From assembly GCA_022578605.1 (NCBI GenBank), contig MU394068.1, positions 248,001 to 312,000 on the forward strand: a stretch of 64,000 nucleotides of DNA, read 5' to 3'. Shown one piece after another: positions 1 to 64,000 of the stretch. Source of the DNA: Camillea tinctor. Taxonomy: Eukaryota; Ascomycota; Sordariomycetes; Xylariales; Xylariaceae. A program made the position numbers and the translations under genes. Positions within the stretch are counted from its first letter, which is position 1; each line of letters starts with the position of its first letter. Under the pieces are notes generated by a model. It saw only the letters and a program-made list of their open reading frames with translations. It had not been told where the DNA came from and did no database searches.

Positions 1-1896
1 ACGGGTGACATATATAGAATCCGCCTAGGAATAATATGAACATTAGGGCACACACAGTAGATGGGTATTTATTGATGACTTACACAGAGAGAGCATGTGG
101 GAAGGCAGAAACCATGCATTGATCACTTCTCCATTAGATACTGCAAGTCCCATCAACTTTACAAGGAAGCATACGATGGTTCTCTATCAGAATTATCAGT
201 TATAAAGCTCATTTCTCTACCGCGAACAGGGTGTGTTATGTACCTCGTTATCTCGTCTCATTTTTGCTGCTTCGAATTCTCTTTGGTTCTTGTTCTCGTT
301 AAGCTGTCGTAAACAAAATATTATTCTCGCGGCATAGTAGTGCTGCAAAGCGACTACTAGAGGGTTGAGAATTAGCTGTTCTGTCTAGATAACTCACGGA
401 ATAACACTTACCGGGGACAGTCGCCGCCATCCATATGGTTGGGAGAGCACGGCCGTTATCCGGGTCTGATTCTATTTCGTAGATAGGCTCGAAAGACGGG
501 GGCTTGTCGTTAAACCAACTTGCGATATTCTGCTCTAGTTCATTCCACTTCCCCCTCTCCACGTCCTCGTCATATTTAGTATTAACATTATCATCAGCAA
601 AGAATAATTGTATCGTCCTGGCAAAGTGATAAACCATTCTATTCGCATGGGCAGAGTCGTCGTTGTTCCGGAACGCCGTGGACCTTCTGAAGTTATCCAA
701 ACACATGTCAACGGGCTTCCGACATATGAGAAAGACATAAATAGCTTGTCGCAGATGAACCCAGCTTGCTGCCTCGGCAAGACCCCCTTCAGTCACGAAC
801 CGCGCAACGGCATCATGTGTCAGTAGATTTTTTGTACCGCGTAAATGCACAAATTCACGGTCAGTTTCGTTGTCGTACTCTTCATATAGGCGAGCGAAAA
901 CCACAGCAGTCAATAGCATGGAGTCCCAGGTCGCCGGTGGCCTTGAGAAAGCACCAATAAGCAGTTCGATACATCGATTATGATATGCCGTGCTCTCAAT
1001 GTTGTATTTAGAGTTATTGCAAAGACCGTCGTATCGACTTGCTAAGGCAAGTATCCCATTTAGGATCATTGGTTCGGTAAGAGCATGTCGAGGGACTTCT
1101 AACGTAAAATGCCGGGCTTCGTCGCATCCGTCAGCCTTTCACGTAACCTCCAGTCAGATCTACACCCATTAATATCAGTCCAGAATGTGACTCTCACCGA
1201 TGGTGCTAGCTTGGCTATGTAAAGTCGAAATAAATAAGCTTCACGTTCAGTAAACCGGGGCAACCGAGGCTGGGATTCGAGTGCAGATGCTGTATTAATG
1301 GGAGACAGTCCTATAACAGGGGACCCAGTGGACGGAGAGTTGCTAAGTATATAAGATATGGAGGCAACATTGTGGCCTGTTGGATGTTGCGTAGCTTGAG
1401 ATGTTTGGACCAGGGGAAATTGTCGCTGGCTATTGCTAATTGGCGAGTATAAACCGAAGTTGTCGTTCTCGTGTCCCTCCTTTTGAGGCGGCTCTGGGTA
1501 ATATTCATAGTCATCATCTCTCGATGCTCCCGAGGGCTGGTTACAACCAAACAAAGCGGCATTATCCAGAGGCGTAGGCGATGGATCCGAATTATTAACA
1601 GGAGATGGGTCACGAGAAAGAGCTTCGAATCGAACTAGAACTTGTCAGCTTTCCCTTCTCGGAATTATTAGAAAAAAAGAAAGAAGAAAATGCTTACTTG
1701 AGAGACCTTCATGTTCAGACCGCCTCCGGGCATGCCTAAAACGAAACTTGTTGCCAAAAGAACATTCTCGGTCTACCTCCTTACATTGGTCACACCTTTT
1801 CTCGCCTGTCTGAACAACACATTTCCGATGGCTCTTCCGACAACCATCGCACACGCGTCGTGGTTTCATGCGGGGATTAGTTTCCTCGATAAGCAC
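1..1896 (-). CDS. Zn2Cys6 fungal transcription factor (partial, runs off left edge)
   Basis: DNA-binding regulator with an N-terminal zinc binuclear cluster followed by a fungal transcription-factor homology region. The first exon carries the six-cysteine pattern (CDGCRKSHRKC, then CDQCKEVDREC) about 15 residues from the start, followed by a basic linker. My exon model is 1698-1896, 1116-1634, 412-1164 region, 244-353, 84-156 and 1-24, with introns of about 47-87 nt. The key junctions restore family-like text such as ALQHYYAARII and LMGLAVSNGEVINAW. The introns at 354-411, 157-243 and 25-83 have GT/AG ends and keep phase. The 1117-1163 intron is less certain, and so is the acceptor near 1635 (two in-frame choices). 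The start could be 1896 or the inner Met at 1869. The C-terminus lies outside the window. Target genes cannot be read from the sequence. Confidence 0.85.
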
Positions 1897-2642
1897 TTAA
1901 GTTGACGGGGTTGGCGGAGAACGAGAAGTGCTGAAGCATCTGCGGGATTCAAAGCTCATCTCGGATCGTCTACATTACCCCAAACTACTGTCAAGGGATC
2001 GGCTCGTGTGGGACGTCGACAAACCCCGCATGCCATGGCCATGACATATTGGAATGCTTCAGCTGACTTGTATCTTCCCTGGTTTAGTAAACGGGGTTGC
2101 TGCACTGTGACAAATTCTCTTCATGCTAATGGCCGCTGAGATCTGCCTTGCCAACACCGAGCAGACCCAATGCAGATAAGTATCGTGGGGAAGGCCGCTC
2201 GGAATTGCTCCTCATAGGTGTCGATCCCACAATTCTCTTCATCCCCAGACAAGGATTCTCCAGATTTCCCAAATGGAGGGGTGGGTCGTATTCCGGATCC
2301 AGCAACATATCCCGTAGGTAGAGTAGCTTGGTAGCTTAGGAGCTATCAACCAACACTACTACTACGCTACTAATCTACAACTTTTATGTGATGTCAACTT
2401 TGAAACTGGCACAGCAAATGCTTGTTTAGGGGTTATTGAGATCGATTAGTTGCTATATAAGAGAAACAAACAACATGGGAAAGTATCCCCTAATCACTCT
2501 CTCCCCTCTGCTACCTGAATACAATATAAATCGCACGCATCACTCCCGAACGATGTTCCGCTCACTTATCAACCCTGCATGACTATGACACTTAGAGGTA
2601 GATTCAGGGGTTTGCTGAATGATAGTGGCGGGTCTGCATTCT
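1897..2642. other. Intergenic spacer
   Basis: This spacer lies between the 5' end of the zinc-cluster gene and the 3' end of the F-box-like gene. It presumably holds the promoter of the former. I see no convincing coding region or RNA gene in it. Confidence 0.6.
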
Positions 2643-3731
2643 CTAAACCTTATAGTAGGCTGCGAGAGGTAAAGATTTTGGATCATCCCGACGATAATAC
2701 CTGCGCTCTCCTTCCACCCAGTTGCAAAATGGATAAAGCCAATTAGGGCCGTAACAATCTTCGCAGACACTTGCAATCTCACGTGCCACTTCCTCACTCA
2801 CATCTCTCCATTCTTCTTTAGTCTTCTTAATTTCAGACTCGTGTCTCTTAACGGTAGTGATGTCGAAAATATGCCCTACCCACACCCCACTAGCGATGTA
2901 TCTCCCATGTGGAGGGTCCACGGTGAACGGCGGCGAGCAACAAGTTCGCATTGCGAGAACCTCATCGAAGCCTATACCATCGATTTCAGGTCCGTGGATA
3001 TATTGTGGATCTAGAGCAATAGCTTCCGCACGGACAAACTCTTTAGTCGTGGTATTTCGCAGAATCCACGGCTCGTCTTGCGGGTAGTAGGTTGTCGGCG
3101 TGCATATGATGTCCTCCTTTATCAACTTGAACGCAGGATCATGATTGCCCTGGGAACAAGCTCTCGTGTATGCCGTTTCTGTCATAGATTTCAGATGGTT
3201 ATAGAACGTGAAGTTTCTCCATATGGGCCGTTGAGGATACAATCTTTGGTCGACCACGTAAAACCCAGCGTCATGGAATTCTGTTTTCCAAAAATTGGTT
3301 ATATAGCCAACATTATCAACTCTCCATCGTCCTAGCATTGAAGCGAAATAATCATGGAGAGATTCTCGAGCGATAGTCCAGAAGTATTTGCTTGTGGCAC
3401 CGAAGCAAATTAGATCCGGTATAGTTTCGTACTGGGCGAAGATAAGTAGATGAATTTCCGTAGGGAGGCTGCTGAAGTTGACGAATTGTTTGGTGTTAGT
3501 CTTGTTTTTTGGATCGCCAACAGCCTTCTTGTCGGTATTGCGGTTGTTCTGGGGTTGGGATTGCGTAGGGCGGATGGCCTTACGAAAGGCCATAGGAACC
3601 GGTGGTGGAACAGGACAGGCGATCAAGGGTACAACTCCCTTTCCACCTCGGCCAAAGAGTATATCTACAAGAACACGACTCTCATTCTTACCAATTTCGG
3701 GCCGAGAGCCCGAAGGTGTAGAATGTTGCAT
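2643..3731 (-). CDS. F-box-like domain protein
   Basis: A single-exon protein of 362 residues. After a proline-rich, low-complexity N-terminus of about 90 residues comes LPTEIHLLIFAQYETIPDL followed by a leucine/phenylalanine-rich helix ending in SKYFW. This is the usual form of fungal F-box and F-box-like domains, which bind Skp1 and bring substrates to an SCF ubiquitin ligase. The rest has many aromatic residues (RRYYRRDD, GPNWLYPFCNW) and no repeat such as WD40 or LRR, so any substrate is unknown. Many filamentous fungi have large expanded families of such lineage-specific proteins. No introns are needed. The first Met is supported only by ORF length, and an internal Met (MAFRKA, about residue 47) is possible. 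Confidence 0.7.
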   Translation of the reverse strand: MQHSTPSGSRPEIGKNESRVLVDILFGRGGKGVVPLIACPVPPPVPMAFRKAIRPTQSQPQNNRNTDKKAVGDPKNKTNTKQFVNFSSLPTEIHLLIFAQYETIPDLICFGATSKYFWTIARESLHDYFASMLGRWRVDNVGYITNFWKTEFHDAGFYVVDQRLYPQRPIWRNFTFYNHLKSMTETAYTRACSQGNHDPAFKLIKEDIICTPTTYYPQDEPWILRNTTTKEFVRAEAIALDPQYIHGPEIDGIGFDEVLAMRTCCSPPFTVDPPHGRYIASGVWVGHIFDITTVKRHESEIKKTKEEWRDVSEEVAREIASVCEDCYGPNWLYPFCNWVEGERRYYRRDDPKSLPLAAYYKV

Positions 3732-4990
3732 AGCAAAGGTTGATTCCCGTATGTTGAGGCGAGAAGGGCACAGTGATGATTGTTACAATATAAAATATCT
3801 TTATATGTTCCTGACGTGCTGACGAAGTAGAGGCAACTAAGTTGATTGAGAAGAAGTAATTGGCAAGTTACTTGACCTGTTCATCAGGTACTAGGGGTCC
3901 CTTATATAGATAGACTGAGGGTCTATGCTTTCACATTCAATGGGTTCTTCCATGGAATAAATCTATTTTTCTGTTTGCTACCTAATTATCTATTGAATGG
4001 CGGGTAACTCCAGACCCACAAGCCGTGGATGAATCGAGGGTTATAAGCTTATTAACAGTTTCTAGGTTGAAGTAATGAAAGCCCCGGCACATTCCATACT
4101 ATATGTGGGAAGAACACCTACTTGTGATTGTTGTTATAATACGAAAGACTAGGGTTAAAACAATGACTATTCAATGGTAGCTCTCTGCAGACTCAATAAT
4201 CTAAAAGGTGGCGGAGTTACTTCAAACTAGATATTAATTCTCCTTTGTATATTGAACTCTAACATCATGTCTGGGATAGGAATGTACTAGTAAACCTGAT
4301 TCTCAGAATACGGAATAATCAACAATGTCACTTTAATACATGTGAGCGAAGTATAGGTACTAAGATAGGAAGCTATAAGTTATGTGGACTTATACAACTA
4401 CCTAGAGTTTAGTTGCTTCTATTCCGCCAATTCCTCGTCGAAATATTCGTACTATGAGTTGCCCTTATTAATCGTTGGCTGTATACCTTTTGGACTATGA
4501 GACATGTCAGATGCTAACTACTTAGTTAGACTGGCTTTTATTGACAAACGCCTTTAGCAAAATCAATGATTTAGAAAAATTATTAAATTGCATTTATTTT
4601 CCTGTAACTACCTGTAGTCAACTTATTTTAGAGTTATGGTATATTCTAGGATTCATTGATCAGTGACGTGATAGGATATGTCAATCTCCCTGCGTGATTA
4701 AATTTGGCATTGATACTGCCTGTCATTAGTTGTATATTACTCTTCACCTGAAACCTATCCTTGGTGAGCGTAGAGGTAACCTAAAGATTTTTCAGTGACC
4801 AAACGAGTTTCTATATTGTATAAGGAAAGACAACTATTCGTATCTTCCATCTAATCTGAATACTAGGGATGGGATAATAGGACCTGATAGCAACAAATGA
4901 CATTTATACTGACGAGGAAAAGAAATGATTGAACCACAAAAATGGGATATACACATGAGGGAAAGGAAAATCAATCAAGAAAATTAAAAG

Positions 4991-5000
4991 AAAAAAAAAA
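4991..5000 (-). terminator. Pol III T-run terminator of tRNA-Lys
   Basis: A run of ten T on the minus strand is the first stretch of four or more T downstream of the tRNA-Lys 3' end. It is the likely RNA polymerase III stop, giving a trailer of roughly 47 nt. Confidence 0.7.
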
Positions 5001-5016
5001 GAAGGATTTCGAGGCT

Positions 5017-5034
5017 CTCGCTGTAACCAGCGAG
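5017..5034 (-). other. Hairpin in tRNA-Lys trailer
   Basis: A perfect 7-bp inverted repeat (CTCGCTG / CAGCGAG) with a four-base loop lies between the tRNA 3' end and the T-run, so it should be part of the primary transcript. Its role is unknown. It may simply protect or delay processing of the 3' end. Confidence 0.5.
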
Positions 5035-5047
5035 GCACCGGGAATTG

Positions 5048-5181
5048 AGCCCGATGCGGGGGTCGAACCTAGGAAGAGATGTTAACATGCTGCCGAACTG
5101 AACGTGCAAGCTTGGAATTCGTGACTTACCCGCAACCTTGAGATTAAGAGTCTCACGCTCTACCGATTGAGCTAACCGGGC
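5048..5181 (-). tRNA. tRNA-Lys(CUU), interrupted in the T-arm
   Basis: Read on the minus strand, the gene starts GCCCGGTTAGCTCAATCGG and, minus the insert at 5069-5129, folds into an exact 73-nt cloverleaf. Acceptor GCCCGGT pairs with ATCGGGC (one G-U), D-stem GCTC pairs with GAGC, and anticodon stem TGAGA pairs with TCTCA around loop CTCTTAA, with anticodon CTT at 5148-5146. T-stem GCGGG pairs with CCCGC around loop TTCGACC, and the discriminator is T. The A-box (TAGCTCAATCGG) and B-box (GGTTCGACCCC) are both intact, so Pol III transcription is plausible despite the longer A-to-B spacing. No CCA is encoded, as expected for a eukaryote. The odd feature is the position of the interruption. There is no insertion at the usual 37/38 intron site. 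Confidence 0.88.
5069..5129 (-). other. 61-nt spliceosomal-like intron within tRNA-Lys
   Basis: The insert begins GTAAGT directly after GCGG of the T-stem and ends in ATCTCTTCCTAG directly before GTTCGACC. It contains TGTTAAC ending 12 nt upstream of the AG-proximal end, close to the fungal branch-site form. Its length falls in the range of the protein-gene introns in this window (about 47-87 nt). Exact removal regenerates the T-arm. A GT is present at both boundaries, so a small target duplication is also possible. Splicing is inferred and not shown. Confidence 0.72.
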
Positions 5182-7391
5182 TTGAAGCTGTCGGTTGAAG
5201 AACAGTTCCCAATTACGCTACTTAGACAAAATCCTGGTTGAGAAGAGAAGTTTTTTTTCTTCCACTTGGCCCACTCTGACTCAAACACCGGGTGAAAACC
5301 CGAACCTTGGTCGGGGACGATTGACGAGAGCTTCAGAAAAAATTTACCATGGTTCCACTTAATACACTCTAAGAAGAGGTAGACGGTGGTGCTAGGGTTA
5401 GGTTAGTTTGCTGTTACGTTGTGATTGTCAAGTGAATGGATTGCGCGCTGTACATACATGATGACCCCTGATTTCACATAACGCCACAGAATGAGTACAT
5501 ATATAAGTGGATTACCACTAAAAAACAAAGATGGTTCCAATAATAGATGCTCATAATTGAAAACATGCTTATAGTCTTGTGTGTACCCTGGCTTGTATAT
5601 GTCCTTTGTGGTTTAAATGTTACTTATAAACACATGTGGTTGGTTTTATGTCTACTTATTATCACCTCTTTATTATATCTTGGAAGCCCGGGATAGTGGT
5701 CAAGGTAAACCCAAGGACAGGATGTTTTGAGATGTAGGTTAACTGTATTTTGTAAGGTTAACTTTTATCGAATCATCGACAAGAATATTGGGGTGCCAAG
5801 AAGACGAGGGAACTTAGAAAGGTGGCCTTGTCTATAGGTCTACTGTACACCGCTCGCTACCTAGGTAAGTAAATATCCTCCTATCGCTGCTTTTGTTATA
5901 TTGCCAATACTATGTAAATTCATGTACAAAAGCGAGGACTATAACCCTTGAGTTTATAGAGGGGCAGAGACAATAACCGGATGACAAAACACATATTCAA
6001 GGTAATAATTGATAAACAAGCCTCTTCCAACAACTTAGCTTTTCGAATGTAAGGTAAAACAAGAACATTTTGACTGCTACTGTTGCCTTCATAGAACCCA
6101 CAATATCTATGCCGAGTTGACCGAGATGAGTTTGATATAGTAGCGGTAAGGAGGTTTTCAGATTAGACAAATTACCAGATTCACCAATAGGCACTTGTAA
6201 AGGGCGATTGACTAGCATCTTACGTTAGCTTGAGTGCGGGTCTATATCGTACGGTTTATATAGGCCGTGGGGAATATGATCTGCAACGGAAGCAGTAGTT
6301 GTTAAAGACAACCTCGAATTCCTTCTGTTGGCCATTATACTACCTACTTATACATATAAGATCGGGACCGATAGCTCCTGTGTTAGTTCACTGATCAACC
6401 TCTAGGTGTGAAAGGACACTGCATTTTGCAGGATCAGCCAGATGAAAAAATATAATATTAACAAAAGTACATCCTAACGCAGAGAGCAGTAACGTAATAT
6501 AAGCGATCCTACCGATATCAGAATTCATATTGGTAGATATAGGAATCAAAAATGACAAATGCACCCTATATCTCAGTATCCCATTCTATATACGATTTAA
6601 CATCTAGTTTCTATAGAAGTCTTGACATCATCGTGGGTATGATCTCCCGCCGCGACTTGGTTGCCTCTCTGGCTATAGGACTTTAGTGATAGAGACACTA
6701 CATAAATCCATCGGTAAAGAACACGATATGATTGGTCGTAAAATACTATTCTGTTCTACACCAAGATACCCCCGCCCCTGTCAACGTCTGCAGGGACTAT
6801 ACCTTTCTATATACCCCTTTAAGAAAGAAGGGCATATGACCAAAATGGGAGCTCCCTCCCGTCGCCGCAGTGCAATTCCCGTCCTTGGCCTATCAAATCG
6901 ATACATGGATGCCACGAGTGAGGCAGGCATACCGTTCATCCGCCAAGGGAGGTTATGTAGGTTTGCAATAGACAAATGTTTCTCTTCCACGAGTGAGAGC
7001 GTGCTTAACCTCGTCACGCGATTGTCATGCAGAAAAGAGGACTAATTAGCACACTTCTTATCTCAACGTGCACCAACCAACGTGCCCATTCAGTATTATA
7101 TGCAGAATCGTAAGGTGAGTCCATTATAACCCCCCTTTCGCCCCCGATCTCTTCAATCTGTAATTCGTTATACCTGTAGGTTTCACTTTAGGAAAGACAT
7201 ATTACAAGAGATTCGAGTCAATGGCTATATATTATATTATGAAATATTAAGTACATAAATAACTAGTTTTTTAGTAGCAGATTTTATGTATAAAAAGAAC
7301 ACACGCAAGGGGTATATCTCCTGCCGGCCTTCACCTAGTATACATATCGCGTAACATCGTGACATATTACATACATACGTGCACCCCTATT
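5182..7391. other. AT-rich gene-poor spacer
   Basis: This stretch holds no gene that I recognise. A short reading frame at 5997-6218 is listed separately as a possible retroelement relic. An ORF at 6686-7045 has no recognisable domain and is probably chance. The 3' ends of neighbouring transcripts may extend into it. Confidence 0.5.
5997..6218 (-). pseudogene. Possible retroelement integrase relic
   Basis: A short frame carries LGQLGIDIVGSMKATV followed by a hydrophobic, aromatic stretch and a Trp. This loosely resembles the start of a copia-type integrase core, where an Asp lies before a V/I-GP motif. An in-frame stop lies directly upstream and no flanking pol domains are visible. The match is weak and may be chance. 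Confidence 0.2.
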
Positions 7392-8564
7392 TTAGCTGAG
7401 ATATCGCTGTAGGAACTTGATCAAGTCCACAACGGTGGTGTCGTACGGGATCCAGCTCTGGCCCGTCATCCGCACCGCTTTGCTTTGGTCGAAACCGACC
7501 ACGCCATCGCGGGGCCTGAAGTCCGGCCGGTACCCCTGCCCCGTGCTACCAGCCTGCGTCCCCAGCGACGGCATGTCTCGTTTCAGGATATCCGCGATGG
7601 CCTGGCCTCCGCCGACAGCCGACGAGCAGATGAAGCGCTCGCCACCCGCCTGGTCTGGGTGCATCGCGGACCACACGACCATGCGTACGACGTCTCGCAC
7701 GTCGATGGTGTCCTCGTAAAGCATCATGGGCTCCGGGATGTCCTCGCCGGCTAGAATTCTCATAAAGTGGTTCATCGAGTAAGGAACCTGTTCCCGCTTT
7801 TCCCAGGGTATTAGGGGCTCTCCAACTATGTATCTATTCCTTGTATAAGCGGGAGTCCCGGACGTAGTACAATGTAAGCTGAGGGAGGGGGGAGAGGAAA
7901 AGCTTACGTAGGTTGAAGGGCTGTCATGCCGAAGCTTGGTTTTTGCTCGTCATAAAATTTCCAGAACACCTTTTCCGCTGCTGTCTTGCTCGCGCAGTAT
8001 GCGTTGAACCCGCCAGCTTCGTTGTCCAGCTCTTCCACGAGCTTCTCGGAGGTCGTATTCCAGTCCTCCTCGGTGTGTGTTTTGTTTTCTACGGGCGTGT
8101 TGAACAGTGCAGCTGCGGATGACACATAAACGACACTCTGCAGCTGGGGACCAGCATTCGTAGCTGCGTGTAGGATGCTTGTGGTGCTCTCAACGGCTAT
8201 GCGAACGATTTCTGACGGTGGTAGAGTCCATATCTCGCCAAATGGAGAGGCAAGATGTAGTATCGCAATGCATCCTAGATAATACAAATTAGCTTAGCAT
8301 AGTTTCCAAGATAATACCTCCGAAGTTCCTACCTGCTACGGCTATGTCAAGTCCTCCTGGAGCCGAGACATCTGGTATATGTATAACTTCGATATCGTCT
8401 TGGTCGAAGCCCAGTTCTATGAGTGTTTCCTTGACCTTTTCTCCGGCCGCGGGATTTCGGACCGTTCCGCGCACTCGGTAACCCTCCTTCAGCACCGCCT
8501 CTGCAGTTCGAGCCGCAACATAGCCATTGAGACCGGTGATCAACACGGTTTTTTTCGCGGACAT
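7392..8564 (-). CDS. NAD(P)-dependent reductase, extended SDR (dihydroflavonol-reductase-like)
   Basis: Three exons, 8333-8564, 7908-8274 and 7392-7833, are joined by introns of 58 and 74 nt that keep phase. The N-terminus has the Rossmann pattern ITGLNGYVAARTAEAVL after a beta strand, followed by TVRNP, where the cofactor 2'-phosphate or ribose side is read. The middle exon has LHLASPF, VVYVSSAAAL and the catalytic YCASK (YxxxK), and the third continues ALQPTYIVGEP across the junction. This is the layout of epimerase/dehydratase-family reductases that reduce aldehydes, ketones or flavonol-like substrates. The natural substrate cannot be told from sequence. It has no clear partner gene nearby, so it may be a stand-alone detoxification or secondary-metabolism enzyme. 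The protein is about 346 residues, normal for the family. Confidence 0.88.
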
Positions 8565-11500
8565 GACTTTTGTAGTAAGTAAAGAAGAGGTTTCCGGTAT
8601 TTCAGATTACGCGCTTAAGATGGTGATGTTTGGGGGAGGTTTTCAATGAGGTATAAGTGAGCAGAATGTGTCGAATGTCATGTCGGCTGGGAAATCCGCG
8701 CGAGTCGAGCTGCCAATTCCGGTGCATGATATAACAGTTTGCATCTGTATATATATGTGTGTGTCTAGATATCAAAAGTCGGAAATTCACTGAAGAAGGT
8801 AGTTGGAAAAACGGGAGACAGAGAGATCTACATACACTATAGAACAAGTGAAAGTTGTACGAACCTAGTCAATTCCCAGCAATTTGGTTCAAGTCGTGTA
8901 AGTGAACGTAGAGTGTCCCCATCAGACAGCTGCGGGCCAAGACCAGCGTCCCATTCGTTCGATTAGCCCGCTGCAATGTACTTTTACAAAAGTCCATACT
9001 TTTGTTCAACCGACACACTTTCCAGTATTCGTTTTTCTTTAGTTCATGTAATGTAGCAGGGAATAAGAAAAGGAAAGGGGGATAAAATAACAGAGATGTT
9101 AACCCAGTGCGGATGCCGATGGGTTCATGCAAAACACAGACGCATACATACAAAATCAGACATGATCCATCCATAAACCTATGATTCGGCGCTGCTATAT
9201 GACTTTCTCCCCCATTGGCTAATGCAGCAGTGAGAGATATGTATAAGAGGTAGGTAATAAAATCTAGTGTTAAATTATTCAGATGCAGGGTCACTCAACG
9301 GTCGGCTTCCCCATATCTGTCAAAAGTCCCTTGAGCGACGAGCCTGCATGATCATCGGGATCGTCGACTGGGTAGGTTGAAGTTTGGAAAAGGACCCTGC
9401 AGTGCATGCGGATACTAACGTATATACCGCCTATCATATTGAGCATTACAGAGAAATAACACGAAACAGTCAAGAGGAAGCATCTGTTGTGCTTCTACTA
9501 TTATCTGTCGTAACCCTATCCAGTTATGCCCGGAGGAATAGGAGGGAGGAAAATACCCGAGCTTTGAAATAAATGCATTGTCCTTCCGTCCGCAAGTGCA
9601 GTGCCGTTCTGTCCTGCAATCTGTCGAATTTGATATAACTCACCTCCGCCGGTCTCGCGCATGCATACAACGTCTCGAGTCAAGGACTATGATACCGACT
9701 TACACCACAAACCAACAAGCAATGAGTTGTTATCACTCTCTCGCTTCGACGACTATTATCCGCTGGTCTGTTTGCTTGTCTATGAATCGGGGCGCGTTCG
9801 CCAATAGCGTGTAGACGGAGCGTCTCTACCTTACCACCAAAAAGCTACGGGTTTGCAGACCGCACATCTGGACCACTCAGAGAGGGTTTGAAGCGAGAAT
9901 GACTCAGGAGCAGGTAATACAGACTACACTACACTTGCATCAGTCCCGCACGACGATCACGATATGATCTCACTTGAGCGGGAGGCAGGTAATTCCGTTC
10001 ACGGGATTTTGCTGCACGGAATCGGGCCAAGAGAACTAGAACGTAGTGGAGGCGGATTGTCCAAGCGTCAACCAAGACAGAGATTAAAATGGGATTCCCA
10101 CGAGCCCATGAGTGAGAGAGAAAACAATCCACCGAAGCTTCAAAAGGGATCTAAAACTTGATCAAACGCTAGTGTATGTCTTTCACAAGGGAGCGGGTAT
10201 AGGCGGGAGTAATGACACTCTTCATGATTTCATCCAACCCAACTCCCACCGAAATTTGGGAGTTTGGATGCCGCAGAGTCGCATTGCCCGAGGATCAAAT
10301 GTCCGCCTTTTGCAATCGTGGGTCTTCGAATGATTTCACAGCATTACTACATAATGGCTACCGCATTCACATTCCAGGGTGGCACGCACTAGGAAAATAC
10401 TATAAATCGAAAAAAAAGGGTGGGAGAAAGAGAGAAAATAACAACAGCGGATTCGCGAATCCTACGTAGCGTACCACCAGATTTAGATATCGTGCCTTCG
10501 AAAATCGAACCAGCCCATCGGGAGCTAACTCGGATTGGAAAGCCCGCTACCGGTAGACTGGAGCGTTTTCAGACTAACCCACCGTGTAGACAGGGGTTCG
10601 GGAGATAATGGATTCGAGAGAGAAGGTCGAAGCGATAAAACCGACTCTATAGCGCGTCGAAGGATAGCTGAATGGAAGAATGGATGGAATGAATAAACGA
10701 TCCCCTTCTCTCACCCCTTTCCCATCCCATCCCCTACCCTGCCCTGCCCTGCCCTGCCCACGGGGTACATCCCGAGAGTTAAGTCATGGTTGCAACTCGC
10801 AACGTAACGTGATCCCGACGTCCGAGTGTTGCAGCCGCATGTACATACATAATACATATGTACATCCATAGGTTAAATATGTACGGGGAAGCATGAAACC
10901 TCCCCCTTTGAGATAGATAAGCAGGCAAGTTCCGAACATCGAACTTCCTTCGAGAGACTTGGTATGAAAAAAAGGTGACGATGGCCGCAGGTATGGCCTA
11001 CCTCTAATTCCTTCCTCCTCACCTTTCTCCCTTACCGCTCGGTCCCGTTTCGAGGTCGACCTAGGCACCTAGGTATGTAAGATAACCCTCTAAGAAGAAG
11101 AAAAAAAAAGCTTTGGCCAGCTTCCTTCTCTCGTGGGTGTGCTCATCAACAGCGTAGCGCAACGTGTCCATCGCCGACTCTCATTCTTATCGCGAGAGAG
11201 CCCCCGAAAGGGCAAGCTCTCAGAAAGGAGGGATGCTAGTAGATGCCGAGGTTAAAGAAGCCCTAGGTTAACTTGTTTGCGTTGGAATAAGAGTAGCAAA
11301 CCGATTGACCGCTCTACCGACACTTACCAATGCATAGAATAAGCAAAAAAAAAAAAAAGGGACGTAGGTAGATAGAGCGAGACGAGGGGAGGGGGACCGG
11401 CAAGACAAGGCCGATGAAATGCCACTTTCTGTTAAAAGTCCCTCGCATTTATAAATTATAGGACAGAGATAATATAGAAAAGAAATATATCTCAAATACC

Positions 11501-14500
11501 GGGACATGCTCCCGATGGACGGACGACCTTGTCATTGACGGCTTGTCGTTCTTCTTTCGTGGGGGGGCGTTTTAGACATCAACTAGAGACTTGACAACGT
11601 CTATTCGCATGCCGAAGTTAAAGTATGGGATTGTGCCCATATAGGTAACACAGGTGTACTCAATTCCTACTAACTCAACATGGCGGTGTGGCGATTCACC
11701 TTCCCTCCTGGATGTTATCAAGCCTCTTTGTTTCGCCGGCTGCCAGTTGGCCATAACTAGGGGCTTGGGAGTACCTGTGTGCGAGATCCGGATCTCCTAT
11801 CCGGCCTTGGATTATGTGACGTCCTTGTTCCCCGACACGACGCCTAGTTCTGAAATACCCGTACTTAACCTTTCCCAAGTACTTAGCTACTACTATTGAC
11901 TTACCTTCAGGTGCGCATGAATTTAGGATTCGGCTTGTCGATCTTCCCCCCGGAAGCCTCTGGCTGCCAATGATACGGTGGTGGCAAATGATTATCACAC
12001 CGAGAGAAGAGGTAGTATCGGTATGAGGTATGAGACTTGGAGGGGATTTCGCTTGTCACATTGCAAAGATAGCGGCATTGCTTGAGCTAAGGAATGTGCT
12101 TGCAAGACATACTTTCTTGGTGAGAGTCTCGGGGAGCCGATCTTATTTGTTTGTGTTTGGGGTTTGGTGACCATGTTTTGTGTCTGTATGGCAAACTAGA
12201 CCTGTAGCTTGGGCCGTAGATTGAGGCTAGGTGGTATCACCTCTTAGGGCGTGTTACCCGGGATAGTCAAACCACTCAAGTTTCGCGATGGAAACGAATG
12301 ACGGAGCTTTTAACGTGCATTTGATAATTCACGTCGCAGGATATTGGTAAGTGAGGTAGCATCATATACGAACACATATATAAATGGCAGTTCCTCTCAC
12401 GGTAATGGGGGTACATTGGAGCCCCTTTTACTTAATCATACAGTAAAGTTCAACACTGGTACTTATCTCGTGGTGGTGTTACATTTAGAATGCTGTCGAC
12501 AATGCTGTTGGGGCTCAACAAAGCTCGAAACCCCTATTTCCTTACTTTACACGAAATCCATATTCGGTTCACGTTATTGCTGTACATTGAAATTTTAGGT
12601 ACTTAGGTAGTTGTAGTTATCTCTGGAGTTGTCGCTACTAGCTGCTATATGTGATGAATTAGTTATACCTAGTCTAGAAAACAGAACGAACTGTTTGTAC
12701 ATATACAGACCACGGTTCTCTGTGCGGCCACTCGGGGAGCTTCCTTGAGTAGCAAGAAATATGTTTTCTTTTTCCAACTAGCGGCTGCAACGCGACACTT
12801 GATCATACACGAGAGTCTAAAAGAGGAGTTGCTTAGTATATGTTGATAGATATCAAAGCGTGAGAGAATGGCGTTGTTGTGAATAGCAGCCGATCAGCCC
12901 ACCAAGCCACAAGCGAAGAAACTATTGTGCGAGATTAGGATCGTATTGAATTCACAATTTCAGGGAGCGCCATGCTATAAGGCCATACATAAACTATGAT
13001 TTCGGTACCCTGGTTTTCGGAGTTCTATATCTGCCCGCTTATCCAGGGGTTTCGGTATTAATTTCGCTGCAACTCCTGAGCACTTAAGTGAACCAGGATT
13101 TTCTCGGGTTTAAAATAGCACTGGAGAGTATTAATTATTTACTGGATTTAATTATCTTACTATGGCTTCTATATGGTGAAAGTGATATCACCCTATACAT
13201 GTATCAGCGGCTTGCTAAATATAGAGTTTTATTTTTGGGGGTTCCCAGCATCTACTAACTTCTTTCCAGCTTTGACGATGTTAGAAGCTTATGTAGTATA
13301 TTCACTAATATTAAATTATGATAAAACCTTTACCCTCGTATATAATAATAGAAAACGGCATCTAGCAGTGTTACGCCTTCTGGGTTTTCCTTAACATGGC
13401 GCTTATACCTCTATTGAATTCTAGCAAAAGCCTCCAGACACATTCTCTAGAGTCTAGACTAGTTAGGTTCCAGCCAATACAAAAGCTTTTTCTAAGCTGT
13501 ACAATGTCTTAATGGTCTAAGAAAAGAGCAGTTTTCCGGGGGTTTACGCAAGCCCAGTGAATTATGAGAATAATCTATATTTGTTAGCAGAAGCTGAACA
13601 TAATTAGGTTCTGTACTGGTGATGGAGGAAACCCCTTATCTATAGTTGTATGAGGCTGCGAGAGGGCGAAGTTAAACCTCAGCCTACGGCACCCAACCAT
13701 CATAATGATTGGTTATATGTATATCTTATAAATGAAAACAAGGCAAAGGAATGTATTGATCTTCATAAACTGCCACCGACTGCCTAGGAAAGAAAACAGT
13801 AACTCTTGTCGTAAAGCATCGCGTCAAGTACTTCCTGGTTCCCCTAAAATCTATAACAGTACTATAAGGGCTAACTAGATAATAGGTTTTTCTATATGAA
13901 AGACATCTCTTAATACGAGCTGGTGTTTTAATGTTATGCTATTACTATGCAGAAAACAGAAAAAGATTACTATGAAACTACTAGCTACATGTAGGTTATG
14001 TTAGTTTTCCTCCTCCGTATGTGACTTCTTATAGGCAGTATAACTGGGAATTGGCAGTCAGCATAAACGTATAAGTAAATGTGCACTTCCCTAAAGCAGC
14101 AACCCGTGGACCCGAAACAGGCGGACCAGACCGGAGGGGAGATCAGACCCAGACCCACCCTGTGCCGGCCCGCGTCTACCCGCTTGACGCCATACTGTCA
14201 CCTGCAATTATGACTGGAGCGGGACCCCGCCGCAGAAATTATCTCAGGTAACTACACCGTAACAGGTTTCATGTGCTGCCGTAACCAGGTACTACTGGTT
14301 CCGCACATGCCGAAGGTCTGATGCACAAAGTACGTAACTGGAAACACAACAAAACACTGATGATCCAAACTTTACCTGGGGTTCTTTATTAACTCGTAGT
14401 ACCTAACTTTATTCTTGAGACCTTCTGAATTACTTATCCAAGCCTCTTACAAGGTCTTTGCGATATCAATAAAACAAAAGAAGCAATAACAAGAAACAAT

Positions 14501-14508
14501 AACACACC
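8565..14508. other. Long gene-poor region
   Basis: Nearly 6 kb without a gene I can support. Short frames occur on both strands, but none shows a domain, conserved-looking splice junctions or consistent codon use. It includes a CCCTG tandem run near 10737, several CCTAGGTA-type motifs (for example near 11063 and 12600) and an AT-rich block at about 12850-14080 that could be decayed repeat DNA. The last 400 bases are the likely promoter of the gene at 14509. Confidence 0.5.
10737..10759. repeat. CCCTG short tandem repeat
   Basis: Four and a half copies of a 5-nt unit (CCCTG) follow a C/T-rich stretch. It is a simple-sequence repeat with no evident function. Confidence 0.8.
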
Positions 14509-15526
14509 ATGGCCACGGACACTCAGCCCCTCCGCATCGGTTTTGTACCGGAACACTTCTCCACCCCGCTGCACTTCGCCCAGAAGCACTTTGGCCTTTC
14601 AGCCACTCTGATCCCCTTCCCGTCTGGCACGGGACACATGATCACGGCCATACGGGCGGGCGAGATAGACGTAGGGATCGGTCTCACGGAAGCTTGGGTT
14701 GCTGGACTGGGCAAGGAAGATGCCTCGAGCGATGGGGGTTACCGGATCGTCGGAACCTACGTCGAGACGCCTCTATGTAGGATATAACTTCCCCCCCCTT
14801 TTCATATTGTGATTTGTGAAAAAAAAGACGACGAAAGACTGATCGACCATTACAGGTTGGGCCATCTCTACTGGAGCCAAGCGCCCTGACATAACATCCG
14901 TATCCTCGCTCAAGGGTACCAAAGTGGGCATATCCCGCATAGGGTCCGGCAGCCAGGTGATGAGCTACGTGCTAGCGGATGAGCAGGGCTGGCTCTCCTC
15001 CTCTTCCGCATCCCCGTACAGCGATTTCGTGATCCTGCAGAATTTCGCCAACCTCCGGAACGCCGTCAACTCGGGCGAAGCCGACTTCTTCATGTGGGAG
15101 CACTTCACGTCGAAGCGGTACTACGACTCGGGCGAGATCCGGCGCGTGGGCGAGATCTACACGCCCTGGAGCAGCTGGAAGATCGTGGCTTCGACCGCTC
15201 TGGTACCCTCGGCCACCGACAAGAAGAAGCCTGCTGACCCGCGGGTCTTGGATCTGTTTGGCAAGCTAGACCAGGCCATAGGTTACTTTGACAAACACCA
15301 CGACGAGGCCGTGGCGTACATCAGCACGGCGCTTGACTACTCGGAGGAGGACGCGCGTGAGTGGCTCAAGACGGTGAGGTTCTCGGCCAAGACCGAGGGT
15401 GTCGATCTTAAGGTCATCCAGAGCTGCATTGGGATTTTAAGGAAGGCGGGCGTGCTCACGGAGGGGAAGGGATTCCAGGCGGAAGACATGTTGGTGACGG
15501 GACTCGGTGCCCAGTTCCCAGAATAA
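14509..15526 (+). CDS. Ca3427/NMT1-like periplasmic-binding-fold protein
   Basis: Exons 14509-14776 and 14856-15526 flank a 79-nt GT/AG intron. The junction restores ETPLCWAISTGAKR, giving about 312 residues. The protein starts LRIGFVPEHFSTPLHFAQ, has GHMITAIRAGEIDVGIGLTEAW, then a second lobe with SLKGTKVGISRIGSGSQVM. This is the two-lobed type-2 periplasmic-binding fold also used by NMT1/THI5 and by the yeast Ca3427 family. No signal peptide is visible, so it is probably cytosolic. Bacterial relatives bind small ligands for ABC uptake. The fungal Ca3427 group has no well-established substrate, and thiamine-precursor synthesis should not be assumed because I see no THI5-type catalytic residues. 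The ATG has a good context (CACCATGG). Confidence 0.82.
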
Positions 15527-16061
15527 TGATAGAAATGGAAAAGGGGTAAAATAAGAAGAAGAACATAAATTGCCAGCTTGTTGATATATCATACACATCA
15601 ATATAAAATTACTAACATAGAGCTGTAAGACTTAACTTACTTATATGCTTGTAAGTCAGTTGCAATACGTAGCGGTAGTTATAATGGGGGCTGTTAGTAC
15701 GACAGAGCTACTGAAGGAGTCCCCCCACCATTAAAGCTTACATACCTAGGTACATAGTAGGTATCTATGTACAATTTAAGCTTCACCCCAGCTCGGCTTT
15801 CACTTTCACTTAAACCAAAACAACAACAAACAGAAACATAATTCTTTACGTCAATTGACGAAACTTCCACCTTCACTCTGCTCAGCAACCCCGAACTAGT
15901 CGATTACTCCACACGACAAGACCCGAAACGAAACATTTCACTTCTTTCTAAGCATGCATCCCACCTAGCTATACCTTCCTACCTCCATCCCGATCTCCAA
16001 CCCACAAAGCTCCCTGCGCCGCAAACCCACGATCCTCTCGACCTACCTCCCAGCTCCAGCA
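15527..16061. other. Spacer between two plus-strand genes
   Basis: This spacer holds the 3' region of the upstream gene and the C-rich leader of the next. No further gene is seen. A CCTAGGTA motif lies near 15744. Confidence 0.5.
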
Positions 16062-16745
16062 ATGTCCTCCCGACCTCCTCTCCGTCTCCTCCCCGGCCGC
16101 CGACCCTTCCAGCCCTCCCTCCCCCGCCCCCGTCCACGTCCACGCCACCAATCCTCCTCCTCCTCCTCAAATCCCTCCCCCTCCACCCCCTCCCCACCCC
16201 CCAAACCCACGCCCCGCGACCGCCTCGCCCGCCTCCTAACCCGCACCTCGCGCTACCTGCCCGGCAGTCTGCGCACCCACCTCGCCCGGCTGCGGTCCGC
16301 GCCTCTCTCGCACGTAGGCGCGTTCCTGTTGCTGCACGAGATCACGGCCGTGGGACCCATCGTGGGGCTGGCGTGGGGGTTCCACGCGGTGGACTGGGTG
16401 CCTGGGGATGGGACTTGGTGGGGAGGCGGCGGCGGCGCAACAGAAGGGAAAGGGGAAGGGGGGAAAGAGGATAAGGGGCTGGCGCGGTGGGAGAGGTATT
16501 TCCGGAGGAAAGGGTGGTTTGGGCTGGACGAGGTGGAGGAGGAGGGTGAGCAGAACGGAGACAGAGGAGAAAAGTCAGTAATGGTGAGCGAGAAGGGGTA
16601 CCGGATCGGGATGCAGATCGCGGCCGCGTACGCGATCACCAAGATGCTCCTCGTGCCGCGGGTGGCGCTGAGTCTGTGGTTGACGCCCTCGCTCGCGAGG
16701 GGGTTTGTGAGGTTCAGACAAGCCGTATGGCGGAAGCGTACGTAG
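16062..16745 (+). CDS. Mitochondrial membrane protein candidate, conserved ascomycete family
   Basis: A single exon of 227 residues. Residues 1-60 are Arg/Pro/Ser-rich with no acidic residue until about residue 53, typical of a mitochondrial presequence. Residues 82-108 (PLSHVGAFLLLHEITAVGP and on to LAWGFHAVDW) form a hydrophobic segment with a conserved-looking HEITAVGPI motif, and residues 182-210 form a second. Between them is a Gly/Glu-rich low-complexity linker. This layout matches a small fungal inner-membrane family that I associate with yeast Mrx11 (YPL041C), from memory and not checked. The molecular role is not known. The low-complexity linker may vary between species. Confidence 0.65.
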   Translation: MSSRPPLRLLPGRRPFQPSLPRPRPRPRHQSSSSSSNPSPSTPSPPPKPTPRDRLARLLTRTSRYLPGSLRTHLARLRSAPLSHVGAFLLLHEITAVGPIVGLAWGFHAVDWVPGDGTWWGGGGGATEGKGEGGKEDKGLARWERYFRRKGWFGLDEVEEEGEQNGDRGEKSVMVSEKGYRIGMQIAAAYAITKMLLVPRVALSLWLTPSLARGFVRFRQAVWRKRT

Positions 16746-17060
16746 CTAATCTCTCGTTTGAAGACTGGGAAAAACATACATAGTTAAAGAAGGCATCATT
16801 TGTACATATCACATACAACATATAACCCTATACAAAAACCAACACAGACAGATATAAGAAGAGTGCAAAGGGATTTCTTCTTGTCTAAGATTTCTTTTTC
16901 ATGTTTGATTTTCTTTCGTGAAGCGTTCTGTCTAGCATCTATCTATCCTTTCTCTTTCTGGCAATGGTCATTGCACACATATTTGTCCGTCATAGATATA
17001 CCGCTGTCCGAACTGCCGAGTTCCGTTATGGGGAGTGGATGGAGCCGGGTAGGCTTCCAT

Positions 17061-18031
17061 TTACGGCTTCTCGTAGATCCACTGGGCCTGGGCGCTCTGC
17101 CAGCTGATGACCTCACCCTCCTTGAACCAGAGAGCGATCTCCTTCTTGGCGTTCTCGACGCTGTCCGAGCCGTGGCACACGTTGCGGCCGACGTCGATGG
17201 CGAAGTCACCACGGATGGTGCCAGGGGCCGAGGCAAGAGGGTTGGTGGCACCGAGGAGAGCTAAAAGAAAAGGGAGGTAAACAGATTAGCTATGTGCTGA
17301 TTATGGACTTGATGGTTTCGGGTAAGGACTTACTTCGGCCAGTCTTGACGGCATCACGACCCTCCCAGACCATGGCGCAGATTGGGCCGCTGTTCATGTC
17401 TTTTTTTTTATCCTAGTTAGCCTCCGCTTTCGACGCGTCAATTGGCATCGAGGGGAACATACACTCAACTAGACCGGGGAAGAAAGGCTTGTCCTTGAGG
17501 TCGGAGTCTGTGAAAGAGAAGAACATAGTTAGTTAAGGCCCATTGGTAGCTAGCCAATTGGTGGGGGGTTTGGGAGAGAAAATCTTACAGTGCTGCTCAA
17601 GGTGAGCCTTGCCGGGGGTAACCAGCTTGATGGCGGCAAGCTTGAAGCTGTACAAGTAGGTGATTAGCATCCTAAGTAACAGGTAGGGTGGGTTATGCAT
17701 CTTGTTTATTGTGTGTTACTTACCCACGGCTCTCGAAGCGAGAGATGATGGGGCCAACGAGTCCACGCTGGAGGATGACGGGGTTAGTTGAAAGATCGTC
17801 GGATTGTGCGTGTGTAAGTCAAATTGGTGGGCTATTAAATTTACCTGGACGCCATCAGGCTTGATGGCAATGAAGCTATGGTAGACATAAAATGTCAGTA
17901 TGTATTTAGGAGTTTTTATGTGTATGTGTGTGCATTCACAATTCGTTGGGTATAAACATGCCCCAAAAAGAAGAGAGAGAGAGAGAGAGAGAGAGACAAA
18001 TAATGACTTACGTCTGCTCGGTAGCGGCCAT
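17061..18031 (-). CDS. NDK1: Nucleoside diphosphate kinase
   Basis: It transfers the gamma phosphate from ATP to other NDPs through a phospho-histidine and keeps NTP pools balanced. Seven exons (18012-18031, 17845-17875, 17724-17767, 17589-17647, 17463-17507, 17334-17399, 17061-17260) add up to 465 nt, or 154 residues. Visible marks are [19 protein letters not shown] at the start, the active-site NVCHGSDS with His118, RNV, and the C-terminal WIYE. The first exon codes for only MAATEQ plus two bases. The intron before exon 6 has an unusual acceptor: nine A then G, with no pyrimidine tract and a competing CTAG 13 nt upstream. Intron 1 carries a GA microsatellite near 17972. The start is fixed by the conserved N-terminal length. 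Confidence 0.96.
17969..17996. repeat. GA dinucleotide microsatellite in NDK1 intron 1
   Basis: About 13 GA units lie inside the first intron of the nucleoside diphosphate kinase gene. It reads as a CT-rich tract in the transcript. Confidence 0.8.
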
Positions 18032-18709
18032 GTTGGGAGATGAGTTAGATGACGGGATGGAAGTGACGATGTGTGGCCCTGAAGTTTGAGGAGATGAAGA
18101 GAGAAAGAAACTAGTAACAGCTCCTTTATATGTGTGATATTGGTGGATGAAGCTCGGAAGAAGAAATAGAAAAAATACAAGACAGGCGGTGGTGAAGAAA
18201 ATAGTACGGAGGGAGGGGGTGACGGAGCTCATAGCGGGGCAACGCAACCGACCGTCCTTTTTTTTTTTCGCCTTGGCGGGGTCTTGATTGGAGGGGTTTA
18301 CTACTAGACTTGCAGACGGGGGGGGTTATTATGTACACTAAGGCGTAAGTCGTGGTCAAAAGGGGGAGGGAGGGGGGAGAGAAAGGGGGGGGGGAATAGA
18401 GTTGCGCTGAAATAAAAAGCACGGGTGTTTTTCAGTAAGAAAATATGGTTAACCACTATTAATGAGAAAAGAATGCACGTATAGAGTATAGCTATGCATT
18501 TAACGGCTATATGCCTAAATCTGGGAGCATATATGTTATTCTATCTAGAGTTTAAGTTGATTGGCCCATTCAGATTTACCTTCTTCTTCTTCTTCTCTTC
18601 AATTCCTAACTAGATAAATATAAAGGGCACCTCTTATCTTCACACCATCATCATACATATTTTATTAGGGATACCTAAGTAATAGCTAATTGCTAAAGCT
18701 AAATAAGTC
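18032..18709. other. Spacer with NDK1 promoter
   Basis: This spacer includes the likely NDK1 upstream region with G-rich and A-rich tracts on the plus strand (18320-18395). No gene is seen. Confidence 0.5.
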
Positions 18710-21147
18710 ATGACGGCCTCTCTCTGTCAACACCGCATAAGTATCCATGGCCTGTTTGGCTATGGGGAAGTATTCTCTCCACGATACCACGCACAGTGTT
18801 CTCCTTCCTAGGACCTAGACCTAGATATAGATCTAGCCCTGTGATGCTTGTAGAACAGCGGCCCTGCTAGTAAGCGATATTGCCGTCATGGGTCAACATA
18901 TGTCACCAGGGACCAAGCAAGTACTGGGATAATCACGGTGTTATTGTGTTGTTGTGCAAGGAATCCAGTATTTGAGTAAATCAGGAGATTTTGTAGTAGT
19001 TCGATTATCCTGCACCATGGTAGGAGAGGCAAAAGATCAACGTGAGGATGAAGGCAACCCACAGTTGGCCTACCAGTATACAGTGTCCTCATTTCAAATC
19101 ATAATAGAAAGTCACTAACCAGAACCCTATAGCATACACCTTGTTGCTTTTCCCGACAGTGATCCAAAACAGGGAAAACAAGACATGTCAACAGTTCTCA
19201 AGATGGTTCACGACCTAGTGCCTGAAGCCACGATGTCTAAACAGGACATCTTTCCCCCCGACTTCCTCTAGTCAATATTTCGACGATGATGGCAATTCGT
19301 GCGAGGAGGGTTCAGCTCCAGATTTAGTATCAACCTCTGGCCTGACAGCTCCTATGTTATCAGCGGCTTGGGTCGAGATGAACGCACTGGCCCTATTAGA
19401 TATTGTGCAAGATAATATTACAAAACATAACTGCAAGGTCTTGCTCTCTGGCTACGGCTTTGGTGGCTTTGTTGTTAAGAAGGTCGTCTTATTTCATGTC
19501 TTTTACATAGGATTGCTAGCAAGTACCCGATCACAAATTTCTATGAGGGACTCGGGATAGTACGGGCCGTCCGGTATGAGCTACCGCCAGGGTGTTTCCC
19601 AACCCCCTTCCCAAACAATGTGCTAAATATCTCTATAGGTTGTAGGCGAGCTAGGAAAGTTTATTACTAACGATAACGAAGCGCTGCTATGTGAAAAGGA
19701 AGATTTTCAGACCATAATGTCCTGTGGCCTAGATAATTTCGGCAAGCTCACACAACTACGAACTCACTTTTCCCCTGGCCACATCAGTACAACCGCAGGT
19801 AACACGATTCTTCCTTTTTTTTTCCCCCGGGCAACACGAAAAAAGCCTTTTAAACATAGACACTCTATCACTACCTACCACCTACTTTACCGACTGGAAA
19901 AGATGAGTATTTTGACCAGTGTTCTTCGAATGCTACAACAGATAAATACTACTTCGGAACTTTGCAAGTTCTGTCTCCCTCTCGGTATATAATCAATGAG
20001 GCTATTGCTCTTGATGAAACAGACCACTTCCATGAGCTCAAGAATCTTTACGATTATATCCTGGATAACGCATCCCCCGGCGATGTCCGCGACCAAAAGT
20101 CGATACAAGTAGCCGGTCCTGAAGGTTACGCCAACTCAATAATCATGAAGCTGTTTACGCAGGAAATAAGACAGGCATTCTCAGCCATAGTCATCGACCA
20201 CTTTGCGGACCCCTCTCATCTAGCCTATACTCCAACAATATACGGTATTTATGTGTCATTCATCCATCAGACCCTTTCTCAGCGGCCTTCTCTGTTTAGG
20301 CCTGTCCAAAACTGGGCGGCACAGATCATACCTATCTAATCATGCATGGACACCAGAGAACCTTCGTCTTCTCCTCACAGGAATTGTAAGGCATACTCAG
20401 AACCTACATTTCTTAATCGTTATCTATAATTTCGAGAAATGGCCGAGCAAGATATAGTCGTTCTGGAATGAGACTCTACGAGAACTCTTGACATCCCATG
20501 GTTCAACTGTAACTTTTCTAAGCAGCAGCTGTGATTTGGTGGAGGGTCTGCTAACCCCTAAGCCCCTTCAACTCGATTTAAATGCGATACGACCAACTTT
20601 TAGGCAGAATTTGATACGAGCCAAGCCGAACCGCTTTCCGGATCATGAATGTAATTCATCAATGTTTGGTAACCTAATAAGCCCAAGCCTTCTACAGAGA
20701 ATCGTGGAAAAATCCATCTCCTTTGAAGGTTCTCTTGCGGGTCTCAACACATATTTCAAATTTTTATTGAAAAATGACACAATCAACACCGAAGAAGCTA
20801 TACAACTTCGGCTTCACCAAACTCCACTGACAGAGAAAGAATCATGTCACCAAGAGATCAAGAGGCTGGCGAATAAGCCCCTTCCAATGCCACAATGGAC
20901 CCCGTTCGTGGTTTCGTGGATTACGACGGCACTACGCCCACTTCGTATTGAAGAACTAGGGACAGCCGCTGCAATAAAACTCAGTGGATCAAGCCTAATG
21001 GAAATGCGACAAAAGATATCGGTGAACATGTATCAAGATGTTCAAGAGCATGTAGGGTCTATCGTGACCATAGAACAGCGATACGCCTGGGTCGCGATTT
21101 TTGGTTCGATAGGTGCCAAGCCGTTGCTTTTCTTTTTACATATTTGA
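18710..21147 (+). pseudogene. Decayed NACHT/STAND (NLR-like) gene with esterase-like N-terminus
   Basis: Fragments in order match the fungal NLR-like layout of alpha/beta-hydrolase (DUF676-type) then NACHT. The frame from 18710 reads HRISIHGLFGYG and meets a stop near 18814. The frame at 19354-19560 reads LLSGYGFGGFVVKK, a hydrolase elbow in which the catalytic Ser of GxSxGG is Gly. At about 20100-20160 the P-loop position reads VAGPEGYANSIIMKL, which lacks the GK[S/T] of Walker A. At 20340 the frame shifts, at 20455-20457 a TAG interrupts it, and 20488-21147 continues with PFVVSWITTALRPLRIEEL, a typical post-NACHT helix. Such proteins act in allorecognition or regulated cell death. Here the stops, the frameshift and the lost active residues argue for a pseudogene. 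No ankyrin, WD or TPR repeats remain. Confidence 0.65.
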
Positions 21148-22021
21148 GTCTATCTGTACTTAAAACGTAGTTCATAGGCTTACAACGTAAATAAAATTAG
21201 AAGGTGATCTGGACAATAACCCAGTCTATCGGCTGACATGCAATTGTCATCGCCTCGACTCGTGATGAGCATACCGTAGTGCCCAGTTGAGGAACACATG
21301 CCATGACCCCGGACAATTCACAAAACAACATTGTCCGGGTGACCCCCAGGAACTTGTCGGCATTCAGCAGCTAGAGCACCGGTAGATCGGCCTCGTCACT
21401 GCAGAGTGCATTCAGGGGTTACTGCCGAGAACATAAAGAGACTTAGTTAGCAGGGATATGATCCTACGCTTAACTCCGTGTGCTACAGGTGCCCTACCCG
21501 CCTAAGCAGCATACAAGCTACCTTAAAGGGGTAAGTTAGGCAGGTCAGCCAGAAGCGATGGAGTGCCTTTCCTGCTTTTTGAAAGGTGGCACGATCGATT
21601 AGAGACTTGCTGTGTTGGTTAAGGATCGGTCAAGGATCGGTCAAGGATCGGTCAACTGGAACGATCTGCTCGGTAGGCAAAATCGACGACACTGCCAACA
21701 TGCCAGTACTGACCTCCCCTCAGATACTACGGACTGTCGATCACACCGGGATTGCCGAACGGAGTTCAGTTGCGATCACACACCGACTAACCTTGAACCA
21801 TAGTCTTTATAAAAGCTCTTCATTAGATCTCCAGTCCATACTCAGAACAATAAATAAAGAAAACATCACTATCGATCATAAAGAAGCAAAAGCGGAATTC
21901 AACTTGACTGGATATCACACGATTACAGCCAAGGGTCTGATATACGAAAGCCCAGCATCATATAAATACTTGGTTTAGTAATTCAAGGGCTCTCGGCCGC
22001 AAGTCTTTAATAACCGCAGCG
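21148..22021. other. Spacer 3' of the NACHT-like pseudogene
   Basis: An open frame at 21586-21978 has no domain that I recognise. It could be the eroded C-terminal part of the pseudogene or chance. Confidence 0.4.
21621..21653. repeat. 11-nt tandem repeat, three copies
   Basis: AAGGATCGGTC is repeated three times head to tail without mismatch. It lies just downstream of the decayed NACHT-like gene. Confidence 0.9.
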
Positions 22022-22237
22022 ATGTCGACAGAAAGCCTTTCCCAGAGAAGTTCTGGTTCCCGCAGTCAACAAGACCACACAGAAGAAGTCTCGAATCCCG
22101 AGAACTGGGAATCCGTCGAGTTATGGGAGAAGCTGGCAGACTGGTGGTTTTCGCAGTGTGCCGGCGGAAGCCTGCCACCGCCCACAGAGGAGGAAGCAGA
22201 GACCAACATGCAGGGCCCAACCGAGGAGGAATCCTAA
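22022..22237 (+). other. Small open frame, possible terminal exon
   Basis: 71 codons, Ser/Glu-rich, with an amphipathic ENWESVELWEKLADWWFSQ segment and an acidic tail. The composition looks more protein-like than its neighbours, but no domain is recognised and no upstream exon is certain. It could be the last exon of the decayed NACHT-like gene, or chance. Confidence 0.22.
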
Positions 22238-23276
22238 AAGTCCAATGGGGGTAGTCGTTGATCGTCATAATACCACCTCGGTCTAGATCTGGTTCCAGTC
22301 CAGACCCTGGACCAGAAGCGCTGAGCCGAGAAGGATGGTAGTGTGCAGTATGTACTATACCTGCATATATATGCATGGGGGTCAACCCAGGGTATTGTGT
22401 TTAACAGCGAAGGGGACGGAAGGTTGGGTGTGGGGGCTATATAGGGCTGTCCACCTATCTGGATTCTGATGGTGAGGGTTGGGATGTGTGTTCAGTCATT
22501 ATCGACATGCATTGCACCAACCATTAAATATTGTCCAGCATTTCGTCTAATATTAGTGATAATAATAGGGAGTGCATCTCAAAAGCAGGAATTGGGGGAA
22601 GGAGAATGATTCTACGACTTGGTATATGTATAATAAGCTCCATAGAACTTACTCAAATCCTACAACTCGAGTAATTTAGGTACCGTATGGTGTTGTGTAA
22701 GTAATGGTACTGGTATCCTGGGCTCTCTTGAGAATCCTGGATATACCTTGCTTTTACGAATAATTTAAGATGACAGCAACATATATAGTTAAACCAATGC
22801 AGCAGAACTCGTCGGGACTATCTGCAATGTTAAAGTTAAGCTTGTCTATAGCGTAGGACGATACCTTTAAGCTGGTAGCTAGAACCTACGTCATATTTGA
22901 AAAATGGATCCACCTTATGATAAGATAGGATAATATAAGATAAACAGATAATCTTATCTGCTATCTTATCCGCACATCTACCACCAGAAAAACTTAAAAT
23001 TCGCGTAAAATCCCCCCTTCCCTCCCCAATTTTCAATCACGTGAATTTCGCGCACCGCCCAGGGTTCACCCACTAAATTTATTTTAGCACATCGAAATTC
23101 GGCATCTCCATTTCTCTCTATCATTAAGCTAAGGAAGAACTTTCGTCAGTTTCTCAACCACCCCCCAAACCAATACCGCTGTTATCACTTTGCCGTGACG
23201 CTTTACCAACCGAACTCCCACCTACTTGGTATCGATCGTTCCGAGTCGTAACAGCACATCCCCCAAGTCAATCATC
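22238..23276. other. Spacer with RPS20 promoter
   Basis: This spacer holds no gene. The last 200 bases are a C/T-rich leader, typical of fungal ribosomal-protein promoters. A dense set of short GATA-containing repeats (TAAGATAGGATAATATAAGA) lies near 22920. Confidence 0.5.
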
Positions 23277-23858
23277 ATGTCGTTCCAGAAAGGCGAGAAG
23301 GATGTCGGCGAGCAGCCCGTACGGGAAACCCTCCCTACTTTTACCTCTTTATCGCATCGCTAATTTTATGTCAAAAAAAACAATAGAAGGCTCACCGTAT
23401 CCGCATCACCCTGACCAGCCGCAAGGTGCAGTCCCTCGAGAAGGTCTCGTCCGAGCTCCTCGAGCGCGCCCGCTCCAAGGGCCTCGCCGTCAAGGGTCCC
23501 GTCCGCCTGCCCACCAAGCACCTCAAGGTCACCACCCGCAAGACCCCCTGCGGTGAGGGTAGCAAGACCTGGGACACGTACGAGATGCGCATCCACAAGC
23601 GCCTCATCGAGTAAGACCCTTCTCTCCCCTTAACAAGTATATATATGCAATGTGCGTGGGTGTGCATGTATAATTCTAACATTTTGTGCTTCTTTAGCCT
23701 TCATGCCCCTACCGAGATCGTCAAGTCGGTCATTGTCAACAGTAAGGAACTCCTTTTCCAATTCATATATATATATATATGCAATCCAAAACACTACGGT
23801 ATACTAACACCCAGCAGTCGAGGCCGGTGTCGAGGTCGAGGTCACCATTGCCGCTTAA
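23277..23858 (+). CDS. RPS20: Small-subunit ribosomal protein uS10 (S20)
   Basis: A component of the head of the 40S ribosomal subunit near the decoding region. Four exons (23277-23318, 23387-23610, 23698-23741, 23818-23858) give 116 residues, the normal length. The sequence reads [18 protein letters not shown], then [41 protein letters not shown] and ends VEVEVTIAA. Intron 3 carries a perfect TACTAAC branch site, and all four exon joins keep phase. The early first intron after 14 codons is typical of fungal ribosomal-protein genes. Intron 3 also holds a short AT microsatellite. Confidence 0.97.
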
Positions 23859-24295
23859 ATGCGCGCAACCCTAACCCCATGCGCGGTAGCAATTTCTCAG
23901 CCAATTACCCCGAGAAGGCCTTACACCTACCGTGGCATACATGCTCACTAGCTAGATCTAGCGGGCAGATACGAATAATAGGGGTGAAGAAACACATGGC
24001 CACGACAGCCAGATGTGACTGGGCTAGCCAAGCTACGGAGCAAAAGTGGCATGCGACGAATGTATTATTATTCTCCGTATCTAGACAATTACTACTTCGC
24101 CCATTGGCGGCGCCTAGCCTAAAACGAGAAAAAAAAATACAAATTCAATCAAAACCACCAAGCCTGACATGTTGTATTTCCTAAGTGTTATGAACTCACT
24201 TCCAAAAAAAAAGGCGGGGGGTTCTGTTTTACATGATTTCGAGAACCTTCAAACTTATATCAAAAATTACTAAGATAAAAAAGAGGGTTTACGCT

Positions 24296-26733
24296 TTACG
24301 GCGAAAGTGGGTGCACCCCCTTGGGAGGTGGATACGCCGGTACCCCTGCAGGGTATTTTGGTGCTTCTTTCGCCTTGTCTGTCGGCTGACCCAGACCGAG
24401 GCAGTTGGCCATCTTGTAGAAGAGGTCGATGTTCCCGTAGACGCCTCCGAACGTCTCCTGGCAGGGACCCATGGCGAAGACGGCCACGTCGGTCATCGAG
24501 TGCACGCCCGACGAGTCGGAGACGGGCAGCGTGCCGTTGATGACGAAGCCGTCGGGGCTGTCGTCCGCATCGACGAAGTACTCATGGCTGCCGAAGCCGG
24601 GCGTGTTGCTGACGACGCGGCGCGGCGACTTGTGCACCTTGTAGTTCTCGCGGCGGTCCGGGTTCGCGCTGAACCCCTGCGCTAGCGTGTAGCGCGGGCT
24701 CCAGTTCAGCGGGAAGTTGGGCCCTGTGTTGTACGCGACACCCTCGGGCGGAGCAACCGTGTACTGCGACAGGCCTGACTTCTCGTACGTGCCTACCGCC
24801 CGGCGCTTCTCACGGTCCGTCTTGCCTGCTGATAGGTAGGCCGTGTCGACACCGCCGAACACGTCGAACCCGTGCCCGTGATCTGCCGTCACGAGCACGA
24901 GGGTGTTCTCGAGCTCGCCGAGCTCCTTCAGGTGGGCCACTGTCGCGCGCACGGTGTCGTCGAGCTCGAGCAGGTCGCCTAGCGCGCGGTCGTAGTCCAA
25001 TGCGTGCATCTGCTTGTCGATCGAGGCGCCTTCGGACATGAGGAAGAACCCCTCGTCGCCGCCGCGCTTGTGTAGGATATCAATGGCCTTGAGCGTCATA
25101 TCCTTGAGGCCCGGCAGATCTAGAGCCGGGCCATCGCCACCCTGTGGGTCGTTCTGGAAGGCCTCTAGGTTCTCCGTGAACACGTTGCGGTCGAGCCATA
25201 CGGGCAAGTGGGACTGGCAGAAAATGCCTAGAGCGCGGCTGCTGTTACCGAGCTCTAGCAGTGACGTCCGGTTCAGGGTGATATCGTAACCAGCTTCCGC
25301 AAACGCCGCATAGTAGTCCTTGCCCTTGTAGCTCTCGTCACCTGGGTAGAACTGCTCTGCACCGCCGCCAAACCAAACATCCGGGCCACCCTGGTTCGTC
25401 CAGGTGTAGTTGGTAAACGAGTTAAGTGCCTGGTCTACGAGAGGTCCGAACTGGTACCGGGAGCGACTGTGACCCGTGAGGGCAATGGGAGTGGCATCCG
25501 AGATGGCGGCAGTAGAAACAGCACCCCAAGCAGATTTCTAGAAATTTGGTCAGAAGAAACAATGCTGATGATCTTTGGTGGCAAGCTTACCCAGGTGCGT
25601 TTCAACACCTCTACAATAGTCTCTACTTTCGGGTCATCAAAAGGATCAGGCGAGGAATCGACATAGACGCTGTAGCAAGTCAATAATCGTTCTTATCCTA
25701 TCATAATCAAAGTTGGTATCTTACCCCAAAGCGTTGACAGTGCTCTTGTGGCCAGAGTACAGAGCAGACGCCGAGTTAGCACTGTCAGTCATGAAGCTGT
25801 CAAGCGAATGTGTCATCTGGTGACCCAAGACAGGGAACTGGTCCATCTGTAGCAGCGATTGATATTTTCCGTTGATGCTATGATGACCAAGCAGGCGTGC
25901 AGCCGTAATCATGTTCGTGGTCATACCGTCACCTAAAGAAAAGCCATAAGTCAGCTATTTGCTCACCAAGTTCTCGAACAGTAGTTAGTGCTGGCCCGTA
26001 CCAATGAACAAAATAACATTTTTGGCCTTCTTCTCGGTGGCCAGGGGCCGCACGACCCAGTTCGCCGTCGTCTTCTGGTCGCCGTAGTAGCTCAGCTCGA
26101 TCACGTAGTTGCCGGGTTCGTAGATGGCCAGTCGGCGGTAGATCTTAGAGGCGACGTTGACGACGGAAGGTGTGCCAGCGTCCTCGGCGAAGAGATCCTC
26201 ATACCATTGGAAATCCCACTTTTCAACCTCGGGCTCATCTATGCTGAAGAAGTCGGCGAGGTTCTGTGCCTCACCGCCTTCCTTGGTGATTGTTACGAGG
26301 AAGTCCTCGTCCGGCACGCCCTCGTTAAATGCTTCTGACCCGTTGACCGGCGCGTGTACTTCGAGGCGCAGGTCAAAGTCTGTGATAATCCCCAAGTTAG
26401 TTATCCATTCACTATCTCCCTAGACTTGACAGTCCATTTCAATCCCCACTGGCCCCAGACGAACACAGGAAGCCCAAACAAACGGCAGAGGCCTTGAACT
26501 GGAGAAAAGCTGTGAGATCACGTACTAGATAGCAATCCTGTTAGTATCTGGCTTATATTGTAACACTATTCACGGAAAACATCATTCACTCACCATTGAC
26601 CTGGTAGGAAGTCTGATTGATCTGGAGGGAGCACACATCCGAGACTCGGACAAGCTCCTAGTCGTCGGTAGGTCTGTGCCTCCACTGCAGCCAGCAAGGC
26701 GGCGAAGGCAAAAGCGAAGCTCGGTCTACCCAT
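24296..26733 (-). CDS. Secreted alkaline phosphatase
   Basis: Phosphomonoesterase of the alkaline phosphatase superfamily, using two zinc ions, magnesium and a phospho-serine. The model joins 26601-26733, 26002-26379, 25725-25932, 25591-25669 and 24296-25537, in all 2040 nt and about 679 residues. Residues 1-20 (MGRPSFAFAFAALLAAVEAQ) form a signal peptide, so the enzyme is exported or vacuolar. The junction NVILFIG|DGM restores the metal-binding GDGM, DSANSASA carries the nucleophile Ser, and VTADHGHGFDVFGG carries the distal metal ligands. Long inserts around APEGVAYNTGPN are typical of fungal members. The exon 1 to exon 2 join is uncertain: the phase-compatible donor is GTCAAT, while a better-looking GTGAGT lies 8 nt further on. 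No gene nearby points to a specific phosphate-starvation cluster. Confidence 0.92.
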
Positions 26734-28927
26734 TATGTTCCTCCCATCTACAAGCAAGCTACGAATCAAAAAGAGAAGAGCCCAAAAAGGAAGAGAGGGA
26801 AAAGAACAAAAACCCAAGTTACTTCTCCGTCACCCCTAAATTACCATCTACCTTACCAGTGATGGCGATATGATGGTGACGGTGAGCTTTGGGAGGTAAG
26901 GGATGTAAATATCGACCTTAAGCTTGGAAAGGATGAAGAGAAGCTTTAAGTTGAGTTCAACAGGTAAAGTTATTAGTAGTAATAGGTAGGGTAGGTACCT
27001 TACTTATAGGCTAGGGCGAAGCTTACAACGATTGGACCAACGTGACGCACATGCACGGCAACCGTTCCCTCCTTTCCTTCTCTCCCTCCTTCCCATGATT
27101 GGCGCCCAGACCGCCAAGCTCCCTGCAGGGAAAGTCAGCGGGAAACCAGAGGTGTAACCCTGAACCAGCCACCCCGCTAGCACACACCCTTGAACATGGA
27201 TATCGCCTTATCGCACCTTATCACTCACCCACCCGATTTGCGAGGTAGTATTTAGGTAATGAACGGTATCTCGCTATGGATATTCAGTCTTCATAACTTT
27301 CAACCTGCTGACATACCCTCATACATATCTTGTTTTATAAATGTATTGAAATATCAAAGCCAAATTGAATATCTAACATGATTACCCCATTGATCTCACT
27401 ACAGGTTTTCTTTTTCTCTATTATAAACATTATGGCAGTAATGAGTCCTGCAAGTTAGGTATTTATTTACCTTCTGGAGCTATTATATAGCTGCTGTCAT
27501 GGTCAAAGCTGCGTCCGGCTTCGCTGCTAATACTTACCTAACCCCTTCGTATCAACAGAAATCACTTGCACGTAGCTCCCTCCAACTGTCATACATTTCA
27601 AGAACAGACATGTCTTCGAATCTACGTAATATTTATCCAATCAGATTACAGACATCGAAAGAAGATGGAATAAATGGACACATCTATTGCCAAGTAGGGG
27701 TAGAAGAGACTATGTTATAGTTCCCAGAGTGGCTGGCTGAAGTCTCACTCTAGAAGTTATCCATTTCATCCCAGCTTTTTGCCCGGTTCTTTTGCGTTCT
27801 CTCTAGGGAGAAAAAAAAAGCTTGAAAGATGCCCACGTACGATCTTGGCTATGGGGGGGGGGGGGGTTCGGTTCTCGCGAGATCTCTCGGCGGACTGGAT
27901 TTCTAGGCGGACGTACGAACAGACAGTCTTGGCCGCAACCGTTGTTGCTTGGCTTATATTCTCAGCGGGGAGGCAGATAAGTGAATCATCGCGATGAGAG
28001 AGGGCACGTGTCGACCACAGAAAGCAATGAAAAAAAAAAAAGCAACATAACCTAGGTAATGTAGGCAAGTTGTCGCCAAGCCCGTAAAGCCTCCCTCTGC
28101 AGACGGGCCAAGAGAAAAGAAGAAGCAATTACCTACTCAGAACCATGTATAACGCGCAAAACCGGTGGTTTATATTCTAAAATCCATGAGGGGGGGGGAG
28201 GGAAAAGAAAGCTGAACGGGAACGTTATCAGGTCGGGCTGGCTTGGCAGGGTGGAGATAGATCCAGGAACGTGAGCTGGGCACAGGAGGTGATTGGCCCC
28301 GGGCTTGGCTATAGGCATCGTTCTTGAGTTACATAACCTAGTGAGTCTTGTCGAGATAATCTAGTCAGGTTTGGCTTCTAGATGTAATCTCGGCCGAACA
28401 GAACTTGGGTCACTTTTATGATAGGTATTACAGGATAGCCAAACCTCTCACCATGGGTGTTCTCTGACAAGGACCAACTAGTACGCCCTAAGTAGGCAAA
28501 GATGCGATTGCTGGGAGGAGTTGCATGAGTTACTATCCTCAAGATGCGGGTACCTAGTATGCTTCCTCTTCAATGATCTGACCAGATAGATAAGATGAAG
28601 ACAACCTGTACCGAAGATACCGGCCCAAGAAACCTATCAGATATGCTTCTTAGAAACTTGGCATGGTTCCAGATCTATGGAACACGCTTAACATTGGAAT
28701 CCAAACCTCGAGATAGACTATCAGTCTAGGTGTTGATCTCCTAAACTCGAGAAGTAAGGTGCTGAGTCTACAAGTCGTAATGGGATGGCTTAAAAGGGGG
28801 GAAATAATGAGTTTTCATTGCCCCCTTTTGGAATTGGTTTCGTCGACAACTTTCCTACGAATAGAAGCTACTTTAAAAGCAGTAGCATCTTCTACGTGGA
28901 GACAGTACCGCCTCTCTATGAAGTCCC
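26734..28927. other. Spacer with phosphatase promoter
   Basis: About 2.2 kb without a gene I can support. It contains the upstream region of the phosphatase gene, a G14-type homopolymer at about 27847-27860 and CCTAGGTA-type motifs near 28050. Short frames such as 27499-27720 have no recognisable content. Confidence 0.5.
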
Positions 28928-30482
28928 TTATTTATCTATTTCCGCGAACCCCTTCTTATCCAGCTCCTCCGCACCGCCCTCTGGCACAACCGGGGTTTCC
29001 TTCCCTTCTCCCTTCGCCCCCGTCGCCGCCCGCCCCGCCATCTCCGCCGCAACGACCGGATCCCCCGAGCCCGCCGCCTCGTAATTCTCCCACGCCGCCT
29101 CGTTGATCTTGCTCTCGCCCCCTTCGCTCTTGAAATGGTACCCGCGCGCGCGCGGTCTCGTGCCCGTGCCCTTCGGTATCTCCGTGTCGTACACGCGCGC
29201 GAACCTCGCGCAGTCCTCCTCGAACGCCGCGTACCCCCTGCCCAGCGAGCCCCGGATGCCGGCGAAGAAGTCGCTCAGCACGCGGTGGTTGTGCATTTGC
29301 AGCAGCGTCCAGCCGAGCATCTCCTTCGCGTTGAGCAGGTGCTGCATGTACGCGAGGTGGTGCCGCGTGCAGGCGTAGCACTCGCACCCTTCCGCTAGCG
29401 GCGCGAGGGAGGTCTGGTGGTCTACCGACCAGAGGTCCGTTCCCAGGGGTAATATGCTCGCGGCAGGGTTCGGCGGCGGGGGGAACTTGAAGGTTAGAGC
29501 TACGCCGGCGTCTGAGGTGCTGTTGAGGAAGGGGATGGTGAAGAGGTCGATGCCGAGCTGTACCTGTCTCAGGATATCGTGGGGTGAGGTCATGATGTCG
29601 AGTGACAGCCGAGGCAAGTGTGTTAGTGAGCTGTATTCAGCCAAATCTGGCAGAATATTGACGTCGTAAACCGCCAACCCTGAGAGCTTTTCTGCGTAAT
29701 CCTGTGCTAGGCGGTTGATGTATTCCCATTGTGTTTGGAAGTCGGTGGGTAATAGGGGCCCGAATATATGTGCACCGTGGTCTGTCTTCCTGGGAGTATC
29801 TTCGGGGTCACGAAGCTTGAAGAATGCAGCTAGCCAGTCCTCGGTCCTCTCCACCATCCGAAGCTGCCTCTTGGCATTTGAGTACGCTTTGGACTCGTTA
29901 AAGGTCAGGTCAGCCAGGGGTATGGCGATATCTGGCCGGACGTTCTCGATGGCACGATGATAGTTCTCCGTGTCCAATCTCTGGAACCCAGTAGAAGTGA
30001 ATATGGATATGTAATTACGGCCGTTACCACTGGGGGCAGTCACTGCTGGATTCCGCCGAGCACCCAGGATGGTAACCATGCTTGAAGGCGTAGCAGTATA
30101 AGCATGAAGAGGTTCTTTGCCAGGAACGTCTATGTTATATATGGCAGGATAGGCTCTCTTCCGAGAATGCTCTAAAACTGTACGCGGGGTAAGGAACGTG
30201 AATTGAACGTGGATTTGAAGGTTTAAGTATGATGTGTGGCTGGCACTTACAGTCCTCTATGGCGATGTATACACCACCAATCTCTGTGTGCTTGGAGATA
30301 TTATCCGGGGTCATATGAGGTACGGCTCCGCGCGAGGTCAAGCCGAAGTAATTCGGGGTGTCCACAGGATTCCGATTCGGGAGGGACAACCTCCCAAGCC
30401 TAACAGCCCCATCGTTGGCTATGAAGTCATTCACTGTCCTGAATATTATCCGCATATCTTTATCCGAATTAGGGGTAGCCAT
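28928..30482 (-). CDS. QTRT2: Queuine tRNA-ribosyltransferase accessory subunit 2
   Basis: Partner of the catalytic queuine transferase, which swaps G34 for queuine in tRNAs with a GUN anticodon. Exons 30251-30482 and 28928-30177 give 493 residues, and the join restores EDFLEHSRKRAYPA. The N-terminus has GLTSRGAVPHMTPDN, as in the family. Near residue 380 is the zinc site CECYACTRHHLAYMQHLL, with the fourth ligand His in LLQMHNHRVLSDFF. Accessory subunits keep the zinc site but lack the catalytic aspartates. The C-terminal about 100 residues are Gly/Ala/Glu-rich and probably disordered. The catalytic partner is not in this window. Presence implies uptake of queuine from the surroundings or from bacteria, since eukaryotes do not make it. 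Confidence 0.9.
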
Positions 30483-31768
30483 ATTGGTATAAGGTGATTC
30501 TACGTTATGCACAGGAGAGAGGTTTTTTTTATAGAACCCTATGATCTATAGTGTAGGGTTAGAGTCCTAAAAAATTAATGAATAAATAAAATGAATAATA
30601 TGTATAATGTTCAAGTTTCCTTGTTTCCACTATTTGGTCAATCGGTTTTCACGATAGCTGGTAAAGCCGGAGGACGATGAGTCTTCAGCCCAATCGATAA
30701 ATGATATGCCAAGCCCAGTGTAAGGCGAAGAAAAAAAAGTTGAGATGATAGGTCTCACTTAGTACTATAACCTACCTAACCTTAGTAGTTGTATGTACTA
30801 ACATGTAAGATTGTACCTAGCTAATCGCTTACACCAGCCTACGGAGTACTGCGCTACACTACACTAGACAACGAAAAAAAAAAGAGAGAGATAAAGAGTA
30901 AAAGTGGATCAACCATTAATGATTGAAAGCTCTAACCTACGCATGGGTTAGGCAACCTCTAGGTTCCTATACCTAGGTAGTGCCCTAAAGATTTACCTAA
31001 CCTAGAGACTATAGATGCGCTGACTACATACATAGTAGTACTTAACATACATATCTAGGTTAGTACATAGGTAGTCTTATCTAGTCTCGAATGTAATTCA
31101 GGTACCTAGTATGTACCTCCCAGGACGAGCTCGATAAAGCAGTTGGTGTTGGTAGTACAAGTATGATATGATACGGTACACTAAGAACCCGGTAACTATC
31201 TTACTATGTAGCTCTCTATCGTCCTTACTATTGCTATGTACATACCTACTATGTAGGTTACACTACTCCGTACAAAATCAAAGATCAAAGCTGAGACTCG
31301 GGGTTTAAAAGCAGGGTTGCACTGCAGCTCCCCCGCTCTCGTAACGCGCAATCACCTATGTATGTACTACTAAGAGTAAGAGAGTGTCAGCTTGCGACGC
31401 TTTTCTTCTCGCTTTTCTTCTGCAACACCCGCAAAGGGCTCGGGCAGCCTTCTCAGTCTTTTCTCTCTCGACAACTTTCTATTTCATCAAAACAGGCATA
31501 CTTTTTTTTGTTTGGCTTTATTGTTTATTGTTTATTCTTTTATGTTATTTTATTTTATCTCTGCAATGTATAGCATGCCTTTTATATAAATTGCAAATTC
31601 GTATCCTTGTCTTGTCTACAGCTCGAGCTGGACAACCCGATCATTCCGGCAGCTCTTCGTATTGTCCCATGTGCAGTGCGTACCTAAGCCCCGGCTCTGT
31701 CAATATTGTTTACCATAGACCCGGTGCAAAGACTCGTTGTCTATTCTATCCCAGGTAGACTTTTTACC
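30483..31768. other. Divergent promoter region, QTRT2 and LCCL gene
   Basis: The shared upstream region of two divergent genes. Several palindromic CCTAGGTA/TACCTAGG-type motifs occur between 30950 and 31110. A possible 5' UTR acceptor (TTGTCTACAG at about 31610) precedes the LCCL gene. Confidence 0.5.
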
Positions 31769-33763
31769 ATGAGCCATAGCCCCGAACCGCACAGTTCCCT
31801 CTCATCCGACCTAGACCTACAACAAACCCACGATCATCACCCCCATCCAAGCGAGATTGGCCTCACCCACCCAGACGCTCCAATTGATGACCGGGCGCCC
31901 CGTTTCGACGACGACTCGGGTAACGCGCCAACCCCGCGCTTTATGCAGGAAGAAGGAGTCTGGAAGAGGTGGAAATGGGTCCCTTATCCCGCCCGCAAGG
32001 TCGGTAGGGCGGTGGTCAGATGGATAAAGGGACCTCAGACCCCCAAGACCTGGAAGATCGAACCTCTGTTCCCCGTCATCCAACACGCCCCCATAAATCT
32101 ACTCAATCGGTTCCTGCCCAACCAGAGACCTCGATTCTGGCTTTTCATAGCCTACTTCGCCGCCTGGATCCTCGCCTTCTCGCTGGTGCTATGGCGGGGT
32201 CAGACTGCTTCCGATATAGACGGGTTCGGTCAGCCCTCGGTCATTAGTTGCGGCACCACCTTCTGGACTAAGGACAATGGCTGTGGGCTGGACGGGATGA
32301 ACTGCAGGCCCTTCAACGGATCATACTTCCCGTTTAGATGCCCCTCGAATTGCAATAGCTACCAGACCCTCAATCCCCGCGCGGTTGGTGTTCAGGAGGT
32401 AGTCTATGCGCCATTGATCATTGGAGGACCCGCCGACTCGGCCACTGCGGAGGACCCAGTCTATAGAGGTGACTCTTTTATATGTGGAGCCGCCATCCAC
32501 GCTGGTGTCGTCTCGGCCTCCCAGGGCGGCTGTGGTCTTTTATATCTAGTTGGCCAGTCTCCGAACTATACTGGTTCAGACCGGAATGGTATCACTAGCT
32601 ATGGGTTTGATTCCTACTTCCCGCTCTCCTTCACCTTCCAATCGGGGGTTGGATGCCAGGCACGAGATGATCGATGGAATTTGCTGGCCGTCTCCGTAGT
32701 CTTTACCGTGGTCTTGTCCCTATTCACTACATCGTCGGCAGCTTTTTTCTTTGCCACCTTTATCATCGCCTTCTGGCAGGTGGGCATGGCTTCGGATCGA
32801 CCCTCGGAGACCTACTCGGTCGGTGCGCTGTTCTCTGATATTCTCGGCAAGTTCCTTCCTGCTATGTTCTGTGCCTGGGTGATCTACGACAAGATGGGCG
32901 TTCGGCGTACCCTGAGGGGGTTGACTGCTCAAGTTGAAAAGACAGTGCTATGGCTAGGCGCCTGCTGGGTCGGGGCTCTAACCAACTATACTCTCGACTT
33001 TATCCCTATTCAGCGCCTGACTGGACACGACCTTGAACAACAGCCCGGGGCGAAGGCTGCACTTGCTATCATTGTTATTATCCTGGTAATTGTCGTTGCG
33101 TTCCAGATATGGTACTTCCGACAAGAGGGGCGGCTTGTACGGTATCTCAAACTATACGCGCTCTTCATTCTCGGTATTATTATTTCAGTGTCTCTGCCCG
33201 GTCTCAACCTGCGGATCCACCACTATATTCTCGCATTGTTGCTTCTACCGGGCACGAGTATGCAGACACGGCCTGCCCTGCTGTACCAAGGTGTCTTGGT
33301 AGGCCTCTTCATCAACGGCATCGCTCGATGGGGCTTTGATCCTTTCTTGCAGACTTCCGCGTCTCTGCAGAACGATGCTCAGCTCGGCTCGGCGCTGCCG
33401 CAGATTTTGGCGCCAGTCATCAACAGCAGCCTTTCGACCATTACCTTCCAGTGGGCATCGCCACCCGAGGTTCGATATGACGGCATCAGCATACTGGTGA
33501 ACGATGTTGAGAGGTTCCGTGGTTACTTTGATACGCCGGGCGACGACAGTTTCGTTTGGACTCGTGCGAACGGGTCCAGCTACAACGAGTACTTCCGCTT
33601 TGGCTATATGCAGGGGTCTGAGACGGAAGACTATACGAAGGCAGGTACCTGGACCGCCGAAATGGAATGGATCGAGATGGAATCGGGCGCCTCGAAGGTG
33701 CGCCGACGAAATGAAGACCCACCCGAGCTGATGCAGCGGTCGCGAGGGAAATATATATCATGA
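31769..33763 (+). CDS. LCCL-domain multi-span membrane protein
   Basis: A single exon of 664 residues from the ATG at 31769 (an upstream in-frame ATG at 31706 adds 21 unlikely residues). After a polar, acidic N-terminus comes a basic patch, then a first membrane segment at about 122-142 (FWLFIAYFAAWILAFSLVLW). A Cys-rich lumenal part contains the LCCL domain (about 158-260), marked by FICGAAIHAGVVSASQGGCG. At least six more membrane segments follow between about 310 and 540. This is a well-known fungal architecture. The LCCL fold is thought to bind lipid or polysaccharide, but the function of the fungal proteins is not established. Predicted N-glycosylation sites (NYTG, NSSL, NGSS) fit a secretory-pathway location. 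Confidence 0.88.
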   Translation: MSHSPEPHSSLSSDLDLQQTHDHHPHPSEIGLTHPDAPIDDRAPRFDDDSGNAPTPRFMQEEGVWKRWKWVPYPARKVGRAVVRWIKGPQTPKTWKIEPLFPVIQHAPINLLNRFLPNQRPRFWLFIAYFAAWILAFSLVLWRGQTASDIDGFGQPSVISCGTTFWTKDNGCGLDGMNCRPFNGSYFPFRCPSNCNSYQTLNPRAVGVQEVVYAPLIIGGPADSATAEDPVYRGDSFICGAAIHAGVVSASQGGCGLLYLVGQSPNYTGSDRNGITSYGFDSYFPLSFTFQSGVGCQARDDRWNLLAVSVVFTVVLSLFTTSSAAFFFATFIIAFWQVGMASDRPSETYSVGALFSDILGKFLPAMFCAWVIYDKMGVRRTLRGLTAQVEKTVLWLGACWVGALTNYTLDFIPIQRLTGHDLEQQPGAKAALAIIVIILVIVVAFQIWYFRQEGRLVRYLKLYALFILGIIISVSLPGLNLRIHHYILALLLLPGTSMQTRPALLYQGVLVGLFINGIARWGFDPFLQTSASLQNDAQLGSALPQILAPVINSSLSTITFQWASPPEVRYDGISILVNDVERFRGYFDTPGDDSFVWTRANGSSYNEYFRFGYMQGSETEDYTKAGTWTAEMEWIEMESGASKVRRRNEDPPELMQRSRGKYIS

Positions 33764-36041
33764 CGTGTATCCATTATAGGTTGCATTATTCATATTCAGG
33801 AAATAGAAATACAATACATTGTCCAATGAATTGTTAGATTGATGATACCTAAGGTAGTAGGAGAGCTTAAGTTTAGCCCCTTATGAAATTATATATTGAC
33901 TTTAAGGAAGTACAATATCAGTATTTGTTTCCCTTTATTAACCTACAACTTTAAATGTTACCTTATAACCAGGAAGGTTAGCTATATTTCCGGCCCAAGC
34001 AAGCACGAATATCCCCATATTCATAGCGCAATGGCAAGGTGCCTTTCACCCCACATCGGATCGAAGTTTATTTAATGGGTCTTCGGTAGGGTTCCGGGAG
34101 GGACCTCATGTCGTGCAACTTCATCCAAGTGACAACATCAGATTAGTACTGCTAATAGTAGTACTAGTAGTCTCTTCAGCTTCCAGTCTTTCTATTCGTA
34201 TATTAATGGCTGTTACCCCATAAAAGAAATAATTTATAGGTCTTTTCATTTAGAATAAACACCTCGTGTTACCTCTTGTAATTTTGAAGACCTTCTAGAT
34301 TTCAATGTTGTAGCTTACAATTTTTATCTCCACTCCTGCCCCCCCTTTTTCCGCGATGAGACTATAAGAGAATTCGAGGACGACCAGACGTTGTATAAGG
34401 CCTAGGTTAAAAGCATTTTCTATAAAGTTGTAGCTATCATGTTACACACATATTTTTAGTCTCCGGAACGTGCTAGTTTACGATGCCCAAGGAAATAACC
34501 TTTACAGCTTCCAATCACATGTCTGGCCCATAAACCCTCGGGTCCCGGATAGACATGCTTATCACCTACCTAATACTATGTAGGCTTGTGTCGTGGCAGA
34601 TCTCCCTACAACTATATATATCGTGAAAGGCGCCCTAGCGCCATAAGCGGACCTATTATAATGATAGAAGCATTGTACGTCAGATCGACCAGACGTGACT
34701 GAACTCATATACTCTATATAGTAATTCTATGGTGAATAACAGCTTAGGGTCAAATGTATTTCTACCCGATCTTCTTTTAGAATCTATTTAAAGGTGTCCC
34801 GCATGCTGCGTATAAATATATAGATGTCTTAGCTACTCCGTCTCTCGAGTTATACGGTTTCTTGAAAGATCTGTCTCCTTTTTCTACCTGCTCTATTGGA
34901 TATGCAGCTCCTATCGACGATCCCACATCCTGATCTCGACTCAGCACTGATAATTCTACTACTGACAATTTCTACTATTCCCCTCTAAATCATGTATTCT
35001 TTTTGGACATGTTTCCTGGTTTCTAGCAGCTCAATTCTTGCGTCAAAGGCAGTAGACACTCGACTAAGTTAGGTTATATGGATGTCACATCAATATAATG
35101 ATACAATTTTATTCATTAGAAAGGATACCTGATCCAGGTCCTCTCAGGTGGGTTCTAGCCTCATCATATACTATCATCGCTCACTAATATATCATTCAGC
35201 TCGAGATATTAATTTCCCACGGTTATGAGATTAATATAGTTCTCACACGTTCATATCCGCACCCATTATACTCAGAATAGCCGAAATCCCCATAAACGAT
35301 GCCATAGGAGAAAACACGCTGAATAAATCGGCACCCTTCTCCAACTATCTAGGTATTCATTTATATGTATAGCCTCGAAATTAGCCTTATTACTAATCTC
35401 GGTTCTTCAGGGGTGGAATCGTGAGAGGGCATTACCACATGACGACCTAGCTAAGCCGCCAGTGAAGTCATACCAACTCTTATACCACAGGCTTTCTCTT
35501 TTACCTCTTCTCGTTTGTTTTTCTTTTTTTTCTTTTCAAAAAGAAACGACTGTCTCTCATCAATTTGCTTAATATGGGGCAACCTCGAGATATTGCTTTT
35601 GGTAAACTATAAGATGGGCCGCCCCCAATTTGCAGCCAATGCAGCAGTTTCCCAAATGAGCAGCTAGGCTTTCTTATCCCCCTTCCTGTGGCCAGAACTT
35701 GATTCTACATATGCCTAAGCCCCTACGCAACTTGGACAACTCTAAATCCTTACCGCCACAACTGCATATACCCGAAACTCGACTCTAATATTTGATAAGT
35801 GATCACTCCAACTAAGTTCATAGGCTCGTCGGTCTGGCATATTATATACAATGAGTCTCTCAATCGAGACTCCTGACCGCTTCGTACGCTGCATACGCGG
35901 ATTGGGTGTACCGAGAGATAGTATAATCATCTTCTCGTATGCACGGGACCACTAGGGAGAAGAGAAGGCGTTGCAGGGTCTAGAAACCTTTTTTACCTAG
36001 GGACCGGGCATGCAGTTTGATGCTCACCCGGGCGAGCTCGA
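33764..36041. other. AT-rich gene-poor spacer
   Basis: 2.3 kb without a supportable gene. Short minus-strand frames at 34777-34968 and 35742-35930 have no recognised content. Tandem TA-type motifs are common. Confidence 0.5.
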
Positions 36042-36195
36042 CTACCCATACGCGAGCAGAATCGCTGCATGAAGATTATGCCGAGCCTCCTCGTACATCA
36101 TCTCCAAAATGGAAGGATCAGCACCTTGTCGGATACCACCGGCAGTTGTTAGGACGATGAAGAGATCAGAGATGTCGGGCGTACGGAGGACACGG
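36042..36195 (-). CDS. Unassigned terminal-exon candidate
   Basis: A minus-strand frame ends at a TAG (36042-36044) and reads IVVDRVLRTPDISDLFIV, then LTTAGGIRQGADPSILEMM and YEEARHNLHAAILLAYG. Its regular amphipathic helices and balanced amino acids look like the C-terminus of a real protein. It is closed upstream by a stop at about 36222, next to a possible acceptor (GACTAG or TTTTAG near there). I could not find preceding exons with confidence. The family is not recognised. It is either the last exon of an unresolved gene or a gene fragment. Confidence 0.35.
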
Positions 36196-37260
36196 TCTAC
36201 AACAATTGTTTGAAAGTGAGAAAACTAGTCAAGGAACCAGTTCTAAAAGAGAAAAGGGAAGGGGGAAGAGGGAAGGACTAGGAAGAACCGACTATGTTTA
36301 GGAGAAAAGAGCTTGGACTGTGATAGAGCTGACGTCTCAACTTACTTAGTGGAATAGGGGGTAAGGGGATGCGTCCCTAGCGCCACTAACGAAGCTCCAT
36401 GGAACTCCCCTGAGCTTGAACCCCAATGGACCGACCTCCCTTTGGTGAGCTCCAGCACTTCCAATTGGCTCTACGTGGGAATCAACCCTCCCGCCAAAAG
36501 TTACCATCTTCTTAACCGTGCACCCAGTTCTAGACCAGAACATCACGTACCCATTTGTCTTTACATTTCTACCTAACTTCATTGCTTCAAACGGGAAAAA
36601 CTGCACTATGTATGTGTTGTCCTATCCTTATTTTTTTGTTTCCACTCTACATTCTAATCAGAAATCAGCTTTGATAATACAATCGTGTTTTCGTGGGATC
36701 GATTGGGGATGATGCCCCCACAGTCCCCATTTCCCCAGACTCCCCCATCCCCATATTTGAAAGGGGCAGAGGGTCCCGAGCTGAGAAGCAATCCTGTACC
36801 CATAGTGGACCAAGAAAGCCGTCATCTGATCATTGTGACGAAACAGACGTGCGGATAATGCGGACAACATGCAGAACCAACGTAGGTTGACGAAGCGATC
36901 CCTTCTGATGGGCCGTGGGGCCTGCATCTGTTTTCAGAAAGGACTTGATATGCATGGAGCTCTGACATCCAACTAAGGCCAGCAATCTCGATGCGTGGGA
37001 GGGTGCAAATATGATAATGGGAATTGGCCAACAGGAACGCCAGAAGGAACACCAGCAGGCTATGTTTGTGCAGAGATAGAATAGACGGGACAGCAAACTC
37101 TCCAACTGCCCCCATGTCCGTAGGAATCAGAAACATATCACATTGGAAGTTCGTAGTTGCAGGTAGAGTCGCACGAACGGCGTTCGCTGATATCGGTTTG
37201 GTCGGCAGTTATGCACACTCACGACTTGAGATCCGATCTAGGGCAAGGAAAAGAACGAGG

Positions 37261-37290
37261 GACGAGGACGAGGACGAGGACGAGGACAAG
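37261..37290. repeat. GACGAG/GAGGAC hexanucleotide repeat
   Basis: About five imperfect 6-nt units of the type GACGAG lie in tandem. It is a simple-sequence repeat. Confidence 0.8.
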
Positions 37291-38610
37291 GACCACGATA
37301 CACGTACACACCATATCGACCAATATCGTCTTAGCCAAAATCTCCGCCACGCACTGCAGCTAAGCCTACCAAATCACACCTCACAGCTCTTCCCAGTGCC
37401 AGAGAACCCAGAGAACCCAGAGAACAGACTTCAAGCAGGTCGCCTAGCTGCAGTTCTCCGCACTGACAACCTAGCAGAACCTTGGAACTACTCCAAGAGT
37501 AATCGCTAAGATAGTGTCGATTTTAGATACATGTCTAAGCCTTCTTCCTAAAGCAGCTCGAGGGGGGAGACCTAACCAACTCAGTAACCAACCAAGGCCA
37601 AGACAAGACTCCAATCCCCCGTCCCCTACCCCGTATACACACACAATAGTAAGATTTTATTGTTGGGGGATTCTCGAACCACCACGATGCTTACAAAGGG
37701 TCCTCAAACGCAGACTAAGGACTAACAGGACTAACAAGACTAACGACAACTCCACAAACTCTCTCGAATAGAACTAAACCATGTACACACTAGACTAACC
37801 GGGGCAGCGTATATGCAACCGACTTTGCGGGGAAAGACAGTCTACTTGTTAGTCTAACGGCTATTTGGCTCACTCGTCGTCTCCACCCCCGCATCCTGCT
37901 AAGTTGGCTGATGCACTAGTTGCAGATGCCAGTGGCCAATCGAATCTTGCATATTATAGAACGTTACCCGAGTTGGTATAATTGGAATTGGCGCCAACTC
38001 GAGGCTATCAACGATCAACTTCCCGAGCCTCACCGAATTCCCGCTGCTCAGATGTCCTCCCGTGCCTCGACGTCAACCTCCTTACTCTACCGCAACTCGA
38101 GGGTACCACCTCCGGTAGTCCACCCAGGGTCTACCCTCCTCTCCTCCCCCCTTATAGTAAGCATCGAGGCGAGAACGAGAACGAGAGCCTAGTCGTAGAG
38201 CACAGACGAGTTACACGACTTCCCAGGATGGCTGAGACCATCCCCCTCCTCCTCCTCTCCCTATCTGTCCGCATGATAATGTCCTTTGGCCCAGAGATCC
38301 TGAGGATCGTCGTAAAGCCATACCCAGTTCTGTCTTGACTTCCCGAATCAGCCGCCTCGAGACTCTGGTACTAGGACACTAGGCATGAGGAGGTGTTGCA
38401 TTCGAAATCTGTCAGATGACGAGCACTATTGCCAGGTAGCACCCCAGAGGGAGGGGTTCAGAAGGATCGCGTAGCCTTCCATTGGCCATTCTCGCACGTT
38501 GTGTGCGATATTGAAGCGTCATTGGCGGTTTTTTTTCACAATGGATTGGCTTTGTAAAGTTACCCCGGATCCCCCCAGCCTAGCAGTTCCTCACCCCTTC
38601 TTCGTCTGGG

Positions 38611-38619
38611 TATATAAAT
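38611..38619 (+). promoter_or_regulatory. TATA-box of alcohol oxidase gene
   Basis: TATATAAAT lies 72-80 nt upstream of the first ATG, followed by a C/T-rich leader. This fits a strongly inducible fungal promoter. The assignment is by position and consensus only. Confidence 0.5.
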
Positions 38620-38690
38620 GTATGTGCAACCTACCCATCTCTCTCGATGAAACATAAGTAAATAGCTCTTGTCACCTTGAGCTCCGGGAC

Positions 38691-41465
38691 ATGTTCTCTA
38701 GACTCTTCAGCCGGAATCAACAGACACCAGAAGACGATACATCAGCCAATATGAGTCCCCTTCCAGAAGAATTCGATATTATTGTGTGCGGAGGTGGAAG
38801 TTGCGGATGTGTCGTTGCCGGCCGGTGAGTCCTCTCAACTTTCCCCAGGGACACCGTGACGGATTTCCAACTGACTATTGTAGTCTGGCCAATCTTGACC
38901 ACAACCTTAAGGTGTTACTTATCGAGGCCGGTGAAAGTAACCTCAATAACCCATGGGTCTTCCGTCCGGGTATCTACCCCCGAAATATGAAACTCGACTC
39001 TAAGACAGCCTCGTTCTATGAGTCTCGTCCATCAAAATGGCTTGCCGGCAGAAAGGCCGTTGTGCCATGCGCGAATATTCTGGGTGGTGGCTCTTCTATC
39101 AACTTTTTGGTAAGCATAGACCACATAGATGTGATGGGAGGTTCAAATCGACTCACATCTTTAGATGTACACCCGTGCCTCAGCTTCAGACTATGATGAC
39201 TTCCAGGCCAAGGGGTGGACCACCAAGGAACTTCTCCCGCTCATGAAGAAGCACGAGACGTATCAAAGAGCATGCCACAACAAGTCAGTAAATCCATTAC
39301 TCGATCAATGGAATATCCAGTCAAGCTAATACATTAAAAGGGATGTTCATGGTTTTGAAGGCCCAATTAAGGTCTCTTTCGGAAACTAGTAAGTGGAATA
39401 TGTATCCCCCAAAACTAGACCATTGGTCTCAACTTCATCCAGCACCTACCCGATTAAAGACGATTTCTTGAGAGCTGCTGAGTCGCAAGACATCCCGGTT
39501 GTCGACGATCTTCAAGACTTGACTACCGGCCACGGAGCAGAACATTGGCTGAAATGGATCAACCGTGACGTAAGTCGTCTGAAATATATATGCTTCTATA
39601 CAAAGATCTCTTACTTATCAACTTATACAGACCGGCCGCCGTAGTGACAGTGCCCACGCTTACGTCCACTCCACACGTGCTGTGCATGATAACCTCTACC
39701 TTGCGTGTAACACGAAGGTAGACAAAATTATCATTGAGAACGGCCGTGCCGTAGCTGTTCAGACAGTGTGAGTACTGCTTTAACCCGTGATGGCCCGTAT
39801 AAGTCTAACACATGTTTCCAAGTCCCACCAAGCCTCTTCACCCTAACCAGCTCAAGACTCGGACTTTCAGAGCCCGCAAACAAATCGTCGTATCTGGAGG
39901 CACACTTTCATCGCCTTTGATCCTCCAGCGCTCTGGAATTGGTAAATATCCATCTAGTCCTTCCTAGTCATAATCTGAGTCTAACCAACCCCTTAGGTGA
40001 CCCCGAGAAGCTGAGAAAGGTCGGTGTCAAGCCAATTGTCGACCTTCCCGGAGTTGGTCTCAACTTCCAAGACCACTACCTCACGTTCTCCGTATTCCGC
40101 GCGAAACCAGGAACGGAAAGTTTCGATGACTTTGTGCGAGGTGTTCCGGAGGTGCAGAAGAGTACGTGAAATATATTTAAATGACTTCCAAGATAACACA
40201 ACGATGCTAATTGTTTATCCAGAGGTGTTTGACCAGTGGAACCTATTTGGAACCGGCCCCCTTGCCACCAACGGCATTGATGCCGGTGTCAAGATCCGAC
40301 CCACTGAGGACGAGCTGAAGGAGTTCGAGTCGTGGCCTACGCCACATTTCAACGATGGCTGGAAGTCGTACTTCAAGAACAAGCCCGACAAGCCAGTGAT
40401 GCATTACTCGATCATTTCCGGCTGGTTCGGCGACCACATGTTGATGTAAGTCTTGGATATCCACCCCCTTTTGGAAATCAATCAACCCCAAGTACCATTT
40501 TCTTACCATAACTCCCTCCATCTAGGCCTCCCGGAAACTTCTTCACCATGTTCCACTTCCTCGAGTACCCGTTCTCGCGCGGCTCGACGCACATCAAGTC
40601 GGCGGACCCGTACGAGGCGCCCGACTTCGACACGGGGTTCATGAACGACGAGCGGGACATGGCGCCGATGGTGTGGGGCTACATCAAGTCGCGCGAGACG
40701 GCGCGGCGCATGGACGCGTACGCCGGCGAGGTGCAGAACATGCACCCGTTCTTCGACTATGACTCGCCTGCGCGCGCCAACGACATGGACCTCGAGACTA
40801 CCAAGCAGTACGCCCTGCCCGACAACCTCAGCGCCGGCCTGCAGCACGGCAGCTGGAGCGTCTTCAACCCCCCCGCCGAGAAGAAGTCCGGCCCCCACAT
40901 CCTCAGCAGCAACCGCACTGAGGTCCGCGAGGATCTTAAGTATAGCAAGAGGGATATCGAGGCCGTCGAGGAGTGGGTCAAGCGCCATGTGGAGAGCACC
41001 TGGCACAGCCTGGGCGTAAGTTTTTCTTTTCTGTTCCTGTTCCTGTACCCATTTACTGGGTAATAAGGGGGAGAGAGTTGATATGATATAATATGATACT
41101 AACATGATCTTTCTCCTTCTACCAGACTTGCTCCATGGCACCCAAGGAGGGCAACAGCATCGTCAAGCACGGCGTGCTCGACGAGCGCCTCAACGTCCAC
41201 GGCGTCAAGGGTCTCAAGGTCGCCGACCTGAGTATCTGCCCCGACAACGTCGGCTGCAACACGTAAGCCCCCCCATTTTCTTTGCCTCAGCTTTAATCTG
41301 TACTAGGCTAACTAGTCGAAATCTAGATACTCCACCGCCCTCCTCATCGGCGAGAAGGCTGCCATGCTCGTGGCCGAGGATCTCGGCTACACCGGCGCCG
41401 CCCTCGACATGAAGGTCCCGACGTACCACGCGCCCGGCGAGACCGCGCTGCCGTTCAGGCTCTAA
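38691..41465 (+). CDS. AOX1: Alcohol (methanol) oxidase, GMC oxidoreductase
   Basis: FAD enzyme that oxidises short primary alcohols with O2 to aldehyde and H2O2, usually in peroxisomes. Twelve exons with phase-correct joins: 38691-38824, 38884-39109, 39165-39283, 39341-39388, 39443-39569, 39631-39778, 39833-39941, 39997-40161, 40223-40445, 40526-41015, 41126-41262, 41327-41465. The Rossmann motif EFDIIVCGGGSCGC is followed by VLLIEAGE, then the GMC signature LGGGSSINF and the active-site pair, His in TWHSLGTCSM and Asn in DNVGCNTYSTALL. Sequence and insert pattern follow yeast methanol oxidases more closely than other GMC enzymes. The family start corresponds to the inner Met at 38751 and the first ATG adds 20 residues. 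The C-terminus is PFRL, close to but not a canonical PTS1. Confidence 0.95.
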
Positions 41466-41824
41466 ACCCCAAAATTAAATAATTTACTACCACCAATCTA
41501 CCATTCATTTCGAAAACAGGACCCGAAGTTATCTAGTATTACTAACTACATTGGGAGGGGAGATTTCCAAATAATATGCTGCTATGATGTTACGGTTTCT
41601 TTTCCAGCTTCTCGTTTTCCAACTTATGTTTTTTTATCTTTACTCTTTTTGGGGAAGAGGGGAAAGTCGAAGGATAAGGGGGGGGGGGGGGGGGGGGGGG
41701 TTTAAAAATTTAATTTAATTTTAAAAATTTTATTTTTTTTATTTATTTAGCAAAAAAAAAAAAAAAATTAATTATTCGAGATTTAAATTTTTAATTAGAT
41801 AATTANNNNNNNNNNCCCCCCCCT

Positions 41825-41918
<94 letters not shown>

Positions 41919-42896
41919 ATGAATCCTTTCCTTTCCTTTTAAAAATTTTATTTATTTGCTTTCTTTCGCCAAAAAAGAAAAGCAATGCATTTTTCGCGAA
42001 TGACTTGTTGCCTTAGCTATTTCATCCTGCTAACTTACTTGCTTACACGAAACGCGAAATAAGGGGGGAAAAAAAAGAAAAAAAGAAAGCATGTCTAAAA
42101 AAATCGTGTATCAAAAGCCTCTATTATCTTACCTGTTATGTAGTTAGCTGGGCCGAGGAAAGGTTCGAAGGGAAGAGAGGGGGCGAAGGTGTTGTGAATG
42201 TGGATCAGGATTTCCTCCTATTTTTTCTTATTACTTTTCTGCGAGGTGGTGAGGGAACTATGTTTGTTGGTGGTAACTGGATGTGGTAGTAGTATAGGTA
42301 GTTAGGCCGGGGAGTATATATGGACTCCTTATGTAGTATGTCAAATACGATTTTGTCTATTTACGAGAAGCTTTTACATCAATTACGGGTAAACCCATGC
42401 TTAAATTGTGTGTATTGGGAGTTCATCTGATCTAGGGGGAGGAGGGGGTATAATCAGGTACCGGTATCGCGATATGATAGAACCGATGAAGTCTGGCGAC
42501 AATGCCCTCTTCCTCCCAACATGCCGTGCAGTTTTACTTCTACAAGATAGTCTTCATAGAGAGTAGTTCAAATAGATAAAATTTTCTGACATCTACTCAT
42601 ATCCCATAATGAATAAAGACTCATTTGACAATTCCATAGGTATGTTATTTAACACACAAATCTTTTCTTGGGTACTTTGAGCACCGGAAGAGAAAACCAT
42701 TGCTCACATTCGCGACCCTCGGGGCATACTTCCTTGGTCTAGTCAAAACTCAGGCTGCGGAAAACACACTTTTTCTATTTTTCTTGTCTCATTTCGGCCA
42801 TTTGACCCCTGATTACGCCTCCATGACCCTTTTTTTAGGCGTACCGTAGCTCCCCACCATCATGATCATCGCCGCCACGCAATTAGATCATGAGAT
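41466..42896. other. Convergent 3' spacer with assembly gap
   Basis: This spacer lies between the 3' ends of the alcohol oxidase and CSE1 genes. No gene is seen. The part from 41678 to 41918 is unreliable sequence (see the gap entry). Confidence 0.6.
41678..41918. other. Assembly gap flanked by G and C homopolymers
   Basis: A run of 23 G at 41678-41700, then T/A-rich sequence, ten N at 41806-41815 and about 100 bases that are almost all C to 41918. The T/A-rich words after the G run (TTTTAAAAATTTTA, TTATTTA) recur just after the C run, which suggests a misjoined or duplicated low-quality read end and not natural sequence. Confidence 0.85.
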
Positions 42897-45800
42897 CTAA
42901 CTTACGTACATCGCCAGAGCCTGCTTCCCTTCGTCTGTAAGGCGATCCATAAATCCTGCGATCGCGCCGTTGTGCCGCACGTTAGCGTCAGTCAGATACT
43001 GGCGCACCCACTGCTGTATGTCCTGGACCTCAGGGAAATCGTCGCGCGGGGCCTTCTTGCACGTGTTCAGGGGGGTGAATCCCAGACCGAAGCCAATGTC
43101 GTCGACGTCGGCCTCATTGACCACCTCATCTCCAGTACCCATCGTTACCTTGGGCGGGTTCATCAGCATCTTCAGCATCGCTTCACATGTGAACCGCCAT
43201 CCCTTTACATAACGCTGCGCAAAGGCAGCGCTGTCTCCCATCGACTTGGCGAATGATATCACCGCAACCTTGCGATCGACCGGGCGTACAAGTTGCTCCG
43301 AGGTCGGGAGGATGATAGTCAAGTAGATCTGAGTGAAGAGGTTGTTCTGGATCAAGTCTACTTGGCTAATGAAAAAGTCTGTACCGAGCCCCGATTCCAC
43401 GCGGGCGGATACCAGGTGATAGAATCTCACGAACCGCAACTTGAACGAGTCGGACGGGCTGCTCTGTAGTTTGGTGAATAAAAGCGACAAGATTTCCTTG
43501 AAGAATGGCTCAAGAGCAGCACTAAAATCAAGTCAGCTCGGGGGTTTTTACATATTGGAAGACCAGTAGTCAAAAACATACCGAGGAATAGAGAGAACAA
43601 TCGCTTCCAACAAATCAAACGCATTCTGCTCTGTCTTCTTGCCTCTGAGGAGACCTTGGAAGATACCCAGAACTGGCTGTACTTGGTTTCCCGCGACAAT
43701 GGACTGGGCTGCTCTGGGTATAATAGCGGCCAGTAGTCTTGTGAGAGCGGGAACATTGCCTCTGGTCTCCCAAAAAGTGGAGGTTATCAGAGGGGGCAAA
43801 AGGGCTTGGTAGTGGTTGGGCAGCGCTCCAGATGGATTGAGTTCTAGAATCTTTGCGAATAACTGGAATACGTAAGGCATGAACTCTGTCAATCGCGTTA
43901 GTATTATAGCTGGGATTTGCGCTGAGCGGGTTTCGTACCGTTCACTTCTTCCGTGATGATCAAGTTGAAGGGCTCCCATAGGCGCTCTTCCAGCTTCGAG
44001 GTTCCAGCAGGCGACCCGCAACTATCTTAGTTAGCCGATATTCATGATAATATTTTTTCTTTTTCAGAGAAAGGCAGTGCCATACCTAATAACCGCACCC
44101 AATGCCTCGAAGTGGTAATAGTAGAAACGCGGGTTGCTCGGGTTCGACTTGATGACATTAGTAATTCCCACGAGATGGTCAAGAACCATATCCACGAAAC
44201 CAAGAATGCCAGTGTTCATGACGATGAGCACCCGCATGATGCACCGCATAAGGAACTCGTTCTCCTGCATCTTAGCCGGCGAGTTTTCCTTCTCAACGAG
44301 TTTGAAGAGATGGTCAAGCAGGTCCTTCGCAAACGGCTCGATATCAGCGCGGCCAAAAATGCGAATACCGGAATCGTTGGATAGGTACAAGAGTCTCTCA
44401 ACCGCGATGGCCGCATAGGTATATACGACATAGTTTGAGGATCCCATGTTTTGGATCAGGGGCTGGAAGGCTGCTTGCCATTGTTCTTTTGTCAATTGAC
44501 TCCGGAAAGTGTACAAGTATTTGATCGCGTCGACTTTAGAGATGGGTTCGACGCCAGACTCGGAGATCAGATCGTTAGCGATGTGCTGTTGGAAGAAATC
44601 AACGACATTGACCATGGAATTGACAGTTTTGACGCCGTGAGCTGCAGTGACCGCACCCTTGGCAGCGATAGAAAGGAAGAGGGCGATAGCAGTATCCTTG
44701 TCTTTCCAGTTCGACTTGCCCTGCTCGAGGTAGTGGTTGATGTATCTGCTAGCCACCGTAGTAACCATTTGCTCGAATCTTCCTTGAAGCTGTCTCAAGA
44801 AGTCGGTAGCGGCCCTTCTCCGAGAATCCGTATCCGAGCCCTCGAGGTCGCGCCGAATGAACTCGATAGGCTCATCCTCGAACAACTCAATGTCGGACTC
44901 TCTCAGGGCAACGTTTGGTAGCACGACCTTTTCCACCACCTGGCTAAGGACGTTCTCGTCATTGAAGGCGCCCGAGTGCTGTACAGTGCCGGCGATGGCT
45001 GTCAAGAAATGCAGGGCTTTGCTGACAAGATTGTCGTACTTAGTCTCAGGTCCAATCGAGGACAACAAGTTCCAGGCGGTGGAAATGAAGACCTGGGTGT
45101 AGCGGCCGAAGTCATCGTCGAACTTGTTCACGTAGAGTTCCAAAACTTCACAGATGTCGGCTTTGACGTTCTCGACCACACCGGCTTCGGATTCATCGTC
45201 GGTCTCTAGCAAGGGGTTCTGGTAGCCCAAGTACTTGTGCAGGAGGGTGGAAAGATGCTCGAGATTGGATTCGAACTGGGGGGGCATGTCCTGGCAAGAC
45301 AGATCGTAGAAGACCTTGATAAGCAGGCTCAGGGTATCGAAGTAGCCTTTGAGGACCTCCTTGTTGTTTTGGTTGGCAGCTATTTGTTGGTCAGTAGCCT
45401 AAGTCAAAAGTCAGCTTGGTTAACCGCAGGATCATAGCAATAGCAATAGCAATAATAAAAAAGGAGTTGGTTCAAATGGCGCGTGAGACCCTACATTCAG
45501 AAGAGTGAGGAATGGTACGGCGAAGGTGTTCAAGACATGGTTGATTTCGGCGTATAGATCGTCGGATCGGTAGAGCGGCCGCCAGCGAACGAAGATGGAG
45601 TGCGCAACCTCCAACACGCCATTGTTGACTTTGTAGTTGTCGGGCGTGAATCGTGAAACGAGGTCCTGTAAGTGGAATTGTGAGTATTGGCTATAGTCAG
45701 GGTCATATTTATGGCGGCGCACCTGAACAAGAGTATCCCATCTGTCCCAAAAGTCCGAGTCGGCGATTATACTGATGGCCTCGCCAAGTTGCGTCTGAAT

Positions 45801-46321
45801 CGTACCGGGACACGCTATCATGAGCCCAATAAGCTCCTGCTTTATCGTGTTGACCTCGTCGATGGGCAGCTTGTAGTTCCGGTCCTCGTCCTGCGCAGGT
45901 TCAGGGGTTAGATATCAAGGTATTTACACGCGAAGGGGTTGTGGTTGGTGGGTATAATGTAACATACAACGTAGTTATGCCGGATGAAGTTCTTGAAGCA
46001 TAGCGCTCCAGCAAGACGGATCTTGGGTTCGAGAGACTCGGTCGCGACAATCTTCAGCAGTGAGAGAGAGAATTGAGGTTTCTTCTCTTCGACCTTAAGC
46101 GCAGTTTCGGCTGTTTGGAGGTGTTATAACGTTAGAGATTATTGATGCCAAGTCGAGTTGTGAATAGTGACAAACGTGTGACCACGGCGGGGTAGTTTTT
46201 TGGCAATTTGGATCTTGGAGGGGGGCATTCTTTTTTTTGGCATAACATTACCTTTGCGATGCTTGGTGGGATCAAGAGTAGCCTCCAAAAGCTGGGCAAT
46301 ATGGCCAATGTCGGCAGCCAT
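42897..46321 (-). CDS. CSE1: Exportin-2, importin-alpha re-exporter
   Basis: Karyopherin-beta family protein that carries importin-alpha back to the cytoplasm with Ran-GTP. Eight exons: 46252-46321, 45968-46110, 45723-45890, 45495-45665, 44086-45398, 43939-44021, 43582-43885 and 42897-43521. Their sum is 2877 nt, 958 residues, the usual length for Cse1/CAS. The N-terminus begins MAADIGHIAQLLEATLDPTK and leads into the importin-beta N-terminal region (KIRLAGALCFKNFIRHNY). The remainder is HEAT-like helices, including FRSQLTKEQWQAAFQPL and YAAIAVERLL. The stop lies in GTAAGTTAG directly after ATGTAC, a donor-like sequence, so an extra 3' exon is formally possible but not needed by length. Confidence 0.95.
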
Positions 46322-48320
46322 GATGCCTTGTGATTTTTCTACTCTTAGTTCTGAAGAGAGAGAGCGAGAAGGAAAGAAAGATGCGCACGGGAGAAGAGGA
46401 AGAAGAAGAAGAAAGGATGTACGTGGTAGTTTTGAGGGTAGTGGAAGTAATTGGAAAAGTATTTGATGTTGGTAGTTGTGAGTGGGTGATGTTGGTGGCC
46501 GTGGTAGTAGTGGTGGTGATGGTGGTGTTGGTGATAGTGATAGGTGGGATGTTAAGGTTTATGTTGTCAACCGAACATGTAAATAATTTCCACGGGTTGT
46601 TGAAGATTTGAAGAGGGGTCTTTGGGGTCTTGGTGCTTTAGGTAATGTACCTAGGTAGCTTTAGCTTTATATTGACATGCACGACAAGCCGCTTCTTGCC
46701 AAACGTTCGCGGGCGACGAGGCAACAGAAACACAAAGATCTCTAAAAATTTATAGTTAATTTACCTAACAACCCACTAGGTAGTAGATTAGCTATGTACC
46801 TACCTGCTTGCCTACACTAACCACATACTACACTAATAAAGTAGACTAAACCTAGTTTAATTTAGTGTTCGGTCGGTACGTACCGCTTAGCTACTAGGCA
46901 ATCTAGGCAACCTAGGCAATCTTAGGACGGAAGGAGGGGCTTCCACGAGTGTCCAGTGACGTATGTATGTATTACATAGTATTTAAGGTAGGTAAGGTAA
47001 GGTACCTGACGGAAATGGATCTCCCGGTATAAGGTCCCAACCTTACCTATGCCTTCCGCATGTTTCTATACCCTAGTATGGGCATAGACTTTTATGTATG
47101 TTTATGCATCATAGTATTTAGTTAAATAATAGGACCAGTTGATCTCGGACCCTCAAATAAATACCTATGCAGCTATGATTTTTACTTTCATAAATTAGGT
47201 AAGCTATGCACGAACCTAAGACCTGGATCCACACTGGAGTTATCAGACCATGTCCTGGAGAGCGGTCCAGCACCTGTCATTGGCTCAAACGGAGAAAAAG
47301 ACGGTGCGAGATAGGACGAGAAAAACGTTAGCGGCAAGTTCCAGCCAGTCAGGACCAAGCTCAGCCAGGACGGGAAGGACCTAAACAGCTAAGCTTGGGA
47401 AAGGGGTCCACTTTGGATTCCATATGCCCAAAAAAGCGACCAAAAAGGTCATCGGTGGAGAATTTGATTCTTTTTACTCAACCTCCTTCAACCTTATTCT
47501 CTGCAATGATTCCTTACCCAAAACCTATTTCCATCAACCTTTGCCCATAACTCTCTTGTCCTCTGAAATCCACCATCCAACCCCCCTCCTTACTGCATTG
47601 GTGACATTTCCCAATGTGCGACCACATCCGCCGACCATTATCCAAACGAAGCGAAGCTGTCGATATCTACCACCACCACCGACATAAATACTGACCCAAC
47701 CTGATCCAACCTGATCCGACCAATATCAGACCCAGAACCCAGAACCACACATCCAGAACCACATCAACCCAGCCGAACCCGAAGACCTTCCAACCTGAAC
47801 CCCACCCCCCTTCTTCTCTTTCCTCCCCGTTCAGGTCGACAGTTCACACCCTTCGCGTCCCCCCGTATTACGCGTGTCGCCTTCTATCTTCTCCCTCTCC
47901 CTCCTCTCTATATCTATATCTATACCCTATATCTACCCGATTTAGGTATCGATCTGATCTCAGCAACCTCCATACAAAAAACCGAAACCAAAAGCCGCCG
48001 TTACCGACTATATAAATCCGATGAGCAGTTGACCCTTCCAGCACCGTCTCCCCCCCTCTGTGTACTCTACCCTTATGCGAGAATTGGTTTGGTGGTAAGT
48101 TTGGCCTGTCTTGAGCGAGTTGATCAGAGATAGAGGGATGTATCTGGCTATACTGTAGATGTGTGTTGCCCGTAGCTACGGCGTTTAGAAAGTGAAAAAG
48201 AAATACCTTGCCAAAGCGAATTTGATACTATCTGAAGCCCATCATACTCTCTCTCTAACCTACTATATCGCATAGTTTCCCTAGGCCGGTCGGCCGCTGA
48301 AGGGCAGCCAGCCAGAAGAC
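46322..48320. other. Divergent promoter region, CSE1 and TSC2
   Basis: A 2-kb region between two divergently transcribed genes. It contains CCTAGGTA motifs near 46646, 46790 and 46910 and a pyrimidine-rich leader before TSC2. No gene is supported. The frame at 47424-47687 looks like leader sequence. Confidence 0.5.
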
Positions 48321-51300
48321 ATGTCTCCTTCCCCGGGAGATGGGGCTCATCCACCTCAGGAGTCTAGGAGTACTGGAGGTCTCGCCAGTGTCTTCAAAGG
48401 CCTTGCTAGCGCTACGAAACTGACAAAGTCCCTGCCCACTGCCGCCCAGTCTTCTGTTACCTCCATCAATGCCCAGATTGCTCAGCAGATCAACTCTTCC
48501 ATCCCCTCTGCTGCCCGCGGTCTACCGCAACAACATATCGATTCGTACGAGCAGCTGAAGCACGGTTCTATGAGTGAGCGAGTAGCCGCAGCCAACACCC
48601 TACGTTTTGTCGTGGCCGACTATCATCTTAACCCGGTATGTTTTTCAGTTTCGAGACGGTTCGTAGTAGACCGGCGGTATTAATTTGTTATACGCTCACA
48701 GGTGCTCGACATCTGGTATGCCGCGAAAGACCTGATACAGCCGACCAACCCCAAGGCGGCTCGCATTGCGGGCTGGGAACTACTTACAGAATGTGTCAAA
48801 CATGCCTCATCGACCGATCTCGAGAGAAAAGAATATTTCCAAACCATTTCCGCCCCAGCCAACCCCGATGATTTCCATCTCCAACTTGTCGCACTTGCCG
48901 ACCTCACCAAACGTGGGCGTGATGTCTCTGGGTTCGATTATGACGTGTTCCCCCTTTTATCGACCTGGCTGGAGTTCGGTTTCGATTCGGTGCGCGCGGC
49001 GAGAAATATCGCTAAAAAGCAGGCCACTCGATCGAAGGGGAAGACCCTAGCTACGGGAGAGGATAGAAATTTCTCCGACCTTTTCACCATCATAACCGAC
49101 GTTATCAAGTTCAATTTTCTGGTCGCTGACGATAACGCCGCTGAGGCCATGATCAACGTGCTTCTAAATATATGCATGAACACGAGTGTGGAGGACGATA
49201 TGCGGGCTTGCATCAGTGTTATGGAAGCCATCGTGACCTATGGGGTGCTTCCGGGGGGCAAGCTGAAAAACTGCGTTCAGATTCTTGGTTCGATTCATTG
49301 TCTCGTACCTCTTCTCGAGAAGGAGGCGTGGCATACCATCAGTATTCTATGTCGATCGCATAATGGACAAGCAACTGTACGTATGTTGCTCGATGTATTG
49401 AGCCATATCCCCACAGATGCGGACAAGAAGAAGGAGAGTGTTCGCGACGTGCGAGGCGCTCTGTCCGTACTCACGAAACTCATCTCGAAGAGTTCGGAAA
49501 AGGGGTATCCGGCGGTTCCGTATGCTCTCCTGGTCGATGGCTTATCCAAGGTAGCCCAGACTGCGAGCACCTGGAAGATTCATCTCGACATATTACGACT
49601 ATTAAACTCCCTGTTAGGTGATGCTCAAGGCAGCATCAACTCCATGCTGGTGGATGAAGATTGGACGCCCATCTTTGATATCGCGGTAGCATGTGCCGCC
49701 GGTGTTCTCATGCTCATCTCTAAAGCTGACGGGTCCATCACTTCGACTCTATTCCGTGACGAGACCGAAAACCCCGAAAGCCTAATCGCAAGAGAGCTGA
49801 TGCGGCTGATAGCTCGACTAGAGGAGATACTAAGAGAGCAACAAAGCCCGTTGATTCAGAGACAGGACTGCATCGTATTCTTCGCTAGGGTTCATTTAGT
49901 GCTTCCCGATACCGCAGCCATGTTACTTCTGAACTATTTCAAGGAATTCAGATGTTGCTCTCCGTCCGACCCGCAGTGGGAAGCGAGCTTATCTCTAGTG
50001 TTGACTGCTTTCTTTATGGACAAAAAGCGCATCACAGATGTTCGCCTACAAGCTTTACATATTATTACCGAGGTTTATGACATGGTAGAGCTCATCAACG
50101 AGCAGATAGAGCCTGAATTCGTTCCTGGACTCATAAGACGCTTACTCGCAGGCGTGGCAGAAGAGACTGATATCGCCCTGCTGCAAGAGATTGTAGCCTT
50201 TACTGTCACTGTTGCCACCGACGCATCCTTCTCCGTGTTCTGTCACATTGTGGATACACTTTACGGTATCGTGAGCGGTGGGAGGCTGCGCTTACCCAAC
50301 GCTTCCCATTCTAGCAATCCAGGAACACCAACATCTCCAGAGCATCCCACGTCGTCCACGAGTCAAACCCCATCCTATGTTGTTACGCGGGCTTATGTTC
50401 AAATGTTCCTTCGCGTCATGAATTTTGATGTTGCGAAGGCATCTCGCCTATTTGACTCACTTGTGGCGATAGCTAGGTCAAATAACAGCGAAGCTGATGC
50501 TCGTATTGCTGCTATGCAGTTACTATTCCGCCTGAGGGCAGACTGGGCCAATAGAATATTCGTCACAACTCATACTGAGATCAATAACCTGGCTACTACT
50601 CTGTATCGCACCGAGGGATCTTTATCTCGGAAATCAGTCATAGATACATCTCAGCTTAATAGATTATCAAGAAGTGAGGCCAGTGGTTCTTCTCGTCCAT
50701 CTCGCGGTGTTTCTTTCTCCCAGGGTCAACAACAAGAACGCGCTTATCCAATGAGATCAGCAAGTAGCTCAAAAACAGGACTCGGCTCACGTTCATTGTG
50801 GAATGCCTCCGATTCAGCTGTCTTGCCAGAACACCCTTCCCAAGCCGCCAGTCCTGTGCTCTTTTCCAGTTACGGCGATGGTTCCCCCGGATCAGAAAAT
50901 TCCCCAGGCCAAGAGACAATGCTGCTGCCGATAGCTATTTGGCTCGAGGCTATCCTTAACCTCTTGCAGCAAGGCTGTGATTGGGAGGTATATAGCTTCA
51001 TTCTTGTTTATCTCCCTCCGCAATTGAGCAATCATGCCATATTCAAAAGCGCTGTGGCACAAATACAGGAATTGAGAAGGACTGTTTGCGAACAGATCAA
51101 GCAAAACAACATTCATGAGCCTCCAAGTTCCACTGGGCTGCGCCGGGCTGATGTTGTCATCTGTTTGTTCCATACCCTAACCATGATCCTCAGTTACCAT
51201 CAATATTTTCAGCGACCGGAGGAAGACGATATCGTAAGAGCATTTGTGCATGGCATAAATGCCTGGGAGCGAAGTGCTAAATGTTGCATCCATGCACTCA

Positions 51301-53184
51301 CCATATGTTGTCATGAGCTTCCTTCTTCGTTGAGCAAGGCACTAGTCCCCATTCTGCAACGGATGGCACAGATCATCACGCAACCCTATGTGGCAATGCA
51401 TATCCTCGAATTTCTAGCTTGCTTAAGCCGGCTTCCTTCCTTATATGTCAATTTCCGAGAAGAGGAATACCGGATCGTCTTTGGAATCTGCTTTCGGTAT
51501 CTACAGTATGTGAGGGGAAAGAAAACGAGCTATAGGGCCCTATCAACGACTAGCGACACTCCGGCTACAATCTCAGGTCTTCCGAATTCAGGTAACAATC
51601 AAGTCCATCCTAATGCCGCGGACGACCTACCTCAATACGTTTACACTTTGGCTTACCACATCATACTTTACTGGTTTTTGGCACTGAAGCTGCCAGATCG
51701 ACCAAACCACGTCGGATTGATTGCAAAGAACCTCCTCTCGGACACTGACGGGTCCCCGGTATCAGATGAGCAGGCCCAAATAACTTTGGATTATATGCAG
51801 AGGGTCACTTATGCTGATGTCGGCGAATCTGCTGCCGATCCACTATTCACCGCCGACAGATTTGGGGAAATAGTCACAAAGAGGTGGTTAATCGGCAACA
51901 GTATCGTCACAGTCGAACAGGCTATTACTACTGGCTGGGCTCAGATTACCAAGCGGCAACCCTCGAGCACTTCTTTTTACACGATCCGTGAATCGATTAG
52001 GCCTCCCCCGGCACATCAGAACCTCTCGAATGACAGCCCACGGGACAGTCACTCGACAAGTAACCATATCTTGCCAAGCCATTTGCTGCTACAGCTACTC
52101 TCTCCCATACCTCAGGGCAGCGACGCAGGACGGCCCATTCCCTTACCTGATGATGACGCAGTTGACAGGGCTATTAGGATGTTTGATCATAATTCCACGG
52201 TGGATGGCTACAAAGTCGGTGTTGTCTACATTGGGGAAAACCAGACTTCCGAATCAGAAATTCTTGCCAACGTTTCGGGTAGCAGCGATTACGTTGAGTT
52301 TCTCAACGGCCTAGGCACCCTAACGAAACTGAAAGGTGCTACATTTAATACCCAAGGTTTAGATCGGGAATATGATACCGATGGGCAATATACCTTCTGC
52401 TGGAGGGACCGAGTCACGGAGCTTGTCTTCCATGTGACGACACAGATGCCCACCAATCTAGATCGTGATCCGCAATGCATCATGAAGAAAAGGCACATCG
52501 GCAACGACTTTGTGAACATCATCTTCAACGACTCTGGCCTCCCTTTCAAGTTCGATACCTTCCCGTCAGAATTTAATTATGTCAATATCGTCATCACGCC
52601 AGAGTCTCGTGCTTCGTTCGTCGCTACTAGGCAGAGGACGCCGAAAGACATGAAAGAATCGTTCTACAAGGTTCAGGTGATGAGCAAGCCTGGCTTCCCG
52701 GAAATTTCGCCCGCTTCGGAAACGAAAATTGTCAGCTTTGAAAGCTCTACCCGACTTCACTCGTCTCCTTGCGCTGAACGCGTCGGTGTTCGCCTTGGTT
52801 TGGGCTGATCGCGAAGTTGGTGAGCACATATCACCATGGCGTAATCGGCTCAGGGAGATCAATCGGCTGCGAGATAAATATGGACCGAGGTTTATGTGTC
52901 ATGCGCCGACACCTTCACCTCCTGGGACTGCCCTGGGCCATGGAAGCCTATCGGTGGCTACATCACCCATGCACCTCGAAGCACTCAGGTCCGGCAATAC
53001 TGTTCGCGACAGCTTCAGCAGTCTCAGACGATCGTCAGTTGCTACGTTTTTCACTGCTTCAAGTGAACAAAATTCTCACCGCTCATCTATACTATCGACC
53101 GCAACAACCGATAACACGGAAGTCATGACGACTAATGGATCAGATTCACTAGTTGAAAGCGTCGATTTCTCCAAGTGGGCATAG
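48321..53184 (+). CDS. TSC2: Tuberin (TSC2) Rheb GTPase-activating protein, apparent frameshift
   Basis: With TSC1 it switches off Rheb and thus TORC1. Exon 1 is 48321-48635, then a 66-nt intron ends in CTCACAG, and the long exon starts at 48702. The protein is about 1,590 residues. A tuberin N-terminal alpha-helical region (LDIWYAAKDLIQPTNPKAAR and on) is followed by a Ser-rich linker at about 770-850 and the RapGAP domain. The latter shows YVEFLNGLGT, then the Asn-thumb region MKKRHIGNDFVNIIFND. Coding runs in one frame to about 52736 and in the +1 frame from about 52740 to 53184, and both sides are conserved in type (PGFPEISPASETKIVS, then LKALPDFTRLLALNASVF). No intron fits. This may be an extra T in TTT at 52737-52739, a sequencing error, or real. 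Confidence 0.9.
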
Positions 53185-54272
53185 AGCCAACCTTGTCACA
53201 TTATCTCACCATGCGGTGAGGAAGTGGCACGTTTGATGTGTATATGAAGAAGAATAAAGAGAGAAAAAGAGAGACAGGTTTTAATGTCAGAGGTCAAGAA
53301 AGAGAATAAGGGGCAGGTCTGCAACGGCGTCTGGATATGGAGGATACCACTGAAGTATTTGTCTTAATGCTTTGCATCCTTGTTTTTGATCTTCATATTT
53401 CGTCTTCATGTCCGAGCAAGTTTGGTACCTACGAAATGACGACCACCCATGTAAAAACTGTTTTGTGCATATTCGTTGGCGATGGCGTTGGGCTGGAGAA
53501 AAAAAAAGCTCGGATCAAAAAGAAAAATGTACGTTGTGCAGATATTCCGCTCCAAGAGGACAAAGGGGGGTTAGTAAGTGAAGAAGGTTGGCAGAAAAGA
53601 AATTGTGTTTTATTTCTCCTGGTTCTTTTTTTCCTTGCTTCTTCTTATGCATCAGTGCATTGTTTTGGTTTATAAGTTTGTTGCCTATATACAAAGAAGA
53701 AAAAGCCAGGTTTCTACTCTGATCGCGACCCAAAACCCTCCTCCTTCCCTTATATTTTCCTTTAAGGTTCTTCATCAGATGTTATTTATTTGATGTCTGG
53801 CTGCTCGACAAGATTGCAAAGAATAAAACTCCCAAAAAGGGGGTAGAATGCAAAAGGGAGGGGGTTTGATTTACGTACTAGTATAGGTGGACCACACTAG
53901 ATTGGAGTTTGAAAAAAAAAGAATTCGATAAAGTGCAAACATAGATACATATCATAAGGTTACATGAACTAATGGATGATTTTAGACTAGAGTATAGAGA
54001 GGAGAGAAGAGGAGAGGAGAGAAAGGGAGAGAGAGAATGAGATGATGGGTGATAGATAGACAGCAAGTTTCGCATCGTCGGGTTTCCCTATGTAGATACA
54101 ATAGAGTAACAGTAACACGATTTTTTTTCTTTGGTTTTCAGTGTTACTCGTAATGGTGGTGATATAAGAAGTACCGTACCATAGGGTTCTGTTGTCATTA
54201 TTGTCTTCTTCCTTCTTTCCCCGTTGGTCGCCCTACATGGCTTACGTGCATTTCGTCTCGTATAACATCTTC

Positions 54273-54274
<2 letters not shown>

Positions 54275-54305
<31 letters not shown>
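54275..54305. repeat. T31 homopolymer
   Basis: 31 consecutive T, followed by GGTATTTC. It could be the tail of a retrotransposed sequence on the minus strand or plain slippage. Confidence 0.85.
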
Positions 54306-54306
<1 letters not shown>

Positions 54307-57183
54307 GTATTTCAATTGGGAATTATACTTTACATCTACCCATCTAATGTACCTACCTACCTACATATCTCATTCTCTGTATTTTGGTGGGTGTAAGGTG
54401 GGAGGGGGGTTAGGGAGGGCGCGAATGTATGTACATGTGTAGTTTATGTGTAAGTACATGTATTCTCTCTCTTCTCTCTCCCCCCTCTCTCAGCCCAACC
54501 CGCGCCGCGCCTCTCCTTCGCGTCATGTATGCTTATTTCGTTATGTTATCGCACGTTGCACGACATGATTTAACCTAACCTAGAGGGTATATGGGGTGTG
54601 AGGAAAGGGGGGAGGGCTTGTACGCACAGTAGGTATATATGTGCATGGTAAGTTTTTAAAGGTGTATTATTTTTACTATCCCCCCATACCTACTTAAGCC
54701 TACCCACATTCAATCAAGCGTATAAGAAAAGCACATTTCGACTAAAGAAGGTTTACTTGAAATGGAGAACCAGTGGTGGGTTAGAGAGGGGAAGAGGTTC
54801 TAGAAGACTACATAGATTAGGGGGGAGGGGGACAAGGGGTCCAAAAGAAAGTTCTTTTGTATTTCTTTCTTTTTCTTTTTTTTTTCTTTTTGGCACATTG
54901 AGGCTTGCGCTGGAACTTGAATGATTATCCCCGAGATGGCACTAATTCTATAGATGCGGAAATACGCACTCTTTTCTTTTTCTCTTTTCTTATCTCTTTC
55001 TATATATATTCGAGCTAAAAAGGGGGTGGAGTGAGACTGGGTTGGTAGGAAGGGGAAAAAAAAGCAAAGAAAAGGAAATGTCGAATGATACACAATTGGG
55101 GCGAGAAAGGAGGCTTGGTATTAGAACTGCTTATATGCGGTGAACGTTTTGAGGGCGAAGACCAAGATGGAGAAATGGGAGGTAAGATTTGTTAGTTGAC
55201 CTTGTTTGGCATGAAATGCCTTTTTTTCTTTCTTTCTTCGGAATGTGGGTTCCGATAGGGGAAACCCCAAATGTCGAGACTCGAGAGACTAGTAGGACAT
55301 TGAGAATATGGGGAATAAGAGAATTAGGCGGGGAATAGGATTGATGTTTTTTTTTTCCTCTATACGATGGGATACTTGGGTAGATAGATAGATATGCGAT
55401 ATGCATATTTCCTCTCCATACGTAAGTTGAAGATCAGTTGAGAGCTAAAAAAGTAATAACAACGGTGATAATGATCTAGCCAAGGGCATTAGACGGTTAC
55501 TTTTCATCCTGCGATCACGATCACGATATGAAAATAAATTAAAACATAAAACAAAAGGGCAGTGAGATTTTCCTGAGATAATGAGATGTGAGATATGAGC
55601 TTTTTTCCCGGTCCTAATAGGATAGACCATAGGAAGCATCCTCCTTTTCTCCCTCTGATCCGTGGAATTGTATGTATGTATGTAGGTAGGTAGGTAATGC
55701 ATGCATACGTACTACCGTTTACTACTACCGACGCTGCTGGTGCGACCACCGCTGTTAGATGATCACGAGGCACATTGGCATGTTTACATATACATATAGG
55801 TTATACGTCTCTATGGTACTTAGGTAGATAAGTAGAGGTAGGTATCAAGTCACTTTCGAAAGTCTACTAGTACCCTACAGGTTGCGCGGTTAAAACGAGT
55901 TGTCAATCAATATCAATTACACGTACCTGGGATTATTGAGTTACGTAGTACTTCAACCACCTACCTCTACTTACCTACCTAGTAACCTAGACGTAGACAC
56001 AATTGGATATTAAGTACGACGTTAAGTAAGCACCTGAATAAGCAGGTTATACTTAGATATATGTTGTGTTTCGCTGTCTTATCCTCGATTTAGATTCTTA
56101 TTCATCGGTTTGGGGGTTCGGCTGTTTCTTTTCCTTCTTCCCTTCCCGTTTCTTCTTCTCCCTTTTTCCTTTTCCCTCCTCGTTGAAATTTCGGGATGAC
56201 ACATTTTCGTATCGTAAGATATATATCTCTCTTACTTTGCCTCAGTCAATGGAGTGATACTACGTCACGCTGCTGGCCCCGGGATTTGGTCCGTGGGTAA
56301 TTTTTAGGGCGGACTTTGGTTGATGTCAAGTTGCGGGACGAGCGGGGAGAGGAAAGAAAAAAGAGAGGAGCGGACTTTTGTCTATTGTTACGCATCGGAG
56401 TGTTTCGGTTTAACGTGTCTAAGAACTTTCTTCACCTATCCACATAATGTAAGACGGGATACTCTATAAGATAGCTCGCCGGGGGTGTAAGGTAGGGCAA
56501 AAACACAAGGCTGTACGACAGGTCTCATATTTGAGACACAGCTAACAGTAGATTGGGACTCGTCTTGTACATACCTAGAACGGCTGGTATTCGTAAAGAT
56601 AAATGAACATCAAGTTGGAGTCATCTGCGCCCACGCCTTACAGGTCATGTGTGTGGTTACACAGCATTTCCCATTCACTCATAAACACGATTCAATGTAT
56701 ACATATGTATAGTGAAACCTGGGGTCCAAAAACACAACATACCGTCGTGTCGTGCAAGTATCCATGTCCGCCGCGATAGCGGTGACCGCAGCAGTAGGAA
56801 ACAGCCTAGTTTAAGCGTTGCGCAATACATGTATCGATTCAATGTAGCCGGTTGCCTATATAGGTAGTCAGGAGAACTCACTTAACTAGACTTTTTGCGA
56901 TATATCAACCAAAGCCTGCATTGAAGGCAACTTAGCTCGCCGGGCTTTGGAGGGCGCGTGATAGTTGACGACCAGGAAGAGGAGGGGATTGACGAGATCT
57001 TCTCAGCTGAGGTAAGAGGAGACCAGGCCCGTACCGTCGTAGCATCCAGCAATCGCGGGAAGGGAGATACCGATAGACCGAAGAATAAAAGCAGACCATG
57101 ATAGTGTACGATGGTCGGGATTGGTAGGCTCAGTACGGAGTAGTGTAAATGTTGACTGAGGAATTCCCGAGAGCCGGACAGGC

Positions 57184-57207
57184 CTCTCTCTCTCTCTCTC
57201 TCTCTTT
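57184..57207. repeat. CT dinucleotide microsatellite
   Basis: About 11 CT units flanked by other pyrimidine-rich sequence. Confidence 0.8.
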
Positions 57208-60200
57208 CTCATCACGGGGCCCGAGTTATTCCCATATTGTGAGCTGATGGTTTCATGCGCGGTGATTGGTAATCGCGATCCGGCCCCTGGCTTGTGTGTC
57301 CCTCATGAAAATCATGTCTGTACGTACACTAGGTTAACCTAGAATGAAGGTAAGGTATAGGATGGTGATACAAGATATGAGCCAGAATGTGAGCCAAGTC
57401 GATGCACGCAACGTCTTTGATGGTTACACTAAGTTGATGAATGAGAGGGAATACATGTAAGTTGTAAGTAGAAATACGATGAGAGTGACCCACCCTAACC
57501 TACCTAGTTCGCGACATACATACCTAGCATAGTCATCATTACCACCATGACTACCACCACCACCACCATTATCAATATCGTCCATAAGATGTCAAGCTGA
57601 GCTATCATAGTGGCTATATCCCAGATGACGGGATGCGCCGTTCGATCTAGTGAATCTGTGCAACCCTATGCCCTGTGCCCTGTGCCCTGTAGCCCCTGTC
57701 TCCCGTCTACGCATTGGCTATCATCTAGTATAGGTTAGATTAGAGGAGGAGTATAGTAATAAGTCCTGTCCAGACGCCTTATGGATGTACTAAGAGGTCG
57801 AGCGTACACCCAATAGCTTACTAGCAGGGACTCTGCGCCTCTCGGTCCGTGATTTGGGTAACCAGGGCCCTATCTTTTCAAGCCAGTAAGCGGCTAAAGG
57901 CCTTTTTAGCTGGGATCTTTGAGGATAGCACGACGAAGTATTCGTAGTAGATTACGAAGTTGCCAGCCTCTTACAACGCCCTTATAAGCATCGATAAATG
58001 GCTCTAGGGATTGAATAGCACTAGGACCGATGTCCACCTTCACGCGGGGATGTGGTTCTGCAGATGGTATACACTGCCTAAGGCTGCATTGCAAACACGC
58101 CGCAGATGTCGTTACCTCGAGGTCTCGTGTCAACGTTGTGTCGTACAAGCATGCAACCCGCAGGTAATGGATAGTGCCGAGATGCAGGTCTCTTCTCAGT
58201 CAGGCAGCCTTAAATCGCTGCTGCGACAGTAACCGGGGGCTTGTCCGTCAGATATCTGAGCTCTCCGATATTGCGTGGCCTGCAGTGAGCATCTACTTCG
58301 TCAACATGCCGTTCACATCGCTGCCATCTTGGTCCCACAAGTGACGACCGATTCGGTTCCCCGTCGTGATACTCAAATCTCGTGGATATGCCAGGTCAAC
58401 TCGAACCCGACAGGGCGAAATACCCATCTTGGCCCTGGGGTACCGGTCGCCCGAGAAGTTCTATCATTAACTTGTTCGTATTTCTTACTTAAAGGTTGCC
58501 ATGCCGAGCCATAGGAAACACGTAGACAAGATCACTTCACCAAGTTTCACATAGAGGGCTCCCAATTGATCCAGATCTAACCAACATGGATAATATCTGG
58601 CAGGTAGTTTACATACCTACTTTGGTGTTGTGTTTTCTGGTATGATTTAGCCACTGGCTAGAGCAGAATAGATGCATCGTAGGGTTGGCGGAAAATCAAG
58701 TCGTCAGAGAGCGCTTATGCTACTTGAGAATGCCGAGTCACAGTATAACGTCGATTATTCCGGAATGAAACCGCACATAAGGCCGATGAGGCATTAATAC
58801 GGGAATTTGTGAACTTCCTTTGCTCATTGAATGATCCCGCTGCCATACCATGACTCGAGTCGCCGGATAAACGAGGCCCTCTCTGAGTTTCCATATGTAC
58901 GAAGTGACGCGACAAGAATCTTGATGCAATGCAACACGCCTCCGACTGGTCGCTGGCGGTTGTGCGACCATTTGTAGGTGCCCAATTGGCGCGAGAGAGA
59001 ACGCGGCAGGTTTGCCGCGGCCGAGTTTAGCAGTGTCACTTCTTACAGTCAAGTATTGTTGTCTTGTGACACCCGGTTTGAGAGGCAGTATGTCCATGTA
59101 AGCAGGATGTACACGCATGATACCTGCAAAGTGATGTGTACTAGCCGGGGTAATACCAAGCTGTAGAGATAGTTGCGAGTCAGAAGGTAGCACTAGTCCG
59201 CAAGTCCGGTCTAAGTAGGAGGTCTTGAGTCGTTGGTGTGCAACGACCGACTCCCTTCAGAACTGAGCCGATATGTCGTGGAATGGGAGGGGGGGAATGG
59301 ATGTAACATATCGAGTAAGAATCGGCTAAAGACACGATAGTTTCGTGTAATGTGGCGGGTATGGGAGAAATCCTTTGTCCCACCAGGAATATCAAAATCC
59401 CAACATAAGCAGTCAAGAAACCGGTGAAAAGAAACATGAGCGCCAGGATATCTATACATCTCGCCTCTACAGCCATTTGCCTCTCCCGCCGACCATTTTC
59501 GCTCCTTGGCACCATGACTACCTCGCACAAGTGCTACCTCGCCGGATTTGCTTTATTGAAGTCAGCTAGGCCGTCATAACCTAATATGTTCAAGTTCGGC
59601 TACCATTTTGGTAGGATTCCGCCCCCAAGAATCCCCGCTCGCATTGGGAGAACGAAGAGGGTGCTCTAAATAGCGCCAAGCGTAGCAATGCACGACCTTC
59701 TCTGCTCTGTCTCCGGTTCGCTATTAAGATGGGGATGATTGTCGATCATATGACATGGTTGGCCGAGACTCTGAGAATATGGTAATCTTAAGCCTCCAAG
59801 AGCCACTCGGCGTTACCATCACGCTGAAGAGTAATAGAATCCATCATACTCTGGGCATTTGACCGGGCGGTCATCATGAAACTGACCTTCGGCGGAGGTG
59901 TACTACCCTCCTCCAAGGTTGGAGTTAAACATCAGGTCGTACAATTCGATATTTTTTTTTTTCGGAAAGCTATCGAATGGTTTCATGAAACAGACCCATA
60001 GAATGGCCATGTTCGACAGTGTTACGCAGGTGTGTCAATTCAGAAGGGATACTTTGGTCGTTCCTCTCTTAATGATTGGTTGACCAAAGCATGACAATTT
60101 GTTAGAGAGATGTTCTGGGGATAGAGCCTCTGTAGCTGTATTAACTCTATTTTGCTTTTTTTTTCTTCTCTTTCTTTCCCACAGACAAGCTGTTGAGCTG

Positions 60201-60787
60201 AGGTTGTTTCTATATGCTGTGAAGTGCCTCTGATTGTTTTGTGTTGGGATGGCGCAAGTTGCGTTCCACAGTCCTACCGTCTCAATATCTTTTAACCTCC
60301 ATCTACCAGCTGCTCGTAGTGTCGCCATGATTATTCAGACCACGATCGCTCGCCCAAGAAGTCGTATGTAGTTGAAATAGGTCGCTTTCGAATGTCATGT
60401 GATTCTTGGCGAATAGCGGAGCAATAAATATCCAGTCAACCTAGTCACTTCGTTTCACTGGTGGATAGCTAAACATTCTCCTACCAGCCTGCTTGATGAG
60501 TGAACTCTTTTATACGAAAAGTTCAGTTAAGGGTCTAGTATTCCTGCTCATCCTGTGTTTGAGCATCGCCAAAGCTAAGAGTAAATGATGATTATTAGAC
60601 CATATCCAAAAAAAAAAAAAAATTGAGAGGGTTGACTATGCATGAGCCATATTTCCTATGCTGTAAAATGAGTTTGTACAGCCATAGTAAGATGGATCGT
60701 CGAAAATTGGTCAGATGGACTGCCACAAATCTCTGTATACAGCCCATTTTTGGAACCCTAGGTAATTTATGTCAAAAAAGGTCGTGT

Positions 60788-62414
60788 TCATTGGTTGAGG
60801 GGAGAGCTTGTCATACCCATTGATTGGAATCCTTCATAGCCACCTTTGATAGCGTCAAGGAACACATAATTCATCCCTTGGCTTTTCAGTGCCATAATGC
60901 AGGCATCCAGTAACCTGATCATAATAGTATCTTTGCTGCTTGTGGTTCCAATGTTTCCATCTGAAGAAAAGGTTCTGGTTAGCTTATCACCTCTGAGTCG
61001 ATAGTTCTGGGGCCTACCAACCTGCAATACAGATGCAGGCCACACCCCCTACATCAGGTCCAATTGTTCTAGCCCAAGGTAGGTCTAACGATAATTGACT
61101 GCCCTGATGTGGGGTGTAGATTAGAGCAGACGCAACGATCTCCGAGCGCTCAAACCCCAGCATAATTTCATTGAGTCGGCCATCGTGAGCGAGGTTCATG
61201 TATTGGTCGTACCAGCCCGTGCAATCTTTTTGATTCGACTCTTTTTCGACGAAGTCCATAATCGTCTCAAAATCTTCAAAAGAGCCAGGGCGAAAACTCA
61301 ACCCAGCGGTCCCCGATGAAATTCCACCGGTTGGCCAATCTTCTATTCGTAAAACCCAATCGTAGATATCTTGACCTCGACCCGGGCCCTGTCGATCCAT
61401 CTGCCAGCCGCGCCTCTGAAACCATTCTTCAGAAGCGAACCCCATCGGTATCCCACTCAGGAGTCTGGGGAACGTGGAGCCCAACTGAATTCGATCTACA
61501 CCGCGTATTCTATTAAGCTGCTTGAGCGCGTGTTCATAAAGGCTGCGCCCAATTCCTCTCCTTCGATAGGAAGACCTAACAATAATCATGGCCAGCGATC
61601 CGATTAGGCGTTCACCCGCTTTATCGACGAAGGTGGTATAAGTAGCACAAAACCCTACTATTTCGCGGGTTTCTGGAAGTCTCACCACGAAGTGCATTGC
61701 GTAACCATCTCGCTGGAGTAATGACTGCAGCGGGAATTTTTCTAGTCGAAACTGGTCTGGGAGACACTGATTCCAAAGATCTAACACGGGGGTGACATCA
61801 AGGGCATTCCAGCTCTCCGGTGGCCAGAATTTGGGGGTCATGATGAGTTCCTGTACGTTCATGCTACCACTGTTGGTCGCTGCAGCCTCGCCGAACAGAA
61901 CTGCAGCCGCAGTTTGTAGATCTGCCGGTAGGTACCCAGGCAACTGAACTATCGTAGGAAAACTGGATTCCACGAGACCGAGGGTCTGTACATCCCTACA
62001 CGCTATGATAACCTGTGGTCTTTGATCACCTATTAGTCGTGCAACCTCGGCCATCTCGATCTGTGATGGCTGACCCGCAGCTGGCGGCCCAGATATCACG
62101 AATATGACTGCTTTCGCTCGTTTTATAAATCCAACATGCGTGCTCGTCATCCCGTTCCTGGAGGTGTAGGGGACATGGCGGATCCAAGGATGCCTCGCGG
62201 CCAAGGCTAGACCAAGTGGCTCGAACGGGTCCTTACTTAGAGTGGCATTTGGTTGGGGAGGCGCAACGACGGGCGTGAGAAGAACAAGAATGTCACCGTC
62301 GCCTAGTATCCTGGTAAGAGGAATGCAAGCTTGGTGGTCTCTAATGAGAGTCACCGGGGACTGACCAAAACCTCCACGATACCCGGGCGTTACGATGGAA
62401 TGGCCTGAAAGCAT
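60788..62414 (-). CDS. GH3 C-terminal domain fused to tandem GNAT domains; catalytic barrel absent
   Basis: Exons 61022-62414 and 60788-60960 (61-nt intron, ICIA|DGN join) give 521 residues. The first about 180 residues match the C-terminal (alpha/beta sandwich) domain of fungal GH3 beta-N-acetylglucosaminidase-like proteins: SPVTLIRDHQACIPLTRI, FEPLGLALAARHPWIRHV, RAKAVIFVISGPPAAG and QTLGLVESSFPTIVQLPGY. Residues about 200-350 are a GNAT acetyltransferase with the acetyl-CoA loop RRRGIGRSLYEHA. Residues about 370-521 are a second, degenerate GNAT. Full-length relatives begin with a GH3 TIM barrel. Here the frame is closed by a TAA about 80 nt upstream of 62414, and nothing like the barrel is found up to 64000. 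It may be a 5'-truncated gene remnant or a stand-alone acetyltransferase. I judge both open. Confidence 0.75.
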
Positions 62415-64000
62415 TGCTGGGATCTGAGAAGTGTTGTATAAAATTTCACCTTCCCCATGAACCAGATGACCTCCAATTTATATTAGCACGAGATCTAAAG
62501 GTGTGTAAACCAACTGGGTATAGCGTGCCTACCGAGATATGTAGTCGGCAGGTGTGGGTATACCTAGCAAAATGGTTAATGGCTCATGACATAAGCAGAA
62601 TGGGATAGGTTACCTGGTTGACTTCGCATAAGCCGACGGATGGCCGTTGAGGCTTTACGTGTATGGACAGTGACACAGCAGCCCTGAGATTGGAAGGATG
62701 CGGCACTGCTAGCAGGGCCGGGGGTAGCTTGTCGGGATGTCAGCCGTACGTTCTATGGGCAGTAAAGTGCTAGCCTTAAAACGAGAAAGAAAACCGTGGC
62801 GGTGTAGTCGCGGAAAGCCGGCATGGTTAGGTAGGTACCTCAGGTATGTATGTATGTATGTAGATGAGGCCTCAGCATATAGCAGAGACCCTTAATTCCA
62901 CCCTGGATGGTAGGGGGTTACCGACGGGATATAAGGGAATGGGAGTACCCGAGCGGGCTGCTTTGCCACAATTGAATCGTCAGATCAGCACACTGAACAT
63001 TTCAATTACCTTAGCAAGTACAGTACAGGCGCCACAAGAGTAATAGGTGTAGGGCCGTTATTGTCAGCAACTAGACCGAACGGTGGATTTTCAAAGGCAG
63101 GCTACTCCCGCTAATTGAGGTTTTTGGTGATAGAATGGAAATAGACGCTCGTTCAAGCTTGGCAATCGGTCCTATAACATATGGGGTTCCGAGGTGCGCG
63201 TCATCAAGTGCTTTGCTTTGCTTTCTTCTTTTTCTGTTCTTTTTTCTTTTTGCTCAAGCCGCACGGTCGAAGATATATATATGTATATATATACCCATGT
63301 ATAAGTATATATAATCAAGTTATATATATAGTACAACGCGAATAGTACTGTAGACTAGTGTTAGAAAAGCGCAACGAAGCCATGGCGGTAGTGGCAGCTA
63401 AAATATACAACGATGAGTGAAAAGGGAAAAAGACCAAAAAAAACAAAAACCGAAAGGGCTTACTAACTTGGATGATCCGTAACAGGTGGTTATTCAAATA
63501 TTACTTTACTCTCACCCCCTAGTCTTCGGCTGGTAGATAGACCAGTTACGCAACTCGTTGAGAGGAATAACAAGTTAGGAAAGGACACCAACCCTGCCCA
63601 GAGAGAGCATGATGGCACACAGCATGAAGTCGCACACACGGCCTGAAGGGCCAATAGCAGATGGCTGAACAGTCGCATGTGCAGGCCAGAGTTGTGTGGG
63701 TGTCTAGGTATCTAGGTGTCTGGGTGTCTGGATGTCATAAAGGAGTATGCAGAACCTGCAATCTCCAACAAGAGCGAGGCCGAGAGTAGCCCACGCGGGA
63801 GATTATTAGGTATTATGTTCCCTTTCGGTGCTGGATGTTTTACTGCCTTTGACTCGACCGAAAAAGAGACTTGCGGCCAAGGCAGCACAAGTAGGGTAGC
63901 ATTGAGAACCGTATACGGTTACGCAGCACATCTCTTCATGTAGGCCATATGCCAAACGTGTACATGACGGCTCGGGCATTAGGCGTGTATGTGGTTTGTA
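62415..64000. other. Spacer at right edge
   Basis: No gene is seen. It lies where the N-terminal barrel of the GH3/GNAT gene would be expected but contains only short frames, a TGTA tandem near 62845-62860 and AT microsatellites near 63270-63330. Confidence 0.5.

What the first reader, a model, noticed from the sequence alone, without database searches (positions are those of the whole stretch)
5048..5181. tRNA-Lys gene with a spliceosomal-type intron in the T-arm
Seen: removing 61 nt (5069-5129) that start GTAAGT, contain TGTTAAC and end ATCTCTTCCTAG leaves an exact 73-nt tRNA-Lys(CUU) with all stems paired. Established: nuclear tRNA introns in eukaryotes sit at 37/38 and are cut by the tRNA splicing endonuclease. 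Introns elsewhere are known in archaea and some algae. Inference: either a spliceosomal intron has entered a Pol III gene, or a non-canonical endonuclease substrate has evolved, or the copy is dead. The intact A- and B-boxes and perfect stems argue against simple decay. I am not aware of a described case of this kind in fungi, but could not search.
Basis: partly seen in the sequence, partly recalled or inferred. Interest (0 to 1): 0.9.

Follow-up and report, generated by a model that had tools for sequence, protein, structure and literature searches.

The report
Lysine tRNA genes with spliceosomal-type introns
Three lysine tRNA genes of one fungus each carry, at the same point of the T-arm, a different short insert with the marks of an mRNA-type intron, which suggests that the spliceosome, and not only the usual tRNA-cutting enzyme, helps to make a tRNA there.

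Summary
Removing 5069-5129 leaves a perfect 73-nt tRNA-Lys(CUU). The genome (a fungus near Biscogniauxia) shows seven tRNA-Lys(CUU) genes. Four are canonical, with an 8-nt intron at 37/38. Three (this one, C60, C66) lack it and carry 61-, 63- and 66-nt inserts at one bond, 52/53. These inserts hardly align with each other, yet each has GT...YAG ends, a near-consensus donor, and a branch-like site 13-15 nt from the end. Their exons differ at one base of 73, which keeps a G-U pair. All seven genes share a 3' trailer hairpin that covaries, followed by oligo-T. Divergent inserts between constant exons, plus compensatory changes, argue against decay. No bulge-helix-bulge forms at the junctions. The genome's U6 gene, also of Pol III type, has a spliceosomal-type intron. 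Best reading: real spliceosomal introns in working tRNA genes. This is inferred from DNA: no RNA data and no relative's genome could be examined. Spliceosomal introns in U6, U3 and rRNA are known. Ten searches of an open-access library showed none in a tRNA gene.

The parts
5048..5181 (-). tRNA-Lys(CUU) gene with T-arm insert
   Evidence: RF00005, 51.8 bits, whole model 1-71
5130..5181 (-). exon 1, tRNA positions 1-52, anticodon CTT, no 37/38 intron
   Evidence: read; identical in the three T-arm-insert copies
5069..5129 (-). insert, 61 nt, spliceosomal-type intron between positions 52 and 53
   Evidence: a genome search with it found only this place
5124..5129 (-). donor GTAAGT
   Evidence: matches GTRWGT
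5081..5085 (-). branch-like TTAAC (GTTAAC, one mismatch to RCTRAY), its A 13 nt before the insert's end
5069..5071 (-). acceptor TAG
5048..5068 (-). exon 2, 21 nt
   Evidence: one difference (C60, position 68) among the three copies
5163..5174 (-). A-box region (tRNA positions 8-19)
   Evidence: read; box positions recalled
5059..5069 (-). B-box GGTTCGACCCC, left contiguous because the insert's last G stands in for G52
   Evidence: read; box consensus recalled
5017..5034 (-). 3' trailer hairpin shared by all seven tRNA-Lys(CUU) genes
4991..5000 (-). oligo-T run (10 T), probable Pol III terminator

Best explanation
This is a working tRNA-Lys(CUU) gene transcribed by RNA polymerase III through the trailer hairpin to the oligo-T run. 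A U2-type spliceosomal intron between tRNA positions 52 and 53 (donor GTAAGT, branch TTAAC, acceptor TAG) is cut out by the major spliceosome. This restores the T-stem and T-loop, after which T-arm modification and end trimming can finish the tRNA. Two other genes of the genome have the same arrangement with different introns. Shown from sequence: the gene, the signals, the three-copy pattern, the constancy of the exons, the covariation of the trailer. Inferred: Pol III transcription, removal by the spliceosome, use in translation, the order of steps.
For: Three of seven tRNA-Lys(CUU) genes have an insert at the same bond. All three inserts have GT..YAG, and each departs from GTRWGT/RCTRAY at one base only. 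The branch A is 13, 15 and 15 nt from the end, against a published range of 6-36 nt for fungal introns and a mean of 15 for fungal U3 introns (PMC5832005, section 11). Interiors align no better than many shuffles for two of three pairs (62 and 156 of 500; the third 9 of 500), while 72 of 73 exon bases agree in all three copies. The spliced C18 and C66 sequences equal the canonical mature sequence. The trailer helix has changes on both sides at 5 of 7 pairs, and 0 of 500 shuffles reach its covariation score. The U6 gene of the genome has a 60-nt GTAAGT...CACTAAC...CACAG intron, and one U3 gene, read by eye, has GTGAGT...GCTGAC...TGCAG near its 5' end.
Against: No RNA evidence. Four canonical genes make the same tRNA, so these three may be dispensable. 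None of the three inserts fits both the donor and the branch consensus fully: C18 and C60 miss one branch base, C66 one donor base. The unspliced C66 precursor is not predicted to fold as a cloverleaf. Trailers give a mixed history: C18 is nearest to canonical copies, C60 to C66. The pattern read backwards gave 3 chance places against 4 real ones, so that pattern alone is not specific; it is the tRNA exons that make the three genes stand out.
Confidence: 0.85

Rival explanations
1. Dead or non-translational copies. The tRNA parts remain only as Pol III or TFIIIC sites or by recent copying, and the insert is never removed.
For: Intact canonical copies exist. A review says that T-arm insertions in eukaryotes mostly sit in one of many synonymous genes and are supposed to be pseudogenes (PMC4090602, passages). 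No expression data.
Against: Three copies, not one. Exons outside the A- and B-boxes are equally constant and the one change keeps a G-U pair. Inserts hardly align, so copying is not recent. Gene conversion from canonical copies would be expected to bring in their 8-nt intron, which is absent. C60 and C66 differ in the trailer by two compensatory pairs. No decayed relic was found with 5' or 3' patterns allowing 3 mismatches.
Confidence: 0.08
2. A tRNA-splicing-endonuclease intron at a non-canonical place, as in some archaea and the red alga C. merolae.
For: Such introns exist in archaea, C. merolae and nucleomorphs, some not forming a defined bulge-helix-bulge (PMC4090602 and PMC3978253, passages). 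In one register the four central positions pair 3, 4 and 3 of 4 here.
Against: No copy forms the whole motif in either register: inner helix 0-1 of 3 pairs, outer helix 1-2 of 3. The conserved features are GT, YAG and the branch site, which that enzyme does not need (recalled).
Confidence: 0.04
3. A very small degenerate group I intron, as described for fungal rRNA genes (56-81 nt).
For: Similar length (PMC3160393, abstract); each insert ends in G.
Against: Group I introns follow a U at the end of the 5' exon (recalled); here the exon ends in G in both possible registers. Down to E 10 the Rfam scan of 4850-5350 listed only the tRNA and a sub-threshold snR64 match outside the gene.
Confidence: 0.01

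Closest known systems
Spliceosomal introns in fungal U6 snRNA genes (and U3 snoRNA genes)
   Same: Short GT-AG intron with branch site in a small structured RNA; U6 is a Pol III gene too. This genome's own U6 has one. U3 and U6 were called the only small structured RNAs known to be often interrupted by an intron (PMC5832005, passages).
   Different: Here the host RNA is a tRNA, which has its own splicing system; the intron breaks the T-arm, and paralogues carry a different intron type at 37/38.
Spliceosomal introns in ascomycete nuclear rDNA
   Same: Spliceosomal introns in a transcript not made by Pol II; yeast can remove one from rRNA (PMC8527467, passages).
   Different: Pol I and rRNA there; probably Pol III and tRNA here.
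Non-canonical tRNA introns of archaea, nucleomorphs and Cyanidioschyzon merolae
   Same: Introns in the T-arm of tRNA genes (PMC4090602, PMC3978253, PMC9602550, passages).
   Different: Those of archaea and C. merolae are tied to bulge-helix-bulge motifs and the splicing endonuclease; nucleomorph ones are 3-24 nt. Here 61-66 nt with GT-AG and branch sites, and no bulge-helix-bulge.
Canonical eukaryotic tRNA intron at 37/38
   Same: Four sister tRNA-Lys(CUU) genes have one of 8 nt and the same mature product.
   Different: Other position, length and signals. Among the seven genes no gene has both types.

Membership tests
U2-type spliceosomal intron | GT and AG ends, donor near GTRWGT | tested here: met
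   3 of 3 inserts; donor mismatches 0, 0, 1
U2-type spliceosomal intron | branch site near RCTRAY, 6-36 nt before the acceptor | tested here: met
   mismatches 1, 1, 0; distances 13, 15, 15 nt; consensus from PMC5832005 section 11
U2-type spliceosomal intron | sequence between the signals free to change while exons stay | tested here: met
   interiors 9, 62 and 156 of 500 shuffles as good; exons 1 difference in 73
U2-type spliceosomal intron | removal by the spliceosome through a lariat | not testable with these tools
   no RNA data
Functional tRNA-Lys(CUU) gene | complete paired cloverleaf with CUU anticodon after removal of the insert | tested here: met
   C18 and C66 identical to the canonical mature sequence
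Functional tRNA-Lys(CUU) gene | A-box, B-box and oligo-T terminator | tested here: met
   boxes read (consensus recalled); T-run of 5 or more starting at +39 to +48 in 7 of 7 genes
Functional tRNA-Lys(CUU) gene | transcribed, processed and charged | not testable with these tools
   no expression data
Endonuclease-type tRNA intron | position 37/38 | tested here: not met
   52/53 in 3 of 3
Endonuclease-type tRNA intron | bulge-helix-bulge at the junctions (needed for other positions in archaea and C. merolae) | tested here: not met
   central helix up to 3-4 of 4, but inner 0-1 of 3 and outer 1-2 of 3
Group I intron | U at the end of the 5' exon (recalled) | tested here: not met
   exon ends in G in both registers (sequence)
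tRNA pseudogene | decay of the tRNA body | tested here: not met
   1 difference in 73, pair kept as G-U
Introner-type mobile intron (recalled family) | near-identical copies at many places | tested here: not met
   C18 insert found once in the genome; C60 and C66 inserts were not searched

The most novel reading that the evidence does not exclude
In this fungal lineage the spliceosome is a standing tRNA-maturation enzyme. A spliceosomal intron was reverse-spliced into the T-arm of a mature tRNA-Lys whose own 37/38 intron had already gone; the product was reverse-transcribed and recombined into the genome. That would explain in one step why the T-arm-intron genes lack the anticodon intron. The state has lasted long enough for three introns to lose nearly all resemblance, so part of the supply of a decoding tRNA depends on pre-mRNA splicing.
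Probability: 0.3. Interest if true: 0.95.

Novelty: new variant of a known kind. Interest (0 to 1): 0.88.

Why it matters
Nuclear tRNA introns are held to belong to one system: position 37/38, splicing endonuclease, ligase. A tRNA gene that needs the spliceosome would break that rule and show that spliceosomal introns can settle in a Pol III gene other than U6. It would give a natural test of how the spliceosome handles a short, strongly folded Pol III transcript. It also bears on how introns arise: the two intron types exclude each other among the seven genes, as expected if the new intron entered a mature tRNA. And it warns that standard tools miss such genes: ARAGORN reported none of the three, and the genome-wide RF00005 search listed two of the three, one of them only as a 55-nt match.

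Tried and rejected
Endonuclease substrate: looked for a bulge-helix-bulge in both registers of the three copies; the whole motif is absent, though the central positions pair 3, 4 and 3 of 4 in one register. Group I intron: the exon-end U is missing. Mobile introner: the C18 insert has no second copy; the C60 and C66 inserts were not searched. Pseudogene: no decay seen.

Other T-arm introns in any tRNA. GGGTNNGT..YAGGTTCRANNCC gave 4 places (backwards control: 3): our three and one other. GTRAGT..AGGTTCRANNCC gave 9 (backwards control: 2), of which 2 are ours; the C66 donor GTTAGT lies outside that pattern. None of the other 8 places reached Rfam's tRNA cut-off. Introns at other tRNA positions were not looked for. 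The list of 59 tRNA matches is not the full set: 63 of 1,531 candidates were scored.

Relatives: an exact pattern of exon 1 plus donor gave 0 in viral contigs and 0 in prokaryote genomes. These collections are not fungal, so this says nothing about relatives.

History from trailers: C18 differs from three canonical copies (C1, C47, C48) at 5-6 of 39 and from C22 at 17; C60 and C66 differ from each other at 5 and from the canonical ones at 14-18. This does not give one simple duplication history. A similarity of 60 upstream bases between C18 and C66 (4 of 500 shuffles; one of 15 comparisons) was not followed.

mRNA introns of the genome: one window gene (CSE1-like by my recollection of the yeast protein) was read by eye around six gaps between reading frames. 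Several look like GTATGT..TCTAAC..CAG or GTATGG..GCTAAC..TAG. This is an impression, not a measured consensus; no genome-wide mRNA intron profile was made.

Papers that turned out not to bear on it: PMC4494063 and PMC10161547 (passages).

Full report
What is there. The tRNA lies on the minus strand, window 5181..5048. Rfam's tRNA model matches it end to end with 51.8 bits, with the break in the T-arm. On the minus strand, exon 1 is 52 nt (5181..5130), the insert 61 nt (5129..5069) and exon 2 21 nt (5068..5048). Without the insert the 73-nt sequence is predicted to fold as a full cloverleaf with anticodon CTT. The insert begins GTAAGT, ends CTCTTCCTAG, and has TTAAC with the A 13 nt before its end. 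ARAGORN reports nothing here.

Where it comes from. The window is part of a 44.7-Mb, 154-contig assembly. A window protein (31706-33763, LCCL domain) is 84% identical to one of Biscogniauxia mediterranea; the other listed relatives (118 of the 120 rows shown, of 1,307 matches) reach at most 72%, the best of them mostly Xylariales. The organism is probably a xylarialean ascomycete near Biscogniauxia; its species is not known.

The gene family. A 39-nt exon-1 pattern spanning 37/38 without an intron, up to 3 mismatches, finds three places: this one (C18), C60 and C66, all exact. A 31-nt 5' pattern and a 22-nt 3' pattern, each up to 3 mismatches, find the same seven places. Four of the seven (C1, C22, C47, C48) are canonical, with an 8-nt intron at 37/38. 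The other three lack that intron and carry inserts of 61, 63 and 66 nt at the same bond, 52/53. Spliced C18 and C66 equal the canonical mature sequence. C60 differs at position 68, C to T, which turns a G-C pair into G-U.

Why this is more than decay. The interiors of the inserts align no better than many shuffles for two pairs (62 and 156 of 500) and only weakly for the third (C18-C60, 9 of 500). In blast among the seven loci (E 1e-3), matches that involve a T-arm-insert copy begin at the tRNA's first base or one base before it, and end within about 80 nt after the tRNA; three canonical copies share about 27 bases more upstream. So the copies are old enough for inserts and flanks to have turned over, while 72 of 73 exon bases agree in all three. 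All seven genes share a 3' trailer with a hairpin, and a T-run starts at +39 to +48. For comparison, 56 other tRNA calls had a median distance to four Ts of 11 nt; ARAGORN's calls include some doubtful ones. On the seven trailers the 7-pair helix has changes on both sides at 5 pairs, 95.9% of 49 cells paired, and a covariation score reached by 0 of 500 shuffles; 'further pair types' was not unusual (75 of 500). Slid versions of the helix lose the signal. Related rows can inflate the shuffle test. But C60 and C66, both with T-arm inserts, differ by two compensatory pairs (alignment). This points to selection on RNA made from these genes.

Why the spliceosome. All three inserts have GT and YAG ends; the donors are GTAAGT, GTGAGT, GTTAGT; the branch-like sites TTAAC, CTGAC, CTAAC have the A 13, 15 and 15 nt from the end. 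C60 and C66 each hold one further, weaker branch-like match. A study of fungal U3 introns gives GTRWGT, RCTRAY, YAG and 6-36 nt, mean 15 (PMC5832005, section 11). Each insert departs from donor plus branch consensus at one base. Of 400,000 random segments per insert 52, 62 and 42 do as well; thresholds were chosen after seeing the inserts. A bulge-helix-bulge is not formed: inner helix 0-1 of 3 pairs and outer 1-2 of 3 in all copies and both registers, although the four central positions pair 3, 4 and 3 of 4 in one register. The one U6 gene detected has a 60-nt intron GTAAGT...CACTAAC...CACAG with GTTCGAATC inside, and an oligo-T end. Two U3 genes were found; one, read by eye, has GTGAGT...GCTGAC...TGCAG near its 5' end, and the second was not examined for this.

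How it most likely works. Pol III is recruited by the A-box and B-box. The B-box stays contiguous in the DNA because the insert's last G stands in for G52 (box consensus recalled). The precursor ends after the trailer hairpin. In the predicted folds of unspliced C18 and C60 the acceptor, D, anticodon and T-stems already form, with the insert in an enlarged T-loop, which would bring the splice sites together; unspliced C66 is not predicted to fold so. The spliceosome then removes the insert. T-arm modification should follow splicing: in C. merolae the U55 enzyme did not act on pre-tRNA with a T-arm intron (PMC9602550, passages). Splicing and the order of steps are inferred.

Origin. The two intron types exclude each other (4 genes with 37/38 only, 3 with the T-arm only). 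This fits reverse splicing into a mature tRNA, but also an ancestor without the 37/38 intron. The trailers group C18 with canonical copies and C60 with C66. So one gain followed by exchange of trailers, or two gains at one site, both remain open.

What is known. [quoted passage not shown] merolae as the exceptions (PMC4090602, passages). The U3 study calls U3 and U6 the only small structured RNAs then known to be often interrupted by an intron (PMC5832005, passages). Spliceosomal introns in ascomycete rDNA are described, and yeast removes one from rRNA (PMC8527467, passages). In the passages seen, the tRNAscan-SE 2.0 paper handles non-canonical introns for archaea (PMC8450103). Ten searches of an open-access library listed no paper whose title or abstract start reports a spliceosomal intron in a tRNA gene. 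Most hits were seen only as listings, most subscription papers are not in the library, and the main paper on fungal U6 introns (Canzler 2016) was not held.

Limits. No RNA data, no fungal relatives, a partial tRNA list. The case rests on one genome, but on three separate loci within it.

Noticed in passing
L064 (C4:354389), L079 (C19:320422), L080 (C22:322615): A short repeat of about 70 bp with near-complementary ends (GGTGAGCTTAATAGTAAG ... CTTACTATTAGCTCATC) and a B-box-like GGTTCGATTCC inside; looks like a small transposon remnant. Seen at three places through.
   Followed up: partly
L057 (C3), L060 (C44), L061 (C147); also downstream of the tRNA-Lys in L023: A low-scoring tRNA-like family with a shared 3' trailer, perhaps a tRNA-derived SINE; a similar T-arm-like stretch lies downstream of the canonical tRNA-Lys of C47.
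   Followed up: no
L012 (C48:182405-182476): ARAGORN reads this tRNA as Ala with anticodon GGC, unusual for a eukaryote by recollection; a G3-U70 pair can be read, and the body looks Gly-like to me.
   Followed up: no
L039, L040, L041 (tRNA-Tyr): The three tRNA-Tyr genes also have a hairpin-like 3' trailer (CAACCTTG...CAAGG) before the T-run, so trailer hairpins are not unique to tRNA-Lys(CUU).
   Followed up: no
L047 (C55), L048 (C20): tRNA-Arg(ACG) and tRNA-His(GTG) genes lie head to tail a few bases apart with no T-run between them, so perhaps are transcribed together; one pair lies near a U3 gene.
   Followed up: no
L068 1501-1660 (C10:489447-489606): The U6 gene has a spliceosomal-type intron just after GAGAAGAT, with a B-box-like sequence inside the intron.
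   Followed up: partly
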